From an uncultured Candidatus Melainabacteria bacterium (lineage in GTDB: Bacteria; Cyanobacteriota; Vampirovibrionia; Gastranaerophilales; Gastranaerophilaceae), in NCBI GenBank assembly GCA_934757275.1, contig CAKVLN010000002.1, forward strand, positions 186,001-250,000: a stretch of DNA of 64,000 nucleotides, read 5' to 3'. The notes beneath the pieces were generated by a model, which saw only the letters and a program-made list of their open reading frames with translations, made no database searches and was not told the DNA's origin. Numbering within the stretch: position 1 is the stretch's first letter; each line of letters begins with the position of its first letter. The translations under genes and the position numbers were made by a program. Below, piece after piece: positions 1 to 64,000 of the stretch.

Positions 1-1432
1 TTTTTAGATTATTTAAAATAGCTGAAATTTCTTCATCACTTAAAGTTTGATATTTTGATTTTAAATATAATTCTACATGATTAGAATACATTTCAACAAC
101 TTTATCTACAGTTTGCTTTGTTCTTGTATAAGTATTGCCAAATGGAATACTATCATCAATTGTAAGCCCTACCAATACTGTTTTTAAAATTTTATCTTCT
201 TCAGAAAGATATTTATCGGCAGTTTCCATCAATGGGCTATAATATAAACCTCTTGATTGATTTGCTTCTGTAAACGCATTTGGCGCATCATGTGCGAAAC
301 TTTTTGTACCAAAATCTGTATACTTAGAATCAATACCTAATTCAGCATCAACTTTTGATAATAATGAATTAACCACAGAACTCATTTTTAAATCACATGT
401 TTTATTTCCAGTTGGAACATTACATTCTCCCCAGTTATTTACATCTTGTTCTAATGGTAAATTTGCATGAATAAGACCACTTGTTACTGCTTCAGAGATA
501 AACGTATTTAATATTTTATCAACTGTACCATAATTATAATTTAAGTTCTTGCTATCCATTTGAGCCTTAATATACTCATGCAACTGCGGTTTAAGTTTTT
601 CTAATGCTTCCAATGCTTTATCCCAATAACCTTCATCGATAACATTTTTGCTGGTTGCACTACCCAAGTTTTCAATTGAAGGTTGAGTATAAAAACTCGA
701 AAAGTCATTATCATACCCATCAATGACTGAAAAATCAAATTCACCCAATGCAGCTTTAGTTTGAGCAGGTTCTTCCGGAGTTTCTTCAACGCTTGGAGTT
801 TGTTCCGGAGTTTCTTCAACTTTAGGAGTATTCGGAAGCTCTTCTACCTCTGGAGCTGGAGTTGGAGCTGGAGTTGGGGCTGGAGTTGGCGTTGAATCTG
901 ATGCAGGAGCATCTGTCACTACAGGTTTAGAATCTGTTTCCGGTAGTGTTTCTGCTGAATTAACAGAACCGGTTTTATTATAATTATCTATCATATCTTT
1001 TACCTGATGTCTATCTGAGCTTACATAATAAACATCTGGTAACTCAACCATTTTTTGATTTGTTTTATCCCAATAATAATGACGTTGCTTTGTATAATTA
1101 CCAGCTGGCATATTTGGATTGTGTAACTCGCAATAAATATCTTGAGCACTTGTCTTTCTCAAGCCCATATCTTTCATAGCTTTTGCTAATGCGTCTTCGT
1201 CAGAAACTGCATTCTTATCACCAGTAGCAATTAAAACAATGTTTAATTGAGCATTAGAATTTAAGAAATCTTGCAAAACTTTTGGTTCAATATTTACACT
1301 TTTTGAATCATTTTGAGTTGCAGGAGCTTTTGCTTTAGGTTCTTGTTCTTGTTCTTGTTCTTCTTCTACTTTTTTAGCCTCATTAAATTTAGTAAATTTT
1401 AATGATGAAAAAGTTCTTGACAATCTTAACAT
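1..1432 (-). CDS. Large protein of unknown function, sigma-28 controlled (partial)
   Basis: The frame is open from an ATG to the window edge (about 477 residues), so the C-terminus is missing. The start is well supported by the Shine-Dalgarno sequence AGAAAGGA just upstream. There is no Sec signal peptide or membrane segment. Residues 17-30 are rich in Glu and Gln, and residues 177-220 are a Pro/Thr/Glu linker with repeated TPAP and VEETPE units. The roughly 250 residues after the linker resemble no family I recognise. A full-consensus sigma-28 promoter lies about 50 bp upstream, shared with other large genes in this window. I infer a late flagellar-class or flagellum-co-regulated protein; its function is unknown. 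Confidence 0.85.
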   Translation of the reverse strand, partial: MLRLSRTFSSLKFTKFNEAKKVEEEQEQEQEPKAKAPATQNDSKSVNIEPKVLQDFLNSNAQLNIVLIATGDKNAVSDEDALAKAMKDMGLRKTSAQDIYCELHNPNMPAGNYTKQRHYYWDKTNQKMVELPDVYYVSSDRHQVKDMIDNYNKTGSVNSAETLPETDSKPVVTDAPASDSTPTPAPTPAPTPAPEVEELPNTPKVEETPEQTPSVEETPEEPAQTKAALGEFDFSVIDGYDNDFSSFYTQPSIENLGSATSKNVIDEGYWDKALEALEKLKPQLHEYIKAQMDSKNLNYNYGTVDKILNTFISEAVTSGLIHANLPLEQDVNNWGECNVPTGNKTCDLKMSSVVNSLLSKVDAELGIDSKYTDFGTKSFAHDAPNAFTEANQSRGLYYSPLMETADKYLSEEDKILKTVLVGLTIDDSIPFGNTYTRTKQTVDKVVEMYSNHVELYLKSKYQTLSDEEISAILNNLK

Positions 1433-1484
1433 GAGTAATTCCTTTCTATTTGGTTTTCTTCTTTTGTTTATGTTTACTCTTTTT

Positions 1485-1511
1485 ATATCGGCATATTTCG
1501 CAAAAACTTTA
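1485..1511 (-). promoter_or_regulatory. Sigma-28 (FliA) promoter
   Basis: Read on the minus strand this is TAAAGTTT, an 11-bp spacer, then GCCGATAT. It matches the sigma-28 consensus (TAAAGTTT-N11-GCCGATAA) at 15 of 16 positions. The predicted transcript starts near 1478, giving a leader of about 46 nt before the ATG at 1432. Confidence 0.88.
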
Positions 1512-1639
1512 ATCTTCATTGAAGACTTTTGACATAAACAATAGCTACCACTGTTATTACTACTACTTTTGCACCGATTGTAACAATTTTCCAATTCTCT
1601 TAACAATTGAGAATATATTAAAAATATTATTACGATTTC

Positions 1640-2400
1640 TTAACATTTCTCTGCAATAGATTACTTCGTCGCTCACGCTCCTCGTAATGACTGGACGTCA
1701 AAACGTCTAATTGAGCGTCATTGCTAGAAAATCGCAAGATTTTCGTGGCAATCTGGAAAAGTTGATAACACCCTCTCCCGCCTTCGGCACCCTGTCTTGA
1801 ATTATTCGGGCGAGCATAATATTGCAATGACCTCAAAGCCAAAATGGCTTTTACTGGTCATTTCCATATTATTTGCTCTTACGGGCTTTCGCCCTACCGA
1901 AAATTCGCTCCCCATGTTGAATTGCTGAAAGGGGAGGGTACTAAAGTCGCTCAAATAACGCATAGGGTCATTCTGAGTGCGATTAGCACGAAGAATCCAG
2001 CCTTTTATTAACCATGTCCATTTGGTCAAGAAGTTATTGGTGCGTCAAACGACAGCACTCTACATTTTTCTATTATGAATCCTTACGGGGTAATACCCTT
2101 CCCAACCTGTCTTGGATTACTCGGGGTGTCGGCGGAGTAACGTCCGACCTCCACCTTACGGGCTTTCGCCCTACCGAGAATCCGCTTCCCTAACTAGGGA
2201 AGGAGTCGTGCCTCACTAGTTAGGGAGGTCGCAGTCGTGCTTGAGCTTTGCGAAAGCTACTAATGCGGGTGAGTATTAATTACTCTCAAATTAAAAGGTC
2301 TAACCCTCACCCGTTTCCGTAACGTTCGGCGAAGCCTCACGAACGGAAATGACCTCTCCCTCAAAGAGGTTGGCGTTAATTCTGCAAAAAATTTATAACA
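1640..2400. repeat. Mosaic island of palindromic repeats
   Basis: No gene is supported in this 1 kb gap. It is a chain of repeat modules seen elsewhere in the window. They are a reversed copy of the module with the palindrome of attgc and gcaat arms (about 1650-1755), a module that yields a spurious reading frame containing LTGFRPTEN (about 1760-1960), the 63-bp palindromic element (1965-2027), and a module with cctccctaac-type palindromes (about 2180-2290). The modules are non-coding in all frames and share no terminal duplications that I can see. Confidence 0.8.
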
Positions 2401-2459
2401 ATGCATTACTTCGTCACTTCCCCCTTTTGCAATTTTAAAATCTATGTTAATATGTGACT

Positions 2460-3389
2460 ATGAAAAAGATTAGTATTGTAACCTCGTGTTTTAACGAAGA
2501 AGATAACATTTCTTTGCTTTACAAAAAGTTAAAAGAAATCGCAGAAAAACTTAGTAGCAGATACAATGTTGAAATTATCTTTATTGATAATGCGTCAACT
2601 GATTTTACGCAAGATGAGTTGCGCAAAATTGCAAACGAAGATAATCGAGTTAAATTAATTTTAAATTCAAGAAATTTTGGCAACATAAAATCACCATACT
2701 ACGCAATTTGTCAAGCTTCTGGTGATGCGATAATTTATTTGGCATCAGACCTACAAGACCCACCAGAGCTTATATACGATTTTGTAGAAAACTGGGAAAA
2801 GGGTTGCGAAGTCGTTATTGCACGCAAATATGACAGTCAGAAATTCAAATTTCTAGATATTATGAGAAAGTTCTACTATTGGGCACTTGATATGCTCAAA
2901 GACGAAGGCACAAAGCTAGTGCGCAACTACAAAGGTTTTGGGCTTTATGACAAAAAAGTTATCGAAAAAATCAAAGAGGTTGACGACCCATATCCATACT
3001 TTAGAGGTGCGGTTCTTGATTTGGGTTACAGAATGAAAATTATTGATTTCGACCAACCTGAACGAAAAAATGGCGTAGACAAGCAAAACTTATTAACGCT
3101 ATGGGACAATGGAATGCTTGGGCTTACTCGCACAACCAAAGTACCAATTCACTTCATCACAATGATAGGTTTCTTTGGTTCGCTTATTACGCTTGTACTA
3201 ATCGTTTTAAGCCTTATTTGCTATGTTGGCTACATGAATTTTATCATTCCGAAAAAAATGCTTTCTTTGTACTTTTTGATGTTCGTACAACTTTTGAGCG
3301 TTGGAATGATTGGCGAATACTTAATCATGCTCTGCCGTTTTGCAGAAAAGAAACCATTGGTTATTGAAAAAGAAAGAATAAATTTCTAA
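2460..3389 (+). CDS. Membrane-anchored family 2 glycosyltransferase (GtrB/DPM1-like)
   Basis: This GT-A fold glycosyltransferase of about 309 residues probably moves a sugar from a nucleotide donor to a polyprenyl phosphate at the inner membrane face. The N-terminus has the typical SIVTSCFNEEDN motif, and the donor and metal site reads ASDLQDPPE, as in dolichol/undecaprenyl-phosphate glycosyltransferases. Two hydrophobic segments near residues 235-260 and 270-290 give the C-terminal membrane anchor. I chose ATG 2460; a GTG lies 6 nt upstream in frame. Neither has a Shine-Dalgarno site, and an AT-rich -10-like TATGTTAAT sits just upstream, so the message may be leaderless. The 3' end overlaps the convergent gene by 4 bp. 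Confidence 0.85.
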   Translation: MKKISIVTSCFNEEDNISLLYKKLKEIAEKLSSRYNVEIIFIDNASTDFTQDELRKIANEDNRVKLILNSRNFGNIKSPYYAICQASGDAIIYLASDLQDPPELIYDFVENWEKGCEVVIARKYDSQKFKFLDIMRKFYYWALDMLKDEGTKLVRNYKGFGLYDKKVIEKIKEVDDPYPYFRGAVLDLGYRMKIIDFDQPERKNGVDKQNLLTLWDNGMLGLTRTTKVPIHFITMIGFFGSLITLVLIVLSLICYVGYMNFIIPKKMLSLYFLMFVQLLSVGMIGEYLIMLCRFAEKKPLVIEKERINF

Positions 3390-3910
3390 CCAAAGATTGA
3401 GTTTTGAACATGCTCTGCTAAAGCTAATTGATTTTGCCAGTTGCCTTTTGCTAAAGTGTAATCAAATGCGGTCATATATGCGCTATATTCTCTATTAGAA
3501 TTAGCGGTCTTTGCACTTCTCAAACTTGACAAATCAGCATAGAATTTCTTAGCCTCGGCTTGTTGTGACTTGTCATCAATATCAGAATATTTTTTTACGC
3601 CAAATTTGTTCAACAAATCGTCAAATTGTTCTTTAACGCCTTTCATTTGTGACTTAATAGCTTCGCCAGTCGCTTTAAGATAATCAATTTTTTCTTCGTT
3701 TTTAGCTATCAAATCATCATAATAATTAACCAATTTTTGAGGGTGTTCAGTAAGGTTGCTATTGATTCCAAACAAATCGTTTTTATCCACCTTAACTTTT
3801 TTACCATCAATTTCTACAAACCATTCGCCATTAGAAGCTTTGGTTGCTGGTAGATATTGACCATCAACCCAAACTCTTGGTTGTTCTGAATTGTTTGTTA
3901 CTAATGACAT
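3386..3910 (-). CDS. Hypothetical coiled-coil protein, 174 aa
   Basis: I do not recognise this family. The first 45 residues contain Trp-rich beta-like stretches (RVWVDGQYLPA, GEWFVEIDGKKV). From about residue 55 on the protein is helical and charged, with probable coiled coil. It has no signal peptide or membrane segment. GAGGAT precedes the ATG at a proper distance, so the start is good. The gene stands alone between the glycosyltransferase, which it overlaps tail to tail, and tRNA-Arg. It could be a structural or exported protein, but nothing shows which. Confidence 0.75.
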   Translation of the reverse strand: MSLVTNNSEQPRVWVDGQYLPATKASNGEWFVEIDGKKVKVDKNDLFGINSNLTEHPQKLVNYYDDLIAKNEEKIDYLKATGEAIKSQMKGVKEQFDDLLNKFGVKKYSDIDDKSQQAEAKKFYADLSSLRSAKTANSNREYSAYMTAFDYTLAKGNWQNQLALAEHVQNSIFG

Positions 3911-4118
3911 AGTTCTATCCTCTTATATATATAAAGTTTACATACCTCAAAAAATTGCCTTTTTTATTAAGAATTGTTAAGAAAAATCGTTTTACAAGGA
4001 GCGACAGTGACAAAGTAATCCAAATTTTGAAAGGAAAAACTAAAAACGAAAATATGACTTGATAATTTTTTATATTGTTGGTATAGTTAACATGTTGAAG
4101 ATATTTAAGACAATTTTT

Positions 4119-4192
<74 letters not shown>

Positions 4193-4200
4193 TTTTTAAG

Positions 4201-4222
4201 ACTCCCTTTAGGGAGTTTTTTT
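4201..4222 (+). terminator. Intrinsic terminator after tRNA-Arg
   Basis: ACTCCC, a TTTA loop and GGGAGT form a 6-bp stem followed by a run of T. Confidence 0.85.
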
Positions 4223-4223
4223 G

Positions 4224-4640
4224 TTGGGATTCTCACCCCCAAGTTTGCTCTCGCAAACGGGTGTTCTACCTCTCACAAAACGTGACATTTAGGTAGTTGG
4301 GCTTTCAGCCCAACAAATACTTTAAAATATCAACATACAACAACTTTCTATCAATACCCACCCGCATTTGTAACTCGCTTACGCTCGTACAACTGCGCCC
4401 TCTCTAATCAGTGAGGTTTGAGATTGCCACGAAAATGTTACGATTTTCTCGCAACGACGCACAACTAGGAGTTTTTACGTCCAGTCATTACGAGGAGCGT
4501 GAGCGACGAAGTAATCCACTATTGTAAAAGTCAGTTGGGCATACCTGCCCAACATTCAGACCAAATGGTAATAGTTAATAACCAGCTGGATTCTTCGTGC
4601 TAATCGCACTCTGAATGACCTTAAATTTGCTTATTGGGCG
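4224..4640. repeat. Mosaic island of palindromic repeats
   Basis: This 400-bp non-coding stretch contains a GTTGGGCTTTCAGCCCAAC hairpin (about 4295-4313), a cacccgcatttgtaa module, the module with attgccacg...gcaacgacg palindromes and the cattacgaggagcgtgagcg tail (about 4420-4520), a GTTGGGCATACCTGCCCAAC hairpin (about 4535-4555), and a reversed 63-bp palindromic element (4559-4620). No open frame with a ribosome site is present. Confidence 0.8.
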
Positions 4641-4728
4641 TATTGAAAAGATAAAATGAACTATCAAGCAAAAAAATCGGGTGACGGAATATCACCCGAT
4701 TTCTAGATATGTACTTATAATTACCGAA

Positions 4729-7700
4729 TTAAGATAAGATATCGTTCAAGTCACCTAGAATGCCTTCGTGATTTTTACCACAATTACATTTGCATTCTAC
4801 CTTACCTGTAACATCTACCGTTACCTTGTGGTCTTTTATCGCATTTTTGATTTCATCAAGTTTTGCTAAGATTTTATCAAGTTTTGCTAACAACTTAGAA
4901 TCATCGCCCTTATTACCAGTCTTACTAGCAATTACATTCAAGATATTCATAATGTTAGTGTATCTATTATCGTTCTTGCCAACTTCTTTTTGTAGAGCTT
5001 CTAAGATTGATTTTGTAGTTGCATTAAGGACATCTGTTTTTCCATTGATGCTAGATAAGATATTACCATTTTTCTTAGACTGTGCAAGAAGTTCTGACAC
5101 CATTTTTTCTAAGCTTGACAAGTTTACTGTACCACCATTTGTAATCTTAATATTACCAATTGCTTCAAGAATTGCCTTAGTATTTTTACCTTGATTGTCA
5201 ACAACTTTTTCCAATAAGCTACGAAGTGAATCTGCACCGGCAACACCTTTATTAATTGCTTCAAGGACAGCTGTAAAGTTTCTATTCATTTCAAATCCTA
5301 AAGCATTTAATGTATTTAAAATATCATTGCCTAATTGTTTGCCATCTTTTCCATTTTGTTTAACTTGAGTATTTAATTGAGCAATTAATACTTTGATATC
5401 ATTAAGGTTAACGTTACCTTTATTTACCGCATCAAGCAATTTAGAGAAATTACCATTCATTTCAAAACCAACGGCCGCAATATAGTTAAGAATTTCATCA
5501 CCAAGTTTTTTGCCATTTTCACCATTTTTAACAACATTAGCGTTTATTTTTTCTAATAATGCTATAACGCTATCAATTTTAACGTTACCTTTATTTACTG
5601 CATCAATCAATTTAGAGAAATTACCATTCATCTCAAAACCAACGGCTGCTATGTAGTTAAGAATTTCATCACCAAGTTTTTTGCCATTTTCACCATTCTT
5701 AACAACATTAGCGTTTATTTTTTCTAATAATGCAGTAATGTTATCTAATTTAACGTTACCGTTATTTACCGCATCAAGCAATTTAGAGAAGTTACCATTC
5801 ATTTCAAATCCAACGGCTGCGATGTAGTTAAGAATTTCATCACCGAGTTTCTTACCATTTTCACCATTCTTAACAACATTAGCGTTAATCTTTTGTAATA
5901 GAGCAGTAATATCATCTAATTTAACATTGCCATTATTTACCGCATCAATCAATTTAGAGAAGTTACCATTCATTTCAAATCCAACGGCTGCGATGTAGTT
6001 AAGGATTTCTTTACCCATTGCATCACCCTTAGAGCCGAGTTTTTCAACTAATGTGTACAATTTTTGCAACAAAGCGTTTGTTTCATCAGCCTTAGTATTG
6101 TTTTTCTTAGTTTCTTCTAGAATTTTTTCTAAGTAACCATTAACTTTAGCATCATTTTTAAAGTGAGTTTTTAAATCACCTGCAATACCATCAAGAGTCA
6201 ATTTCATTTCAGCCAATAATTTCAACATTGCTGCAAGTTTTTCACCATCTGACTTGTTAGAATTTTCGATTTCTGTAAGCTTATTCAAGATATTAACTTG
6301 AGTATCACCGTTTGCAACAGTTTTCTTCAACAATTCTTCAATAAGACCCTTCATTTCACTCATTGTCTTATTACCAGTTTTAATACCGTTAATAATTTCG
6401 TTCAACTGTGAAGTGTATTGAGGGAAGGCTTTAACTAATTCAGTCAAAGTATCTACGCTGCCTTTAATATCAACTAAAGCATTCATAATATTTTCTGTGC
6501 CTGAATTGATACTATTCTTAACTTCTGCTAACAAATTATTGTTTTCAGTCATTGCCTCAAGAATTTTTGAGAGCATCTTAGCATTTCCGCCGCAAAGGTC
6601 GAGAATTTCTTTTGCAGTAGCACCGTTTTCAATTTCACGTTCCAGAATTTTTTGCAGAATTGCGTTAGTTACTTCTTGACCTTGTAACAAGGCATCAATT
6701 GCGTCTTCCAAGCTACTGTTTTGAGTAATTGTAATATTTACATTTTGGTTAATTTCAGTTTTGCCACCCAAATCATCGCCAGAACAACTTGTCAAGCCCA
6801 TTGCCATAAATACTGCGGCTGCTCTTTGTGCAACCTTAGAAGTTACGGCAGCTACACCAGCTTCAGCAGCTGCATAAGCTAGACCAGCGATACCAACAAC
6901 TAAAAGAGCAACTTTAGCTTCTTCTGGAAGGTCGATTAAACCTAGGCCACCAAATACATTACCCATAAATTTATCCAATTCAGAAGCATCTTTTTGCGCG
7001 CCTTCAACATCGCCAGCTTCCGCTTTTTCCATTGCAGAAGTAGCTAATTCCATGGCTTTCTTTTTATCTTCTGGTGACAATTTAGCATAAGCATTTTTTA
7101 CTGCATCTTCTGCTTTATTAGCTTGCGGTTTGTCCAAAGCAAATTGTGCATAAACATCGTCCATAGTTTTCACTGCAGTTCCATTTTCAACACCATTTGC
7201 AGCTACGCTATTTCCACCAGCAACACCATTTGCGCCACCAGCTTTAGCAACATTAGGATTATTAGCTACAACTACAACCTCATCAAGTGAGCCTGCGTCG
7301 TAGTCTTTTCCACCTGCAGCTTCTTTATTGCCTCTACGCCAGAAGTTTGCAAAAGTATCAAACCAACTGCCTTTGTTGTCTGAATTTTGAACAATTGTAA
7401 GTTTTGGAGCATCTGGTTCTACAACAATATTGATTTGACCGTCATTAGCAACAGAAAGAGTTCTAATATTAAACTCTTTTTTCAAGTCATCTACTGTAAT
7501 TTGTTCACCATTTTTGTCGTATACTCTTGCAGAAGCACCTTTTTCACCGTTTACCGCAACGGCAACAATTGTGTACTCTCTTGTGCCAAGTTTAACTTTT
7601 GCGTGTGAGAGTTCTTGTTTTGCAACGTGATTACTGATTTCCAATTTATCTTCAGGAGCACCACCGCCATTAGGGTTCATTGCTTCTGAAAGATATCTTG

Positions 7701-7809
7701 AAAGTTCTTTGTAATCAACGCCAAACTTCGCAGCACTTTCTGAAACGGTTGCACCGTTTTTAATACAATAATCTACTGCCTTTTGAAAATTAACACCATT
7801 TGTAGTCAT
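4729..7809 (-). CDS. 1026-aa protein with tandem 57-aa repeats, sigma-28 controlled
   Basis: This is a large protein of unrecognised family. Residues 5-45 look like a small helix-turn-helix (GATVSESAAKFGVDYKELS). A hydrophobic stretch lies near residues 295-325, followed near residue 340 by MGLTSC, which resembles a lipobox but sits too far inside to be a lipoprotein signal. Residues 350-600 are helical and probably coiled coil. Residues 600-840 hold four near-identical 57-residue units (consensus NYIAAVGFEMNGNFSKL then NANVVKNGENGKKLGDEI) and a fifth diverged unit. The C-terminus carries a CKCNC cluster. AAAGGAG precedes the ATG, and a sigma-28 promoter lies about 50 bp upstream. It has no Sec signal. 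An exported, fibrous or cell-surface-contacting protein is plausible but unproven. Confidence 0.85.
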   Translation of the reverse strand: MTTNGVNFQKAVDYCIKNGATVSESAAKFGVDYKELSRYLSEAMNPNGGGAPEDKLEISNHVAKQELSHAKVKLGTREYTIVAVAVNGEKGASARVYDKNGEQITVDDLKKEFNIRTLSVANDGQINIVVEPDAPKLTIVQNSDNKGSWFDTFANFWRRGNKEAAGGKDYDAGSLDEVVVVANNPNVAKAGGANGVAGGNSVAANGVENGTAVKTMDDVYAQFALDKPQANKAEDAVKNAYAKLSPEDKKKAMELATSAMEKAEAGDVEGAQKDASELDKFMGNVFGGLGLIDLPEEAKVALLVVGIAGLAYAAAEAGVAAVTSKVAQRAAAVFMAMGLTSCSGDDLGGKTEINQNVNITITQNSSLEDAIDALLQGQEVTNAILQKILEREIENGATAKEILDLCGGNAKMLSKILEAMTENNNLLAEVKNSINSGTENIMNALVDIKGSVDTLTELVKAFPQYTSQLNEIINGIKTGNKTMSEMKGLIEELLKKTVANGDTQVNILNKLTEIENSNKSDGEKLAAMLKLLAEMKLTLDGIAGDLKTHFKNDAKVNGYLEKILEETKKNNTKADETNALLQKLYTLVEKLGSKGDAMGKEILNYIAAVGFEMNGNFSKLIDAVNNGNVKLDDITALLQKINANVVKNGENGKKLGDEILNYIAAVGFEMNGNFSKLLDAVNNGNVKLDNITALLEKINANVVKNGENGKKLGDEILNYIAAVGFEMNGNFSKLIDAVNKGNVKIDSVIALLEKINANVVKNGENGKKLGDEILNYIAAVGFEMNGNFSKLLDAVNKGNVNLNDIKVLIAQLNTQVKQNGKDGKQLGNDILNTLNALGFEMNRNFTAVLEAINKGVAGADSLRSLLEKVVDNQGKNTKAILEAIGNIKITNGGTVNLSSLEKMVSELLAQSKKNGNILSSINGKTDVLNATTKSILEALQKEVGKNDNRYTNIMNILNVIASKTGNKGDDSKLLAKLDKILAKLDEIKNAIKDHKVTVDVTGKVECKCNCGKNHEGILGDLNDILS
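5290..6020 (-). repeat. 171-bp tandem repeats inside the 1026-aa gene
   Basis: Four units of exactly 171 bp (57 codons), followed by one diverged unit, are visible as the recurring stretch TTAGAGAAATTACCATTCAT (for example ending at 5460 and 5631). The near identity at the DNA level suggests recent duplication or ongoing homogenisation. Confidence 0.85.
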
Positions 7810-7860
7810 TGTAACTCCTTTCTATTATTTTCTAATACTACAATCCTACTTTTGTTATGT

Positions 7861-7887
7861 ATATCGGCACATTTTTTAAAAACTTTA
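7861..7887 (-). promoter_or_regulatory. Sigma-28 (FliA) promoter
   Basis: On the minus strand this reads TAAAGTTT, 11 bp, GCCGATAT, matching 15 of 16 consensus positions. The transcript should start near 7854, about 45 nt before the ATG at 7809. Confidence 0.9.
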
Positions 7888-7919
7888 GTTTTTTTGAAAA
7901 TATTGTTACAAATGTTTAC

Positions 7920-8232
7920 AATCGAGGGGGAAAGAAATAAGTTGGAATATAGATGGAATGTGGTATTGAACGATTTTAGAGTTTTTATTATATTTTGTTT
8001 ATTGAGCGTATTGAAAACACCTCACCCTAACCCTGCCTTGAATTATTCGGGCGAGCATAATATTTCAATGACCTCAAAGCCAGAATGGCTCTTACTGGTC
8101 ATTTCCATATTATTTGCTCTTACGGGCTTTCGCCCTACCGAAAATTCGCTCTCCTGCAAGGAGAGGGTGCTAAAGTCGCTCAGCTAGCGCAATTCAGAGG
8201 GTGCCGAAGGCGTGAGAGGGTGTTATTAACAA
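7920..8232. repeat. Repeat island, spurious-ORF module
   Basis: This is the same module as at 1760-1960 and 55445-55600: ctcaccctaaccctg, ttgaattattcgggcgagc, then a palindromic ctcaaagccagaatggctc stretch and tacgggctttcgccctacc. An open frame across it spells LTGFRPTEN, but the copies elsewhere are broken, so it is not a gene. Confidence 0.75.
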
Positions 8233-8237
8233 CTTAA

Positions 8238-8903
8238 CTATTCTACATCAATAAACTTATGCACCTGCGGTATCAAGCGAGTGCGTTTGTGCTTTTGCAA
8301 AAATCTATCAAGCACATCTTGCATAAATTCAGATTTTACAGAAGGTGTTTTTCCTATCATCATAGGTTGTAAAACAAGTTCAACTGCGTATTTTTCAGCC
8401 AATTTTAAAACCTGTTCAACTTCTTCCTCTGTAATATTAGAATCAAAAACAACTTTTACATAAAAATCTTTTTCTCGAGCCACCCCAAAAAATTTGTCAT
8501 GCGTTTCCCATTGAGGTGCTAAATTCGTTGCACTTGGTAATTTAATATCAGCTGAAATATAGTCAACACAATCTATAACATCTCTCAATTGCTCGTGTAA
8601 AGTCGCATTAGTTTCCAAATAAATCGGAAGTTTAGACTTTTTTGCAAACTCTTTTATAAATTCCACGTGCAACAAAGGCTCTCCACCAGTTAAAGACACT
8701 GAATTACACTCCAAATGTGAATTTACATATTTAGCAAGTTCGTCCACAGTGTACTCTTTAGCATTTCTAGCATCAAAATCTGTATCACAATAACTGCACT
8801 TCAAATTACAACCACAAAGACGCACAAAGACTTGTTTATAACCAACCAGTGGACCTTCACCTTGAATTGATGCAAAGAGTTCTCTTACTTTTATTGATGA
8901 CAT
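8238..8903 (-). CDS. queE: 7-carboxy-7-deazaguanine synthase QueE
   Basis: This radical SAM enzyme of 221 residues contracts the ring of 6-carboxytetrahydropterin to 7-carboxy-7-deazaguanine on the way to queuosine. The N-terminal SIQGEGPLVG motif binds substrate, and the [4Fe-4S] cysteines are in CNLKCSYCDTD near residues 32-40. SLTGGEPLL is the SAM-binding GGE motif. Length is typical for the short QueE form. The other queuosine genes are not in this window. A short repeat separates it from the upstream dnaJ-like gene on the same strand. Confidence 0.93.
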   Translation of the reverse strand: MSSIKVRELFASIQGEGPLVGYKQVFVRLCGCNLKCSYCDTDFDARNAKEYTVDELAKYVNSHLECNSVSLTGGEPLLHVEFIKEFAKKSKLPIYLETNATLHEQLRDVIDCVDYISADIKLPSATNLAPQWETHDKFFGVAREKDFYVKVVFDSNITEEEVEQVLKLAEKYAVELVLQPMMIGKTPSVKSEFMQDVLDRFLQKHKRTRLIPQVHKFIDVE

Positions 8904-8931
8904 AATTTTCCTTTTTGATATTAAGAAACTA

Positions 8932-8984
8932 TTTGTTGGGCTGAAAGCACAACCTACGACTACTGAAAGCCAACCTGCGACGTT
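8932..8984. repeat. Short GTTGGGCT-type repeat
   Basis: TGTTGGGCTGAAAGCACAACC followed by a diverged second copy (tgaaagccaacctgcgacg) belongs to the same hairpin family as at 4295, 17953 and 36366. It sits in the gap between queE and the dnaJ-like gene. Confidence 0.55.
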
Positions 8985-8986
8985 TC

Positions 8987-9994
8987 TTAATTGCGTACAC
9001 TGCTTGTAGAAATTTCTGCCAATCGTTTGTACAAGTCAATTTCTTCCTCTGACAAACTTTTAGGAATTTGAATTTCTACAGTTACTATCATATCACCAAC
9101 TTTATCATTTTGCTCAATTCCACAACCAGAAAGTCTTATTTTTTGTCCATTTCTTGTATTTGGAGCAATTTTTAAAGAAACATTTCCAGTTAAAGTCGGA
9201 ATTGTAATATTTGCCCCCAGAACTGCTTCAAAAGGAGTTATTGGAATAGTTTTAAGAATATTTAAGCCTTCAGTCTGATAACCTTTTGGTTCTCTTATGT
9301 GAATAATTAAGTACAAATCACCATTTGCACCACCATTTTTCCCTTTTTCGCCTTCCCCTGCCAACCTAATTTTTGATTTATCTTTAATACCTGCAGGTAT
9401 TCTCACATTAAATCTTTTATAAGTAGAAGTTTCCCCTTTTCCTTTGCAGAAAGGACATTCTGAACCGTTTACAAATCTTCTTCCTTGGCATTTTGGACAA
9501 AGATTAGTTTGAAGCATGTTAATAACTTTAGTTGCTCCTCCCAATGCTTCAAACACAGAGATTTCAACATCAGAAAAAATATCTTTACCCTTTTGAGGTA
9601 GAGATTTTTCTTGTTTTTGAGCCTTGAAAAAGAAGTCCTCCCAACTAAATTTGAACCCATCTTTTGTGTGATAAGTTTGTTTAGGTTCAGTTTTTTTATA
9701 AGCACTATTTTCTTTATTTACAGAGCTTGTTTCTTTATACTCATTACTCTTTGTACCAGCTCCAACACTTGAATAGCTATAAAATTTTCTTACTCTATCG
9801 TAATCAGCTTTTCTAACGCTATTAGAAAGAGTTTCATAAGCTTCATTAATATCTTTAAATTTAGAAATAACTTCGCTTGAATTACCAGCTACATCTGGGT
9901 GCCATTTTCTAGCCAATTTTCTATAAGCAAGTTTGATTTCTTCTGGGGTAGAAGTTTCTGAAATATTCAAAATTTTATAGTAATCTTTAGTCAT
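8987..9994 (-). CDS. DnaJ-family co-chaperone with a half zinc finger
   Basis: This J-domain protein of 335 residues stimulates DnaK ATPase and delivers substrates. The J domain occupies residues 1-70 with HPD at about 32-34. A charged linker (about 70-140) replaces the usual Gly/Phe region. The zinc-binding region has only two CxxCxGxG-type motifs (CPKCQG, CPFCKGKG) instead of four, so it forms one zinc site. The beta-barrel substrate-binding domains follow, including the IRLAGEGEKGKNGG segment. The shortened zinc finger distinguishes it from canonical DnaJ, so a specialised paralogue is likely, with the main dnaJ elsewhere. Confidence 0.85.
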   Translation of the reverse strand: MTKDYYKILNISETSTPEEIKLAYRKLARKWHPDVAGNSSEVISKFKDINEAYETLSNSVRKADYDRVRKFYSYSSVGAGTKSNEYKETSSVNKENSAYKKTEPKQTYHTKDGFKFSWEDFFFKAQKQEKSLPQKGKDIFSDVEISVFEALGGATKVINMLQTNLCPKCQGRRFVNGSECPFCKGKGETSTYKRFNVRIPAGIKDKSKIRLAGEGEKGKNGGANGDLYLIIHIREPKGYQTEGLNILKTIPITPFEAVLGANITIPTLTGNVSLKIAPNTRNGQKIRLSGCGIEQNDKVGDMIVTVEIQIPKSLSEEEIDLYKRLAEISTSSVRN

Positions 9995-10092
9995 ACTTTA
10001 GATTTAATGATTGCTACAAAAAAGTCAACATAATTCCCGCCTAATCTAACAGTACTATTGAAAATGTAATATATAGATGATATCATTTAGGC

Positions 10093-10455
10093 ATGTTTAA
10101 GAAGTGTTTATTAATTTTAATATCAATGGCTTTTTTACCAGTATTTGCAGGCGAAGTAGAAAATGCAATTAACAAAGGGCACAACGTATTTTTGTACCTA
10201 TATACTAGTGATTGCAGCTATTGCCAACAATTTATGCCTAGGTATAACAAGTTAACCAAAATGTATGATGGGCAATATAATTTCTTTAAAATCAACGCAA
10301 TGTCACCTTATGGCAAAGAATTGATGAGAAATTATCAAGGAAGTTATGTACCTTATGTTTTATTGCTTAACAAGAAAAAAGGTATGAATCTTACGCCTTC
10401 TTGTTTAGATGATATGGCATGCGTAGAAAAAGGTTTAAAGGATTTTAGAAAATAA
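10093..10455 (+). CDS. Periplasmic thioredoxin-like protein
   Basis: A small protein of 120 residues with a Sec signal peptide (residues 1-19, cleavage after VFAG) and a thioredoxin-like domain. The active site is CSYC within SDCSYCQQF, and YVPYVLL fits the cis-proline strand. Two further cysteines near the C-terminus (SCLDDMAC) could form a second disulfide. A redox role in the envelope is likely. The ATG has no Shine-Dalgarno site, and a TATCAT -10-like box lies 6 nt upstream, which suggests a leaderless message. rfbA follows after 9 bp, so the two are probably co-transcribed. Confidence 0.8.
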   Translation: MFKKCLLILISMAFLPVFAGEVENAINKGHNVFLYLYTSDCSYCQQFMPRYNKLTKMYDGQYNFFKINAMSPYGKELMRNYQGSYVPYVLLLNKKKGMNLTPSCLDDMACVEKGLKDFRK

Positions 10456-10464
10456 GGAGTTAAG

Positions 10465-11352
10465 ATGAAGGGGATTGTATTAGCAGGAGGAGCTGGAACT
10501 AGATTATATCCAGCATCACAGCCAATATCAAAAATTTTGTTACCAATATACGATAAGCCGATGATATACTATCCTTTATCAACACTTATGCTTGCCGGCA
10601 TTAAGGATATCTTAATCATAACAAACGAGCTTGATTACGACAATTTTATAAAAGTTTTAGGCGATGGCTCACAATTCGGACTAAATCTTCATTATAAAAT
10701 ACAATATGTTCAAAGAGGAATTGCTGATGCCTTCTTGATAGCAGAAGATTTTATTGGCCAAGATGATGTTGCACTAATTCTAGGTGATAACATTTTCCAC
10801 GGTCATGGCTTTTCTACAATAATGAAAAATGCCTTAAAAAAACACGCTGGTGCAACTGTTTTTGGCTACACAGTAAAAGATCCAGAAAGATTTGGAGTTG
10901 TTGAGTTTGACGCTAACCAAAAAGCTATTTCGTTAGAAGAAAAACCACAGCACCCAAAATCAAATTACGCAGTTACAGGGCTTTATTTCTACGATAACAG
11001 AGTTTGCGATTTTGCAAAACAACTTAAACCTTCTGCAAGAGGTGAGCTTGAAATCACTGATTTGAACAGAATGTATCTTGATATTGGCGAATTGAATGTA
11101 GAAATTTTAGGACGTGGTTTTGCGTGGTTAGATACAGGAACTCACGATTCTATGCTACAAGCAAGTCTTTTTGTTCAAACGATGGAATTAAACAAAGGTG
11201 TTAAAATTTCTTGTTTAGAGGAAATTGCCTTTAATCAAGGCTTTATCACAAAAGACGAATTGCTTAAAAAAATTGAAAAATACGGAACTAAAAACGATTA
11301 TTACAACTACGTTCGTTCAGTTATTGAACAACCTGCACCTGCTTTTGTGTAG
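10465..11352 (+). CDS. rfbA: Glucose-1-phosphate thymidylyltransferase
   Basis: This RmlA-family nucleotidyltransferase of 295 residues makes dTDP-glucose from dTTP and glucose-1-phosphate, the first step to dTDP-rhamnose. The N-terminal [11 protein letters not shown] motif binds the nucleotide, the [16 protein letters not shown] stretch is diagnostic, and [11 protein letters not shown] carries the catalytic aspartate. The full-length C-terminal segment with [10 protein letters not shown] is present. AAGGAG precedes the ATG. The other rml genes are not adjacent, so the pathway is scattered in this genome. Confidence 0.95.
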
Positions 11353-11507
11353 TATCAAATGCCTAAATTCATTTGATAAAAAGGTAAATCAGTTTAAAGA
11401 TTATCTAAAGAGTTGTAAAGAAGTAATTACAAGCACTTGAAATAATAAAAAGGTTGTTATAACATAGATTTGTAACACAATATGCTATAAAGGTGGTGAA
11501 AATATAA

Positions 11508-11681
11508 ATGGCAGAAGTTAAAGTTGGCGAAAACGAAAGTATCGAAAGCGCATTAAGAAGATTCAAAAAGAAAATTCAAAAAGCTGGTATCTTATCAGAA
11601 GTTAAAAAGCGTGAAAGATATGAAAAACCAAGCGTAAAGAGAAAACGCAAATCAGAAGCTGCTCGTAAGCGCAAGGTATAA
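11508..11681 (+). CDS. rpsU: 30S ribosomal protein S21
   Basis: A 57-residue basic protein starting [19 protein letters not shown] and continuing through the S21 core ([17 protein letters not shown]) to an Arg/Lys-rich tail. Length and sequence are typical of S21, which contacts the anti-Shine-Dalgarno region of 16S rRNA. GGTGGTG precedes the ATG. A strong terminator follows, so it is a single-gene transcript. Confidence 0.96.
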
Positions 11682-11690
11682 ATAATTTTC

Positions 11691-11719
11691 AAAGGACTGT
11701 CAAATGGCAGTCCTTTTTT
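11691..11719 (+). terminator. Intrinsic terminator after rpsU
   Basis: AAAGGACTG and CAGTCCTTT form a 9-bp stem followed by T residues. Confidence 0.9.
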
Positions 11720-11724
11720 AATGT

Positions 11725-12753
11725 TTACTTCCATCTATTTTGATATTCTTTAACGGCAAGGCAAGCCTCTTCTTCTGAATACATATATTTTGAAAGGCTC
11801 AAGAAAATTCGTCCCTCAGTTTCTTCAAACAACTTTTTCTTTATCTTATATGGATAAGTTTCATTGCCCTGCAAATTACCATTATGAATTTGATTGATAA
11901 TATCGTCTATATAAATTTGTGCAAATTTTGGAATTTCTGGAAATCGCTTTATATATTCACAAAGCGGCATATTTTCTCTATAACGATTACCACTAGCAGA
12001 AGTTAGCAAAAAATTTCCCATCGTATTCAATCCGCCTGCAGAAGCTGGCGTAATATGTTCAATAGAGCCAGTCGAAGCAATAAAAATACGTCTTACAATC
12101 TCTGTTTGTTGGCGTTTTGAATATTTTACAACAAACGCATTTCTACTACTTTCAGAAGTAGGCAGAAAAAGTGCCTTATTTTTTATATCATTAAAAATTT
12201 CTCTTTCGTTAGCATTTGGAATAATTTCCTCTAGAGAACTCAAAAAAGTTTTTCTCTTGAAGGTGTCATGTTTAGAATTTGCTAAAATTATTTGTCTGCA
12301 TTTTGTCGTTTTTCCACGAATTTTTAAAGCAGTTTGCGGTGAAAGTTTTCTTGTCAAATAATCAACATCATCTAGAACCTCAAGCTCTTCCAATTTCAAC
12401 TTAGTCAAACAATTTGTCTTAATCATTTGCAAGCAATTTTGCAAGTTGTCGTCTGGATTAAGGAGTGAAAAATCCTTAAAAATCGCAAACATAGCCTTTT
12501 CAACTGGCAACATATATTCTTGATAATTGCTCAACAACAAAATCGTATCTTCTGCACTATGACATTTACTTAACCCCTTCTCAAAAGGTTTAATTGTTTC
12601 AGAGGGAATAATTTTTATGCCTCTATAAGGACAAGTAATATTTTTGAGTTTTCTTAAAGGTTTGCCTGCAGAAGTTTTTCCTTCATAAGGAATGTCATAA
12701 TAATAGTTGAGGTAATTCTCCAGCGTAATCTTTTTTAATTTTTTCTTTGGCAT
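11725..12753 (-). CDS. Putative HNH-like nuclease
   Basis: A protein of 342 residues, mostly unrecognised. Residues 230-275 resemble the HNH beta-beta-alpha metal fold: SIEHITPASAGG supplies the first His after a Glu, followed by an NTMGNFLL segment and a NRYRENM segment where the central Asn and last His of HNH would lie. The last His is not evident, so activity is uncertain. An isolated CPY near residue 41 and two Cys in the middle do not form a clear zinc knuckle. The C-terminus ends in charged helices. It is convergent with rpsU. No methyltransferase, phage or toxin partner is adjacent, so its role is open. Confidence 0.55.
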   Translation of the reverse strand: MPKKKLKKITLENYLNYYYDIPYEGKTSAGKPLRKLKNITCPYRGIKIIPSETIKPFEKGLSKCHSAEDTILLLSNYQEYMLPVEKAMFAIFKDFSLLNPDDNLQNCLQMIKTNCLTKLKLEELEVLDDVDYLTRKLSPQTALKIRGKTTKCRQIILANSKHDTFKRKTFLSSLEEIIPNANEREIFNDIKNKALFLPTSESSRNAFVVKYSKRQQTEIVRRIFIASTGSIEHITPASAGGLNTMGNFLLTSASGNRYRENMPLCEYIKRFPEIPKFAQIYIDDIINQIHNGNLQGNETYPYKIKKKLFEETEGRIFLSLSKYMYSEEEACLAVKEYQNRWK

Positions 12754-12833
12754 AAACCGCCTTTTGTTAATGTTTCTAGTTCCATGATAACAAATTGCAA
12801 CGACTTTCGCAAGATTGCTGGAGGTTTGTAATT

Positions 12834-12863
12834 ATTGACTGCTGGCTAAAGCCAGCAGTCAAT
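12834..12863. terminator. Perfect 13-bp hairpin downstream of the DUF378 gene
   Basis: ATTGACTGCTGGC, a TAAA loop, and its exact complement. The T run is weak on both strands, so it may be a processing or stability hairpin rather than a strong terminator. Confidence 0.6.
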
Positions 12864-12867
12864 AAAA

Positions 12868-13101
12868 CTAAAAGTTACAATGTCCGTATTCACAATTTTC
12901 GATATGGGTTCTATCGCAGTTATACATAAAATATGCAGATGCGATTGCACTTAAACCAACCAAAGAATATACTATTCTTGACATAATAGTCATGTCACCA
13001 AAGACTTGGGCAACTAAATTGAAACCTAATAAACCAACAAGTCCCCAATTCAATGCCCCAACGAGTGTTAAAGCATAAGCTAAATATTTGATATATTTCA
13101 T
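12868..13101 (-). CDS. DUF378 family small membrane protein
   Basis: A 77-residue protein with two membrane helices. The N-terminal half (YALTLVGALNWGLVGLLGF) is the DUF378 (YuzA) signature, and a second helix covers residues 44-60. The C-terminal tail is Cys/His-rich (YNCDRTHIENCEYGHCNF), which is longer than usual and could bind a metal. AGGAGG precedes the ATG. Function is unknown in the family. Confidence 0.85.
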   Translation of the reverse strand: MKYIKYLAYALTLVGALNWGLVGLLGFNLVAQVFGDMTIMSRIVYSLVGLSAIASAYFMYNCDRTHIENCEYGHCNF

Positions 13102-13332
13102 ATCATACCTCCTTTTTTCATGTACATTATGACTTAGTTAGGAGGAAAATAAATTAGAAGAAAGTCGTAGATAGTTGGGGTAATTAAATTAATCAGCAAC
13201 CAACAAATGTAAACATATATTTTCATTTATGTACAAAACCTGCTTTATATGATATGATAAAATCAGTAGTAGTATAATAAATTTTTGAAAATATATGCGA
13301 TAGAGAAGATTATTGAGAATATTTAATAGTTG

Positions 13333-13355
13333 CCGAGTAGGATACATGTACTCGG
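13333..13355 (+). promoter_or_regulatory. Hairpin in the rny upstream region
   Basis: CCGAGTA and TACTCGG form a 7-bp stem with a 9-nt loop, about 45 bp before the rny start. A TATATA box follows it. It may be an operator or, if transcription starts upstream, a leader hairpin. Confidence 0.4.
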
Positions 13356-13397
13356 ACTTCGTGTATATATAAAAAATAGAAAAGGAATAGGTGCTAA

Positions 13398-14918
13398 ATG
13401 AATGCATTATTTACTGTTGCAATAATTGCGCTGGTTGTACTTGTTGCTGTTATTGCAGTGCAAAGAGTTAAGTACAAAAATCTTGTTCAGCAAACTGAGC
13501 AATCTAAAAAAGATTTACAAGAAAAAGAAGCAATTATGCAAAAAGAAGCCCTAATAAAGGCAAAAGAAGCTTTGCATAGTGAAAGAGAACAATTAAATGC
13601 AGACGAAAGAGAGCGTAGAAGAGAGTTTGCAACAATAGAAAACAAGCTTTCTAAGCGTGAAGACCAACTTGAAGATAAAATGCAAGAGGTGTCTGACAAA
13701 GAATTAGAATTAGATAGATTAAAAGATCAATTAATAGAAAAAGAAGATTTTTTAGCCGAAATCGTTCAAAAGCAAACTGTTGAACTCGAAAGAATTGCGG
13801 GCATGTCAACAGAAGATGCAAAAAAAATGTTACTTGAACAATTGAAAAATGATTTGGCACAAGAGCAAATGCAATTAATTCGTGAAAACGAAGCAAAAAT
13901 CAGAGAAGATGCTCTTGAAAAATCAAAAGAAATTCTTACAACAACAATGCAAAGATGTATGATGGAGCAGGTTGTAGAATCTACAGTTTCTGTAGTTTCT
14001 CTTCCAAACGACGAAATGAAGGGTAGAATAATAGGACGTGAAGGTCGTAACATCAGAACCCTTGAAACACTTACAGGCGTTGACTTAATCATTGACGATA
14101 CTCCAGAAGCTGTTGTATTATCAGCTTTTGATCCAGTAAGAAGAGAAATCGCGAAAATTGCTCTTGAAAAACTTATTCAAGACGGTCGTATTCACCCTGT
14201 AAGAATTGAAGAAACTGTCGAAAAATCTAGAGAAGAAGTTGAAAAGAAAATCATGAAAGAGGGCGAAAACGCAGCTCTTGACATGGGCATAATGGGTTTA
14301 AACAAAGAATTAATCAAGAACTTAGGTAGATTGTATTATAGAACAAGTTATGGTCAAAATGTCCTAAAACATTCACTTGAAGTTGGACATATTGCTGGCA
14401 TGTTAGCCGCTGAATTAGGCGCAAACGTTTATATAGCAAAACGTGCAGGCTTACTTCACGATATCGGTAAAGCAGTTGACCAAACTCAAGAAGGTACTCA
14501 CATTCAACTTGGCGTAGAACTTGCAACCAGATATGGTGAAAAACCTGAAGTAATTCACGCAATTGAAGCTCACCACGATGACGTTACTGCGAACACTGTT
14601 GAAGCGGTTCTAGTAAAACTTGCTGATGCGATTTCTGCTGGACGCCCTGGTGCAAGACGTGATACTTTGGAAATCTACATTAAGCGTTTGCAAAAAATAG
14701 AAGAAATTGTTAATGGATATGAAGGTATCAAGCAATCATTTGCAGTTCAAGCTGGTAGAGAAGTTCGTGTAATTGTTCAGTCAGAAATGTTTGATGATTT
14801 AGCCTCTCAAAAACTTGCAAGAGATATTGCGAAAAAGATTGAAGATGAGCTTGATTATCCAGGACAAATTAAAGTAACGGTTGTAAGAGAGTTTAGAACA
14901 ACTGAAATAGCTAAATAG
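13398..14918 (+). CDS. rny: Ribonuclease Y
   Basis: This membrane-anchored endoribonuclease of 506 residues starts mRNA decay. A membrane helix covers residues 1-20, a long coiled coil about 25-180, a KH RNA-binding domain about 210-275 ([15 protein letters not shown]), and an HD domain about 340-430 with LLHDIGKA and EAHHDDV as metal ligands. Length and layout are typical. AAAAGGAATAGGTG precedes the ATG. A terminator ends the gene, so it is transcribed alone. The window also encodes an RNase E/G, so this organism has both types of decay nuclease. Confidence 0.96.
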
Positions 14919-14920
14919 TA

Positions 14921-14947
14921 AAAATGGGGAAATTATTTCCCCATTTT
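14921..14947 (+). terminator. Intrinsic terminator after rny
   Basis: AAAATGGGGA and TCCCCATTTT form a 10-bp stem. Its last T is also the first base of the TATAAT box of the next gene. Confidence 0.85.
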
Positions 14948-14960
14948 ATAATAAAATGAC

Positions 14961-15821
14961 ATGGGTTTAGGTATGAAACTATTATTTTTCGGAGATATAA
15001 CAGGAAGACAGGGAAGAATAGCAATTAAAAATTATCTTGCTTTGTTAAATAAAAATACAGAAACAAAGCCTGATTTTGTGATTGCAAACATTGAAAACGC
15101 TTCACATGGTTTTGGACTTACGAAAAAAAATTATGAGGATTTGAACAACGCAGGCATAAACTGTTTTACCTCTGGCAATCACATTTGGGATAAACGAGAT
15201 ATTTTTGAATACATAGAAAACGTTGACAATTTATTGCGTCCAATAAATTACCCAGCTGGCACTAAAGGCGTTGGCGCAAGAGTTTTTGAGGTTAATGGCG
15301 AAAAATTAGCCGTAATTAACGCCTTAGGTCGTGTTTTTATGCCACCAATAGATTCACCTTGGCAAGTGGTAGTTGAAGAGATTAGAAGACTTAAAAACGA
15401 AGGCGTGCAGCACATATTTGTCGATTTTCACGCAGAAGCGACTGCTGAAAAAATTTGTTTTTCAAAATATCTAGCAAAAGAATTTAATAATGAAGAAAAC
15501 GCTTTGATAAAAGGTTTTTTTGGAACGCATACACATGTTCAAACTGCTGATGAAAAAATATATGATGGAATGGCATATATTACTGATGCTGGTTTTTGCG
15601 GCACAGAAGATAGTGTAATCGGCATGGAGTTTGAAACCTCTTTAAAGCGTTTATCAACTTCGCTTCCAGAACGCTACGAAATAGCGCAAGCGACACTCAC
15701 TCAAATCAATGGTGTTGAGGTTCTTTTTGATAGAACAAGTGCAACACAGATTAAAAGAATTAATTTAATAGTAGATAATAGTAAAAATGAAAGTGAGGTC
15801 AACGTTGGAACAGACGGTTGA
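14961..15821 (+). CDS. YmdB-like metallophosphoesterase (TIGR00282)
   Basis: A metal-dependent phosphoesterase of 286 residues. The motifs FFGDITGRQG, NIENASHGFGLT, SGNHIWDK and FFGTHTHVQTAD give the two-metal site and match YmdB of Bacillus, a 2',3'-cAMP phosphodiesterase that is encoded next to RNase Y there too. TATAAT lies 8 nt before the first ATG, so the message would be leaderless. A second ATG at 14973 has a GGTTTAGG ahead of it. Adjacency to rny is conserved across many bacteria and supports a role in RNA turnover or signalling. Confidence 0.92.
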   Translation: MGLGMKLLFFGDITGRQGRIAIKNYLALLNKNTETKPDFVIANIENASHGFGLTKKNYEDLNNAGINCFTSGNHIWDKRDIFEYIENVDNLLRPINYPAGTKGVGARVFEVNGEKLAVINALGRVFMPPIDSPWQVVVEEIRRLKNEGVQHIFVDFHAEATAEKICFSKYLAKEFNNEENALIKGFFGTHTHVQTADEKIYDGMAYITDAGFCGTEDSVIGMEFETSLKRLSTSLPERYEIAQATLTQINGVEVLFDRTSATQIKRINLIVDNSKNESEVNVGTDG

Positions 15822-15837
15822 TAAGGGCGGTGGGTGC

Positions 15838-16692
15838 TTGAAGGGTGATTACCACATACACACCTATTATTCAGATGGCGTCTTTTCACCTGAAAAGATT
15901 GTTGATTTAGCATTGGACGCTGGGTTACAAGTTATTGCGCTTACAGATCACGACAATGTTTTATCTTATAATGTTGCATTAGAATACTTAAAAAAGAAAG
16001 AGGTTGATTTTAAATTAATTCCAGGGATTGAAGTTAACACTCTTTATAAGGACTACGAAGTTCACATTCTTGGTTATTTTCCAGATGTTAATAAAAGCGA
16101 CTTCAAAAATCTTTTGAAAGTGCAACAACACGCCAGAATTAAGCAAACAAAAGAAATTTTAAGCCTACTTAATAAAAAAGAAGGTATAAAAATTGCATTT
16201 GAAGATGTAAAAAATATGGTGGCTGAAGGTGGTAGTATAGGACGTCCACACATTGCAAAAGCTATTACAAACGTCGGTGGTACAAGCAATGTAATGGAGG
16301 CTTATAGTAAATATATCCACAGAGATTCACCTGTATATGTAGAAAGAAAAACTGTTTCTCCATTTGACGCAGTTGAAGTAATCTATGATTCAGGCGGTAT
16401 TCCTGTAATTGCGCACCCTTATGACATTGATATAGCAGAAAAGCTTATCAAAGAACTTATGGCGTGCGGTTTAAGAGGTATTGAAGCTTACCATAGAAAA
16501 CATTCGCCAGCGATTGTTGAATATTTTTCATCAATGGCAGAAAATTTGGGACTTATAGTAACTGGTGGTTCAGATTTTCACGCTCCAAACATTATGAATG
16601 GTCAAATAATTTTGGGCAAAAACTTTGTACCTGAATGGATATATGGTACGTTGATTGATGAAAAGAAACATTTAGAGATGGCAAGAGGTTAG
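15838..16692 (+). CDS. PHP-domain phosphoesterase (TrpH-like)
   Basis: A PHP-family protein of about 284 residues, probably a phosphatase or 3'-5' oligonucleotide/nucleotide phosphoesterase. Motifs in order are DYHIHTYYSDG, LTDHDN, PGIEVNT, VIAHPYD and GGSDFHAP, which together provide the trinuclear metal ligands. I chose TTG 15838, which follows AAGGGCGGTGGG and puts the first motif at the N-terminus as usual. An upstream in-frame ATG at 15787 has no ribosome site and would overlap the phosphoesterase gene by 35 bp. Close spacing suggests an operon with the YmdB-like gene, perhaps acting on related substrates. Confidence 0.9.
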   Translation: MKGDYHIHTYYSDGVFSPEKIVDLALDAGLQVIALTDHDNVLSYNVALEYLKKKEVDFKLIPGIEVNTLYKDYEVHILGYFPDVNKSDFKNLLKVQQHARIKQTKEILSLLNKKEGIKIAFEDVKNMVAEGGSIGRPHIAKAITNVGGTSNVMEAYSKYIHRDSPVYVERKTVSPFDAVEVIYDSGGIPVIAHPYDIDIAEKLIKELMACGLRGIEAYHRKHSPAIVEYFSSMAENLGLIVTGGSDFHAPNIMNGQIILGKNFVPEWIYGTLIDEKKHLEMARG

Positions 16693-16709
16693 AAAAAGAG
16701 AGGACTGGA

Positions 16710-17291
16710 ATGAAAAAAGCGTTCACAATAGTTGAGGTTTCAATTTTATTTGTAATATTTCTGATAGTTGCGTTCCTTGTTGCGCCGTTATCGTTAGACG
16801 ATTCTTTGCAAGCAAAAAATGCTTCAAGATGGCGTAACGTTCAGTCCGATTTTGCCAACATATTTTATGCAGTTAACGCACAAAAAGAAGAAGAAAATTT
16901 CGACTTCAAAACGGCTTTTGAAGGAGTTCTGAATGGTGAAGTTAAGGGAAGTGCAGAGCCTTACAAGATTACCTTCTTGAACGGAACTTTCCCTAATAGC
17001 ACCTATAGATTTAACGACTTTAAGCGCACCCAAACAAATTCAATTGTATCATACAAGCTCTATGACACTCCTCAAGACGGTGTTTTAGGCTTACTTATGT
17101 ATGATGTCAATGGAGAAGTTGGACCTAATGTTTGGGGTAAAGACGTTTTTGGTTTGAACATTTATTCAGACAGATTTGAGCCTTTCTGCAAAAATGATAC
17201 AATTAATGAACAAAAACAACAATGTTCAAAAAATGGAACGGGTTTGTGTTGCTCTAACTACTACTTGCAAGGTGGGAGCATAGAACAATGA
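16710..17291 (+). CDS. Prepilin-like protein
   Basis: A protein of 193 residues with a class III (type IV prepilin) leader: a short KKA leader, then FTIVEVSILFVIF, with Glu at mature position 5 and a hydrophobic helix. The leader lacks the usual Gly before the cleavage site (Ala instead). The globular part ends in a Cys-rich tail (CSKNGTGLCCSNYY). It probably is a minor pilin or pseudopilin of type IV pili or type II secretion. No pilus assembly genes are adjacent. It overlaps the LOG gene by 4 bp, so the two are translationally coupled. Confidence 0.8.
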   Translation: MKKAFTIVEVSILFVIFLIVAFLVAPLSLDDSLQAKNASRWRNVQSDFANIFYAVNAQKEEENFDFKTAFEGVLNGEVKGSAEPYKITFLNGTFPNSTYRFNDFKRTQTNSIVSYKLYDTPQDGVLGLLMYDVNGEVGPNVWGKDVFGLNIYSDRFEPFCKNDTINEQKQQCSKNGTGLCCSNYYLQGGSIEQ

Positions 17292-17863
17292 AAAATGTTT
17301 GTGTCTTCGCATCATCTTCCAACAAACTTGCATCAGTATATTACCAAAAGGCAATAGAGTTTGGAAATTTGCTTGGTAAGAATGGCTACAATGTTGTTTA
17401 CGGTGGAAGTCGTTTAGGCTTGATGTATGCTTGTGCCAGCGCTACAAAAGAAAATGGCGGTAAAATATTCGGAATAATGCCTAAAAAACTTGTTGATTTT
17501 GGAGTAGCCAACCCAGAAGATTGTGATGTTTTTGTAAAAACAGAAGGTATGAGGGAGCGCAAAGCAAAAATGGACGAACTATCTGATGCAGTAGTTGCTC
17601 TTGCTGGCGGTTTTGGAACTTTAGAAGAAATCTCAGAAATGATTGTGCAAAAACAGTTAGGATATAATTCTAAGCCAATTGTTCTATTAAATGTTAACCA
17701 TTTCTATGATAATCTTATTGATTTTTTCAACACAATGATAGAAGAAAATTTCGCAAAAAGCAGTGCAAAAGATTTGTATTATGTAGCTGAAACTCCAGAA
17801 GATGCCATAGATTATTTAAACAACTACAAACCAAAAGAAGTTAGTTTAGCGTCAAAGTTTTAA
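17288..17863 (+). CDS. LOG family protein (TIGR00730)
   Basis: A Rossmann-fold protein of 191 residues related to cytokinin riboside monophosphate phosphoribohydrolase, which releases a base from a nucleoside monophosphate. VYGGSRLGLMYACA and GMRERKAKMDELSDA are family motifs. The catalytic PGGxGTxxE motif reads AGGFGTLEE here, so the leading Pro is Ala while the Gly and Glu are kept. Activity is therefore likely but not certain. It ends the rny-adjacent run of plus-strand genes. Confidence 0.88.
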   Translation: MKNVCVFASSSNKLASVYYQKAIEFGNLLGKNGYNVVYGGSRLGLMYACASATKENGGKIFGIMPKKLVDFGVANPEDCDVFVKTEGMRERKAKMDELSDAVVALAGGFGTLEEISEMIVQKQLGYNSKPIVLLNVNHFYDNLIDFFNTMIEENFAKSSAKDLYYVAETPEDAIDYLNNYKPKEVSLASKF

Positions 17864-17867
17864 TATA

Positions 17868-17985
17868 AGTTATTGTAAAGTGAATGAGTGACTAAGTGAA
17901 TAAGTTCATTTTAGTTATTGTTATTTTGAACAGAGTTAAATATTGAATATTGTTGTTGGGCTGAATGCCCAACCTACCATTAGTT
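17868..17985. repeat. Short repeats: gtgaatgag arm and GTTGGGCT hairpin
   Basis: The stretch at 17872-17910 (tgtaaagtgaatgagtgac then taagtgaataagttc) is one arm of the inverted repeat at 59082-59243. At 17953-17975 is a GTTGGGCTGAATGCCCAAC hairpin. No gene is visible. Confidence 0.65.
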
Positions 17986-18009
17986 TAGAAAATTATTTCT
18001 GATAAAAAC

Positions 18010-18417
18010 TTATTTTCTGCCTGTATTTTGATTTATAATATCTGAAACCCACGGAATATAGCTATACATTCCCATTCCTGCGGTAATCGCAAGGTACAAA
18101 ATAATTGCAGTAGTTATTGTTTGAACGATTGACAAGCCAAAAACAAAAGGCAAAGGCATATTGATGAAATATGGAATTGCGTTTATAAATGGGATTCTAT
18201 AAAGAATTACATAGATTAGTTCCGCAAAAGTTGCAAGCAAGAAATATGCAATAGACAAAAATATCGATTGTAAAATATGGTACATTAAAAATTGTGTAAC
18301 ATTTTTCTTCATCAAAGCTGCAATAATAAGCCATACAAAGCCTGCACCACCTGCTGTTAAGTATGAAGCAGCTGCTATCAATTTTTCAATCGGATAAATT
18401 TGTTTAGAAGGTTGCAA
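18010..18417 (-). CDS. Tic20-like multi-pass membrane protein
   Basis: A 135-residue protein with four predicted membrane helices. The N-terminal helix pair, the charged KKNVTQFLMYHILQSIFL segment and the spacing resemble the Tic20/DUF4870 group found in cyanobacteria and plastids, where the F.R.N.MQAI stretch occupies the same place. Bacterial homologues have no settled function. It overlaps the upstream TPR gene by 14 bp, so the two are co-translated and may interact. Similarity was judged by eye, so the family name is provisional. Confidence 0.6.
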   Translation of the reverse strand: MQPSKQIYPIEKLIAAASYLTAGGAGFVWLIIAALMKKNVTQFLMYHILQSIFLSIAYFLLATFAELIYVILYRIPFINAIPYFINMPLPFVFGLSIVQTITTAIILYLAITAGMGMYSYIPWVSDIINQNTGRK

Positions 18418-19474
18418 CGATATCGTCCTTTCTATGTTGTTCTATATAATCATCTAACACTTGAATAAATACAAGTTTGTATTCGTCGTTTTCTGGTCGC
18501 ATATTAACTGCGGCTCTATAAGAATAAATTGAACGTTCAATTTCATTATTCATGTAATAAACATTCGCAATTAAAACATAAATACTTGGGTCAAGTTTAT
18601 TAATTTTCAAAGCCTCTTTGTATTCTTTTTCAGCCTCTTTAAATTTCTTGATATTAGAATACAAGTTGCCTGTCAAAATATAAGCGTTTGCTTCTTTTGG
18701 ATTAATTTCAATCGCTTTTTTATAAAGCTCAATAGCGTCCTCATAATCTTTAAAATCAGATTTTGCGATTGCATAACAAATATAGGCTTTATAATTATCT
18801 CCAGGAAGAGCAATTGCTTTTTCAAAATAATCATAGCATTTTTGCTTGTTTTTTGTAACCGCAAGCGTATTTGCAATACACAGGGCAACAGTTTTATTAT
18901 CAGGCGCAAGCTTAAATACTTTGTAATAGTATTCTAAAGCTTTATTATAATCAAATAATTTAAAACAAACATTACCCAAGTCAACTAGTGCCGTTAAATT
19001 TTCTGGTTCTAGTGATAATGCCTTTTCATAATACGCTCTTGCTTCTACATAGTCTTCAAAATCGTGGTACAAAAGTGCTATCGCATTATAAATTTCTGGG
19101 TCTTGGGAATTAAAATCAAGCGTTCTATTATAATAATGCAAAGCTTTTGAGAAATTTTTAAGTTCTGCATAAGTATTGGCCATATTATAATAAACCAAAT
19201 AGTTGCTAGGGTTTACCAACATAGCTTGGTTAAAGTATTTTAAAGCTTTTTTGTATTCCTTAGAATAGAACCAAATACTGCCCAAATTCAACAATGTCTG
19301 CAAATCTTTAGGGTCAATCTCTAATAAACTTTCATAGACAGAAATAACCTTGTCATACTGATTATCCATTGCATAATATTTAGCAAGTTCATGATAATGT
19401 TCTGTGTTCTTTGGCTCCATTGCCATCTTTAGAACAGTCTTTTCTATCGCTTTATTTAATTCTTTTTTATCCAT
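18404..19474 (-). CDS. TPR-repeat protein
   Basis: A 356-residue protein made of about nine tetratricopeptide repeats from residue 20 to 340, with typical units such as LNLGSIWFYSKEYKKALKYF and YNAIALLYHDFEDYVEARAY. It has no signal peptide or membrane helix, so it is a cytoplasmic scaffold. The gene overlaps the Tic20-like gene and lies 44 bp after rsfS in the run rpiB-rsfS-TPR-Tic20-like. The partner is unknown; the overlap points to the membrane protein. Confidence 0.88.
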   Translation of the reverse strand: MDKKELNKAIEKTVLKMAMEPKNTEHYHELAKYYAMDNQYDKVISVYESLLEIDPKDLQTLLNLGSIWFYSKEYKKALKYFNQAMLVNPSNYLVYYNMANTYAELKNFSKALHYYNRTLDFNSQDPEIYNAIALLYHDFEDYVEARAYYEKALSLEPENLTALVDLGNVCFKLFDYNKALEYYYKVFKLAPDNKTVALCIANTLAVTKNKQKCYDYFEKAIALPGDNYKAYICYAIAKSDFKDYEDAIELYKKAIEINPKEANAYILTGNLYSNIKKFKEAEKEYKEALKINKLDPSIYVLIANVYYMNNEIERSIYSYRAAVNMRPENDEYKLVFIQVLDDYIEQHRKDDIVATF

Positions 19475-19518
19475 AAATTATCTAACCTTTTTAAGCTCAG
19501 CTCTTCCTTTAAGAAGTT

Positions 19519-19926
19519 TTATTTCTTGATATTTTCGTATACAGAGTATTCTACAGACTCTTCCAACCAAGTGTTACGAGGAATGCTAAATGCGTGGTTC
19601 CAGAATTTTTCTATCGCATAAGCTTCTCTTTCGTCTTGTTGAAGAATATGAACAACTACATCACCGTAATCGATTAAATTCCAGCGATTTTTCACATCGT
19701 TTTCTCTTCCGAGTGGCAATCTAGAAAAAGTTGATTTAACTTTTTCTGCCAAATTTTCTGTCAAAGCTTTTACTTGTGTGCTTGTTTGCGCTGAACAGAT
19801 TACAAAATAATCTGCAAAAGAAGAAACATTACTAATATTCAAGATTGAAATATCACTTGCAATTCTTTCTTCTAAAAATCTTGCAACTACGCAAGCAAAT
19901 TTATATGATGTAATTTCTTCTGTCAT
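19519..19926 (-). CDS. rsfS: Ribosomal silencing factor RsfS
   Basis: A 135-residue protein that binds L14 on the 50S subunit and blocks subunit joining under starvation. Family motifs SFADYFVICSAQTSTQVKAL, RWNLIDYGDVVVHI and YAIEKFW are complete. It directly abuts rpiB with no gap. In many genomes rsfS lies next to nadD or yqeK; here it is with rpiB and a TPR gene. Confidence 0.94.
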   Translation of the reverse strand: MTEEITSYKFACVVARFLEERIASDISILNISNVSSFADYFVICSAQTSTQVKALTENLAEKVKSTFSRLPLGRENDVKNRWNLIDYGDVVVHILQQDEREAYAIEKFWNHAFSIPRNTWLEESVEYSVYENIKK

Positions 19927-20352
19927 TTATATCTCCAGTTTATTAATTCTTCTTTCGTGTCTTCCACCAATAAAATCTGTATTCAACCAGATTTCAACAA
20001 TATCAAGAGCAAGTCCTGTTCCTGTAATTCTTTCACCTAAGCAAAGAATGTTTGAATCATTATGCATTCTAGTCATTCTGGCAGAAAAGGTATCTGTGCA
20101 ATGAGAGGCTCTAATACCTTTGAAACGGTTTGCAGAAATTGACATACCAATACCTGTGCCGCAAACCAGTATTGCTTTTTTGCCTGTATTTAGAACTTTT
20201 TTTGCAACCTCTTGAGCAATATCAGGGTAATCACATGACTCTTCTGTGTAACAGCCACAATCTTCTACACTATGCCCCAATTCATTCAAATATTTAATAA
20301 TTTCTTGTTTAAGTTTATAACCGCCATGGTCTGAACCAATTAATATTTCCAT
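19927..20352 (-). CDS. rpiB: Ribose-5-phosphate isomerase B
   Basis: A 141-residue sugar isomerase that interconverts ribose-5-phosphate and ribulose-5-phosphate. The N-terminal GSDHGGYKLK binds phosphate, LVCGTGIGMSISANR holds the catalytic Cys, and NILCLGERITG is conserved. Length is typical. It heads the four-gene reverse-strand operon with rsfS. Confidence 0.96.
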   Translation of the reverse strand: MEILIGSDHGGYKLKQEIIKYLNELGHSVEDCGCYTEESCDYPDIAQEVAKKVLNTGKKAILVCGTGIGMSISANRFKGIRASHCTDTFSARMTRMHNDSNILCLGERITGTGLALDIVEIWLNTDFIGGRHERRINKLEI

Positions 20353-20477
20353 AAAATTCCTCTTTTAATGATATTGAACAATACCTAAAAATGAATTGTC
20401 ATTACTATTTATTATTAAATTGTAACATTTTTGAAATAATTAAGCAATAATTTATATTTTTCATTTTTAATAGAGGT

Positions 20478-21251
20478 ATGATAGGTCGTTTAAACAGTGT
20501 GAATATTTCTTTTCGTGCTTCTATTACTGATAAAGACATTGACAAGTTTGAAAGCACTAAGCAACATTTTAGTGATTGCTATTTAATGACGACCTTAGAA
20601 ACGCTTTCTCACACAAAAAACGGACGAAAAGTCATCAAAGACCACATTAAATACGATGACAGAAATCCCAAATTGATTAATTGCTATTTATACGCACCAA
20701 ACGACAATGTAGAAAAATACACTATTCCAACTAACGCAGTCGTAAAAGGCTACGAGAAACTTTATCGATTACAAGATAACGAAATTATTAGAAGCATGGA
20801 CGTTTCTGTTGCAAAATACGAGAATAAGCACAAGGCAAAGCCTTGGGTATGCAGATTCACTGATAAATTTAAAGATTATGCGTTTGAGAACAACTTACCT
20901 TCACATTTTATGAAGATTTTTACAGGCGTTGAACCTCGTGTTATTGCAGAACAAGATTTTAATTTTGATTTGAATGGTTACCGTGACGAGGTTATGAACT
21001 TATTTGAGAAAATGGAAAAAGAGAAAAATCATAGTTTTGTGATTGGTACTGGCGTAAAAATGCTTGATGGCAGAACTTGGCATGTGTATATTTTAGAAGA
21101 TGTTGATTTAAAAAATGGCACGATTACAGTTAAAGAAAAGCGTGGCAACAAACCTCGTGTTATGAGCATTGATTCCGCTCTAAATACGTTTAAATTTATT
21201 GTCGGGTATTTTGATAGTGACCTTAAAGGTGCGAAAAAGGTTGAAGATTGA
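20478..21251 (+). CDS. Calpain-like cysteine protease domain protein
   Basis: A 257-residue protein with no signal peptide. Residues 29-44 (QHFSDCYLMTTLETLS) match the calpain/papain active site, with Gln29 for the oxyanion hole and Cys34 as nucleophile. Later GRTWHVYILEDVD places His202, and KRGNKP supplies a candidate Asn224 in the right order. Calpain-type folds of this size are known in bacteria, but I cannot name the family. The N-terminus has an NISFRAS stretch similar to that in two other accessory proteins here. It stands alone, with repeats downstream. Proteolysis is inferred from the triad only. Confidence 0.6.
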   Translation: MIGRLNSVNISFRASITDKDIDKFESTKQHFSDCYLMTTLETLSHTKNGRKVIKDHIKYDDRNPKLINCYLYAPNDNVEKYTIPTNAVVKGYEKLYRLQDNEIIRSMDVSVAKYENKHKAKPWVCRFTDKFKDYAFENNLPSHFMKIFTGVEPRVIAEQDFNFDLNGYRDEVMNLFEKMEKEKNHSFVIGTGVKMLDGRTWHVYILEDVDLKNGTITVKEKRGNKPRVMSIDSALNTFKFIVGYFDSDLKGAKKVED

Positions 21252-21294
21252 TGCTAATTTCCAACCTCTTTCACACCTTTGGCATAATTTAATA

Positions 21295-21600
21295 GAGTTC
21301 TTACTTTTTTCTTTTTTGTTGCAAAATAAAAAGAAAAAAGTAAGCAAAAAAAGAAAAACTACGCAATAGTTTCCTACGCTCTTACGAGCGTGGATTAAAT
21401 GGATAAACTAGCAGGCAGAGCCTGCACTTTTGCGTTCGCTATCGTATGCTGACGCATACACGCTCACGGCGCATAGTTATTCAATCAACGTAATCAATAT
21501 TCGTTTAATCTAAAGTTGATAAAACCCTCTCCCGCCTTCGGCACCCTCCCCACGTTAAATAATAAAAGGGGAGGGAACTAAAGACGCTCACTGTTAAAAA
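21295..21600. repeat. Cluster of hairpins and repeat modules
   Basis: The gap before leuS contains an imperfect inverted repeat of TTACTTTTTTCTTTTT with AAAAGAAAAAAGTAA (21300-21345), a CCTACGCTC/GAGCGTGG hairpin (about 21382-21402), a GCAGGCAGAGCCTGC hairpin (21411-21425), a CGTATGCTGACGCATACACG stretch, and a copy of the ccctctcccgccttcgg module. No open frame is credible. Confidence 0.65.
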
Positions 21601-21666
21601 AGATAATAATTGTAAAAAAATGCTATTTTATGTTAAAATAAATACATTAAGTTTAGGGAGGAATAA

Positions 21667-24159
21667 ATGAAAGAGGCATATTTTCCACAAGAAATAGAAA
21701 AAAGATGGCAGGAAAATTGGGAAAAGAACAATGTTTTCCATACTCCAAATGATAGCAAAAAGCCTAAATATTTTGCATTATCAATGTTTCCGTATCCGTC
21801 TGGAAAACTTCACATGGGACACGTTAGAAACTACACAATTACAGACGTAATTGCAAGATTCAAAAAAATGCAGGGCTTTAACGTACTTCACCCAATGGGT
21901 TGGGATAGTTTTGGTTTACCAGCAGAAAATGCAGCGATGAAACACGGTGCCGACCCTGCAAAATGGACTGACGAAAATATTGCCTACATGACTAAGCAAC
22001 TTAAAATGCTTGGGCTTTCTTACGACTGGCAAAGAGAAGTTACAACCTGCAAACCAGATTACTATAAATGGACTCAATGGCTATTTATTCAGCTTTACAA
22101 AAAAGGTCTAGCTTACAAAAAAGAAGCTGCAGTTAACTGGTGCGACAAATGCGGAACAGTTCTTGCTAACGAACAAGTTATTGATGGCAAATGCTGGAGA
22201 TGCGATAGCGTTGTAGAGAAGAAATATCTTTCTCAATGGTTCTTTAAAATCACTGATTACGCAGAAAGACTACTTGAAGATTTAGACAAACTTCCAGGTT
22301 GGGGCGATAACGTTAAAACTATGCAAGCTAACTGGATTGGCAAATCTCAAGGTGCTATCTTTAGATTTAAAGTTAAGGAAATCGAAGGTTTGGAAGTTCC
22401 TGTTTACACAACAAGACCAGACACCGTTCATGGTATAACTTACCTTGTGGTAGCTCCTGAATACAAGGATATCGAAAAATTAACGACTCCTGAAAACAAG
22501 GAAAAAGTTGAAGCATACAGAGCTAACGCTAGAAAAATGACAGAAATCGAACGTCTTTCTACAGACAGAGTTAAAACAGGTGTTCCTCTTGGTACACACT
22601 GCATTAACCCATTCACTGGCGAAGAATTTCCACTTTGGACAGCTGATTATGCTCTTGTTGAATATGGTACTGGTGCAGTTATGGCAGTTCCAACACACGA
22701 TACAAGAGATTTCGATTTCGCAAAAAAATACAATCTACCAATGAAGGTTGTTATTGCACCAGAAGGCAAAGAAGGCTCTATTAATGGCAACGAATTGACA
22801 GAAGCATTCACAGAAGAAGGTATTTTAGTTAATTCAAACGAATTTGATGGAATGAAGAATACCGAGGCTAAAAAAGCAATTACGCAAAAAGCAGTAGATA
22901 ACGGCTTTGGTGAATTTAAAACTCAATACAGATTGAGAGATTGGTTAATTTCTCGTCAAAGATATTGGGGCGCACCAATTCCAATGGTTTATTGCGACAA
23001 ATGCGGTATCGTTCCAGAAAAAGAAGAAAATTTACCAGTAATGTTACCTACTGATGTAGATTTTTCAGTTGTTGGAAAATCACCAATCACAACTTCTAAA
23101 ACATTTGCTGAAACAACTTGCCCAGTTTGTGGTGGCAAGGCTAGACGTGAAATGGATACAATGGACACATTTGTATGCTCAAGCTGGTACTATTTGAGAT
23201 ATTCAGACCCTAAAAACTCTGAATTGCCATTCTCTAAAGAACTTGTTGACCATTGGTTACCAGTAGACCAGTATGTTGGTGGTATTGAGCACGCAATCTT
23301 GCACTTATTGTACTCAAGATTCTTCACAAAAGCACTTAAAGACTTGGGGCTATTAAGCTTTGACGAACCATTTAAGAACTTGTTAACACAAGGTATGGTG
23401 CTTAAAGATGGTTCTAAAATGTCTAAATCAAAAGGTAACACAGTAGACCCAGACGAAATATTTGAAAACTACGGAGCAGATACTGCAAGATTATTTATTC
23501 TTTCAGATTCACCTCCAGCGAGAGATTTTGACTGGTCAGATGCTGGCGTAGAAGGCTGTTACAAATTCTTGAACAGAGTTTGGAGATTAGTAAGTGACAA
23601 TCAAAACGATTTAACCAAAGATTATAAACTTACTTTCCCGCTAACAAGAGAAAATGACGACCTTGTAAGAACTGTTCACATTGCAATGAAAGGAATTACT
23701 AATGACATTGCGAATGACTTCCAATTCAACACCGTAATTTCTAAATACAGAGAACTTACAAACACAATTTATGATTGGCGCAACAAGAAGTCTGACTTAA
23801 ACGATGAAGACAAGAATGTATTAAGCTTTGCAATAATTTCGTTAATCAAGCTTATGGCACCAGTTACTGTTCACATGTCAGAAGAAATCTGGCATGATTT
23901 GGGCGGAGAAGGTTCTATACACGAAGAAAAATGGTGTGAATGGGACGAAAACTTAGCCAAAGCAAGCAAAATCACTCTTGTTGTTCAAATTAACGGCAAA
24001 GTTAAAGACAAAATTGAAGCCGATGAAGGCTTGAACAACGACGAATTACAAGCCTTAGCACTTTCAAGCGACAGAGTAAAAGAACTTACTGCTGGCAAAG
24101 AAATTGTTAAAGTGATTGTTGTTCCGAAAAAACTTGTTAACATTGTTGTTAAAGGTTAG
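21667..24159 (+). CDS. leuS: Leucyl-tRNA synthetase
   Basis: An 830-residue class I aminoacyl-tRNA synthetase charging tRNA-Leu. The HIGH-type motif is HMGH (residues 49-52), KMSKS is at about 584, and the editing domain with the TTRPDTVHG motif is complete. Zinc-binding cysteines (CDKCGTVL, CDKCGIV) are present. Length is typical of bacterial LeuRS. GGGAGG lies 6 nt before the ATG. A strong terminator follows. Confidence 0.98.
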   Translation: MKEAYFPQEIEKRWQENWEKNNVFHTPNDSKKPKYFALSMFPYPSGKLHMGHVRNYTITDVIARFKKMQGFNVLHPMGWDSFGLPAENAAMKHGADPAKWTDENIAYMTKQLKMLGLSYDWQREVTTCKPDYYKWTQWLFIQLYKKGLAYKKEAAVNWCDKCGTVLANEQVIDGKCWRCDSVVEKKYLSQWFFKITDYAERLLEDLDKLPGWGDNVKTMQANWIGKSQGAIFRFKVKEIEGLEVPVYTTRPDTVHGITYLVVAPEYKDIEKLTTPENKEKVEAYRANARKMTEIERLSTDRVKTGVPLGTHCINPFTGEEFPLWTADYALVEYGTGAVMAVPTHDTRDFDFAKKYNLPMKVVIAPEGKEGSINGNELTEAFTEEGILVNSNEFDGMKNTEAKKAITQKAVDNGFGEFKTQYRLRDWLISRQRYWGAPIPMVYCDKCGIVPEKEENLPVMLPTDVDFSVVGKSPITTSKTFAETTCPVCGGKARREMDTMDTFVCSSWYYLRYSDPKNSELPFSKELVDHWLPVDQYVGGIEHAILHLLYSRFFTKALKDLGLLSFDEPFKNLLTQGMVLKDGSKMSKSKGNTVDPDEIFENYGADTARLFILSDSPPARDFDWSDAGVEGCYKFLNRVWRLVSDNQNDLTKDYKLTFPLTRENDDLVRTVHIAMKGITNDIANDFQFNTVISKYRELTNTIYDWRNKKSDLNDEDKNVLSFAIISLIKLMAPVTVHMSEEIWHDLGGEGSIHEEKWCEWDENLAKASKITLVVQINGKVKDKIEADEGLNNDELQALALSSDRVKELTAGKEIVKVIVVPKKLVNIVVKG

Positions 24160-24177
24160 AAAATAAAGAAATACAAG

Positions 24178-24207
24178 AAACGGCGGAGCTTTAGCTCCGC
24201 CGTTTTT
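24178..24207 (+). terminator. Intrinsic terminator after leuS
   Basis: A GC-rich 12-bp stem, AAACGGCGGAGC with its complement around a TTTA loop, ends in a T run. Confidence 0.92.
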
Positions 24208-24223
24208 ATGTTAATATTAAACT

Positions 24224-24649
24224 ATGAACAATTTTAAATCATTCTTTGAACAAGCAGTAAATATTGCGAATGATATTTGTAAAATATATCCTAATAATAA
24301 AATTACAACTCAATTAATTGATGAATACAGTAATACAAAAAGCACTTATAGTTTGGGAGATTTACCACAAAATATACAGTTGCTACTTAATTCTTACACG
24401 AGCGAACTAAAAATTTCACTAACTAATCTTGTCAAAAACATTGCAAAACACCCTGAAATTGACATAAATACAATAGAAAACACACTAGAATTAATAAAAA
24501 AGGCAAAAAACGTTAAACTTACCAATGATAAAGTAATAATAGAATTATTTGAAAACAATAATTACTATCAAATTGTTATAAAAACAACAAAGAATAAAAC
24601 TGAAAACTTTTTACTTTCAGTACATAAATCAAATCATAAAAAAAGATAG
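24224..24649 (+). CDS. Hypothetical protein, 141 aa
   Basis: I do not recognise this family. The protein is Asn/Lys-rich, lacks a signal peptide or membrane helix, and is mostly helical until about residue 100, then has a beta-like stretch (YYQIVIKTTKNKTENFLLSV). There is no Shine-Dalgarno site, and a -10-like TATGTTAATAT ends 6 nt before the ATG, suggesting a leaderless message. Its last codons overlap the terminator of the small RNA encoded on the other strand. Confidence 0.65.
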   Translation: MNNFKSFFEQAVNIANDICKIYPNNKITTQLIDEYSNTKSTYSLGDLPQNIQLLLNSYTSELKISLTNLVKNIAKHPEIDINTIENTLELIKKAKNVKLTNDKVIIELFENNNYYQIVIKTTKNKTENFLLSVHKSNHKKR

Positions 24650-24724
24650 TTTGCTTTATGAGGACTCCCGCACCCCTCTGTGACCAAATGGCTCGGTAGG
24701 GAGATTTACCGTAATCAAACTATC
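24638..24724 (-). ncRNA. Unidentified small structured RNA, about 85 nt
   Basis: A consensus promoter, a transcript closed by a long stem, and a terminator line up exactly. The RNA begins GATAGTTTG at the predicted +1 and ends CAAACTATC, giving a perfect 9-bp closing stem, followed by seven T. Inside, GGTA and TACC could pair around AATCTCCC, and that CTCCC is complementary to a later GGGAG, so a pseudoknot or alternative fold is possible. No open frame with a ribosome site is visible. It lacks the conserved GGAAG tetraloop region of SRP RNA and matches no riboswitch that I recognise. It lies in the gap between a MarR gene and a convergent hypothetical gene. Confidence 0.72.
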
Positions 24725-24731
24725 TACATTT

Positions 24732-24760
24732 ATTATAACGTATTATTATAGATATTTCAA
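24732..24760 (-). promoter_or_regulatory. Sigma-70 promoter of the small RNA
   Basis: On the minus strand TTGAAA, a 17-bp spacer and TATAAT are followed by 7 bp and a G at 24724. It is one of the best housekeeping promoter matches in the window and it begins directly after the MarR stop codon. Confidence 0.8.
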
Positions 24761-24764
24761 CACT

Positions 24765-25232
24765 CTAATCAAAAGTTACCTTTTCGCCTTCGGTGATAAT
24801 TTCTTTAATTTCATCAAGATAACTAATCAACTTTTTTTCTTTTCCATCGAAAAACTTTGTCATGTTCTCAAAATTATTATCTAATTCTTTACATATTTTT
24901 TCATAGATACGATTTCCCTCGTCTGTCAAAGAGGTCTTTCGCACCTGACGTCCATTTTTTGTTTCATTTGAACGCAAAATTAAACCTTTTTCTTCTAAAG
25001 AATTTAGCATTTGAGTAATATGAGCACGTCCCTTAAACAAAAGCCTAGCAATTTCTATTTGTGAGATTTCAGGACTACGTACAATCGTATCCATCACACA
25101 AAACTCGCCCTGCGTTACGCCAATATTGGCAAATTTTCTCTTAAAAATCTGTGTAAAATGTCTTTCGCAAATCTTCGCAGTACATTCTATCTTAAAAAGT
25201 GGACTATCCACATAATGATACTTTATCCCCAT
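24765..25232 (-). CDS. MarR-family transcriptional regulator
   Basis: A 155-residue winged-helix repressor-type protein. The helix-turn-helix and wing cover about residues 50-105 (EISQIEIARLLFKGRAHITQMLNSLEEKGLILR, then NGRQVRKTSLTDEG), flanked by dimerisation helices. It lies downstream of the iron alcohol dehydrogenase gene but is separated from it by a terminator. Its target is not visible; the adjacent dehydrogenase is a candidate. Two Cys near the N-terminus (ECTAKICERH) could sense oxidants. Confidence 0.9.
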   Translation of the reverse strand: MGIKYHYVDSPLFKIECTAKICERHFTQIFKRKFANIGVTQGEFCVMDTIVRSPEISQIEIARLLFKGRAHITQMLNSLEEKGLILRSNETKNGRQVRKTSLTDEGNRIYEKICKELDNNFENMTKFFDGKEKKLISYLDEIKEIITEGEKVTFD

Positions 25233-25260
25233 AAATCAATTATACAACAAAAATATATAA

Positions 25261-25294
25261 TAAAAAAATGAGCGTCACTTTCCAAGTGACGCTC
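25261..25294 (-). terminator. Intrinsic terminator after the alcohol dehydrogenase
   Basis: On the minus strand GAGCGTCACTT, a GGA loop, the exact complement, then a T run. Confidence 0.92.
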
Positions 25295-25314
25295 TAGTAT
25301 TAAAAAAAAGAAAA

Positions 25315-26502
25315 TTATAATGAATTTCTATAAATTTCTTCAACCGCTTCTTTTGTAGCCTTAGTAGGCGCAATTGCCAAAAGTCCATCTAAAGAAGGTG
25401 TTGTAAATGCCAAATTAACAAGATTTGGAACATCAGCTTCTGAGAAACCTTCATCTTTCAATTTATTTGGAACGCCTACTGATTTTAACCATTCGTAAAC
25501 GCCATTTGCTGCCTCATCTGCGTTTTCTATTTTGCCAACAACTGGTTCAAGAATATATTTCAAAGTTTCAGCTTTTGCTGCGAAAATATTTTTAACAACC
25601 GCTGGAAGTAGCATTGCCAAACCTAGACCGTGTGACAAATCGTGTTTTACTGCACTCAATGGGTGTTCTAGAGCATGAGTGTAATGTAATAGACCGTTAT
25701 CAAAACATACACCACCCATCATTGCAGCATAAGCCAAGAAATATCTTGCTTCCAAATCTTCTGGATTTTCGATAGCTTTTGGTAAGTATTTTGAAACCAA
25801 AGTAACAACTTCTCTTGCTAAAGTGATTGCATAAGGTGAGGCAACAGTTGATGTAGCAGCTTCAATAACGTGGTTTACTGCGTCAATAGACACAAATCTT
25901 GTTTGTTTTGGTGACAATTTAACCATCAAAGCAGGGTCATCGATTGCATAAGTTGGATAAATGCAATCATAAGCAATCGCTGGTTTGTAATCTTTTTCTG
26001 GAATTGTAACTACTGCAAATCTGTTAGTTTCTGTACCAGTACCGTGAGTTAAGTTAATAGCAACAATAGGTGCTGCAACTTCTGGAGTGAAAGTAAATTC
26101 GTAAATATCGTTTGCAGTTTTATCTGGATATTTAAGCAAAATTGCTACTGATTTACCAGCATCTGTTGGAGAACCACCACCAATTGCAATTACTGCTTTT
26201 GCGCCAAAATCTTTTGCAAGTTTAGCTGCTTCATTTACGGCAGTAGATGTTGGGTTTGGTGTAACACCATCATAGTTAATATATTCAATACCGTTTTCTT
26301 GTAAAGCTTTTTCTACAACTGCCCATGCACCAGTTGCTTTATATGCGTTTTTACCGCTCATAACAATAACTTTATCTAATTTTTTTGATTTAAAATCTTT
26401 TGCGATATCGTTGATTTTGTTAATTGCACCGCAACCAAAAAATACAGAAGTTCTTGTTCTAATTTCACGCACTTCATGAATATTAATATCTTTTTCCCAC
26501 AT
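25315..26502 (-). CDS. Iron-containing alcohol dehydrogenase
   Basis: A 395-residue NAD(P)-dependent dehydrogenase of the Fe-ADH family. IGGGSPTDAGKS binds the cofactor, and metal ligands are expected from the DAVNHVIEA and HALEHPL segments and the following HDLSHGLGLAM. The THGTGTETN motif is conserved. It probably reduces aldehydes in fermentation, though butanol, propanediol and other substrates cannot be told apart by sequence alone. AAAGGAG precedes the ATG. Confidence 0.93.
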   Translation of the reverse strand: MWEKDINIHEVREIRTRTSVFFGCGAINKINDIAKDFKSKKLDKVIVMSGKNAYKATGAWAVVEKALQENGIEYINYDGVTPNPTSTAVNEAAKLAKDFGAKAVIAIGGGSPTDAGKSVAILLKYPDKTANDIYEFTFTPEVAAPIVAINLTHGTGTETNRFAVVTIPEKDYKPAIAYDCIYPTYAIDDPALMVKLSPKQTRFVSIDAVNHVIEAATSTVASPYAITLAREVVTLVSKYLPKAIENPEDLEARYFLAYAAMMGGVCFDNGLLHYTHALEHPLSAVKHDLSHGLGLAMLLPAVVKNIFAAKAETLKYILEPVVGKIENADEAANGVYEWLKSVGVPNKLKDEGFSEADVPNLVNLAFTTPSLDGLLAIAPTKATKEAVEEIYRNSL

Positions 26503-26640
26503 AAAGATTCTCCTTTCTTTAACACTACAAGATAATTATAGCCTATTAAATTAAAATGTAAAGTTTTATTAATTTTCGTAACAATAATGGCTGAAATATA
26601 ACAATATTGTAAAGTTTAGATAAAAAAGTGTTGTTACCCC

Positions 26641-26668
26641 TTGCAAAATTTAGCACAAAGTGTATAAT
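26641..26668 (+). promoter_or_regulatory. Sigma-70 promoter of the HU gene
   Basis: TTGCAA, 16 bp, TATAAT. Transcription should begin near 26675, giving a leader of about 64 nt before the HU start at 26739. Confidence 0.75.
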
Positions 26669-26738
26669 AGGGTATATGAAATGTGCAGAACCTAGTGTTC
26701 AAGCGCATAAGAGAGTAAGAGTGTATAGGAGATTTATC

Positions 26739-27011
26739 ATGAACAAAGAAGAATTAGTAAAAGAAATTGCTAAAAAGACTAAACTTTCACAAAAAGTTTC
26801 TTCAGATGTACTTTCTGCTACATTAGAAATTATCCAAAAGACTGTTGCTAAAGGCAAAAAAGTTACTTTAGTTGGTTTTGGTACTTGGGAAGCTCGTAAG
26901 AGAGCTGCTAGAACTGGCAGAAACCCTCAAACTGGTAAAGAATTGAAGATTGCTGCAAAAACAGTACCAGCATTCTCAGCTGGTAAGAGCTTCAAAGAAC
27001 TTGTAAAATAG
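26739..27011 (+). CDS. hup: DNA-binding protein HU
   Basis: A 90-residue nucleoid protein. The start MNKEELVKEIAKK is preceded by ATAGGAG. The DNA-binding arm contains GRNPQTGKELKI, and VTLVGFGTWEARKR is the family core. An upstream in-frame TTG would add 37 residues lacking similarity to HU and would overlap the promoter, so it is rejected. It is a single-gene transcript with its own promoter and terminator. Confidence 0.97.
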   Translation: MNKEELVKEIAKKTKLSQKVSSDVLSATLEIIQKTVAKGKKVTLVGFGTWEARKRAARTGRNPQTGKELKIAAKTVPAFSAGKSFKELVK

Positions 27012-27030
27012 TTTCTTTTTAGAGTTTTTA

Positions 27031-27073
27031 GTAAGGGCGAATTTCTTTCAGAAATTCGCCCTTACTGTTTTTC
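27031..27073 (+). terminator. Intrinsic terminator after HU
   Basis: A perfect 17-bp stem (AGTAAGGGCGAATTTCT and its complement) with a TTC loop is followed by GTTTTT. Confidence 0.9.
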
Positions 27074-27137
27074 TAAGCAAAATTCTTTTTATTTACATCT
27101 AAATCTTTATTTGATACTATTAGATGGGGGATTATTT

Positions 27138-28661
27138 ATGAAAAACAAGGTTTCATCACTAGTTTTAGCATTGTTACTATTGTGCAATTGTGCGCATGCT
27201 GGTGAAAACAATGATTTAAGAACGCTATTTCTAAACAATAAAGCAAATATTTGCGGTATTAACCTCAGAACGTTTAACGCTCAAGACACAAATGGAAATG
27301 AAATTATTGATGAAAACGAGGTTAGTGGGAATTTTATAAACGCAATTGATAGATTAGATGAAATTAAAAATCTTGGTATAAATACACTCCATGTATTGCC
27401 AATAACCCCCGTTGGCAGACTAAAAGCCCTCGGAACTGCAGGTTCGGTTTATGCTGCAGAGAATTTTTGGGACATAAACCCTCAACTAGTTGACAAAACT
27501 TCTAGCTTGACTGATATAGAACAAGCTAAAAAGTTTGTTGAGGAGTGCCATAAGCGTGGAATTAGGGTAGTTATTGACCTTCCAAGTTGTGGTGCTTATG
27601 ATTTATTTTTAACTCACCCAGAATTGTTTGTAAAAGATGATAAACAATGTTCAATCGTTCCTACAGATTGGACAGATGTTAGATTATTAAAAACTGGCAA
27701 CAACAAAAAACTTAATCAAGAGGTTTTAGAGGCGCACAAAAAATTTGTAAATTTGGTTCTTGCTATTGGTGCAGATGGTATTAGAGCCGATGTTGCAACC
27801 ATTAAACCTTCAGCTTTTTGGACGGAAATTATAAAATATACCCGAAGTAAAGACCCAGAATTTATGTTTTTAGCAGAAGCCTCTGATTCGTGGAGAGAGC
27901 CACCTAGCCAATATGCAGAATTTACACCTTATGACAAATTATTGCAAGCAGGTTTTGATGGCTATTATGGAAGTTTCTTTAATCTAAAAGAATGGAATGC
28001 AGAACAATTTATAGAACATGTCAAATTTAACCTTAAACTCTTAGAAACATACAAAGCGCCTAAAAGTGTAATAATGAGTTTTACAACACATGACGAAGTT
28101 AGCCCTGTAGTATTGCACGGTGAAAATTTTTCAATAATGATTTCGTGGTTAGAAGCGACTTTGCCATTTAATCCTTATTGCATTGACGGTTTCTTTACTG
28201 GCGATACTTATATTTATCCGTGGGCAAATACAAAGGCTCAAAAATCAGAAACTGACGATGATACATATTTTGTCCACAGAGGCAAATTAGATATCTTCAA
28301 TTTTTCTAGAAAACCTGACGGCAAAAATGAAAGAATTTTGAACAGCTTTAAAGAAGCATTAGCTTTTAGAAATGAAAATATAGATTTGATAACCAAAGGT
28401 GATTTTACTGAGCTTAAAACTGGCAACGATAAAGTTTTTGCTTATACAAGAAAATTCAATAAAGAGCAAGTAATTGTTGTAGGAAACTTAGATTTTAAAA
28501 ATTCACAAAACAAAATTACGATAAAAGATAAAAGTATTAATAAGAAGAATGTACTAGAGGTTATCACAGGTAACGATGATATTAAGGCTGGTCGCAAGCG
28601 TCTATATACAGATTTAGATGCAGGCGAAATCAAAGTATTGATGGTTAAAGAAAGGAAATAA
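27138..28661 (+). CDS. Secreted alpha-amylase family (GH13) protein
   Basis: A 507-residue glycoside hydrolase with a signal peptide (residues 1-22, ending NCAHA). An EF-hand-like calcium loop (DTNGNEIIDENE) lies near residues 50-61. The TIM barrel carries GIRADVA with the nucleophile Asp, FLAEASD with the acid/base Glu, and FTTHDE with the third carboxylate, so the catalytic triad is intact. A C-terminal beta domain follows. Substrate is probably an alpha-glucan. GGGGGA precedes the ATG. trpS starts 3 bp after its stop, an unusual operon partner. Confidence 0.9.
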   Translation: MKNKVSSLVLALLLLCNCAHAGENNDLRTLFLNNKANICGINLRTFNAQDTNGNEIIDENEVSGNFINAIDRLDEIKNLGINTLHVLPITPVGRLKALGTAGSVYAAENFWDINPQLVDKTSSLTDIEQAKKFVEECHKRGIRVVIDLPSCGAYDLFLTHPELFVKDDKQCSIVPTDWTDVRLLKTGNNKKLNQEVLEAHKKFVNLVLAIGADGIRADVATIKPSAFWTEIIKYTRSKDPEFMFLAEASDSWREPPSQYAEFTPYDKLLQAGFDGYYGSFFNLKEWNAEQFIEHVKFNLKLLETYKAPKSVIMSFTTHDEVSPVVLHGENFSIMISWLEATLPFNPYCIDGFFTGDTYIYPWANTKAQKSETDDDTYFVHRGKLDIFNFSRKPDGKNERILNSFKEALAFRNENIDLITKGDFTELKTGNDKVFAYTRKFNKEQVIVVGNLDFKNSQNKITIKDKSINKKNVLEVITGNDDIKAGRKRLYTDLDAGEIKVLMVKERK

Positions 28662-28664
28662 TAT

Positions 28665-29669
28665 ATGCAAGATAAAATCGTATTTACAGGTATGCGTCCA
28701 ACGGGGAAATTGCATTTGGGACACTACTTGGGTGTTATTGAGAACATGGTTAAGCTACAAGAAGAGTACAGATGTTTCTATTTTATAGCAGATTGGCACG
28801 CTTTGACTACAAAATACGATAAAACAGAAGGTTTAAGACAAGATGTTATTGATGTTGCGATTGATTGGCTTGCAAGCGGTATTGACCCAGAAAAAGCTAC
28901 TATTTACGTTCAATCTCTTATTCCTGAAACAGCAGAGCTTCATATTTATTTAAGCATGATTACTCCACAAAACTGGGTAGAAAGAGATCCAAATTTAAAA
29001 GATATGGCAAAAATCTTGCGTTCTAAAGATGGTTTTGCCTCTCAAATCAACTATGGCTTGATGGGTTATCCAGTTTTAATGACTGCCGACATCTTATCAT
29101 TTAATGCTGATTATGTACCTGTTGGTATCGACCAAGTTGCACACGTTGAATTAACAAGAGATATCGCAAGAAGATTTAACAACATCTACAAAACAGATTT
29201 CTTCAAAGAAACTCAGCCACTACTAAATAACTGTTCACTAATTTGCGGTTTAGATGGTAACAAGATGGGCAAATCTTTCAACAACGATATCAAGATTGCA
29301 GATACAGAAGAAGTTACTGCGAAGAAGATTATGTCTGCAATTACTGATAGAAGTCGAATGAGAAAAGATGACCCAGGACACCCAGACGATTGCGAAGTAG
29401 CTTTCAAATATTGGAAGATTTTTGGAAACGAAGAAGAAGTTAATACAATAAGATGTGAATGCGAAAAAGGACAAAGAGGTTGTGCTGATTGCAAACGACA
29501 ATTAGGAGCAAGAGTTAACGAAAAATTCAAAGAAATAAGAGAAAAAAGAAGATTTTACGAGGCTCACCCAGAAATCGTTGAAAAAATCTTAAATGAAGGT
29601 TCTGCAAGAGCAAGAGTAGAAGCTCAAAAAGTCTTAAAAGAAGTTAGAAAACTTGTTAGAATGTACTAA
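28665..29669 (+). CDS. trpS: Tryptophanyl-tRNA synthetase
   Basis: A 334-residue class I synthetase charging tRNA-Trp. The HIGH motif reads LHLGH and KMSKS reads KMGKS. The FIADWHALTT and VPVGIDQVAHVELTRDIA motifs are complete. Length is typical. It is coupled to the secreted GH13 gene upstream, and a terminator follows. Confidence 0.96.
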   Translation: MQDKIVFTGMRPTGKLHLGHYLGVIENMVKLQEEYRCFYFIADWHALTTKYDKTEGLRQDVIDVAIDWLASGIDPEKATIYVQSLIPETAELHIYLSMITPQNWVERDPNLKDMAKILRSKDGFASQINYGLMGYPVLMTADILSFNADYVPVGIDQVAHVELTRDIARRFNNIYKTDFFKETQPLLNNCSLICGLDGNKMGKSFNNDIKIADTEEVTAKKIMSAITDRSRMRKDDPGHPDDCEVAFKYWKIFGNEEEVNTIRCECEKGQRGCADCKRQLGARVNEKFKEIREKRRFYEAHPEIVEKILNEGSARARVEAQKVLKEVRKLVRMY

Positions 29670-29676
29670 TAAAGAA

Positions 29677-29712
29677 AAACGGTTGGAATTTACATATTCC
29701 AACCGTTTTTTT
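29677..29712. terminator. Bidirectional terminator between trpS and der
   Basis: AAACGGTTGGAAT and ATTCCAACCGTTT pair around a TTACAT loop, with a T run on the plus side and an A run on the left that serves the minus strand. Confidence 0.9.
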
Positions 29713-29721
29713 ATACTTTAT

Positions 29722-31062
29722 TTATTTCTTCTTTTCACTTCTTGTTCTAACAGACAATCTAATAGGTGTTCCCATAAAGCCAAACGCTTCTCTTAGTTTG
29801 TTTTCCATATAACGTTTGTAATGATCCTTCATCAAATCTTCGTTATTAGCAAACAAAATAAAGGTTGGCGGTTGAATTGCCGCTTGTGTTGAGTACATAA
29901 TCTTCAAACGTTTATTTCTAATTGTTTGTGGTGGATTAAGAGCATAAGCCTCATTAATAACCTTGTTCAACAAACCTGTCGAAACTCTCTTAGAGCGTTC
30001 CTTTTGAACCTCTACTACTCTTGTAAAAATTTGGTTCAATCTTTGGTGAGTTACTGCGCTGATATAAATTTTTGGAACGTAATCCAAAAATGGAATTTCA
30101 TGCGCAATTTTTTCTTCAAATTTATTAATTGTGTTTGATTTCTTGTCCTCAATCAGATCCCATTTGTTAATTGCGATTACCATACCTTTACCTGCGTCTG
30201 TAATAATTGACGCAATTTTTTTATCCTGATCTGAAATTCCATTTATTGCCTCAGTTGCATCAATTACCATCAAAGCAACATCGCATTCTCTAATTGAGCG
30301 AATTGCCCTATCTACTGCAAATTTTTCTACGCCATAATCAACCTTTGCTTTTTTTCTGATACCTGCAGTATCTACAATTACAAACTCTTGGTCATTATAA
30401 GTTAGTCGAGAATCGATGCTATCTCTTGTTGTTCCAGATACATCGGAAACTATTACTCTGTTTTCACCCAACAAAGCGTTTACAATTGACGATTTACCAG
30501 CATTTGGTCTACCAACGATTGCAATTTTAATTGTTGTATCTTCTTCCTCTTCAACATCATAAGAAAAATCAGAAGTAATTTCTTCTAGCAAATCACCTAC
30601 GCCACCAGAACCATGCAACGCAGAGATTGCAATAGGTTCACCAATCGCAAGTGAATAAAAATCACTAATCATAGTAATTTGGTTATGCGAATCGACTTTA
30701 TTTACTGCTAAAAAGATTGGTTTATTACTTTGTCTTAAAATATTGGCGATGTCCGTATCAACTGGAGTTACACCCTCCAAACCATCAACGATAAAGATAA
30801 TTTTGTCAGCTTCTTCGCAAGCAATTTTTGCTTGGTCATAAATTGAAAGCATAATTTCGTCTTCATCACCAGGAACAATACCGCCTGTATCAATTACAGT
30901 GAAAGGTTTATTTTGCCATTCCACATCAAAATATATTCTATCTCTCGTTACTCCTGGGCGGTCATCAACGATAGATTGTCTTTTTCCTACTAATCTGTTA
31001 ACAAATGTTGACTTACCAACATTTGGTCTTCCTACTATTGCAATAATTGGTTTTCTACTCAT
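29722..31062 (-). CDS. der: Ribosome assembly GTPase Der (EngA)
   Basis: A 446-residue tandem GTPase needed for 50S maturation. Two G1 motifs, GRPNVGKST near residue 9 and GRPNAGKSS near residue 183, each have full G3 and G4 motifs (DTGG, NKVD; DTAG, NKWD). The C-terminal KH-like domain ends in basic residues. Length is typical. Confidence 0.97.
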   Translation of the reverse strand: MSRKPIIAIVGRPNVGKSTFVNRLVGKRQSIVDDRPGVTRDRIYFDVEWQNKPFTVIDTGGIVPGDEDEIMLSIYDQAKIACEEADKIIFIVDGLEGVTPVDTDIANILRQSNKPIFLAVNKVDSHNQITMISDFYSLAIGEPIAISALHGSGGVGDLLEEITSDFSYDVEEEEDTTIKIAIVGRPNAGKSSIVNALLGENRVIVSDVSGTTRDSIDSRLTYNDQEFVIVDTAGIRKKAKVDYGVEKFAVDRAIRSIRECDVALMVIDATEAINGISDQDKKIASIITDAGKGMVIAINKWDLIEDKKSNTINKFEEKIAHEIPFLDYVPKIYISAVTHQRLNQIFTRVVEVQKERSKRVSTGLLNKVINEAYALNPPQTIRNKRLKIMYSTQAAIQPPTFILFANNEDLMKDHYKRYMENKLREAFGFMGTPIRLSVRTRSEKKK

Positions 31063-31183
31063 AATACGTTTAGTCTAACATGAAAAGTTTTTGATTACAA
31101 TTATGACATATCATTGTTGCGATTACATCTTGAATGCAGGGTTATTGTTTTGTAAATTTTTGTAAAAAATTTTTATTAAACTC

Positions 31184-31210
31184 TAAAGTTATTGAAAATT
31201 ATGTCGTTAT
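31184..31210 (+). promoter_or_regulatory. Sigma-28-like promoter of the metalloprotease gene
   Basis: TAAAGTTA, exactly 11 bp, GTCGTTAT. This matches the consensus at 12 to 13 of 16 positions with the same spacer as the four better sites. Transcription would start near 31217, 24 nt before the ATG. Confidence 0.55.
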
Positions 31211-31240
31211 ATAAAATGAAAGTTAAAATAGTGGGGTGAT

Positions 31241-33259
31241 ATGGATTATTCATACAATAACTACAATAATGAAGAAATTAAATTAAATTTAAAAATTGGT
31301 GACAATTGGGATAATTTGAATATTCAAAATAAATATCTTAATACTATTTTTTCTAAAATTGATGATGGCGATAGAAAGATTTCAGCAGATGAACTTTCAT
31401 TATTAGAAAGATTGCTAGAAAAAAGTAATAATCTAATTAGAACGCTTTCGACTTTTGGAACAACAAAAAGCGAAAACAAAGATTATAGTGTTTTAAAAGA
31501 TGAAAATTTAAAAGTTGTTGTTGAACAAATCGAAAATGGGAAAATTGAAATACCTAAAAAAAGACAACTTACACAAAGTGGCTACATTGAGATGCAATAT
31601 AGTTCAAAAGAATACAATGAAATAAAAAAAGATTCTAAAAGTTTTTATGAAAATCAAATAAATAAGATTAAAGCACAACTGGCACAAAAATATTCAAGCG
31701 ATTATGAAATAAATGTTTCTCAATATCAAAATGGTTATAAGTATGAAATTTTTGATTTAGACGTAAATAGAATAAAAAACAGCCAAAATAAATCATTTTC
31801 TCAATCTTTTACAAAAATCAGAAATGATGGTATAAGTCTTGAAATAACTGATTATTATGAAAATGAGATTACTGATAATGAAACGGCAGATTATAGCAAA
31901 AATCATCAGGAGGCAAATTTTGGTGAAATTGTAATAACAGATAAAAAAGGTAAAGAACATAAAATCAGTTATCACTTAGACGACTGTTCCGAAAAAGACG
32001 CTTTAGATTGTAGACGTGTAAGAGATAAAGCACTGAATTTACTAAGCAAATTACCATCAGAAACAATTGAAAAATTGCTGAAAAACGGAGTTGAAGATAT
32101 CTACTTTTCTGCAGAATACGAAAATCCGCTTTTAGCAGATCCTGATTATTATAAAAATAAAATGGATAAAAATGGAAATGTAATTGATATCTCATACGGT
32201 TCCGCAACAATTATTTCGCCAGAATTAAAATTAAAAGAACGTAATTATCAAACCGAGCGAAGCGTAAAAAGAAATGACAATATAAAAGTTGATATTGCTG
32301 ACACTGAAAAAAATAGCGCAGAAATGAAGATTACTTCAAAAAATGGCAATACTTTTTCAGTTAATATTATAGGCTCTTCTGGCGACATAGAAGGAGATAA
32401 ATTTCATCAATGGCAATTACCAAGATTAGAAAAATTGATGAGTGAATTACCACCATCTGTTTTGGAAGATTTAGAAAACGAAATTACCGATGTCAAATTT
32501 TTACAAGAAAATATTGGTGGGACTTCTGCAGGACTTTACTCTCCTGGAACAAATACAATAGCTTTTAAAGCTGATTATGACAACGATACTCCAACTATCT
32601 CATTTGTGCATGAATTAGGTCATGCTATTGATGATCAAAACGGCACCTTCTTATCTTCTAAACCAGAGTTTGCACAAAAATTTGAAAACTTTCAAAAATT
32701 ATTTACTAAAAAATTTCCAAATATAGATAATCACGCCTGCGATAACGCACAAGAATTTTTTGCATCTACTTATGCTTATCTAGAATTGCCTAATGATAAG
32801 AGAAATAATCATATCGGCGATTTAGAGACACTTATTGATAATTTTAAAAATTCTAGCAACAATGAAGAGCAAGAATTGTATAAGTTATTCACTGAATTAA
32901 AACAAGAAGTTCGCAACAATGTAAATATAGTTAGAAACAAACCAAAAGAACAAAGAGCGGATAATTCATTAACCCAATTAGTAAAAAATGAATGCTCTGA
33001 TTTAATCAATAAATTCAACAAGTATGGTAGATATATGGAAGAAAATTTCGATTCTCAATCAGTGCAAATTGATTTAACCAGAGCACTAGCAGATAGTGAT
33101 AAGGTTTTTGAGGTTTATATAAAAGAATGGACTGAATTTGTAGAAGACAAAAGAACTACTGCATGGGGAGCACATATTCCAACTCCGTCTGAAATTCAAG
33201 AACTCTATTCAGAATTGATACAAAAAGCGCAAGAATTAAGGACAAAAGTAAGAAATTAA
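31241..33259 (+). CDS. Lethal-factor-like zinc metalloprotease
   Basis: A 672-residue protein without signal peptide or membrane helix. The protease region has SFVHELGHAIDD (His457, Glu458, His461) and then AQEFFAS, where Glu505 fits as third zinc ligand, as in gluzincins. The HELGHAID sequence and its following AxEFFA helix resemble the anthrax lethal factor and related bacterial toxin proteases. A degenerate EF-hand-like loop sits at residues 40-51. The middle (about 60-430) has no family I know. GTGGGG lies just before the ATG. A sigma-28-like promoter precedes it. I infer an exported or effector-type protease; the substrate is unknown. Confidence 0.7.
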   Translation: MDYSYNNYNNEEIKLNLKIGDNWDNLNIQNKYLNTIFSKIDDGDRKISADELSLLERLLEKSNNLIRTLSTFGTTKSENKDYSVLKDENLKVVVEQIENGKIEIPKKRQLTQSGYIEMQYSSKEYNEIKKDSKSFYENQINKIKAQLAQKYSSDYEINVSQYQNGYKYEIFDLDVNRIKNSQNKSFSQSFTKIRNDGISLEITDYYENEITDNETADYSKNHQEANFGEIVITDKKGKEHKISYHLDDCSEKDALDCRRVRDKALNLLSKLPSETIEKLLKNGVEDIYFSAEYENPLLADPDYYKNKMDKNGNVIDISYGSATIISPELKLKERNYQTERSVKRNDNIKVDIADTEKNSAEMKITSKNGNTFSVNIIGSSGDIEGDKFHQWQLPRLEKLMSELPPSVLEDLENEITDVKFLQENIGGTSAGLYSPGTNTIAFKADYDNDTPTISFVHELGHAIDDQNGTFLSSKPEFAQKFENFQKLFTKKFPNIDNHACDNAQEFFASTYAYLELPNDKRNNHIGDLETLIDNFKNSSNNEEQELYKLFTELKQEVRNNVNIVRNKPKEQRADNSLTQLVKNECSDLINKFNKYGRYMEENFDSQSVQIDLTRALADSDKVFEVYIKEWTEFVEDKRTTAWGAHIPTPSEIQELYSELIQKAQELRTKVRN

Positions 33260-33282
33260 TAGTTCGTTTAACTTTCAAAATA

Positions 33283-33957
33283 TTATCTTAACGTTTTTGC
33301 AATTTCTGCTTGAATAGTATTTGCTCGAGTAATATATTTTGAGAGTTTAACGTATTTATCGCCAGCTTCGCCGTAAGGAGTTTGCATTGTCATCAATTCG
33401 TCAACGCTTTTATTTATATTTTCTAATTTTGCCAACGATTTTTTTAATTCTAAAACCGAAGAGAATTTCTTAGGTAATTTTGCAATAATTGCATCAGAAA
33501 ACATTCCAAAAAGCTTCTTCATTCCGCCAAATTGCTCTTTAACTTTTGGCGACAACATATTTGTAATTCCGCCTGATATTTTTGCAGAAAGGCTAGTATC
33601 GTTATAGATTTCAATAAGCCCGTCTAAATCTTCTTGCAACTGTTTTTTACGGTTAAAAAGTTGCTCTACCTTATTGAAATCTCTAACATCTTTAGCAGCT
33701 TGAATTTGAGCGTCCATTGACTTCAATTCGTCCTCAGTCTTAGAAATCTTATACTCTAATTTAAAGATTTCATCAGTAACATCTTTGTATGCGTCCTCCT
33801 TCAAAATATTGTAATCATAGTCATTAAGACGTCTTTGAGGTTCGGCTTGGTTGCTAAAAGAGTGAATATCTTCGGGTTGCAAGAAAAAATTATCTTCATC
33901 TTGCAATTTTGCACCAAAAGGGTTTTCGTTATTATTTACAAACATATCTCCACTCAT
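33283..33957 (-). CDS. Hypothetical coiled-coil protein in the fliW-csrA operon
   Basis: A 224-residue protein without a recognised domain. The N-terminal 45 residues are polar and probably disordered, and residues 60-125 form a strong coiled coil (KLEYKISKTEDELKSMDAQI). A second helical region follows. It is the last gene of the run TPR-fliW-csrA-193aa-this gene, 15 bp after its neighbour, so it is probably co-expressed. A flagellar or secretion chaperone-like function is possible but not shown. Confidence 0.75.
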   Translation of the reverse strand: MSGDMFVNNNENPFGAKLQDEDNFFLQPEDIHSFSNQAEPQRRLNDYDYNILKEDAYKDVTDEIFKLEYKISKTEDELKSMDAQIQAAKDVRDFNKVEQLFNRKKQLQEDLDGLIEIYNDTSLSAKISGGITNMLSPKVKEQFGGMKKLFGMFSDAIIAKLPKKFSSVLELKKSLAKLENINKSVDELMTMQTPYGEAGDKYVKLSKYITRANTIQAEIAKTLR

Positions 33958-33972
33958 AAAAAAATTATACTA

Positions 33973-34554
33973 TTAAAGATAATTTTCTTCAATTTTTTCT
34001 TTCATTACTAATGCTGGATAATAATCAGGTATTAACATCAAACATTCATTAATATGAAAATATGCTTGATTGAAATCATGTACTTTTAAATAATAACGCA
34101 TTAGCATAAAATGCAATTCTGCATCGTTATAATAAATCTCTTTAGATTTTTGCATGTAATTATAAGAGGCGGAAAGCAAGTTGTTTTCAAACATCACACG
34201 AGCTGCAAACTTGTAGCTCTCTTGATTTATGTCAGCAAAAATTTCTAACGCACCGAGTAATTGCTCTATATAGTCGAGTTTTTCATTCTTTAGCAAAAAA
34301 TCTAAATCAATTTCTAAAAAGTTTCTAATCTGAAAATAAGTCGGAAAAATTTCCATATACCCTTCCAGAATAGACACGAGAATTGCGCCCCAAATGCCAC
34401 GAGGATTGTCGATTTTTGAGAAAATTTTCTTAGCGAACGACAAATCGTCATTAAGAAGGCATAAATAAGCGTGCTCTAACGAGTTTGGAATAATTTTGAT
34501 ATCAGAGCAATCTTGATAAAAAAAGAAAATTTTCTTTTTACTAAAATTAACCAT
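33973..34554 (-). CDS. TPR-like protein in the fliW-csrA operon
   Basis: A 193-residue helical protein with tetratricopeptide-like spacing in the second half (AELHFMLMRYYLKVHDFNQ then AYFHINECLMLIPDYYPAL). It overlaps csrA by 8 bp, which suggests coupling. It has no signal peptide. Its position points to a role in flagellar regulation or export, for example as a chaperone, but no named family fits. Confidence 0.7.
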   Translation of the reverse strand: MVNFSKKKIFFFYQDCSDIKIIPNSLEHAYLCLLNDDLSFAKKIFSKIDNPRGIWGAILVSILEGYMEIFPTYFQIRNFLEIDLDFLLKNEKLDYIEQLLGALEIFADINQESYKFAARVMFENNLLSASYNYMQKSKEIYYNDAELHFMLMRYYLKVHDFNQAYFHINECLMLIPDYYPALVMKEKIEENYL

Positions 34555-34885
34555 TCTTTTTATTTATTCTTATAGAATTTTTCTTAGTATTATGTTCGTC
34601 AACTACAAGTTCTTCATCTACGCTAGGTGTATTCGCAGTTTTATCATTAAGCGACGTACCACCTTTAATCAAGTCAGCAACTGAGTCAACAGATGACACA
34701 TTAGTATTTTTGCCAATCAAGTTAGCAAGTTTTATTTGCAGATATATTTCTTCACGATAAATTTTTACATCTTTATCAGCTTTTATTGCAACCTTACAGA
34801 CGCCATTTTTTGCTTCGACAATAGTGATTTCAATATTGTCGTTTATCATTATTTTTTGACCATTTTTTCTAGTAATAACGAGCAT
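34547..34885 (-). CDS. csrA: Carbon storage regulator CsrA, long form
   Basis: The first 60 residues are a normal CsrA: MLVITRKNGQKIMINDNIEI, then VKIYREEIYLQI with the RNA-contacting Arg-Glu-Glu segment. CsrA binds GGA motifs in mRNA leaders and represses translation. The protein continues for about 50 more residues (112 in total; most are near 60-75) with a Ser/Thr/Asp-rich tail of unknown role. It lies 17 bp after fliW, the conserved pairing in which FliW sequesters CsrA. A candidate CsrA site precedes the flagellin gene. Confidence 0.92.
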   Translation of the reverse strand: MLVITRKNGQKIMINDNIEITIVEAKNGVCKVAIKADKDVKIYREEIYLQIKLANLIGKNTNVSSVDSVADLIKGGTSLNDKTANTPSVDEELVVDEHNTKKNSIRINKKNG

Positions 34886-34902
34886 TTTATTCCTTAAAAA
34901 TT

Positions 34903-35334
34903 CTAATTTTCTTTAAACATAGGGTAGCTAATGTCATAACCCGAACCTGACAATACAACTTGTGCTGCACTTTGGTTATCAAGATTAAAAATCAAAGGTG
35001 CAAGTAAATTGATTGTCGTACCTTTCGGATTGTCTTGCGGAATTGATGTTATATTCATAACAAGCAAACTCTCCACATTTGTAATTTTTAATGCATCTAC
35101 TATGTTGTCAGGCAAATCTATTGTGTAGTCTAAGTTTAAAGCTGATACCGAAATAATCGGAAAAGCTAACGCTGGGTCTTCGACTGATTGAAGCCACTTG
35201 AACAAAGTATCTTTGTTTGGGTCTAGTATTATAAATTTGTGCAACATATCAAAACCAATGATAGGCATCACAAAGTTAAAAATACGATTTTCTTCAATTT
35301 CAATTTCGCCAAATCTAGCTGTAATTAATTTCAT
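34903..35334 (-). CDS. fliW: Flagellar assembly factor FliW
   Basis: A 143-residue protein that binds both flagellin and CsrA, so that free flagellin releases CsrA and stops its own translation. FGEIEIEENRIFNFVMPIIGF and LQSVEDPALAFPII are family motifs. The csrA gene follows after 17 bp, and a TPR gene precedes by 12 bp. Confidence 0.94.
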   Translation of the reverse strand: MKLITARFGEIEIEENRIFNFVMPIIGFDMLHKFIILDPNKDTLFKWLQSVEDPALAFPIISVSALNLDYTIDLPDNIVDALKITNVESLLVMNITSIPQDNPKGTTINLLAPLIFNLDNQSAAQVVLSGSGYDISYPMFKEN

Positions 35335-35346
35335 TCCTTAACTTTC

Positions 35347-36093
35347 TTAAAAACCTACTGACATTTGATTAGTCAATAATGATTGTATTACTTGTGGACT
35401 TAGAGAAGAATTTCCACTTCCCATAAGCATATTTAACATTGCATTGTTGTTATTTAATTCATTATTACCCGTTAATAATGACATTTCATTAACGTTGTTG
35501 TTCAAAACATCACTCAAACCAGCTCTTTGTAAAACTCTTAATGCTGCAACAATTTCATCATTTGTAGGAACTTCACTTGAGAAATCTTTATAATCTCTGA
35601 ATTTTTGAGGAGTTACATCACCATCTCTGTTCATTTCACGCATTAAGTTTTCAATCTTTTGTTTTTCGTAATCACTTCTTGCCTCATCAGAAAAACCAGA
35701 ACCAAATCTACCTTGAATAAAGCTATCAAGTGCAGAAGTTTCACTTTCTTCATGACATTTTTCAGGAGTTTCTAAGCAAGTCTTTCCTTTAGTTGCATAA
35801 CGACCTAATTGTCCGTTTGGAGAAAGATTAATAACTTTTTCGTAGTTTGCAACTGCTTCATCTTTTTTACCAATTTGAGCAGAAGTCATAGCTAAATAAT
35901 AATACGCAACTGCATTTGATGGATCTCTTTTTACAATGTTATTGAATGCTATGTAAGATTGAGAATAATTACCAGATTTATACAATCTAATAGCATTTGC
36001 TAAAGCAGTGTTTGATGTTGATTTTGCGCAAGCAAAGTTCATTGTAGAAGCGCAAATTATTGCCGTCATTAATACTAAAATATACTTTTTCAT
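35347..36093 (-). CDS. Secreted TPR protein upstream of fliW
   Basis: A 248-residue protein with a Sec signal peptide (residues 1-23, ending NFACA). Two to three tetratricopeptide repeats lie at about 28-105 (SYIAFNNIVKRDPSNAVAYY, DEAVANYEKVINLSPNG). The second half is helical and ends in an Asn/Met-rich region. It starts the operon with fliW and csrA. It may be an envelope scaffold for motility or secretion; nothing more specific is visible. Confidence 0.8.
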   Translation of the reverse strand: MKKYILVLMTAIICASTMNFACAKSTSNTALANAIRLYKSGNYSQSYIAFNNIVKRDPSNAVAYYYLAMTSAQIGKKDEAVANYEKVINLSPNGQLGRYATKGKTCLETPEKCHEESETSALDSFIQGRFGSGFSDEARSDYEKQKIENLMREMNRDGDVTPQKFRDYKDFSSEVPTNDEIVAALRVLQRAGLSDVLNNNVNEMSLLTGNNELNNNNAMLNMLMGSGNSSLSPQVIQSLLTNQMSVGF

Positions 36094-36229
36094 AATAACC
36101 CTTCTTATTCAAAATATCTTTTTATTAAGTATACATCTACTCAATTCAACTTGGTATACACCATGTAATTGAATTATACACTATTTTTTTAAGTATAACA
36201 AGGTTTAAGTCAAGAAGAAGTTTTTGGTA

Positions 36230-36515
36230 GCCTAAAGTGTTATTAACTTTTCAGGATTGCCACGAAAATCTTACGATTTTCTTGCAATGACGCCCAGCTA
36301 GGCGATTTTACGTCCAGTCATTACGAGGAGCTTGAGCGACGAAGTAATCCATTGTTATGAAAAGTAGGTTGGACTTTCAGCCCAACAAAAACATTAGACA
36401 AAATAGTAATAGTTTATAAAAAGCTGGATTCTTCGTGCTAATCGCACTCAGAATGACCCTAAACTTGCTTGTTTGGCGTATTTGGTCTTGTTTCCTCTCT
36501 ATTGGTGAGGGTTAA
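36230..36515. repeat. Mosaic island of palindromic repeats
   Basis: Contains the attgccacg...gcaatgacg module (about 36253-36355), a GTTGGACTTTCAGCCCAAC hairpin (about 36367-36386) and a reversed 63-bp palindromic element (36395-36458). No gene is visible between the TPR gene and gshB. Confidence 0.75.
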
Positions 36516-36526
36516 TCACTTAGCAA

Positions 36527-37480
36527 TCATGCCAGAGTCAAGCTTTCTTTTAGTAAATAATCGCAAATTTCTTTTTCCAAATGCACACCGTAAAGTCCGT
36601 TAATTTCCTTAATAAAATAACAAGGACTTGTTACGTTAACCTCAATAATTCTTCCATCTATTACATCTAAGCCTGCCATCGAAATTCCCATTGAATTAAG
36701 TTTTTTGGCTACTCTAGTAAAATTCTCAATTTCTTCATTTGAAAGTTCTGCAGAGGTTATAAAATTGTCGTTATGAGTATTAAATTTAAAGTCGTCTTTT
36801 GTTGGCAATTTTTTAATACAATACTTCAAAACCTTATCACCGAGCGTCAAAACTCGTTTATCACCTTTTTTTACCGCTGGAATAAACTCTTGCACCATAA
36901 CAAGCGTAGTTTCGTTATTTGTCATTGTGTTAATAATAGTTCTAGTATTCGGATCGCCTTCGTACAAATACATTACACCAGAGCCGAAACAACGATTTAG
37001 CGGTTTTAGCACAATTTGTTTATGAAGAACCAAAAACTGTTCAATCTCTTCTAATGACGCAGTAACAATATTATCTGTCATAAATTCCTTAAAATGAACG
37101 CTATGCAACTTTTCGTTGAAATCACGAATTGCCTTTGGCGAATTTATAACTTGAGGTTTTGTTACAAAATCGAAGATATAAGTAGCGTTGATATAGTCAA
37201 TATCAACTGGCGGATCTGGTCTGAACATTACTAAATCAAAACTATCGATTTCTTTTTCCAGTTTACTGTCTTTATAGAAAATATTATTTTCGCTGGTAAA
37301 AGTTTCAAAACACTTTGTATAAGCTCTATCACGCTTTAGCGAAAGGTTTGGAATTGTTGTTATAAAAACTTCATTTCCTCTGTCTAAAAACTCTTTGATT
37401 AACCAAAAATTTGTCACCAAATTGTTAAATTCAAAGTATTTTAGTTCAATTTTATCAATTATAAAAAGTATTTTCTTCAT
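36527..37480 (-). CDS. gshB: Glutathione synthetase (GshB-type ATP-grasp)
   Basis: A 317-residue ATP-grasp ligase that joins glycine to gamma-glutamylcysteine. The NSPKAIRDFNEKLH segment, KPLNRCFGSGVMYL (ATP-binding Lys and loop), VQEFIPAVKKGDKRVLTLG and EVNVTSPC are in order and match GshB of cyanobacteria and proteobacteria. It is somewhat diverged, so a related ligase is not excluded. No gshA is in the window. An obligate anaerobe with GshB is notable and fits cyanobacterial ancestry. Confidence 0.85.
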   Translation of the reverse strand: MKKILFIIDKIELKYFEFNNLVTNFWLIKEFLDRGNEVFITTIPNLSLKRDRAYTKCFETFTSENNIFYKDSKLEKEIDSFDLVMFRPDPPVDIDYINATYIFDFVTKPQVINSPKAIRDFNEKLHSVHFKEFMTDNIVTASLEEIEQFLVLHKQIVLKPLNRCFGSGVMYLYEGDPNTRTIINTMTNNETTLVMVQEFIPAVKKGDKRVLTLGDKVLKYCIKKLPTKDDFKFNTHNDNFITSAELSNEEIENFTRVAKKLNSMGISMAGLDVIDGRIIEVNVTSPCYFIKEINGLYGVHLEKEICDYLLKESLTLA

Positions 37481-37603
37481 AACAAAACTCCTATTTAGCT
37501 TATATTAGCCCCTTTGTTTACCCTTCTTTAAGATAAAATTATCACTAAAATAATTAGTAAACAACTATACAAAGTGGCATAAAATTATAATAGGAGTTCT
37601 TGT

Positions 37604-38035
37604 CTAAATATCTTCTAAATCTTTTGCAAGGCTCTCTGCAGTTTCATTGATTTCCGTTAAAAGTTTTGTATCTTGCAGCTTTTGCATAAGTTCTTCCTTT
37701 GTACCAGTTGCAACAATACATTCAGCCTTGTATGGGCTTGGCAAACGATAGGCCACCACTTCAAGATTTCTGATTTTTTCATTAGCTTCAACAGATTTAG
37801 GTGGTTTTGAAATTTTTAGCATAAAATCAGTTGCAGACAATTCTTTTTTAGTATTTGCGAATTGTTCATACACAGGTGCAAAATCGCCATATTCAGGAAC
37901 TTCTCGTTCAGCTCTATCACGAAGAACTTTAACAAACTTCTTAAATGTTTCCTCCATATTTTTTACCTCTTTTTGTGGAATTTTTGCGCCTTTAAAATTA
38001 GCCTTATTATGTTGTATTGGATTAATTTTGTTCAT
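37604..38035 (-). CDS. Hypothetical protein next to the RelA/SpoT-domain gene
   Basis: A 143-residue protein with no recognised family. The N-terminus contains ANFKGAKI, like NISFRAS and NISYKA in two other accessory proteins here. The rest is alpha/beta, acidic at the C-terminus (ETAESLAKDLEDI). It lies 39 bp downstream of the alarmone-synthetase-domain gene on the same strand. That position would suit an immunity or accessory protein, but sequence does not prove it. Confidence 0.65.
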   Translation of the reverse strand: MNKINPIQHNKANFKGAKIPQKEVKNMEETFKKFVKVLRDRAEREVPEYGDFAPVYEQFANTKKELSATDFMLKISKPPKSVEANEKIRNLEVVAYRLPSPYKAECIVATGTKEELMQKLQDTKLLTEINETAESLAKDLEDI

Positions 38036-38074
38036 AGTACACCTATTCTACCATCATATTTTAAGTTACGTCAA

Positions 38075-40249
38075 TTAATTGTTATCAATTTTATTATTAT
38101 AACTTTGTATTGCACTTTTCGCATTTTCAGGTTCGTTTTTAATTATTTCTGCAGTTTCATGCAAAGTTATTAAGTTCTTTGCCTTCAATCGTTCATCGAA
38201 TTTAAAGCCTTTACCATAATCTTCCAATCTTGGTTCAACACTTTCAAAGCCCAATTCAAGCTTCCTTAGGTGGTTATAATAGTCACCCAAATAGCGATTG
38301 TACTCTTTGTATGTGTCTTTAGACATATTTTTTTCAGACAATAATTTCTTTATCGGATTGTAAAGAGGTTCTAACTCCTTATGTTTGCCGATAATATCTT
38401 TACCAGTTCTCAAATCGTACGGAACATGTTCACCTTCTGCAAACTCGTTAACTCTATCACCTCGGAATTGCCATTCAATAATCTTTCCTTCTTTTGTCAT
38501 AAAATTAGCCTGCAAAGCAGTATAACCAGATGGTTGAGATTTCGTCGTTGGTTTATAATTAGCATCAACTTTAGAGAAATTAGGGTCGCTTTCATTAATT
38601 CTCAAATTGATTTTAAGTTTTACACCATGATTTATCGCAAATTGTTTCAATTCTGCAAGTTGATTTTCTGAAAAATATGGAATACCGTTTTTAGCAACGT
38701 AGTTACTAATTCTAGCAATTGTAAACTTGTTTCCGTTTTGTTCTTGTTTCAAAATTTCAGCTTTCAAAGCATCAACCGCTGGTTTAGATTGAATTTCAGC
38801 AGCCTTTAAAATAGCCTCTTGTTCTCGACCAGCCTCAAGCAAAGCTTTGACTTCTGGATTAGATTTAAAATCACCAGATTTAACAACTGTTCTTGCTCCA
38901 ATCGCATCTCTAACATCTTTTATAGCATCTTCTAGACTAGCACCTTTATGCTCCTTCATATAATTTGAAATTTTATCGTACAAGCTTTGTTCGCCTTTCA
39001 AGCGAATAGACATATTGCCAATATCATCAAGTCCCATTGCTTTTAAATCTGATTTAATTTGTTCAAAAGACTTGCTATAATCAGCTCTAATCTCTTCTAC
39101 TGCGCCTTTGATTTCTGCGATTTTAGCGTTTTTAATACCAGTTTTAACAGACTTAGCTGCCCCACCGAGCATAATAGAACCCATACCAATTTCGCTACCA
39201 GCTAAACGAGCGTCTTCTTCTGTTTCAGCAGTTTGCGCATGCGCTAAACCTGCACCAATCAATTGACCGCCTTCAACGCCAAAATAGCTTTGTGTTGCTA
39301 CGGCAAAATATTTCCCGACATTTGCAACAGATGCAGCTTTACTAGCAGCTCCTAGTGCGCCAACCATTTCTAAACCTTCTGCGCTTAAAAAGCCATCAAC
39401 GGCATCGCCTAAACCTTTAGTGATGTTCCACGCCGTTTCTAACTTGCTCAAGTTGTTTTCATCACCGTCATCTACTAGATTGTCGACGTAATCAACAAGC
39501 GCATTCAAACCGCTATATTTCTTGATGGCGTCTTTAGTTGCAGTTACACCAACTTCGTCATCAATATGCTTACACATATATGAATTAAATTCTGACAAGG
39601 CGTTTTTCATACCAGAAAAATCTTTTTTCGCAGCTGCGTCTTGAAATTTGTCCATAATGAATTTTTTCCTATCATCATGTGATAGCATTTCAACATTTTG
39701 TTGCTCAATTTCTTTTGTTAATTGGCTTGCAGTTTTATTTTTATCAGCCTCTGAAATTTGAAGAGAATCGACATGTGCTTTAAATTTTTGTTCTTCTGCG
39801 GTCTTTTTAGGGTTCATCAATCTTTGGTTTTTGATATGGTTATTGATTTCCGCAGCTTTTTTCTTACGTTCAGCGACAGTTTCATTCAACTTCATTTGAT
39901 GCCCAGAAATCGCATTTTGTTTTTCAACAGGGTTCTTTTGTCCAAAGCTAGTCATACTGTCCAAATAAGACTCTTGCCCTCCGCCATATCCTGCAAAACC
40001 AAAAACGCTACCTTGTCTAAGCGCAGTTTTTTGAGCTTGTGTCATAGATTGGGCGTCAAAACCTTCTCTTGTATTAAGCCAATTTGCGTACTCATTCTTT
40101 TGAAGTTGCCCTTTTTGAAGCATAAGTTGAGCAATATCAAACTTAGTCATCTTGCGACCAGTTTTTGCTTCTTCGTTTTTCAATGCTTTCAAATTAGCTT
40201 GTGCATAAGCATCGATTTTTTGTGAAATAGATGTTCCCACTTTAAACAA
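38075..40249 (-). CDS. Large protein with C-terminal RelA/SpoT-like alarmone synthetase domain, sigma-28 controlled
   Basis: A protein of about 724 residues. Numbering from an upstream TTG at 40261, residues 1-250 are polar and helical, a Gly/Ala-rich hydrophobic segment covers about 295-345, and residues 415-620 form a (p)ppGpp-synthetase-type domain. Arg420, Lys422, Ser426 and Lys430 (RLKGEQSLYDK), Asp452 and Arg457 (DAIGAR), Tyr580 (SGYTALQ), Glu596 and Arg600 (EWQFR), and Glu611-His612 are all at the expected motifs. There is no Sec signal. The start is uncertain: TTG 40249 and GTG 40240 follow GGAAAGG at 3 and 12 nt. A sigma-28 promoter lies upstream. It is probably an effector or toxin that makes alarmones. 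Confidence 0.75.
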   Translation of the reverse strand: MFKVGTSISQKIDAYAQANLKALKNEEAKTGRKMTKFDIAQLMLQKGQLQKNEYANWLNTREGFDAQSMTQAQKTALRQGSVFGFAGYGGGQESYLDSMTSFGQKNPVEKQNAISGHQMKLNETVAERKKKAAEINNHIKNQRLMNPKKTAEEQKFKAHVDSLQISEADKNKTASQLTKEIEQQNVEMLSHDDRKKFIMDKFQDAAAKKDFSGMKNALSEFNSYMCKHIDDEVGVTATKDAIKKYSGLNALVDYVDNLVDDGDENNLSKLETAWNITKGLGDAVDGFLSAEGLEMVGALGAASKAASVANVGKYFAVATQSYFGVEGGQLIGAGLAHAQTAETEEDARLAGSEIGMGSIMLGGAAKSVKTGIKNAKIAEIKGAVEEIRADYSKSFEQIKSDLKAMGLDDIGNMSIRLKGEQSLYDKISNYMKEHKGASLEDAIKDVRDAIGARTVVKSGDFKSNPEVKALLEAGREQEAILKAAEIQSKPAVDALKAEILKQEQNGNKFTIARISNYVAKNGIPYFSENQLAELKQFAINHGVKLKINLRINESDPNFSKVDANYKPTTKSQPSGYTALQANFMTKEGKIIEWQFRGDRVNEFAEGEHVPYDLRTGKDIIGKHKELEPLYNPIKKLLSEKNMSKDTYKEYNRYLGDYYNHLRKLELGFESVEPRLEDYGKGFKFDERLKAKNLITLHETAEIIKNEPENAKSAIQSYNNKIDNN

Positions 40250-40287
40250 GTACCTTTCCAATACTCAACTTTATCTTACAAATACTT

Positions 40288-40314
40288 ATATCGGCATTTT
40301 TTGAAAAAACTTGA
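40288..40314 (-). promoter_or_regulatory. Sigma-28 (FliA) promoter
   Basis: On the minus strand TCAAGTTT, 11 bp, GCCGATAT: 14 of 16 consensus positions. Transcription should begin near 40281. It lies between the divergent recF and the alarmone-domain gene. Confidence 0.85.
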
Positions 40315-40369
40315 GTAAATTAGAAAAATTTTTACAAATTGTTACAAAAACTGTTTTAGTTCCCTGTGC

Positions 40370-40375
40370 TATACT
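40370..40375 (+). promoter_or_regulatory. -10 box of recF, leaderless context
   Basis: TATACT lies 7 bp before the recF ATG, with no Shine-Dalgarno sequence, so transcription would start at or beside the start codon. Confidence 0.45.
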
Positions 40376-40382
40376 AATACTT

Positions 40383-41477
40383 ATGAGAATAAAAAGATTG
40401 GGATTAAAGAATTATAGAAATTTAGGGAGCGTTGAGCTAGTTTTTCCGAGTATAAAAACTCTTATTATCGGCAAAAATGCACAAGGCAAAACTAACATTC
40501 TTGAAAGCATTTACTTCCTTTCTGATTTAAAAAGTCCACGAACCTCAACCATTGCAGATTTAATAAAATTTGGCGAAGAAAAATTTGAAATTGAAGCCGA
40601 CATCGAAAAAAACAACACAGATATTGAACTTGATTTTTCTTACGACACAGAAAAAAAACGAGAAATTAAAATAAACAAAGTAAAAGCCAGAGTTAAGGAT
40701 TTTAAATCTGTAATAAAAACAGTACTTTTTTCAACAAAAGATTTACTACTTTTAAGAGGAACTCCTCAAGATAGGCGTGATTGGCTTGACAGAGCAATTT
40801 CACAGATTTATCCGGCTTATGACGAGCGCTTATCAAAATATGACAAAATTCGCATACAAAAAAACAATTTGTTAAAAAATGAAATCATAGACGAAGCGCT
40901 TTACGATATATATAATGAGCAACTCGTAATTACGGGCGCAAACATAATTTTCTTACGCAAGAAATTCTTGAAAGAAATTCAAAAAATTGCCTCACAAAAA
41001 CACAAAATAATTAGTGACACAGAAGAATTTGGCTTAAATTACACCTGCCCTTGTGAAGAAATTGATGCTATTAGCGAATATTTAAAAAACGAACTACAAG
41101 AAAGAAGGCGTGAAGAATTTGCTCGCAAACAGTCTTGTGTTGGACCTCATAGAGATGATATTCAATTTACAATAAACGGTTTAGACGCAACAAAATTTGC
41201 CTCACAAGGACAACAAAGAACACTGGTATTGTCACTTAAACTTTCAGAACTTGAAATTATACGAGAAAAAACTGGGTTTTCACCAATTCTACTGCTTGAT
41301 GATGTATTAGCAGAATTGGACGAAATTAGGCAAAATTACTTACTCAAATCAATAGAAAAAGACACGCAGACAATTATAACGTCTGTTGATACAATTTTAT
41401 TTGAAGAAGAATTTTTGAAAGATGTTATAATCTACAAAGTAGATGGCGGCAAAATAGAGGGGGAAAAAATTATATGA
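40383..41477 (+). CDS. recF: DNA replication/repair protein RecF
   Basis: A 364-residue SMC-like ATPase that loads RecA at single-strand gaps. GKNAQGKTNILES is Walker A, SQGQQRTLVLSL the signature motif, and ILLLDDVLAELD Walker B, all in order. I chose ATG 40383 (MRIKRLGLKNYRNLG) because it gives the normal RecF N-terminus; the frame is open further upstream through the divergent sigma-28 promoter. It overlaps galE by 4 bp (ATGA). It is not beside dnaA, dnaN or gyrB here. Confidence 0.95.
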   Translation: MRIKRLGLKNYRNLGSVELVFPSIKTLIIGKNAQGKTNILESIYFLSDLKSPRTSTIADLIKFGEEKFEIEADIEKNNTDIELDFSYDTEKKREIKINKVKARVKDFKSVIKTVLFSTKDLLLLRGTPQDRRDWLDRAISQIYPAYDERLSKYDKIRIQKNNLLKNEIIDEALYDIYNEQLVITGANIIFLRKKFLKEIQKIASQKHKIISDTEEFGLNYTCPCEEIDAISEYLKNELQERRREEFARKQSCVGPHRDDIQFTINGLDATKFASQGQQRTLVLSLKLSELEIIREKTGFSPILLLDDVLAELDEIRQNYLLKSIEKDTQTIITSVDTILFEEEFLKDVIIYKVDGGKIEGEKII

Positions 41478-42451
41478 TTTTAGTAACTGGCGGAGCTGGA
41501 TATATTGGAAGTCATCTAGTAATGGCACTTTTAGAAAAAGGTGAAGACGTTATTGTTTTTGATAGTTTAGAGTTAGGTCATGCCGAAACTATCGAAACCT
41601 TAAAAAAATATGGCAACTTAAAATTTGTAAAAGGAAATCTAAAAAATCTTGACGATATTAGAGGTGTCTTCTTAGTTAACAAAATTGATTCCGTAGTACA
41701 TTTTGCAGCGTATTCACAAGTTGCAGAAAGCGTTAAAAACCCGCAGAAATACTATTATAATAATGTTTATGGAACTCTAAACCTATTAAACGCAATGCTA
41801 GAATTTAATGTCAAGAAAATCGTTTTCTCTTCAACCGCTGCAACTTATGGCGAGCCAGTCTATACTCCAATTGATGAAAACCACCCGCAATCACCAATAA
41901 ACCCTTATGGTAATACAAAGTTGATGGTGGAAAAAATAATGGACGATTACGATAAAGCCTATGGGTTAAAATCCGTAAGATTGCGTTACTTCAATGTGGC
42001 TGGAGCTGATTCACAAACAAGAATTGGTGAATGGCATGAACCAGAAACTCACTTAATTCCAAATGTACTTAAAGCAAAAGAAGATAAAGTCTTTAAAATG
42101 TTTGGAACGGATTATGAAACAAAAGATGGAACTTGTGTTAGAGATTACATAAATGTTGAAGACTTAGCGCAAGCACACATCGGGGCGTTAGAATACTTGA
42201 AAAATGGTGGCAAAACAAACTTCTTTAACCTTGGTACAACAGAAGGAAATAGCGTTAAAGAGGTTTTTGAGGCTTGCGAAACAATAAAAGGTTCTAAAAT
42301 TCCTTTAGAAATTTGCCCTAGACGTAGTGGCGACCCAGCAATTTTAGTTGCAGACAACAAAAAAGCAAAAGAAATTTTGGGTTGGAAACCAGAACATGAT
42401 TTAAAAGATTGCATAGAAACTGCTTATCTTTGGGAAAAAGCAAATTTTTAA
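41474..42451 (+). CDS. galE: UDP-glucose 4-epimerase
   Basis: A 325-residue short-chain dehydrogenase-type enzyme interconverting UDP-glucose and UDP-galactose for surface polysaccharide or galactose use. GGAGYIGSH binds NAD, FAAYSQVAESV is a family motif, SSTAATYGEP carries the catalytic Ser/Thr, and YGNTK supplies Tyr and Lys. Overlap with recF suggests translational coupling. It ends at a terminator facing flagellin. Confidence 0.95.
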   Translation: MILVTGGAGYIGSHLVMALLEKGEDVIVFDSLELGHAETIETLKKYGNLKFVKGNLKNLDDIRGVFLVNKIDSVVHFAAYSQVAESVKNPQKYYYNNVYGTLNLLNAMLEFNVKKIVFSSTAATYGEPVYTPIDENHPQSPINPYGNTKLMVEKIMDDYDKAYGLKSVRLRYFNVAGADSQTRIGEWHEPETHLIPNVLKAKEDKVFKMFGTDYETKDGTCVRDYINVEDLAQAHIGALEYLKNGGKTNFFNLGTTEGNSVKEVFEACETIKGSKIPLEICPRRSGDPAILVADNKKAKEILGWKPEHDLKDCIETAYLWEKANF

Positions 42452-42474
42452 GAGTTTGCTAATTTTGATACAGA

Positions 42475-42502
42475 AAAGCAAGGACCTTAAAGTCCTTGCT
42501 TT
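42475..42502. terminator. Bidirectional terminator between galE and flagellin
   Basis: AAAGCAAGGAC and GTCCTTGCTTT form an 11-bp stem around CTTAAA, with T residues on both strands. Confidence 0.85.
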
Positions 42503-42528
42503 AAACAGGGTAAATATCTCCCTCAAAA

Positions 42529-43386
42529 TTATAGTAAATTCAATGCTATACTTGGGGTTTGGTTTGCAGTTGCTAATAATGTTGCTGAAGCTTGTTGAAG
42601 AATTTGAGCCTTGATATAATTTGAAGATTCTTCTGCCACATCAGCATCTCTTAGAGTTGACAATGAAGATGTAATGTTTTCAGATTGAACACTAATTGAT
42701 TCAACTGCTGATTCAATTCTGTTTTGTGCAGCACCTAATGTTGTTACACGGCCAGAAATGTTATTGATAACTTCGTCAATTTTATCAAGCATTGTACTAG
42801 CTGCAGTACCTTTTTCCAAACCAGCACATTTTTTTGCAACATCTGCTTTTGCTTCTCCAAATAAAGTATTAATATCTGCTTTTGCAAATAAACTCTTATC
42901 TAATACAATTTTACTGTCATCGTTACTATATAGACCAACTTGAAGATTAATATCATTTTTCATAGAACCGTCCATCATCTTCAAACCGTTAAATTCACAG
43001 TTTGCAGCAATACGGTCTACTTCATCAAGTCTTGCTGTAATTTCAGATTGAATTGCTTGTAACGATTCTGAACCATAAGTACCATTAGCCGCTTGTTCTG
43101 TTAAATCTCTCACACGTTGTAAATGAGATGAAACTAGAGAGTAGGTGTCCTCTAGAGTTGTCATCATATCTGCCCCTGTTGCTGCGTTGTCAGCTGCAAC
43201 ATCTAATGAACCTAATTGAGTTTCCCAATTTCTTGCGATTGAATAACCTGCAGCGTTGTCTGATGCGTGGTTAATCTTGTAACCAGTTGTCATTCTCTCA
43301 ATTGCGTTGTTCAAAGACGAAGTTGCTTTGCTCAAATTTGATTGAACAATCATTGATGATAGGTTTGTGTTAATTGTTAGTGCCAT
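42529..43386 (-). CDS. fliC: Flagellin
   Basis: A 285-residue flagellar filament subunit. Residues 1-140 form the conserved N-terminal D0/D1 helices (MALTINTNLSSM, MTTGYKINHASDNAAGYSIA). The C-terminal D0/D1 helices end in SATLLATANQTPSIALNLL. The variable D2/D3 domains are almost absent, so the filament surface is simple. AAAGGAG lies 6 nt before the ATG. No sigma-28 promoter is visible. The leader has a hairpin with AAGGA in its loop. Flagellin is exported by the flagellar type III system. Confidence 0.97.
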   Translation of the reverse strand: MALTINTNLSSMIVQSNLSKATSSLNNAIERMTTGYKINHASDNAAGYSIARNWETQLGSLDVAADNAATGADMMTTLEDTYSLVSSHLQRVRDLTEQAANGTYGSESLQAIQSEITARLDEVDRIAANCEFNGLKMMDGSMKNDINLQVGLYSNDDSKIVLDKSLFAKADINTLFGEAKADVAKKCAGLEKGTAASTMLDKIDEVINNISGRVTTLGAAQNRIESAVESISVQSENITSSLSTLRDADVAEESSNYIKAQILQQASATLLATANQTPSIALNLL

Positions 43387-43415
43387 GTTATACTCCTTTC
43401 TGGCTTGTCCTACAT

Positions 43416-43431
43416 GATGCGTCCTTGCATC
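43416..43431 (-). promoter_or_regulatory. Candidate CsrA-binding hairpin in the flagellin leader
   Basis: On the minus strand GATGC, AAGGAC, GCATC: a 5-bp stem presenting GGA in a six-base loop, the classic CsrA target. It lies about 30 nt before the start codon; a second GGA (43410-43408) and the Shine-Dalgarno GGA follow. csrA and fliW are in this window. Confidence 0.65.
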
Positions 43432-43595
43432 TCATATATTTTTAATTCCACACTTCAAAATTTAATAACGTTTTTAGAAACAAAGATTTACAAATCGTTA
43501 CAATGGAAGTCTAAAAAACGCATTGGTGCTATAATTCTTTAAGAGGGTGTGGCTATTTTGTCGTTACAGAATAGTTACATATAACAGGAGTTAAA

Positions 43596-43805
43596 ATGGG
43601 AAAAATAGTTATAGATAATAGCCGTTGTAAATCTTGCTATATTTGCACAACGACTTGTCCGAAGAGACTTATCAAGAAGAGTGACAAAACAAATCGTCTA
43701 GGTGACTATATGGTTGAATTTGATGACCCTAAAGGCGAATGTGTAGGTTGTGCAATGTGCGCTAAAAGATGTCCAGATATGGCAATTACTGAGGTATATA
43801 GATAG
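43596..43805 (+). CDS. korD: 2-oxoglutarate ferredoxin oxidoreductase, ferredoxin (delta) subunit
   Basis: A 69-residue protein with two [4Fe-4S] motifs: CKSCYICTTTCP and CVGCAMCAKRCP. It supplies the electron path of the 2-oxoacid:ferredoxin oxidoreductase encoded next. AGGAG precedes the ATG. It heads the korD-A-B-C cluster. Confidence 0.92.
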   Translation: MGKIVIDNSRCKSCYICTTTCPKRLIKKSDKTNRLGDYMVEFDDPKGECVGCAMCAKRCPDMAITEVYR

Positions 43806-43841
43806 TGAGAATAAAATACTCTCACTAAATTGGAGATTTCA

Positions 43842-44930
43842 ATGACAAACAACAACGAAAAAGTTTTAATAAAAGGAAATTATGCAATAGCACAAGCAGC
43901 CGTTAATGCTGGTTGCCAGTGTTATTTCGGTTATCCGATCACTCCACAAACAGAAATTGGCGAATACCTAAGTGGAAAAATGCAAGAATTAGGAAGAGCT
44001 TACGTTTGTGCAGAAAGTGAATTAGGCGCAATAAATATGGTTATGGGTGCCGTTGCAACAGGTGTAAAAGCAATGACCTCTTCATCATCTTGCGCAGTTG
44101 CACTTATGCAAGAGGCTTTATCTTATGCTGCCTCTGACGAATTGCCGGTTGTGCTTGTAAACGTTATGAGAACTGGCCCTGGCTTGGGTTATATTTATCC
44201 AGCACAAGGCGACTACAATCAAGCAGTTTACGGCGGTGGTAATGGCGACTACAAAATCATAGTTTTAGCACCATCTACGGTTCAAGAGTGCGTTGATTTG
44301 ACATACAGAGCCTTTTATTTAGCTCAAAAATACAGAAACCCTGTAATTTTGTTAGCTGACGGGCTTTTAGGACAAATGATGGAGCCAGCAAGCTTTGGCG
44401 AATATCCTTATCCAGAAGTTGATGTTTCTTCTTGGGCATTAACAGGCGCAAAAGGAAGAACCGCAAGAGCAATTTATTCTTGTGCGCCAGATGAAAAAGC
44501 TCAAATTCAGCACATCTATGATTTGCACAAGAAATTTGAAGTTATTGCAGAAAACGAAACTACTTACGAAGAATTTAACACAGAAGATGCTGACGTTATT
44601 TTAACAGCATTTGGCTCTATGACTAGAAATATAAAAGCAGCAATGAAAGTTTTAAGACAAAAAGGGATTAAAGTTGGTTGTTTTAGACCAGTAACATTAA
44701 ATCCGTTCCCTGCCAAGAGAATTGCAGAACTTTCAAATGCTGGAAAAGATTTTATTGTTGTTGAAATGAATATGGGACAAATGTTTAAAGATGTTAAATT
44801 TGCCGTAAATGGTCAAGCGAACGTTGATTTAGTTAACAGACCTTGCGGAGAATGGTTGAGCGTAGAAGAAATAGTTTCTTCTGTTGAAAGCATCATGGAA
44901 GGGAGAAAACAGTATGCAACAAGTATTTAG
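43842..44930 (+). CDS. korA: 2-oxoglutarate ferredoxin oxidoreductase, alpha subunit
   Basis: A 362-residue subunit of the enzyme that converts 2-oxoglutarate, CoA and ferredoxin to succinyl-CoA, CO2 and reduced ferredoxin. CYFGYPITPQTEIGEYL and AESELGAINMVMGA are the pyrimidine-binding motifs of the alpha chain. The ATG 43842 follows TTGGAG; an upstream TTG overlaps that site and is rejected. A related 2-oxoacid substrate (such as branched-chain keto acids) cannot be excluded. It overlaps korB by 17 bp. Confidence 0.92.
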   Translation: MTNNNEKVLIKGNYAIAQAAVNAGCQCYFGYPITPQTEIGEYLSGKMQELGRAYVCAESELGAINMVMGAVATGVKAMTSSSSCAVALMQEALSYAASDELPVVLVNVMRTGPGLGYIYPAQGDYNQAVYGGGNGDYKIIVLAPSTVQECVDLTYRAFYLAQKYRNPVILLADGLLGQMMEPASFGEYPYPEVDVSSWALTGAKGRTARAIYSCAPDEKAQIQHIYDLHKKFEVIAENETTYEEFNTEDADVILTAFGSMTRNIKAAMKVLRQKGIKVGCFRPVTLNPFPAKRIAELSNAGKDFIVVEMNMGQMFKDVKFAVNGQANVDLVNRPCGEWLSVEEIVSSVESIMEGRKQYATSI

Positions 44931-45651
44931 TATTCCAAAAGCGTTCAAAAAAGACTTTAAGTATACTTTTTGCCCTGGGTGTGATCATGGTATTGCAATA
45001 CGTTTAGTCGGTGAAGTTATTGATGAACTAGGAATAAAAGAAGATATTATTTCTTCGACCTCGGTTGGCTGTTCAGTATTTCTTTATAATTTTCTTGATA
45101 TAGATGCAGTAGAAGCACCTCACGGTAGAGCTTTAGCCTCAGCAACTGGCGTAAAAAGAGCTAGACCAGACAAAGTTGTTTTCACATATTCAGGCGATGG
45201 TGATTTCGCATCAATCGGCTTAGCAGAATCTATGCACACCGCTTTGAGAGGAGAAAAAATAACCTCCTTCTGTCTTAATAATACAACTTATGGTATGACA
45301 GGCGGTCAACTTGGACCTACAACTATGATGGGACAAGTTACAACAACTTCTCCAACAGGTAGAAATGCCGACTATTATGGTTATCCGATTAAAGTTGCAG
45401 AACATATTGCTTTATGCGACGGAACTGCGTTTTCTGCAAGAGTAGCATTAGATTCTGTTCCACATATTAATCAAGCAAAACAAGCTATTAAAAAGGCTTT
45501 TCAAGTTCAATTAGAAGGCAAAGGTTTCGGCTTTGTAGAAATTCTTTCATCTTGTCCTACAAACTGGCACATGACACCGGAAGAAGCACACGAAAGAATA
45601 AGAACAAATATGATACCAGAATTTCCTTTAGGCATATTTAAGGAAGTTTAG
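44914..45651 (+). CDS. korB: 2-oxoglutarate ferredoxin oxidoreductase, beta subunit
   Basis: A 245-residue thiamine-diphosphate subunit. FCPGCDHGIAIRL starts the domain, and the GDGDFASIGLAE and NNTTYGMTGGQLGPTT segments bind ThDP and magnesium. GGGAG precedes the ATG at 44914, which lies inside the korA end. A possible upstream start at 44884 lacks a ribosome site. Confidence 0.93.
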   Translation: MQQVFSIPKAFKKDFKYTFCPGCDHGIAIRLVGEVIDELGIKEDIISSTSVGCSVFLYNFLDIDAVEAPHGRALASATGVKRARPDKVVFTYSGDGDFASIGLAESMHTALRGEKITSFCLNNTTYGMTGGQLGPTTMMGQVTTTSPTGRNADYYGYPIKVAEHIALCDGTAFSARVALDSVPHINQAKQAIKKAFQVQLEGKGFGFVEILSSCPTNWHMTPEEAHERIRTNMIPEFPLGIFKEV

Positions 45652-45710
45652 AACAGAAACATTAATTATGAGTGGGAACATTTTCCACACCATCACAGGG
45701 AAGGAGTACT

Positions 45711-46247
45711 ATGGAAACTAATTTTATATTTGCAGGTTTTGGCGGACAAGGTGTGCTATTAGCTGGTACGGTTCTTGCAAATGCTTTTATGCTTGAAGGT
45801 AAAAATGTTACTTGGTACCCTTGTTACGGTGCTGAAATGAGAGGTGGTACTGTTAACTGCGAAATCGTTGTTTCTGATTCAGAAGTAAGTTCTGTCCATA
45901 AGCAAGACGCAGACTACGCAATAGTTTTAAATCAACAATCCTTCGATAAGTTTGTAAAAAGACTAAAAAAAGGTGGCACAATAGTTGCCAATTCAACTCT
46001 TGTTGCAGAAACTCGTCCTAGAGAGGACATCAAATATGTATTTGCGCCAATGACGAAACTTGCAAATGAACTAGGTACTAGCAAAGTTACAAACGTTGTG
46101 TCACTTGGTGTTCTAGCCTCTGTTTGCGAAGTTGTTTCAAAAGAATATTTAGCTAAAGCCATAGAAAAAGTTTTAGGTCAAAAGAAGAAAGACTTGTTAC
46201 CGCTTAACTTGAAAGCCTTAGATGCTTCTTGTGCAAATTGTGTTTAG
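45711..46247 (+). CDS. korC: 2-oxoglutarate ferredoxin oxidoreductase, gamma subunit
   Basis: A 178-residue subunit completing the KorABCD complex. FAGFGGQGVLLAGTVLANA and CYGAEMRGGTVNCEIV are family motifs. The ATG at 45711 follows GGAAGGAG. The 59-bp gap before it holds a GTGGGAACATTTTCCACAC inverted repeat. Confidence 0.92.
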   Translation: METNFIFAGFGGQGVLLAGTVLANAFMLEGKNVTWYPCYGAEMRGGTVNCEIVVSDSEVSSVHKQDADYAIVLNQQSFDKFVKRLKKGGTIVANSTLVAETRPREDIKYVFAPMTKLANELGTSKVTNVVSLGVLASVCEVVSKEYLAKAIEKVLGQKKKDLLPLNLKALDASCANCV

Positions 46248-46255
46248 AGAAATTT

Positions 46256-47284
46256 ATGAGCTTAATATCGATATTAAAACGAAAAAATCGTAAAACATTA
46301 TTTACAACACCCAGTCACGATGGGAAGTTGTGTATTTACCATAAGTTTTACCAGTGGTATCGTTCTGATATTTCAGAGGTTGATGCTTATAATCCAGAAG
46401 AAGCTTTAGAATTGGCAGAAAAGAAAGCCACAAAAATTTATGGCACTCAATCGACTCATTTTTTAACAAATGGTTCTTCTTGCGGAATAATAGCTTCAAC
46501 TCTTGCGACCTGCAAAAGAGGTGACAAATTGCTTATTTGGAACAAATCTCACCCTTGTCACAGAAATGCTGGTATGTTAGCAGGTGCTGAAATTATTGAG
46601 TACGAACTTCCATACAACAAAGAGTGGGGAATATACGAAAGACTTGAAAATATTGACGAACTTTTAGACAAGTATTCGCCAAAAGCAATCATAGTAACAT
46701 CACCTAGTTACGAGGGGATTGTTTCTGATATTCCTAAAATCAGTGAGGCTTGTAAAAAGCGTGGCATTTATTTAATTGTAGACGAAGCTCATGGAGCTTT
46801 GTATCCGTTTTCAGAAGAATTGCCACAAAGTGCTATTAAATACGCAGATTTTACCGTTCAATCTCTGCATAAAACTGCAGGAGGAATCAATCCAACAGCT
46901 TTATTGCATTGTAATTGCGATTTAGATATAAAAAAAGCACTTAAAATGATTAGCACCACCTCGCCATCATATCCAATGTTGGCTACAATAGAGGCTAATA
47001 TAAAATTTTTGAATAGCAAAAAAGGACGCAAAAAAATTGCTGAATTGATTTCTCAAATCAAAGAGATTAAATCAGAGCTAACGAATTTAGAATTTTATGG
47101 CGACGATATTACAAAAATTTTAGTAAAAAAATCTGGTCTAACTGGTTTTGAATTGTCTGAAATACTTTTCGATAAGTTGAATATTGAAGATGAACGCACA
47201 AACGAAAAATCGACAATGCTTTTGACAGGCTTAGGGACGACAAAAGAGAAATTAAATCGCTTGAAAAAATTGAAAAACATATAA
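46256..47284 (+). CDS. PLP-dependent Orn/Lys/Arg decarboxylase-like protein
   Basis: A 342-residue fold-type I PLP enzyme. FLTNGSSCGI, IVTSPSYEGIVSDI, LIVDEAHGAL and VQSLHKTAGGINPTA (Schiff-base Lys) follow the order of the ornithine/lysine/arginine decarboxylase large domain. The usual C-terminal domain is mostly missing, as in some short family members. The ATG 46256 lies 8 bp after korC, so it is probably co-transcribed. Substrate cannot be assigned. A terminator follows. Confidence 0.8.
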   Translation: MSLISILKRKNRKTLFTTPSHDGKLCIYHKFYQWYRSDISEVDAYNPEEALELAEKKATKIYGTQSTHFLTNGSSCGIIASTLATCKRGDKLLIWNKSHPCHRNAGMLAGAEIIEYELPYNKEWGIYERLENIDELLDKYSPKAIIVTSPSYEGIVSDIPKISEACKKRGIYLIVDEAHGALYPFSEELPQSAIKYADFTVQSLHKTAGGINPTALLHCNCDLDIKKALKMISTTSPSYPMLATIEANIKFLNSKKGRKKIAELISQIKEIKSELTNLEFYGDDITKILVKKSGLTGFELSEILFDKLNIEDERTNEKSTMLLTGLGTTKEKLNRLKKLKNI

Positions 47285-47287
47285 AAG

Positions 47288-47323
47288 AACTGGTGTTATC
47301 ATTTTTGATAACACCAGTTTTTT
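47288..47323. terminator. Bidirectional terminator
   Basis: AACTGGTGTTATC and GATAACACCAGTT pair perfectly around ATTTTT, followed by a T run. It separates convergent operons. Confidence 0.92.
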
Positions 47324-47328
47324 AAAGT

Positions 47329-47877
47329 CTATTTTATCAAAGCTTGAACTTCTTTGAATTTAGGATTTTTTGCACTCTTCAACCATTCAAACAACGCAAT
47401 TTCAGTTGTCAAAAGGTGTGCGCCATTTTCCTTCATTCTATCTAATCCTGCCAGATATTCATATTCTGCACGGCTTCCGCAAGCATCTTTGATTACAGAA
47501 ACATCAAAACCTTCTTGAATAAGTGCATTGGTCGTTTGACTTACACAAATATGAGTTTCAATACCAAATATTACAACTTGTTTTTTACCAAGTTTTTTAA
47601 GTGCATCTTTAACCTCTTTGTTCTCTAAAGCTGAAAAAGCAGTTTTTTCAAAGTATTGAGTATCTTCTGGCAAAACGTTTTTCAAGCTTTCAACAGTTGC
47701 ACCCAAACCCTTTGGATACTGTTCTGTTACAACAACTGGAATACCTAGAATTTTTGCAGTGTTTGCAACAGTTGTAGCTTTTTTTTCTAATGATGCTTTA
47801 TTAAAAACTGCATTCAAAAGTTTTTCTTGGACATCAATAACTACTAATACGCTATCTTCAATGTTAAGTATTGTCAT
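47329..47877 (-). CDS. Isochorismatase-family cysteine hydrolase
   Basis: A 182-residue hydrolase of the isochorismatase-like fold. VLVVIDVQEKLL carries the catalytic Asp, TEQYPKGLG the Lys, and ETHICVSQT the nucleophilic Cys. This YcaC-like group includes amidases of unknown substrate. It overlaps the receiver-like gene by 14 bp and is the last gene of the ftsEX-containing operon. Confidence 0.88.
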   Translation of the reverse strand: MTILNIEDSVLVVIDVQEKLLNAVFNKASLEKKATTVANTAKILGIPVVVTEQYPKGLGATVESLKNVLPEDTQYFEKTAFSALENKEVKDALKKLGKKQVVIFGIETHICVSQTTNALIQEGFDVSVIKDACGSRAEYEYLAGLDRMKENGAHLLTTEIALFEWLKSAKNPKFKEVQALIK

Positions 47878-49048
47878 CGTTTATTTCCTTTCTAAATTCT
47901 TCTATAAAGTGTTCTAACAAATCTTCTAAAAAACCTGTTTCAAATTCCTTTGGATCAAGAGAAATTCTTTTGGGCGGAATAGCATTTGCAGATTGATACA
48001 CAATATCAATATTAATTTTAGTAAAACCTGCCGTTGTAATAGTCAATGTTGCACCTGCATTTCTGCCCGTAATTTTCAAATACCCATGACCGTCAACAAC
48101 ATTTTGTTCAATATTCATACCAAAAAGTTTGTCGTTGAATTTTTGCTGCGTCATATACAAAACTGGACTTATCGTATTATCAAACTTTTTGTTATACTCT
48201 TGACGGTACATTTTGAAATTTGTAATCTCTTTTTCTGCGCTTTCGCTTTCGTTCACTTTGCTAAAATTTATCGCCTCGTGCAAACGATTAAGCACCTCAT
48301 TTATCAACTGTTGACGCACTTTGCCGACGGTATTTGCAAACCCAGCATAAATTTGTTCAGGAATATCGTTTTTAATTTTTTCCCAAAGTTTCTTAGCTGC
48401 TGCAACATCAATATCCCAAAGCAAAAGAAAATATTTATTTGTCGCGTAATTCATCAGAATATCGTTTTTTCTGATATTATTCAAAATTAAAGTTTCAATC
48501 TGGTTTGACTGTAACAAAAATTTTGTTTTATCATTAGGGGAAATCGCAACTAAAACGGCTTTTCTGCCCGTAGAATTAATAACCTGCAACTCTTTGTCCA
48601 GAATTGTTGCATAGTCAATAAAAACTTCATTATTTTTGAGAACCAAATTATTTCTAACAAGCATCTCTCTGTATTGAAGATTTTTCATCAAAATTGATGC
48701 CATATTTAAACCATTGGCAAGTTTTGCAGAAAACTCATCATCTGTCGTAAAGGGAGTTAGAAACGCCAAAGCACCCAATTTGTAAACCTGCAAACGCAAC
48801 TCTTCATTTTCATTAAATGCAAAAATTAGCGAAGGAAGATTTTTAACTAACTTTAAAAGCTCTATAGTTTTTGTAATGGCATTTTCACTATTTATTATGA
48901 GCAGGGAAGTTGTTAATAAATGAATTTTTTCTGGTACTTCATCAAAACCGAATTTAAAAAGTTCGTCACTCTTTCTTAGATTTAATTTTGGACTAATATA
49001 TTCAAAAAAATCTACATCATCAGAAATAAGTACGATTCGGCTTTGCAT
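47864..49048 (-). CDS. Degenerate receiver/GGDEF-like protein
   Basis: A 394-residue protein. Residues 1-115 resemble a response-regulator receiver (RIVLISDDVDFFEYI, LGALAFLTPF) with weakened phosphorylation site. Residues 125-265 have the spacing of a GGDEF domain (RKNDILMNYATNKYFLLLWDI) but the GGDEF motif itself is absent, so cyclic-di-GMP synthesis is unlikely. The last 120 residues are unassigned. It sits between an HDOD gene and the isochorismatase gene. Confidence 0.65.
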   Translation of the reverse strand: MQSRIVLISDDVDFFEYISPKLNLRKSDELFKFGFDEVPEKIHLLTTSLLIINSENAITKTIELLKLVKNLPSLIFAFNENEELRLQVYKLGALAFLTPFTTDDEFSAKLANGLNMASILMKNLQYREMLVRNNLVLKNNEVFIDYATILDKELQVINSTGRKAVLVAISPNDKTKFLLQSNQIETLILNNIRKNDILMNYATNKYFLLLWDIDVAAAKKLWEKIKNDIPEQIYAGFANTVGKVRQQLINEVLNRLHEAINFSKVNESESAEKEITNFKMYRQEYNKKFDNTISPVLYMTQQKFNDKLFGMNIEQNVVDGHGYLKITGRNAGATLTITTAGFTKINIDIVYQSANAIPPKRISLDPKEFETGFLEDLLEHFIEEFRKEINDDNT

Positions 49049-49074
49049 ATTATTTCAATTATTTCTCCATAAAC

Positions 49075-49872
49075 TTATGCCAATTCAGCAATCAACAAGT
49101 CAGCTTTTTGCATGATAGCATCTCTTAAATCATCAAGGTCTTCAAAATCAATACCTAATGTTTTTATAAAATCTTTGTCCACAGAACTTGAATCATAGTT
49201 ATCTTGAACAAGTTTGTCTATAAAGCAAACTAAATTACAAGGAACTGGTATTGATGATAAAGAAGGTGCGTGGTGATATGAGATAATATTCGCTAACAAT
49301 ATCGGCAACTGCCATCTTTTTGCTAACAAAGAACCTGTTCTAACGTGGTCACTTTCAAAATACTTACGTTCAGCATCTAGAATATCAGTACCCATTTCCA
49401 CTGCGTTCAAAACTTTTGTATAAAGTTTTTCATTAGTCATTTGCAAAACCATTTTACCAACATCATGAACAAAACCAGCGATAAACGCCTCATCGGAGTC
49501 CATAATTTTTGTTAAATTTGCCAAATATTCGCAACCAGCTGCTACACGCATTGAGTGTTTCCAAAGCTCCTTGTCACCTTGATTTGACATCATTGGTTTC
49601 ATTGCTACAGCAACAATGATATTTTTAACTTTTACCATGCCTAATAATGAGAGTGCAATATTAATTGAACTTATTTGTTGCGAAAAACCATAATAGGCAG
49701 AATTAACCAGTGCCAAAATTTTTATGGTTAAGGATTGATCAAACATTACAATGTCGCCTAATTCTTTCATACTAGCAGTTGATTTTTTCATTACATTCAA
49801 AGCTTTAACAATTACGCTAGGCATTGCTTGTATGTCTTTTACGCCATTTACTAATTCGATAGTTTTATCCAT
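49075..49872 (-). CDS. HDOD-domain protein
   Basis: A 265-residue regulator. The HDOD domain covers residues 15-210, with KILALVNSAYYGFSQQISSI early and FVHDVGKM and SYHHAP later, so part of the HD-type metal site is kept. HDOD proteins act in signalling, often with cyclic-di-GMP or RNA decay links. It lies 11 bp after ftsX and 26 bp before the receiver-like gene. Confidence 0.88.
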   Translation of the reverse strand: MDKTIELVNGVKDIQAMPSVIVKALNVMKKSTASMKELGDIVMFDQSLTIKILALVNSAYYGFSQQISSINIALSLLGMVKVKNIIVAVAMKPMMSNQGDKELWKHSMRVAAGCEYLANLTKIMDSDEAFIAGFVHDVGKMVLQMTNEKLYTKVLNAVEMGTDILDAERKYFESDHVRTGSLLAKRWQLPILLANIISYHHAPSLSSIPVPCNLVCFIDKLVQDNYDSSSVDKDFIKTLGIDFEDLDDLRDAIMQKADLLIAELA

Positions 49873-49883
49873 ATAATTTCACC

Positions 49884-50792
49884 TTAAACTTGCAAGTGTT
49901 TTTTGATAGAAAGTAAGCTTCCACTTGCACCAAAAGCTGTACCAATTATCAATAAAGTTGTTATAACTATATTTTGTGCATAAACAGGGTTGGGTATCAA
50001 GAAAAATTTATGAACATTCATCAATAGACCTTGAATCCAATTTAGAGGCAATACTGCTATAACAGAGGATACAAAGCCATAAAATGCCCCCTGCATAACA
50101 AGTGGAGTTTTAATATACCAGTTACTAACTCCCATCAAACGCATAATTTCAATTTCGTCTTTTCTCGATTGAATTACTAATTGAATTGTATTGTTAATAA
50201 TAGTTATTGTTAAAGCAGCAGAAATTATGATTACAAAAACCATAGAGGTATTTACAACATTTGTAAGCATTTGCATCTTTTTGGCCAACTCTTTTGCGTA
50301 ACCCAAATCCTCAACGCCCGCAATAGGCTTGATATTTGAGAATACCGCATCAATGTTATCTGGTTTATCTACTTTTACTCGCAAAGTGTTTGGAAGAGGG
50401 TTAGCAATATCATGCAAGCCCAACTCTTGTTTCATACTCTGCCAAGATTCCTCTTTTGTTTTCAAATCAACAGATTTAACATGTTCAATCTGCTTGATTC
50501 TCTCCTTCACGATAGAAGGTGAGGCATCATTTTTCAAATAAACCGAGATTTCAAGTACATTACCAAGCTCGTTTGCAAAAGTTGATAATGACAAAGTAAA
50601 TCTGAACAATACACCGAAAATAGTCAAAATTGCAGCCATTGTCGTAATGATAACAAGGTTTATAATCCCTGTTCTTTTAATGTCATTAACTGCTTCCATG
50701 ACTATGCGGTAAGAGATTCTTAATTCACATAACCAATCTTTTGGAATGTGTTTTTTTACCTGTTTTTTTAACTCTTGTCTGCTATTGTCCAT
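49884..50792 (-). CDS. ftsX: Cell division protein FtsX
   Basis: A 302-residue permease-like subunit with four membrane helices and an extracellular loop between helix 1 (about 45-65) and helix 2 (about 190). Signalling through FtsEX activates peptidoglycan hydrolases at the septum. MRLMGVSNWYIKTPLVMQGAFYG is the family loop. It overlaps ftsE by 11 bp. Confidence 0.93.
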   Translation of the reverse strand: MDNSRQELKKQVKKHIPKDWLCELRISYRIVMEAVNDIKRTGIINLVIITTMAAILTIFGVLFRFTLSLSTFANELGNVLEISVYLKNDASPSIVKERIKQIEHVKSVDLKTKEESWQSMKQELGLHDIANPLPNTLRVKVDKPDNIDAVFSNIKPIAGVEDLGYAKELAKKMQMLTNVVNTSMVFVIIISAALTITIINNTIQLVIQSRKDEIEIMRLMGVSNWYIKTPLVMQGAFYGFVSSVIAVLPLNWIQGLLMNVHKFFLIPNPVYAQNIVITTLLIIGTAFGASGSLLSIKKHLQV

Positions 50793-51459
50793 AAGTACCT
50801 GCCTGAATATCTCTTATAATTTCGCCTTTTTCAAGAGTTAAAACTCTCTTTCTAAATCTATCCACCAAAGTGTAATCGTGAGTAGATACGATTACTGTAA
50901 TACCTCTTTGGTTAATTTGTTCTAAGATTTGCATGATTTCTAATGAGTTTTTAGGGTCAAGATTACCTGTAGGCTCATCTGCAATCAACAATGGTGGCCC
51001 ATTTACCAAAGCTCTTGCAATACTTACACGTTGTTGTTCACCGCCTGATAGCTCAGAAGGTTTTGCCTTTGCTTTGTCTAAAAGTCCAACTACTTTCAAC
51101 GCACCAGTTACACGAGTTCTGATATCTGCAGAACTTATGCCTAAAGTTCTGATTACATACGCAATATTATCATATACGCTTTGATTTTGAAGTAACTTGT
51201 AATCCTGAAATACAATTCCCATGCATCTTCTCAAGTTTGGCACTTTTTCTGGTGGCAAATTCGCAATATTTATACCACCAATTAGCACAGTGCCTGTTGT
51301 AGGTGTTTCTTCTTTGTAAAGCATTTTTATTAGCGTAGATTTACCTGCGCCAGACGCACCAGTAATAAACACAAATTCGCCAGACAAAATATCTAAGTTT
51401 ATGTTTTTTAGTGCATAATTGTTTTTATATTTTTTAGTAACGGATCTTAATTGTATCAT
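50782..51459 (-). CDS. ftsE: Cell division ATP-binding protein FtsE
   Basis: A 225-residue ABC ATPase. GASGAGKST is Walker A, LSGGEQQRVSIARAL the signature and LLIADEPTGNLDP Walker B. It works with FtsX. It overlaps both tktC and ftsX, so the genes are translationally coupled. Confidence 0.95.
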   Translation of the reverse strand: MIQLRSVTKKYKNNYALKNINLDILSGEFVFITGASGAGKSTLIKMLYKEETPTTGTVLIGGINIANLPPEKVPNLRRCMGIVFQDYKLLQNQSVYDNIAYVIRTLGISSADIRTRVTGALKVVGLLDKAKAKPSELSGGEQQRVSIARALVNGPPLLIADEPTGNLDPKNSLEIMQILEQINQRGITVIVSTHDYTLVDRFRKRVLTLEKGEIIRDIQAGTYGQ

Positions 51460-52403
51460 TTTTTCAACTCAATAATCTTATTTGCTATACTTTCTGCATC
51501 TAAACCATAGTGCTTTAATAATTCATTTGGAGTTCCACTTTGACCAAATGTGTCATTTATACCAATTCTAAGAACTTTATGCGGAGCGTTTTCTGAAAGA
51601 GTTTCGCATACTGCAGAACCTAAACCGCCTAAAATTGAATGGTTTTCAACAGTTACAGCTAAGCCTGTTTTGTTTACGCTCTCTACAATTGTCTTTGTAT
51701 CCAAAGGTTTAATTACTGGAATATTGATAATTTCAGCATCAATGCCTTTGCTTTGTAAAATTTCATTAGCCTTCATAACCTCTGCCAACAAATCGCCTGT
51801 TACGAAAACGCTTACGTCTTTACCTTCTTTTAATGTAACTGCTTTATTGATATCTAGCTCATAGTTTTCATCAAAAATTTCAGGAACATTCATTCTTGAA
51901 AGTCTTATGTAAACAGGCCCACTGTGCTTTGCAGCATACCTAACGGCTTGGCGAGTTTGGTTATAATCACCTGGGACAAGAACTGTCATATTTGGAAGCC
52001 CTCTCATAAGAGAAATATCTTCTAGAGCTTGGTGGCTTGCACCATCTTCGCCTACAGTAATTCCGCCATGCGCACCAATAACTTTTACGTTACCTTTTTG
52101 GTAGCAAATAGAGTTTCTGATTTGGTCATAAGCTCGACCAGTCGCAAACACTGCAAAGGTTGCAGCAAAAGGAATTTTGCCTTCTAAAGACAAACCTAAA
52201 GCAGTTGTCATCAAATCTTGCTCTGCAATACCAACATCAAAAAATCTTTCTGGGAACTTTTTGGCAAAAATTGAAGTTTGAGTAGAACCAGATAAATCTG
52301 CATCTAATGCAACTATATCTTCGTTTTGTTCACCTAAGAACGCCAATTCTTCACCAAATGCGCCTCTAATAGATTTTTTTACTTCGTAATTAATAGTTCT
52401 CAT
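51456..52403 (-). CDS. Transketolase, C-terminal subunit
   Basis: A 315-residue half of a split transketolase (pyrimidine-binding and C-terminal domains). DADLSGSTQT, RFFDVGIAEQDLM, GAHGGITVGEDGASHQALED and GQSGTPNELLKHYGL match the C-terminal subunit. The N-terminal half that binds the diphosphate is not adjacent and not found in this window, so it must be encoded elsewhere. It starts the six-gene operon with ftsEX. Confidence 0.9.
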   Translation of the reverse strand: MRTINYEVKKSIRGAFGEELAFLGEQNEDIVALDADLSGSTQTSIFAKKFPERFFDVGIAEQDLMTTALGLSLEGKIPFAATFAVFATGRAYDQIRNSICYQKGNVKVIGAHGGITVGEDGASHQALEDISLMRGLPNMTVLVPGDYNQTRQAVRYAAKHSGPVYIRLSRMNVPEIFDENYELDINKAVTLKEGKDVSVFVTGDLLAEVMKANEILQSKGIDAEIINIPVIKPLDTKTIVESVNKTGLAVTVENHSILGGLGSAVCETLSENAPHKVLRIGINDTFGQSGTPNELLKHYGLDAESIANKIIELKK

Positions 52404-52463
52404 ATTCCCCCTCTAGTTAAAAAAATTATACCATAGATACGGAAAAATGAAAACAAAAAAAGC

Positions 52464-52697
52464 CTAGCCTTTGAAATAATCGCAAATTAGTTTTTCCTTT
52501 TTAGAAAAAACTTTTTTAACCTTCTCAATGATAGGATTTTTTTCAAGCTCTTCTAATTCTTTTTTTAAAATAGCTTTTTCTAAAATCAGAGTGTTGTAAA
52601 GCTGGTTACAAATATCTGAAGATGACTGGTGTAAATGTAGTTTTTTAATTTGTAATTCTTTTAGTTGAATTTGTTTTTTAAGCTGATTCTTGTTCAC
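52464..52697 (-). CDS. Small coiled-coil protein, 77 aa
   Basis: A Lys/Leu-rich protein of unknown family, coiled coil from residues 5-30 and 40-60. A GTG start follows AGAGGT. The T run downstream could end transcription. A small DNA- or membrane-interacting protein is possible; codon usage looks like its neighbours. Confidence 0.55.
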   Translation of the reverse strand: MNKNQLKKQIQLKELQIKKLHLHQSSSDICNQLYNTLILEKAILKKELEELEKNPIIEKVKKVFSKKEKLICDYFKG

Positions 52698-52794
52698 AAA
52701 AGACCTCTTTATACTAAGATTATAACTTATAGTATAAATTTACAATCAGTCTTTTAGATGATTTAATTAAATTTCGCTGATTTAGCTATTGAGT

Positions 52795-52864
52795 TTATAA
52801 AACCCTCTCCCTAGCCCTCCCCCAAAGGGAGGGAATAACTGAATACGTCCAATTGACGCTATTT
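52795..52864. repeat. Repeat module before the GIY-YIG unit
   Basis: aaaccctctccctagccctc followed by CCCAAAGGGAGGGAA belongs to the ctctccc-type module also at 21525-21585. It lies directly next to the first 63-bp element. Confidence 0.55.
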
Positions 52865-52927
52865 GGGTCATTCTGAACCCGATTAGGGTGAAGAATCCAG
52901 CTGGTTAATAACTATTACCATTTAGTC
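52865..52927 (+). repeat. 63-bp palindromic element, copy with ACCC/GGGT stem
   Basis: Reads gtcattctga, then ACCC-GATTA-GGGT, then gaagaatccagc and an AT-rich tail (gttaataactattacc). It is the left inverted repeat of the GIY-YIG unit. Confidence 0.8.
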
Positions 52928-52954
52928 TGAAATTTTTTGTATTAAAATCAATAT

Positions 52955-53248
52955 ATGGACAAATTGGGTTATGTTTATATACTTTGTAGCAAACGCAATG
53001 GAACTTTATACATAGGCGTTACTTCTGATTTAAAGAAACGTATATGGCAACATAAAAATAAAGTAGTAAAAGGTTTTACTGAAAAATACGGAATTGATAA
53101 GCTTTGTTATTATGAAGTTTGTCCAGATATGCTTTCTGCAATTGGACGAGAAAAAGAATTAAAAAAACTCCGTAGAAAAGAAAAATTGGAACTGATAGAA
53201 ACAAATAATCCAGATTGGTTTGATTTGTATTACAAAATTGTAGATTAA
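52955..53248 (+). CDS. GIY-YIG single-domain endonuclease
   Basis: A 97-residue protein consisting only of a GIY-YIG nuclease domain, UPF0213-like. GYVYILCSKRNGTLYIGVTSDL gives the paired Tyr strands, KRIWQHKN the catalytic Arg helix, and AIGREKELKKLRR the Glu-containing helix. No Shine-Dalgarno site is visible; the -10-like TATTAAAAT lies near the ATG. It is enclosed by inverted 63-bp repeats, a configuration that suggests it may act on them. Ordinary repair or housekeeping use is the alternative. Confidence 0.88.
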   Translation: MDKLGYVYILCSKRNGTLYIGVTSDLKKRIWQHKNKVVKGFTEKYGIDKLCYYEVCPDMLSAIGREKELKKLRRKEKLELIETNNPDWFDLYYKIVD

Positions 53249-53304
53249 ATGGATATAGTTTATAAAAGGCTGGATTCTTCGTGCTAATCGCACTCAGAAT
53301 GACG
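53243..53304 (-). repeat. 63-bp palindromic element, copy with GTGC/GCAC stem
   Basis: Reverse orientation, stem GTGC-GATTA-GCAC, right inverted repeat of the GIY-YIG unit; its outer end contains the gene's stop codon. Confidence 0.8.
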
Positions 53305-53360
53305 CAAGACTTGTTAACTTAACGCAAAATACAATAAAAGACGCCAAATAAGCAAATCTC

Positions 53361-53423
53361 GGGTCATTCTGAACCCGATTAGGGTGAAGAATCCAGCTGG
53401 TTAATAACTATTTTCATTTAATT
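53361..53423 (+). repeat. 63-bp palindromic element, third copy here
   Basis: Forward orientation with the ACCC/GGGT stem, nearly identical to the copy at 52865. It is followed to 53530 by the cacccgcattcgtaac module with a CCTCCCTAACTAGGGAGG palindrome. Confidence 0.8.
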
Positions 53424-53533
53424 GATACCCACCCGCATTCGTAACTTTCGCAAAGCTCAAGTACGACTGCGACCTCCCTAACTAGGGAGGTTCACAGAAA
53501 AGTAGGGTGCGGTCGTTTGACGCACCAATAACT

Positions 53534-55057
53534 TTATACTTCCTTATCTTTGTCCTTGTCATTTGGCGTAGTTCCAGTTGCGCCACCTGTGGTTGTTCCG
53601 CCAACAACAACTCCGCCATTGTTAGCTGGGTCGAGTTTACTATCCCCTGGAGTGTAATTTTGTGCAAGAACACCTTCTGACTCTTCGCTTAAACCTGCGA
53701 CAACATCATCTGGGTTTTCCATACCTTCTGGAATCTCTAACTCAAGTCCCTCTACGCCCTCCATTTGTCCAGCGTAGATATCAATATTTTCATCATAAAT
53801 GCCAGTTGTAGTTGCGTTCAGATCTTGAGTATCTTTTCTTGCGTTAATTTCATTGCCGACTTCACCTGCCCATTGGAACTGTTGAGTAGCACCAACACCA
53901 CTCATTGCTGCACCTGCAGCTCCCATTGCTGCAAATGCCCAAGCCCATGATGTAAATAGACCACCAGAAGATGCAAATTTACCAGCTTGGAGAGCGGCTT
54001 TAGCACCACTTGCAGCATTTAATGTTTGTGCTCCTGCTTCAACATAGCACATTGTTCTCGTTGCATCATCAAAGCTTGCTGCATAATCGGTTACACCTTC
54101 AACTTCTGCCATTGTTGATGCGGCATTATCATAGCCCTCTTGATAAGTACCCATTTCATCATAGATTTCGCCAACTGCTTCAGTAGTTTCGTCAGAAGTT
54201 TCACCAATGCCAATACCTAATTCTTGCATAAGTGGAATAAGTTCTTTTAACAAAGCTTTTTCATCTTCAGATAGAGGTTCACCTGATTTAGCTTTTTCCA
54301 TCAAAGCATCATAGCTTGCTTTGTACATATCAAATTCGGTTTTCTTATCTTCAATGTCACTATTAGCATCTTCATTATAAGCTTGGGCCTGATCAGACAA
54401 ATCTACAATTGCATCACCATATTCTGACATATCCTCTTGAGCAGAATATAAAGACGCTTGAGCATTCTGCATTGAATTTTGTAATTCATCACACGCTTCT
54501 TTTTGTTCTTTGTTAGGTTTCTTAGCTACATAAGCAGTACCAGTTGCTAATGCGAGAGGAGCAGCTACAATAAAGGTTGCACCTTGTTCTTTTTGCGCCA
54601 ATCCACCGTCACCTAATTTATTTACGGCATTTTGAGCAGCTTTTTCGCCAAATACACTTCCCATTGCATTTGCCGCATTTCCAGTAATAGCTTTACCCAG
54701 AATATTTACACCTAAGGAAGAGGCTGCACCGACACCAGCAGCAACACAATCAACAACACCTCTTGTAATCATGCCACCTTTACCGCCATCGTACCCTGTG
54801 TCATTTTTTACGGCGTTTTTACCATTATTCTTTGCAGTTGAAAAATCGTCGTCTTCAATTTCATAAGCATTTTCATCATTCGACGCAGTCGCACGCCAAT
54901 TTGCTAACTCACCGTTCCAAGTTTGAGTAAGCTCACCCATATCTTTGGCTGAAATCTTCATTGTATTTCCGCCATAGTTATAGTTGTACCAACACTTGTA
55001 GGCGTAAGCTTGTGAGGTTGTTGCTTGTGAAAGGTTAAATGAATCTTGTATAGCCAT
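53534..55057 (-). CDS. Large Ala/Gly-rich protein, sigma-28 controlled
   Basis: A 507-residue protein of unknown family, no Sec signal. It has hydrophobic, Gly/Ala-rich stretches at about 80-120, 160-180 and 350-395 (FTSWAWAFAAMGAAGAAMSG), with acidic coiled coil between them (about 190-320). The C-terminus is disordered (TTTGGATGTTPND). This layout of hydrophobic segments plus coiled coil recalls type III secretion translocators, but no motif is shared. I chose the ATG at 55057, which follows GGAGGA; an upstream start at 55096 overlaps the promoter and is rejected. Sigma-28 control is strong. Confidence 0.8.
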   Translation of the reverse strand: MAIQDSFNLSQATTSQAYAYKCWYNYNYGGNTMKISAKDMGELTQTWNGELANWRATASNDENAYEIEDDDFSTAKNNGKNAVKNDTGYDGGKGGMITRGVVDCVAAGVGAASSLGVNILGKAITGNAANAMGSVFGEKAAQNAVNKLGDGGLAQKEQGATFIVAAPLALATGTAYVAKKPNKEQKEACDELQNSMQNAQASLYSAQEDMSEYGDAIVDLSDQAQAYNEDANSDIEDKKTEFDMYKASYDALMEKAKSGEPLSEDEKALLKELIPLMQELGIGIGETSDETTEAVGEIYDEMGTYQEGYDNAASTMAEVEGVTDYAASFDDATRTMCYVEAGAQTLNAASGAKAALQAGKFASSGGLFTSWAWAFAAMGAAGAAMSGVGATQQFQWAGEVGNEINARKDTQDLNATTTGIYDENIDIYAGQMEGVEGLELEIPEGMENPDDVVAGLSEESEGVLAQNYTPGDSKLDPANNGGVVVGGTTTGGATGTTPNDKDKDKEV

Positions 55058-55086
55058 AGTTCCTCCAATAGGTATTCTTAATCTAC

Positions 55087-55113
55087 TTATCGGCATTTTT
55101 TTGAAAAACTTTA
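55087..55113 (-). promoter_or_regulatory. Sigma-28 (FliA) promoter, exact consensus
   Basis: On the minus strand TAAAGTTT, 11 bp, GCCGATAA: all 16 positions match the Escherichia coli-type consensus. It fixes the start of the downstream gene at 55057. Confidence 0.93.
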
Positions 55114-55179
55114 GTGATTTGAGAAAAATTGTTACAATTCGTTACATGTTTGAGGGGATAAGGGAAGGAGTGGTATTAA

Positions 55180-55765
55180 ATATTTTTAATATGACCACCC
55201 CTCACCCTAACCCTCGGATAGGGAACTAGTGTGCGTTCAATGGAGTATAGCGGGGCTTAACCTCACTAGTTAGGGAGGTCGCAGTCGTACTTGAGCTTTG
55301 CGAAAGTTACGAATGCGGGTGGGTATCAAAAAAGGATTGCCACGAAAATCTTACGATTTTCTCGCAATGACGTCCCGCAAGGAGTTCTCACGTCCAGTCA
55401 TTACGAGGAGCGTGAGCAACGAAGTAATCTATCATAAAGTTTATAACACCCTCTCCCGCCTTCGGCACCCTGTCTTGAATTATTCGGGTGAGCATAATAT
55501 TTCAATAACCTCAAAGCCTTAACGGCTTTTACTGGTTATTTCCATATTATTTGCTCTTACGGGCTTACGCCCTACCGAAAATTCGCTCCCCCGAGGGAGG
55601 GCGTAGACTGCGTTTGCTGATTTATGTTTGAAAACTAAATGGTCGGTCGGTTGGGCATACCTGCCCAACAATAACATCTGATTAAATGAAAATAGTTAAT
55701 AACCAACTGGATTCTTCACCCTAATCGGGTTCAGAATGACGCAAAATTTGCTTATTGGGCGTCTT
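55180..55765. repeat. Mosaic island of palindromic repeats
   Basis: Modules in order: ctcaccctaaccctcgg, the gggaggtcgcagtcgtac module (about 55262-55325), the attgccacg...gcaatgacg module with cattacgaggagcgtgagc (about 55335-55435), the spurious-frame LTGF-type module (about 55445-55595), a GTTGGGCATACCTGCCCAAC hairpin (about 55650-55672), and a reversed 63-bp element with the ACCC/GGGT stem (55680-55740). No gene is visible. Confidence 0.8.
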
Positions 55766-55766
55766 A

Positions 55767-56165
55767 TTAATATTTAGTCTTATCTAAAAACGTTTTAACT
55801 GCCTCGGTCAAATTTTCTGGGGTAACAAGCGAGGTTTCGCCAGTTGGCTGTTCTGAATGTGGAGCTAAAAGGCTTGCTCTAATTTTGTTATAAATAGTCA
55901 AAATCAAGAACAGTAAAATTGAAGACAAAGCAACTCCACCCATTGCCATCAAGAATTTTTTTGCCATTTTCTTTTTGCTTACAGGTTGTTTATACGGAAT
56001 TGTATCCATAGTTGGCAATTCTTGCGTTACGGTCTGTGTTGCCTCTTCTTGAACTTCCATAATCGGCGTCAAGCCTTCACCAGTATTTACAACCTCTTCT
56101 GCAAACACTGGTGAAATTAGCATTAACGCTATAACGATTGTAAGAATTTTACTCTTCTTCAACAT
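55767..56165 (-). CDS. Small secreted/membrane protein after the RNase E/G gene
   Basis: A 132-residue protein. Residues 1-21 are a Sec signal or anchor (ILTIVIALMLISPVFA), and a membrane helix covers about 74-95. The tail is soluble. The ATG at 56165 overlaps the RNase gene end by 17 bp; an upstream start would put 29 extra residues inside that gene and is rejected. No family recognised. Confidence 0.7.
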   Translation of the reverse strand: MLKKSKILTIVIALMLISPVFAEEVVNTGEGLTPIMEVQEEATQTVTQELPTMDTIPYKQPVSKKKMAKKFLMAMGGVALSSILLFLILTIYNKIRASLLAPHSEQPTGETSLVTPENLTEAVKTFLDKTKY

Positions 56166-57921
56166 TCTTCTTTGTAGTCCTTCTAGTTCTCTTTTGTGAG
56201 TTTCTGTTAGGTCTTCTGGTTCTCTTTGGCTTTTCTTCTGCTGTAGCAACATCTTCTGTCTTTGTTTCTTCTAGTGCATTTTCTGCCACAACTTCTTTTT
56301 CTTCAATATTAACAGGAGTTTCAGCAACCGGTGTTTCTTGTTTTTTAGCTGCATCTTCTGCTATCACAGGAGCAATTTCAGAAGTTTCATTAATTACTGT
56401 TTGTGCAATATTTTCAGCCTTAACTTCGTTTTCTTTAACCTTGCGTCTTCCTCTGCCACGAGATTTTTTAACTTCTTTTTCTTGCTTTTCTTGTTTAATT
56501 TCTTGAACCTCAGTTTGAGCCTCAACCGCTGGGTTTTCAGTAATTGTTTCAAGCTTTTCTTCTTGAATTACAGTTTCTTTAACCTCTTCTGGCTTATTAT
56601 TGAATTTGTTATTATTGTTGTTATTGAATTTCTTTTTACCACCCATTGGAAGTTTCAATTTAGCAGCTTTTGCTCTGTATTCACCTTCTGAAGTTGCTGA
56701 TGCAAACTTGATATCTTCCATGATATAGCCATTACCTTGGCAATGTGGACAACGTTTTGCAAAAATTTCGCTAATAGCTTGCCCCTGTCTATGTCTTGTC
56801 ATTTCAACAAGTCCCAAATCAGACAATTGGCCTACTTGCGGTTTCGCCTTATCTGCCTCAACTGCCAGTTCAAGTTCTTCCATCATAGTAAGTTTATCAA
56901 CACGAGAAGTCATGTCAATAAAGTCAATAATAATCATACCGCCAATGTTTCTCAACCTTAGTTGACGTGCGATTTCGTGGACAGCCTCAATATTAGTTTT
57001 CAAAATAGTTTCATCTTGAGTTGCTGAATTAGTAAATTTACCACTGTTTACGTCAATAACGGTAAGCGCCTCTGTTGTTTGGATAAACAAATAACCACCA
57101 GATGGCAAGTTAACCTTCATTTGAAGAGCTGCTTTAATCTCTTTATGAATATCCATTGCCACCAACAAAGGTTCTGACCCCTTATAAAGAGTTACGTTAA
57201 TATTTTTGTTCATGTGCCAATTTTGCAAAATGTTTTGAACTCTGTTCAAGGCAAACGCAGTGTCAACAACGATTTCTTGAGTTTCCTCGTTACAAGCTTC
57301 TCTAATAACTCTATATAACAAGTCTTGGTCACGATACAACAAGCTTGGAGGTGTCATACTTTCAGCAGAAGTAATAATATTATTCCATTTTTCTAAAAGA
57401 ATTTCCAAATCTTCTTGGATATCAGCTTCTGATTGACCTTCTGCCTCTGTTCTTACGATAACACCAACGCCAACTGGTTTTAACAAGTTAACGATAGATT
57501 TAAGTCTTGCTCTCTCTTTTGCAGAGGTAATTTTTTTACTAACGTTAATACCAGCCTCGTTTGGCATAAGCACCAAAAATCTGCCAGGGAGAGAAATTTC
57601 GGTTGTTACACGAGGTCCTTTATGTCCAACAGGTTCTTTAACAACTTGAACCACGATTTTTTGTTTTGGTTTTAGTTTGTCTTGCAAAGCTCCTTTGCCC
57701 ATAACGTCTTGTGCGTGCAAGAAACCCATTTTATCAGAGCCTACGTTTACAAACGCAGCTTCAATTGATGGTAAAATATTTTCTACTTGCGCAAGATAAA
57801 CATCACCTAAGATGATTTCACCTCTATGTACATAAAATTCTGCAACTTTTCCCTTTTCTATAACCGCAGCAATATTATCACGCTCAGCTATTACAATTTT
57901 GTTAGCGACTAAATCTTTCAT
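56149..57921 (-). CDS. rng: Ribonuclease E/G
   Basis: A 590-residue RNase E/G endoribonuclease for rRNA processing and mRNA decay. An S1 domain covers residues 37-125, TVIDVNSGKF and IIIDFIDM carry the two catalytic Asp, and CPHCQGNG is the zinc-link. The C-terminal 170 residues are low-complexity with Arg-rich RGRGRRK and KRTRRPNR patches, as in proteins that bind RNA or membrane. A GGGG-TATT-CCCC hairpin (58003-58014) lies in the leader. The decayed copy of the radical SAM gene end lies just upstream. Confidence 0.94.
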   Translation of the reverse strand: MKDLVANKIVIAERDNIAAVIEKGKVAEFYVHRGEIILGDVYLAQVENILPSIEAAFVNVGSDKMGFLHAQDVMGKGALQDKLKPKQKIVVQVVKEPVGHKGPRVTTEISLPGRFLVLMPNEAGINVSKKITSAKERARLKSIVNLLKPVGVGVIVRTEAEGQSEADIQEDLEILLEKWNNIITSAESMTPPSLLYRDQDLLYRVIREACNEETQEIVVDTAFALNRVQNILQNWHMNKNINVTLYKGSEPLLVAMDIHKEIKAALQMKVNLPSGGYLFIQTTEALTVIDVNSGKFTNSATQDETILKTNIEAVHEIARQLRLRNIGGMIIIDFIDMTSRVDKLTMMEELELAVEADKAKPQVGQLSDLGLVEMTRHRQGQAISEIFAKRCPHCQGNGYIMEDIKFASATSEGEYRAKAAKLKLPMGGKKKFNNNNNNKFNNKPEEVKETVIQEEKLETITENPAVEAQTEVQEIKQEKQEKEVKKSRGRGRRKVKENEVKAENIAQTVINETSEIAPVIAEDAAKKQETPVAETPVNIEEKEVVAENALEETKTEDVATAEEKPKRTRRPNRNSQKRTRRTTKKNVEEE

Positions 57922-58015
57922 TTCTTTAAATCCTTTATTAGTTGGAAGTTTAGAAAGTTAGAAAAAATGTAATCTAATTTGCTAAACCTTTCTCTTTTCT
58001 ATGGGGTATTCCCCT

Positions 58016-58272
58016 CTACATCTTGTTGAGGTTTTCGTCTAAAAATCACACTCTCGTAATATTAAATATTTGTTTTTTATTTACAAGTTTTTCTAATTTT
58101 CTGGCATAAGCTCAGAAACATCAGAACTTTGTTCTATCTTTAGACATATAAACAGACTGTTTTCCTTCTAACCTATGCGTGCCGATAGATTTTCTTAATA
58201 TCTGTTGTTTTTTCAAAACCTTTTTTGTTTTTCTTCGTGATTAAATTTCAGCGGAAGATAAAACCTCTCTTC
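58016..58272 (-). pseudogene. Decayed copy of the end of the radical SAM/DUF2344 gene
   Basis: The translation, with one frameshift and several stops, aligns with the last 82 residues of the intact gene at 59239-61869. ITKKNKKGFEKTTDI matches ISKKNKKGVEKTTDF, SIGTHRLEGK matches SVGTYRFEKG, and FLDENLNKM matches FLDENLREM just before the stop. It lies about 95 bp upstream of the RNase E/G gene. It is a remnant, not a gene. Confidence 0.85.
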
Positions 58273-58470
58273 TATAATACTAAAATTTTTTTAAATTGTA
58301 AAGAGAATGCAAAAAATTAAAAAGGTGGGAACCGCTCACGCTTTTCCCACACTACCTGCTAAAATTATTCAAAATTGTAAAGAGAGTGTAACAAATGATA
58401 TATAACAAAAAATATTTTTAGCAGTTTTTTGTTAATATGGTATTACAAGGTATAGAAAGGAATTGATTAG

Positions 58471-59070
58471 ATGAAAATTTTAAAAACACTTGCAGTTGCT
58501 ACTCCATTGGCTATTTCAGCTCTTGCTCTAACAAGTTGTCAGTCAAATGATAACAACAAAGTCACCGAAGAACAATCTGTTTCTAAAGATTACAGTTCTA
58601 TGCCTATCGAACCAAAATACAACGCTAAATCCGACGAAAAAATCGATAACAATAAGCCAAACCTACCAAGACGCATTGATTCAGATATTATACAATACAG
58701 AAACTTGTCTGGTAAGCCTGTTAATGTAAAAGTTATTGATAATGCAACTATTTCCCTTTATAGTGCAATACAAAAGCATTCTACTGCAGATTTTCCTGAA
58801 ATAAAAGATATTGGTGGTTTTTATGCAGATGTAGAAACAAATATTAGCAAAGCGCAAAAAGATACGTCAGACAATATGACTGCGCAAGGCAGCATTTATG
58901 ATTTAAGCGGTCAGAACATTATTGCACTAAGACATTTACAGTGTTCAAATATGTTCAACAAATTGTTTGATATTTTCACATCTCCAAAAAGCGAAGGTGG
59001 CGAAGCCATTACCGTAAAAGAATATACAAAAATGATGGACGCATGGTCATCAACAGGGGTTAAGAATTAA
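58471..59070 (+). CDS. Lipoprotein of unknown function
   Basis: A 199-residue protein with a lipoprotein signal peptide, lipobox LTSC at residues 20-23. The mature part is Asn/Asp/Lys-rich at first, then helical. AAAGG lies before the ATG, and TTGTTA-N16-TATAGA is a possible promoter. It is inserted between the radical SAM gene and the RNase E/G gene, which lie on the opposite strand. Confidence 0.8.
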   Translation: MKILKTLAVATPLAISALALTSCQSNDNNKVTEEQSVSKDYSSMPIEPKYNAKSDEKIDNNKPNLPRRIDSDIIQYRNLSGKPVNVKVIDNATISLYSAIQKHSTADFPEIKDIGGFYADVETNISKAQKDTSDNMTAQGSIYDLSGQNIIALRHLQCSNMFNKLFDIFTSPKSEGGEAITVKEYTKMMDAWSSTGVKN

Positions 59071-59081
59071 TATTAATGGTG

Positions 59082-59243
59082 TAAAGAAAGTGAATAAGTG
59101 AATAGGTGAATGAGTGAATAAGTTCGTATTAAGTTTTGTTTTTTATAATGCGTTCATTAAACGCATTAAGCATAAAAAATTATTAAAACGAACTTATTCA
59201 CCTATTGCCTTATTCACCTATTCACTTTTTAAACCACTTTACA
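59082..59243. repeat. Imperfect long inverted repeat (gtgaataag family)
   Basis: Left arm gtaaagaaagtgaataagtg and right arm (reverse complement) share GTGAATAGGTGAAT and AATAAGTTCGT over about 55 bp with a 60-bp loop that has its own AATGCG/CGCATT hairpin. Both flanking genes end here, so it may also serve as a bidirectional terminator. A single arm lies at 17872. Confidence 0.7.
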
Positions 59244-61869
59244 TTTCTCTTAAATTTTCATCTAAGAAATGAAGTCGTGTTATCTCAAATAATCTATCAG
59301 GACTTACAAGCTGCATCAAGCTATCAGCTCTCAAGGCTGGAATTTCAGAACCTTGTCCCGTCTTTAAATGTATAAAAAGACTACCCTTTTCAAATCTATA
59401 TGTACCTACTGACTTTTTAAAATCAGTTGTCTTTTCAACACCTTTTTTATTCTTCTTAGAAATTAAAATCTGCGGAGAAGTCAAAACTCTTTCCACCTCT
59501 TCACGAAATTTTTCAAAATCTGCGACTTCATCTGATTTATAATAAGGCGTTATACAGTATTCAGCCCACTGCGCAGCAATATCTACTGCAGTTGCGTATC
59601 TTTCAACTCGTTTAACCTCAACAATCTTCGCCCCTTCAGGAAGATTTGGATTAATAATATCCATAATCTCTTGCTCGCTAAGATTGTCATAAATCTCAAT
59701 ATCCACCAATTCACCTTCTGACTGAGCAAAAAGTGGTAAAGCAATACCCATTGACACCTTCATCGTAGGGTTAAAACCTAGAGAGAACACCATATTCAAG
59801 CCAGAACGTGCAAGAACTTTGTGGAAAGTACTTTGCCAATCAAGATGTGAAAAATATCTCAACAACCCTTTCTTTGTGATTTTTAATCTATATCTATAAA
59901 CAGGGATATTAGGGTCGACATTTGCTCTTGTTGGGTCACGGTGTTCAACAGAAACTATTTTTTGTGCTTCTTCTGATGCTTTATATGGTTTTGCCATAAT
60001 CTTACGAGTTTTTAAATTAGGACAAACTCCGCATTGAACACATTTGTTTTCACAAGTTGGCTGCAAATTAAAGTCGCACCCTTGCTTCATTGCTTCTTTA
60101 TACTCGTTTTGCAACCATTCTTTTTTAAGTCCCGTATTAATAAAGTCCCAAGGCAATTCCTCGTCTAAATCAAAAGATTTCTTAGCATAATCTTCTAACG
60201 TAAAACCGCATTCTACCGCAGTATCTGCCCAAACTTTTTTGTCGAAAAATTCACCCCACGCATCAAGATAGCAACCTTTTTTATAAAGAGCTTCAATATA
60301 TTTGCACAATTTTTCATCGCCACGAGTGAGTGCAGCCTCTATTTGAGAAACAAATTTTTCGTGATAATTAATTTTTAGCCCCTTGATGTGCTTAGTTTTT
60401 TCTTTTAAATAGTGAATATGTTCCGTTACTTCGTCCAAATCCATTTGCGGACACCATTGGAACGGTGTAAATGGTTTTGGAACAAAAATAGAAAGCGTAC
60501 AGGTAATTTCAAACCCGTGGTTTAGATTTTTTTCACGTTTAATCAACCTTGCTCTATATTTAATTTTGTTCAGCAATTCCGCCATCTCGTCCATATCTTC
60601 AAGAGTTTCGGTTGGAAGTCCAGAGATAAAGTAGAACTTAATTTTTGACCAACCATTTTCATAAAGCGTCAAAGCTGCGTTAATAATTTGCTCTTCTGAA
60701 ATATTCTTTTTGATAACATTTCTCAAACGCTGACTACCAGCCTCTGGAGCTAACGTCATGCCAGATTTTCTAATTGATTGAACTAAATTTGCTAGCTCTA
60801 GATTAAAACCGTCGATACGTTGGCTAGGAAGTGATACGGAGATTTTTTTCTTGTTAAAATCAACTGCCAACTCTTTAATTACTTCTTTGATATTTGAATA
60901 GTCGTTAGAAGAAAGCGAAAGTAGCGAATATTCTTCATAACCCGTATTCTTCACTAATTCCTTAGTAATCTGGATAATGTCCTCAGCAGAACGTTCTCTT
61001 ACTGGCAAAGTAACGTGTCCAGGTTGGCAAAAACGGCACATACGACCACAACCACGACGAATTTCTACAATCGCTCGGTCGTGTACTGAACTTGAAAAAG
61101 GAATTGGGTAAGAAGTTGACGCAGAGTCTAATGTTAGCTGTGCAAGCCGTTTTTCAACATGGCGTTTACCCGTCCCTTGAGGGAGGGTCGAAATCTCTGA
61201 TTTCGGGGTGGGGTCATTATTTTCCCCTTGAGGAAGTGGAGCACTAGTCCAACACCCTTTGATTTTGCACAAATCTTCAATTCTTTCTTTTCTGCTCAAA
61301 CCTTTTGTACGTTCGAGTGAGGCGCAAACATCAACCATCATTTCTTCGCCATCACCAATACAGAACACATCAATAAATTCGCACATTGGTAGTGGGTTAT
61401 AGCAACAAGGTCCACCTGCTAAAACAATTGGTTCATCTTCTCGGCGTTCGTCATTTCTAACTGTAATTCCAGCCATCTCCATCATTTTTAAAACTGTTGG
61501 ATATGCTAATTCATATTGAAGTGAAAAGCCTACGCCATCAAATTCCCTCAAGGCACGCTTAGATTCTACACCATATAAAAATTCTGGCTTAAAATCAGGT
61601 TCTGGCGCATAAGCTCTATCAGCCATAAAAGGTGATTCAAGTTCCTCTGTGCCTTCAAGAGGGCGTTTAAATGCGTTAACTCTATCGTAAATAACTCTTA
61701 CGCCTAGATTGCTGATGCCGATTTCGTATTTGTCTGGAAATACGAAAGCAAAACGAACTTTCGCACTATCAAAATCTTTGTTATATGATAAAAATTCCCC
61801 ACCTACATATTGATAAGGTTTCGTAGCCTTGTATAAAGCTTCCTGCTGATTTCTAAAAAAACAATTCAT
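59239..61869 (-). CDS. Radical SAM protein fused to DUF2344 (TIGR03960/TIGR03936)
   Basis: An 876-residue fusion. Residues 1-210 are the TIGR03960 N-terminal domain, a radical SAM domain follows with CGRMCRFCQPG as the cluster motif, and the last 220 residues are DUF2344, associated with tRNA or ribosome modification. The start at 61869 lacks a Shine-Dalgarno site; TTGCTA-N16-TATATT lies just upstream, suggesting a leaderless transcript. Between the first two domains a stretch near residues 215-240 appears to come from a repeat. The normal neighbour is rng, displaced here by an insertion. Confidence 0.9.
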   Translation of the reverse strand: MNCFFRNQQEALYKATKPYQYVGGEFLSYNKDFDSAKVRFAFVFPDKYEIGISNLGVRVIYDRVNAFKRPLEGTEELESPFMADRAYAPEPDFKPEFLYGVESKRALREFDGVGFSLQYELAYPTVLKMMEMAGITVRNDERREDEPIVLAGGPCCYNPLPMCEFIDVFCIGDGEEMMVDVCASLERTKGLSRKERIEDLCKIKGCWTSAPLPQGENNDPTPKSEISTLPQGTGKRHVEKRLAQLTLDSASTSYPIPFSSSVHDRAIVEIRRGCGRMCRFCQPGHVTLPVRERSAEDIIQITKELVKNTGYEEYSLLSLSSNDYSNIKEVIKELAVDFNKKKISVSLPSQRIDGFNLELANLVQSIRKSGMTLAPEAGSQRLRNVIKKNISEEQIINAALTLYENGWSKIKFYFISGLPTETLEDMDEMAELLNKIKYRARLIKREKNLNHGFEITCTLSIFVPKPFTPFQWCPQMDLDEVTEHIHYLKEKTKHIKGLKINYHEKFVSQIEAALTRGDEKLCKYIEALYKKGCYLDAWGEFFDKKVWADTAVECGFTLEDYAKKSFDLDEELPWDFINTGLKKEWLQNEYKEAMKQGCDFNLQPTCENKCVQCGVCPNLKTRKIMAKPYKASEEAQKIVSVEHRDPTRANVDPNIPVYRYRLKITKKGLLRYFSHLDWQSTFHKVLARSGLNMVFSLGFNPTMKVSMGIALPLFAQSEGELVDIEIYDNLSEQEIMDIINPNLPEGAKIVEVKRVERYATAVDIAAQWAEYCITPYYKSDEVADFEKFREEVERVLTSPQILISKKNKKGVEKTTDFKKSVGTYRFEKGSLFIHLKTGQGSEIPALRADSLMQLVSPDRLFEITRLHFLDENLREM
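61171..61245 (-). repeat. In-frame repeat-derived segment inside the radical SAM gene
   Basis: Contains GAAATC-TCT-GATTTC and two copies of CCTTGAGG-type sequence. It encodes PLPQGENNDP and STLPQGTG, unlike family members at this linker. It looks like a palindromic element inserted in frame. Confidence 0.5.
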
Positions 61870-61961
61870 AATAAATCTATAATATAACAAACTGTAACAA
61901 TTTAGCAATTTTTTGTTAAGAGTTGTTTTATTATAAGTGTGTATTAGTGTAGGTAATTAAA

Positions 61962-62750
61962 ATGGTAAGTTCATATTATTATGATGGAAATGAATATATT
62001 CCAAGAACATCAAATGATGCTTCAAAGGGGTTTATCTTGGCGACTTTGGCGTCTTCGGCTATAATGGGAACTTTGCCAGCTTTTTCAAAACCTTTTAGCA
62101 GTCAGTTGATTAAAGAACATACACAAAATGATTTATATAAAGACGCATTTGAAAAGTCTATAAACATTTCTGGACTTGATAAAAAGGGAGTAACTGTAGA
62201 AAAGGCGCAGAATTTTTCAAACAGAACTGATGTTCGGTGTGGTATGAATGCTTATTATCAACCTAAAACACGACAAATTGTAATAAATACTGACAAAATA
62301 TCTATTGCAGGTTTTCATGAGGCAGGACATGCTCTTAATGATACAAAAATAGGAGTTGGAAAACTTTTAAGCAAAATGAGATGGCCTGGACGTGCAGTTG
62401 CAGGTTTAATGGGATATGTTGCATTATTTCAGAGAACGAAACCCAAAGAAGCTCCAAAAGATATGACAGACAAAATTAAAGATAATTGCGGAAAAATCGC
62501 TTTTGCTTGTATGCTTCCAACTGTTTTTGAAGAAGGCATGGCAAGTTATAAAGGAGTTAAACTTGCAAGAAAAACTGGTTTAGCCAAACCTTTAATAAAA
62601 AATATGAAAAAACTTTACGCAAAAGCACTCTTAACATACATTGGACATGCTACTGCAACAGGAGCTGCAGTTGGTGCTACAAGTATGCTTATGGATTATT
62701 TTAGCCGACCGAGAATTATAAAATCCAACGATATATTTTTTACGCAATAA
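61962..62750 (+). CDS. Putative membrane metalloprotease
   Basis: A 262-residue protein. GFHEAGHALND (HExxH) near residues 118-128 is a zinc-protease motif, and FEEGMAS further on could supply the third ligand. Hydrophobic segments lie at about 25-45, 145-157 and 220-245. No signal peptidase site. The family is not recognised; a gluzincin-type fold is inferred from the motif alone. Confidence 0.6.
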   Translation: MVSSYYYDGNEYIPRTSNDASKGFILATLASSAIMGTLPAFSKPFSSQLIKEHTQNDLYKDAFEKSINISGLDKKGVTVEKAQNFSNRTDVRCGMNAYYQPKTRQIVINTDKISIAGFHEAGHALNDTKIGVGKLLSKMRWPGRAVAGLMGYVALFQRTKPKEAPKDMTDKIKDNCGKIAFACMLPTVFEEGMASYKGVKLARKTGLAKPLIKNMKKLYAKALLTYIGHATATGAAVGATSMLMDYFSRPRIIKSNDIFFTQ

Positions 62751-62824
62751 TTAATTATTGCAATAATACATTTTGCGTTATAAAATAGCTTGAAATCAGA
62801 TTGTAGACTAGGGACTGTGCCAAT

Positions 62825-63292
62825 ATGCAAATTAATAATTTTAATAATAATTCTAACAAGAGTAATAATATAAGTTACAAGGCAATAAAAATAACTTGTA
62901 AAGATGCTTGGCACCCAGAATTATTAAAAGAAGTTTTAAATAATGAAGAAATTAAAAAAGCATCTGACTTTTTAGAAAAAAGAAATTCCAATATGGAAAT
63001 GGAAATCATAAATAACGGAACTGTAAATGATAGAACATATTCTGTTGATTGTACTTATGATAGAAGATTTAAACCACAAGGCGAAAATTGCCAGATATTA
63101 GAAAACATGACTTTTAAAGATGCTTTACATAAATTAAAGAATTTTAATTCTAGAAACTTTATTGCATTTGTCAAAAAGGCTGAACGTACAAATGCTGAAA
63201 AGAAAAAGCAAGTACATCAACTTTATAGACATCATAGTAAAACTCACAGCAATGATAACAAGCACAAATTGTTAAGATTTTTTGGTTTATAA
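62825..63292 (+). CDS. Hypothetical Asn-rich protein, 155 aa
   Basis: No family recognised. The first 15 residues are Asn-rich, then NISYKAIK, similar to the N-terminal motif in two other accessory proteins here. The C-terminal half is basic and helical (KKAERTNAEKKKQVHQLY). No signal peptide. Shine-Dalgarno is weak. Cytoplasmic or effector-type role unknown. Confidence 0.65.
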   Translation: MQINNFNNNSNKSNNISYKAIKITCKDAWHPELLKEVLNNEEIKKASDFLEKRNSNMEMEIINNGTVNDRTYSVDCTYDRRFKPQGENCQILENMTFKDALHKLKNFNSRNFIAFVKKAERTNAEKKKQVHQLYRHHSKTHSNDNKHKLLRFFGL

Positions 63293-63303
63293 ATGTAAGT
63301 TTT

Positions 63304-64000
63304 TTACTCAGCAATTATTGATTTAACTTCTTGATTTTCATTGTCAAGAACTTGTATTTCACTACGTTCATTATCTTTATATTTAGGAACGTATACATTT
63401 TTAACTTTATAATCTGAAGTATAAACTGTTTCCTTTGTTTTTATGCCATCTTTAAATTCACTAAACAAACTTCCGCTTTCTTCTTGCTTATCAGCATTGT
63501 AGTATGTAAAACGAGTTAAATCAGCTCCATCGTAGTTGACAGTAAGATTTAGTTTTGTTTTACCATCTTTATCGTAAATCAAGTGTTCTTGGCGCATGCT
63601 ATTATTTTCATCAATTGTTTCTTTTACTAAAGAAATAACTTTATCCTCTTTGTTTTTCAGTTCATATTTAATTGGCTCATCTGATGAATAATTCCATGTT
63701 TCAACAAATTCAACCTCGCCATCAGAATTAAATTTTGTGTGCTTTACTGGACGCTTAACTTCTTCTTCGGTTTCGTATTCCCACAAATCATCGTCAGTAT
63801 TACTTTCGCTATATTTAGAAAGTAGAAAGCCAATCTTTTCATGCTTACCGTCGGCAGAAATTTCAATGAACTCTAGCCCATGCCTGTTATCATCTGGGTT
63901 TTCTACCACCATCAAAAGCTTGTTGCCGTTGCGTTTTGCGTATAAAACTCCTGTTGAATTATCGACAAGTTCTTTAATTGTCTTGTGTAAATTTCCGTTA
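63304..64000 (-). CDS. Hypothetical protein, partial (5' end beyond window)
   Basis: The frame is open to the window edge, so the start is missing; 232 residues are visible. The sequence has repeated beta-like units of charged residues (TVNYDGADLTRFTYYNADK, FKDGIKTKETVYTSDYK), as in YD- or MORN-like repeat proteins, without an exact match. An internal Met at 63912 is not the likely start because the reading continues upstream without interruption. Confidence 0.7.
   Translation of the reverse strand, partial: NGNLHKTIKELVDNSTGVLYAKRNGNKLLMVVENPDDNRHGLEFIEISADGKHEKIGFLLSKYSESNTDDDLWEYETEEEVKRPVKHTKFNSDGEVEFVETWNYSSDEPIKYELKNKEDKVISLVKETIDENNSMRQEHLIYDKDGKTKLNLTVNYDGADLTRFTYYNADKQEESGSLFSEFKDGIKTKETVYTSDYKVKNVYVPKYKDNERSEIQVLDNENQEVKSIIAE

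What the first reader, a model, noticed from the sequence alone, without database searches (positions are those of the whole stretch)
38075..40249. Sigma-28-driven protein ending in a (p)ppGpp-synthetase-type domain
The C-terminal part has R-x-K with S and K, DxxGxR, GY, ExQxR and EH in the order and spacing of RelA/SpoT synthetases. The N-terminal 400 residues are unlike any RSH protein and contain a hydrophobic segment. Toxic alarmone synthetases are known as effectors and toxin-antitoxin proteins, so a flagellum-co-regulated toxin is plausible.
Basis: partly seen in the sequence, partly recalled or inferred. Interest (0 to 1): 0.82.

Follow-up and report, generated by a model that had tools for sequence, protein, structure and literature searches.

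The report
Alarmone-synthetase toxin with immunity gene
A gut bacterium related to cyanobacteria carries a gene that looks like a modular antibacterial toxin, built to flood a target cell with stress-signal nucleotides and paired with what looks like its own antidote gene; it may be exported by flagellum-type machinery, which would be an unusual route for such toxins.

Summary
The C-terminal 350 residues fold confidently (pLDDT 91) as a RelA/SpoT-type synthetase, and the catalytic residues are invariant in relatives. The N-terminal ~380 residues are a separate module that also carries other C-terminal parts: the polymorphic-toxin architecture. Directly downstream lies a 143-aa gene whose family tracks the synthetase domain, not the N-terminus: 133 of 147 such genes in 286 genomes of the order sit just downstream of a synthetase-domain match. 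The sigma-28-type promoter is real: 4 exact sites in the window against 0.03 expected. Similar sites precede 26 of 37 large synthetase-domain genes but 3 of 371 control ORFs. 'Flagellum-co-regulated' is doubtful: 14 of 17 flagellins tested lack such a site, and the toxins, a FliA-type sigma and FlhA-type export genes also occur in genomes without flagellin. Best reading: a polymorphic toxin with an alarmone/pyrophosphokinase warhead plus immunity protein, under a FliA-type sigma, probably exported by a flagellar or flagellum-derived type III apparatus. Catalysis, toxicity, product and export are inferred, not shown. New variant of the exported-alarmone-synthetase/polymorphic-toxin kind, in the gut order Gastranaerophilales.

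The parts
38075..40240 (-). toxin-like gene (721 codons from GTG 40240; the frame opens at TTG 40261)
   Evidence: start chosen from homologues, not proven
40031..40240 (-). N-terminal ~70-residue helical domain (ISQKIDxY...TKYDIAxxML..G.L...W...EG), proposed export/trafficking module
   Evidence: alignment A3; pLDDT 76-91 over its first ~70 residues in an otherwise poor model; A3 against A6 hhalign probability 94% with negative controls 0.4% and 2.2%
39107..40240 (-). conserved N-terminal module (~378 residues) shared with proteins of unrelated C-termini
38078..39127 (-). C-terminal RelA/SpoT-type synthetase domain plus C-terminal helices (residues 379-728)
37604..38035 (-). 143-aa immunity-protein candidate, 39 nt downstream of the toxin gene
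40289..40314 (-). sigma-28-type promoter-like site TCAAG-N14-GCCGATA
55088..55113 (-). same type of site (TAAAG) upstream of the 520-aa ORF 53534-55096(-), whose likely start is the downstream ATG near 55057
7862..7887 (-). same type of site (TAAAG) upstream of the 1026-aa repeat protein 4729-7809(-)
1486..1511 (-). same type of site (TAAAG) upstream of an ORF that runs off the left end of the window
31184..31209 (+). weaker variant site TAAAG-N14-GTCGTTA upstream of 31241-33259(+), 672 aa
   Evidence: the protein has a PF07737 (lethal-factor-type peptidase) match, E 1.5e-6

Best explanation
The gene encodes a polymorphic toxin of a gut Gastranaerophilales-type bacterium. A FliA-type (sigma-28) holoenzyme transcribes it together with a 143-aa immunity gene. 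The ~70-residue N-terminal helical domain, with the following ~300-residue Ala/Gly-rich module, is a trafficking part that is reused with other payloads. The C-terminal 350 residues are a RelA/SpoT-type pyrophosphokinase that would transfer pyrophosphate from ATP to GTP/GDP, to ATP/ADP, or to tRNA 3' ends in a recipient bacterium and stop its growth; the 143-aa protein protects the producer and its kin. With no Sec signal and no T6SS sheath gene in the genomes tested, the likeliest exporter is a flagellar or flagellum-derived type III apparatus. Shown by computation: fold, conserved active site, module swapping, linkage of the downstream gene, promoter motif. Inferred: enzymatic activity, toxicity, immunity, product, export route, target. 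My step-wise estimates: synthetase fold 0.97; toxin plus immunity 0.88; secreted rather than purely intracellular 0.75; type III route given secretion 0.6.
Against: No activity, toxicity or export data exist. The window protein itself has no PF04607 match, and Foldseek TM-scores to the synthetases are low (0.24-0.36 by query length over the 9 best rows), partly because of a large insertion. The other C-termini that share the N-module are mostly unidentified: in 49 scanned members the only nuclease-type match is PIN_5 in 2, so that they are toxins is inferred from architecture. The strict promoter pattern is enriched in flagellated genome G184 (36 matches, 3 with the pattern reversed) but not in the two non-flagellated genomes tested (5 against 4 and 3 against 2), where sites are degenerate. 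The promoter score was relaxed at two -10 positions after looking at the data, the 37 genes are related, and L019 and L211 are one gene counted twice. The A3 N-terminal domain is rare: 13 of 286 genomes, one of them weak. Synthetase-domain proteins of ~440-500 aa lack the promoter and this N-terminus (5 read), so part of the family may be intracellular. The N-terminal model is poor (pLDDT 55). The window's own genome is not held, so its secretion genes cannot be checked. T7SS, T4SS, T1SS and contractile injection systems were not searched; the relative Vampirovibrio is proposed to use a T4SS (PMC4451040, passages).
Confidence: 0.6

Rival explanations
1. An intracellular toxSAS toxin-antitoxin or anti-phage module (CapRel/FaRel-like): the N-terminal module is a sensor, the 143-aa protein is the antitoxin, and nothing is exported.
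For: Known toxSAS enzymes of this fold are TA or defence proteins (FaRel2 and CapRel are among the fold matches). Some family members are small (440-500 aa) without the sigma-28-type site. No direct export evidence.
Against: PADLOC gives only a chance-level match (E 0.57) to the toxin and none to the small protein. The domain sits in open frames up to 5,693 codons and in two proteins with an ADP-ribosyltransferase-exotoxin match. The N-module is joined to 7 multi-member C-terminal clusters. The promoter of the large genes is of FliA type while the immunity genes lack one. No phage or plasmid record matched the domain at E <= 1e-3.
Confidence: 0.2
2. A host-directed type III effector acting on the animal or on gut protists, comparable to XopAD-type plant effectors that carry RelA/SpoT domains; the 143-aa protein is then a producer-side inhibitor or a secretion chaperone.
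For: RelA/SpoT domains are found in T3SS effectors of plant pathogens (PMC3482391 and PMC12691689, passages read). Habitat: several locus titles name gut or faecal samples. FlhA-type export genes in 286 of 286 genomes.
Against: The small gene tracks the synthetase domain and not the N-terminal export part, unlike a chaperone of an N-terminal signal. A specific immunity-type gene fits a bacterial target better. Alarmone signalling is best known in bacteria and plastids (recalled).
Confidence: 0.12
3. A regulatory (non-toxic) alarmone synthetase that couples the stringent response to motility or secretion.
For: Synthetase fold; FliA-type promoter.
Against: A tight partner gene (133 of 147), joining of the N-module to unrelated C-termini and patchy distribution (182 of 286 genomes) do not fit a housekeeping regulator.
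Confidence: 0.05

Closest known systems
Exported alarmone synthetases (EAS; SaEAS structure 8vx3; PMC12691689)
   Different: That paper lists Sec, WXG/LXG, XopAD, MuF, DUF4157 and Rhs/PAAR export parts; a term search of its main text gave 0 hits for 'flagell' and for 'cyanobacteri'. The window's N-terminal module matches no Pfam family, and 122 residues separate DxxGxR from GY, with family-specific conserved positions.
Tas1/Apk1 (T6SS (p)ppApp synthetase effector with immunity protein, 6ox6)
   Different: No T6SS sheath gene in 15 of 15 genomes tested; different N-terminus. The immunity gene was not compared with the Tas1 immunity protein.
toxSAS toxin-antitoxin and defence proteins FaRel2 and CapRel (8pu3, 7ztb/9erv)
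   Different: Multi-domain proteins, N-module shared with other C-termini, sigma-28-type promoter; no convincing PADLOC match.
Polymorphic toxin systems with RelA/SpoT toxin domains (Zhang et al. 2012, PMC3482391)
   Same: Shared N-terminal part, variable C-terminal part, immunity gene downstream. The paper lists RelA/SpoT-like toxin domains in T7SS-, T3SS- and MuF-linked proteins (passages).
Myxococcus 'needleless' T3SS* with Kil Tad pilus (start of abstract seen in the listing, PMC12075869)
   Same: Precedent for a needle-less type III-like basal complex linked to killing of bacteria.
   Different: No relation of components or toxins was tested; only the start of the abstract was seen.

Membership tests
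RelA/SpoT-type synthetase (SYNTH) domain | SYNTH nucleotidyltransferase fold | tested here: met
RelA/SpoT-type synthetase (SYNTH) domain | R-x-K..S..K, DxxGxR, GY, ExQxR and EH catalytic motifs | tested here: met
RelA/SpoT-type synthetase (SYNTH) domain | match to PF04607 | tested here: inconclusive
   no match for the window protein up to E 1 or its domain up to E 0.1; 23 of 33 domain-only members match, best 1.3e-7
RelA/SpoT-type synthetase (SYNTH) domain | pyrophosphate transfer activity | not testable with these tools
   needs an assay
Polymorphic toxin system | conserved N-terminal part joined to diverse C-terminal domains | tested here: met
   10 C-terminal clusters among 80 proteins; toxic nature of the other clusters not shown
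Polymorphic toxin system | immunity gene directly downstream, specific to the toxin domain | tested here: met
   45 of 48 loci; 133 of 147 and 133 of 150 listed; protection itself not tested
Polymorphic toxin system | recognisable link to a secretion system | tested here: inconclusive
   FlhA-type export genes in 286 of 286, T6SS VipB in 0 of 15; no physical link to the toxin shown
Exported alarmone synthetase (EAS), listed types | Sec signal, WXG/LXG, MuF, DUF4157 or Rhs/PAAR part | tested here: not met
   no N-terminal hydrophobic segment; no Pfam match in the window module and none of these families in the 17 listed for 49 members. It works like an EAS but is not one of these types
Exported alarmone synthetase (EAS), listed types | XopAD (SKWP-repeat) part | not tested
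   no dedicated model was run
toxSAS toxin-antitoxin | two-gene module acting inside the producing cell | not testable with these tools
   adjacent pair present; location of action unknown
FliA (sigma-28) regulon | TAAAG-N14/15-GCCGATAA-type promoter | tested here: met
   match apart from C at position 2; consensus recalled
FliA (sigma-28) regulon | FliA-type sigma factor in the genome | tested here: inconclusive
   15 of 15 related genomes above the TIGR02479 cut-off; the window's own genome is not held
Flagellar structural co-regulation | flagellin genes share the promoter | tested here: not met
   3 of 17 flagellin upstream regions have a TAAAG-type site; none for the window flagellin

The most novel reading that the evidence does not exclude
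The whole order Gastranaerophilales keeps a filament-less, flagellum-derived type III apparatus (FliE-FliF-FliH-FlhA-FliI operon, FlhB with an adjoining FliA-like sigma, rod proteins) as an antibacterial weapon. A FliA-type sigma controls a large regulon of polymorphic toxins with a short shared N-terminal export domain, of which the alarmone-synthetase toxin and its immunity protein are one common payload. The 'incomplete flagella' reported in these bacteria would then be secretion machines, not decaying motility genes.
Probability: 0.3. Interest if true: 0.92.

Novelty: new variant of a known kind. Interest (0 to 1): 0.76.

Why it matters
Alarmone-synthetase toxins are reported with T6SS, T7SS, MuF phage, T3SS (XopAD) and Sec export parts (PMC12691689, passages). 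Here one sits behind a new N-terminal part, under a FliA-type promoter, in a gut lineage allied to cyanobacteria. Four paper searches on the order or class (15 of 88, 15 of 140, 3 of 3 and 10 of 17 papers listed) showed no title that ties a polymorphic toxin or a type III weapon to this order. It makes two open questions testable: whether flagellum-type export gates deliver antibacterial toxins, and why Gastranaerophilales without flagellin keep partial flagellar gene sets.

Tried and rejected
Single-sequence PDB search of the whole protein: one chance-level row, MafB2 toxin, E 0.29. A profile of whole homologues (A1) against the PDB gave noise; a domain-only profile (A4) gave 8vx3 at E 0.012. 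The N-terminal module model is too poor for a fold search (pLDDT 55), so none was run. A search of six genomes with A2, whose unrelated C-termini dilute the profile, found nothing and was replaced by a single N-module sequence (37 of 286 genomes at E <= 0.001, many of them matching only the 230-375 stretch) and by A3. First clustering of whole C-terminal parts put 62 of 80 into one group, which I put down to shared repeats; I used the last 200 residues instead, dropping P0017-P0020 and P0050, which lack the complete N-module, but keeping P0072 (404 aa), whose match covers only residues 11-189. Chaperone instead of immunity: set aside because the small gene follows the synthetase domain and not the N-module. 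PHROGs: no family for the toxin, two chance-level matches for the small protein; PADLOC: nothing convincing. Phage and plasmid collections: no match. A3 and flagellar-class FlhA: 9 of 12 genomes with a strong A3 match against 106 of 274 others, Fisher p 0.016; weak, and the three other carriers lack flagellin (G014, G266, G287). Genomes with a close synthetase domain are, if anything, less often of the flagellar class: 13 of 46, p 0.07. The product, ppGpp against ppApp against tRNA, cannot be told from this evidence.

Full report
OBSERVATION. The frame 38075-40261(-) is open for 728 codons. Numbers below count from 40261. All listed motifs are present. Upstream at 40289-40314(-) is TCAAG-N14-GCCGATA. 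Four exact T[A/C]AAG-N14-GCCGATA sites occur in 64 kb against a shuffle mean of 0.03. The others precede an ORF at the left edge (1486), a 1026-aa repeat protein (7862) and a 520-aa ORF (55088). A flagellin lies at 42529-43386(-).

ORGANISM. The window's genome is not held. The 48 GTDB loci that encode a relative of the C-terminal domain come from metagenome bins; most titles say Candidatus Gastranaerophilales or Melainabacteria, others only 'bacterium' or 'uncultured bacterium', and three carry other names (Clostridiaceae, Brachyspira, Cyanobacteria bacterium UBA1186). I therefore treat the window as Gastranaerophilales-type; this is inference.

N-TERMINAL MODULE AND POLYMORPHISM. Of 84 homologues found with the whole protein, one matches throughout, 4 share only the C-terminal domain, and 79 share N-terminal sequence, 9 of these with a second, weaker match in the synthetase part. 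The last 200 residues of 80 proteins (query plus 79) fall into 10 clusters, 3 of them singletons. Most of these C-termini have no informative Pfam match; PIN_5 in 2 of 49 scanned members is the only nuclease-type one. Searching with residues 395-728 gave 52 proteins, nearly all with other N-termini and sizes up to 1,272 aa; two carry an ADP-ribosyltransferase-exotoxin domain. The module has no Pfam family and a poor model apart from its first ~70 residues. The N-termini of 11 large synthetase-domain proteins from other genomes (A6, chosen by eye) are related to the window's N-terminal domain (A3): hhalign probability 94.3, E 1e-7, 49 columns; negative controls 0.4 and 2.2. The two profiles are shallow (18 and 11 sequences).

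IMMUNITY GENE. A 143-aa ORF starts 39 nt after the toxin stop and has 131 homologues, 120 of them listed. In 45 of 48 loci a member follows the ORF that contains the domain; of the misses, L012 runs off its contig, L014 has 271 nt left and L038 776 nt left. In 286 order genomes the domain occurs in 182 and the small gene in 144, weak matches included. Of 147 small-gene matches, 133 lie on the same strand within 6 kb downstream of a domain match (median 96 nt, 106 within 500 nt); of the 150 domain matches that the output listed (it was truncated), 133 have one. A random same-genome pair would satisfy this about 0.2% of the time. The link is to the domain and independent of the N-module, which is what an immunity protein predicts and an N-terminal chaperone does not.

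PROMOTER ACROSS THE ORDER. A score on TAAAG-N14/15-GCCG[AT][AT]A reaches 11 of 12 upstream of 26 of 37 synthetase-domain genes of at least 600 codons, 3 of 371 other ORFs, 0 of 61 immunity genes and 0 of 6 small domain genes (Fisher p 3e-29, overstated because genes are related, one is counted twice and the score was relaxed after inspection). Genes with the A3 N-terminus were scanned for CCGAT[AT] only: sites at L049, L054, L056, L057 and L058, weaker ones at L060 and L064, none at L050, L051, L052, L055, L067. In flagellated genome G184 the strict pattern occurs 36 times against 3 for the reversed pattern; in non-flagellated G002 and G005 it is not enriched. The 25 ORFs called downstream of these sites in G184 include two A3 proteins, several long proteins without Pfam domains, EF-hand proteins and a repeated 'MGMAxSQARxLxLTAR' family; 10 or so sites gave no ORF by the rule used. 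Of 17 flagellin upstream regions, 3 have such a site. So the promoter marks a set of effector-like genes rather than flagellins.

EXPORT MACHINERY. PF00771 (FlhA/SctV) is found in 286 of 286 genomes, in two main score classes: about 817-891 bits in 115 genomes (hand count from the listing, used) and about 730 bits. One second-class protein, from L079, misses both the FlhA and the SctV cut-offs of NCBIfam (706.7 of 772.1 and 588.9 of 692.25 bits). It lies in a FliE-FliF-(unknown)-FliH-FlhA row in L079, and in a FliF-(unknown)-FliH-FlhA-FliI row in L081; L080 shows the same order by ORF sizes and starts only. Among 15 chosen genomes, flagellin is present in 5, FlhB is single in the 10 without flagellin and double in the 5 with it, FliA-type sigma is above cut-off in 15, rod-protein PF00460 in 13 and T6SS VipB in 0. 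In three loci read, an FlhB gene is followed by a 219-225-aa ORF with FliA-like similarity (sigma region 4 confirmed for one). Earlier papers read flagellar genes here as motility, as incomplete sets or as genome reduction and loss (PMC3787301, PMC5877343, PMC4451040; passages). No toxin-exporter link is shown, and T4SS, proposed for the relative Vampirovibrio, was not searched.

MECHANISM. I propose: FliA-type transcription of toxin plus immunity gene; N-terminal export domain; delivery through a flagellar or flagellum-derived type III gate; in the recipient, unregulated pyrophosphate transfer; protection of kin by the 143-aa protein. Fold, active site, modularity, partner linkage and promoter are computed results; the rest is inference. 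Confidence 0.6 for the whole, with the export route the weakest step.

NOVELTY. Exported alarmone synthetases and RelA/SpoT polymorphic toxins are known (PMC12691689, PMC3482391; passages). New here, as far as I could see, are the N-terminal domain type, the FliA-type regulation, the linked immunity family and the lineage. Searches with Gastranaerophilales or Melainabacteria together with toxin, secretion system, type III secretion, or flagell/polymorphic toxin (lists capped at 15 of 88, 15 of 140, 3 of 3, 10 of 17) and with flagellar secretion, FliA or sigma28 together with toxin terms (3, 8 and 3 papers, all listed) showed no paper describing this. The flag-2 flagellar locus of Enterobacterales has been suggested as a carrier of toxin cargo (PMC6993521, passages), which is the nearest precedent I saw for a flagellar link. 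The held library lacks most subscription journals and bioRxiv.

Noticed in passing
L079, L080, L081 (unnamed order genomes): A second FlhA-type gene in a FliE/FliF-FliH-FlhA(-FliI) row, also in genomes without flagellin (G002, G005); FlhA-type genes in 286 of 286 order genomes.
   Followed up: partly
L156 5054-6713, L157 6756-8519, L162 5431-7197: FlhB gene followed by a ~220-aa FliA-like sigma ORF; could be the sigma that reads the toxin promoters.
   Followed up: partly
G049, G125, G221, G241 (rows): A further FHIPEP-like match at only E about 1e-44 to 1e-48, the best match in these genomes; nature unknown.
   Followed up: no
window 31241-33259(+): 672-aa ORF with a PF07737 lethal-factor-type peptidase match (E 1.5e-6) behind a variant sigma-28-type site; described only.
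   Followed up: no
window 4729-7809(-) and 53534-55096(-): Two long proteins without assigned function behind exact sigma-28-type sites; the first has tandem repeats.
   Followed up: no
L165 96-1163, L182 6006-6983, L192 103-1488, also L120: Repeated 'MGMAxSQARxLxLTARxNxxExxGQQINQQR' protein family behind sigma-28-type sites in flagellated G184 and non-flagellated G005; candidate structural or secreted part of the export system.
   Followed up: no
window 37962-38035(-) and homologues: Immunity proteins begin with an 'INxxxxNxxNFxG' motif; by eye, similar short N-terminal stretches appear on other small ORFs.
   Followed up: no
P0002, P0003, P0016, P0027, P0028, P0030-P0032, P0055: A second, divergent synthetase-like C-terminus (about 33% identity over roughly residues 515-702) behind the same N-module.
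   Followed up: partly
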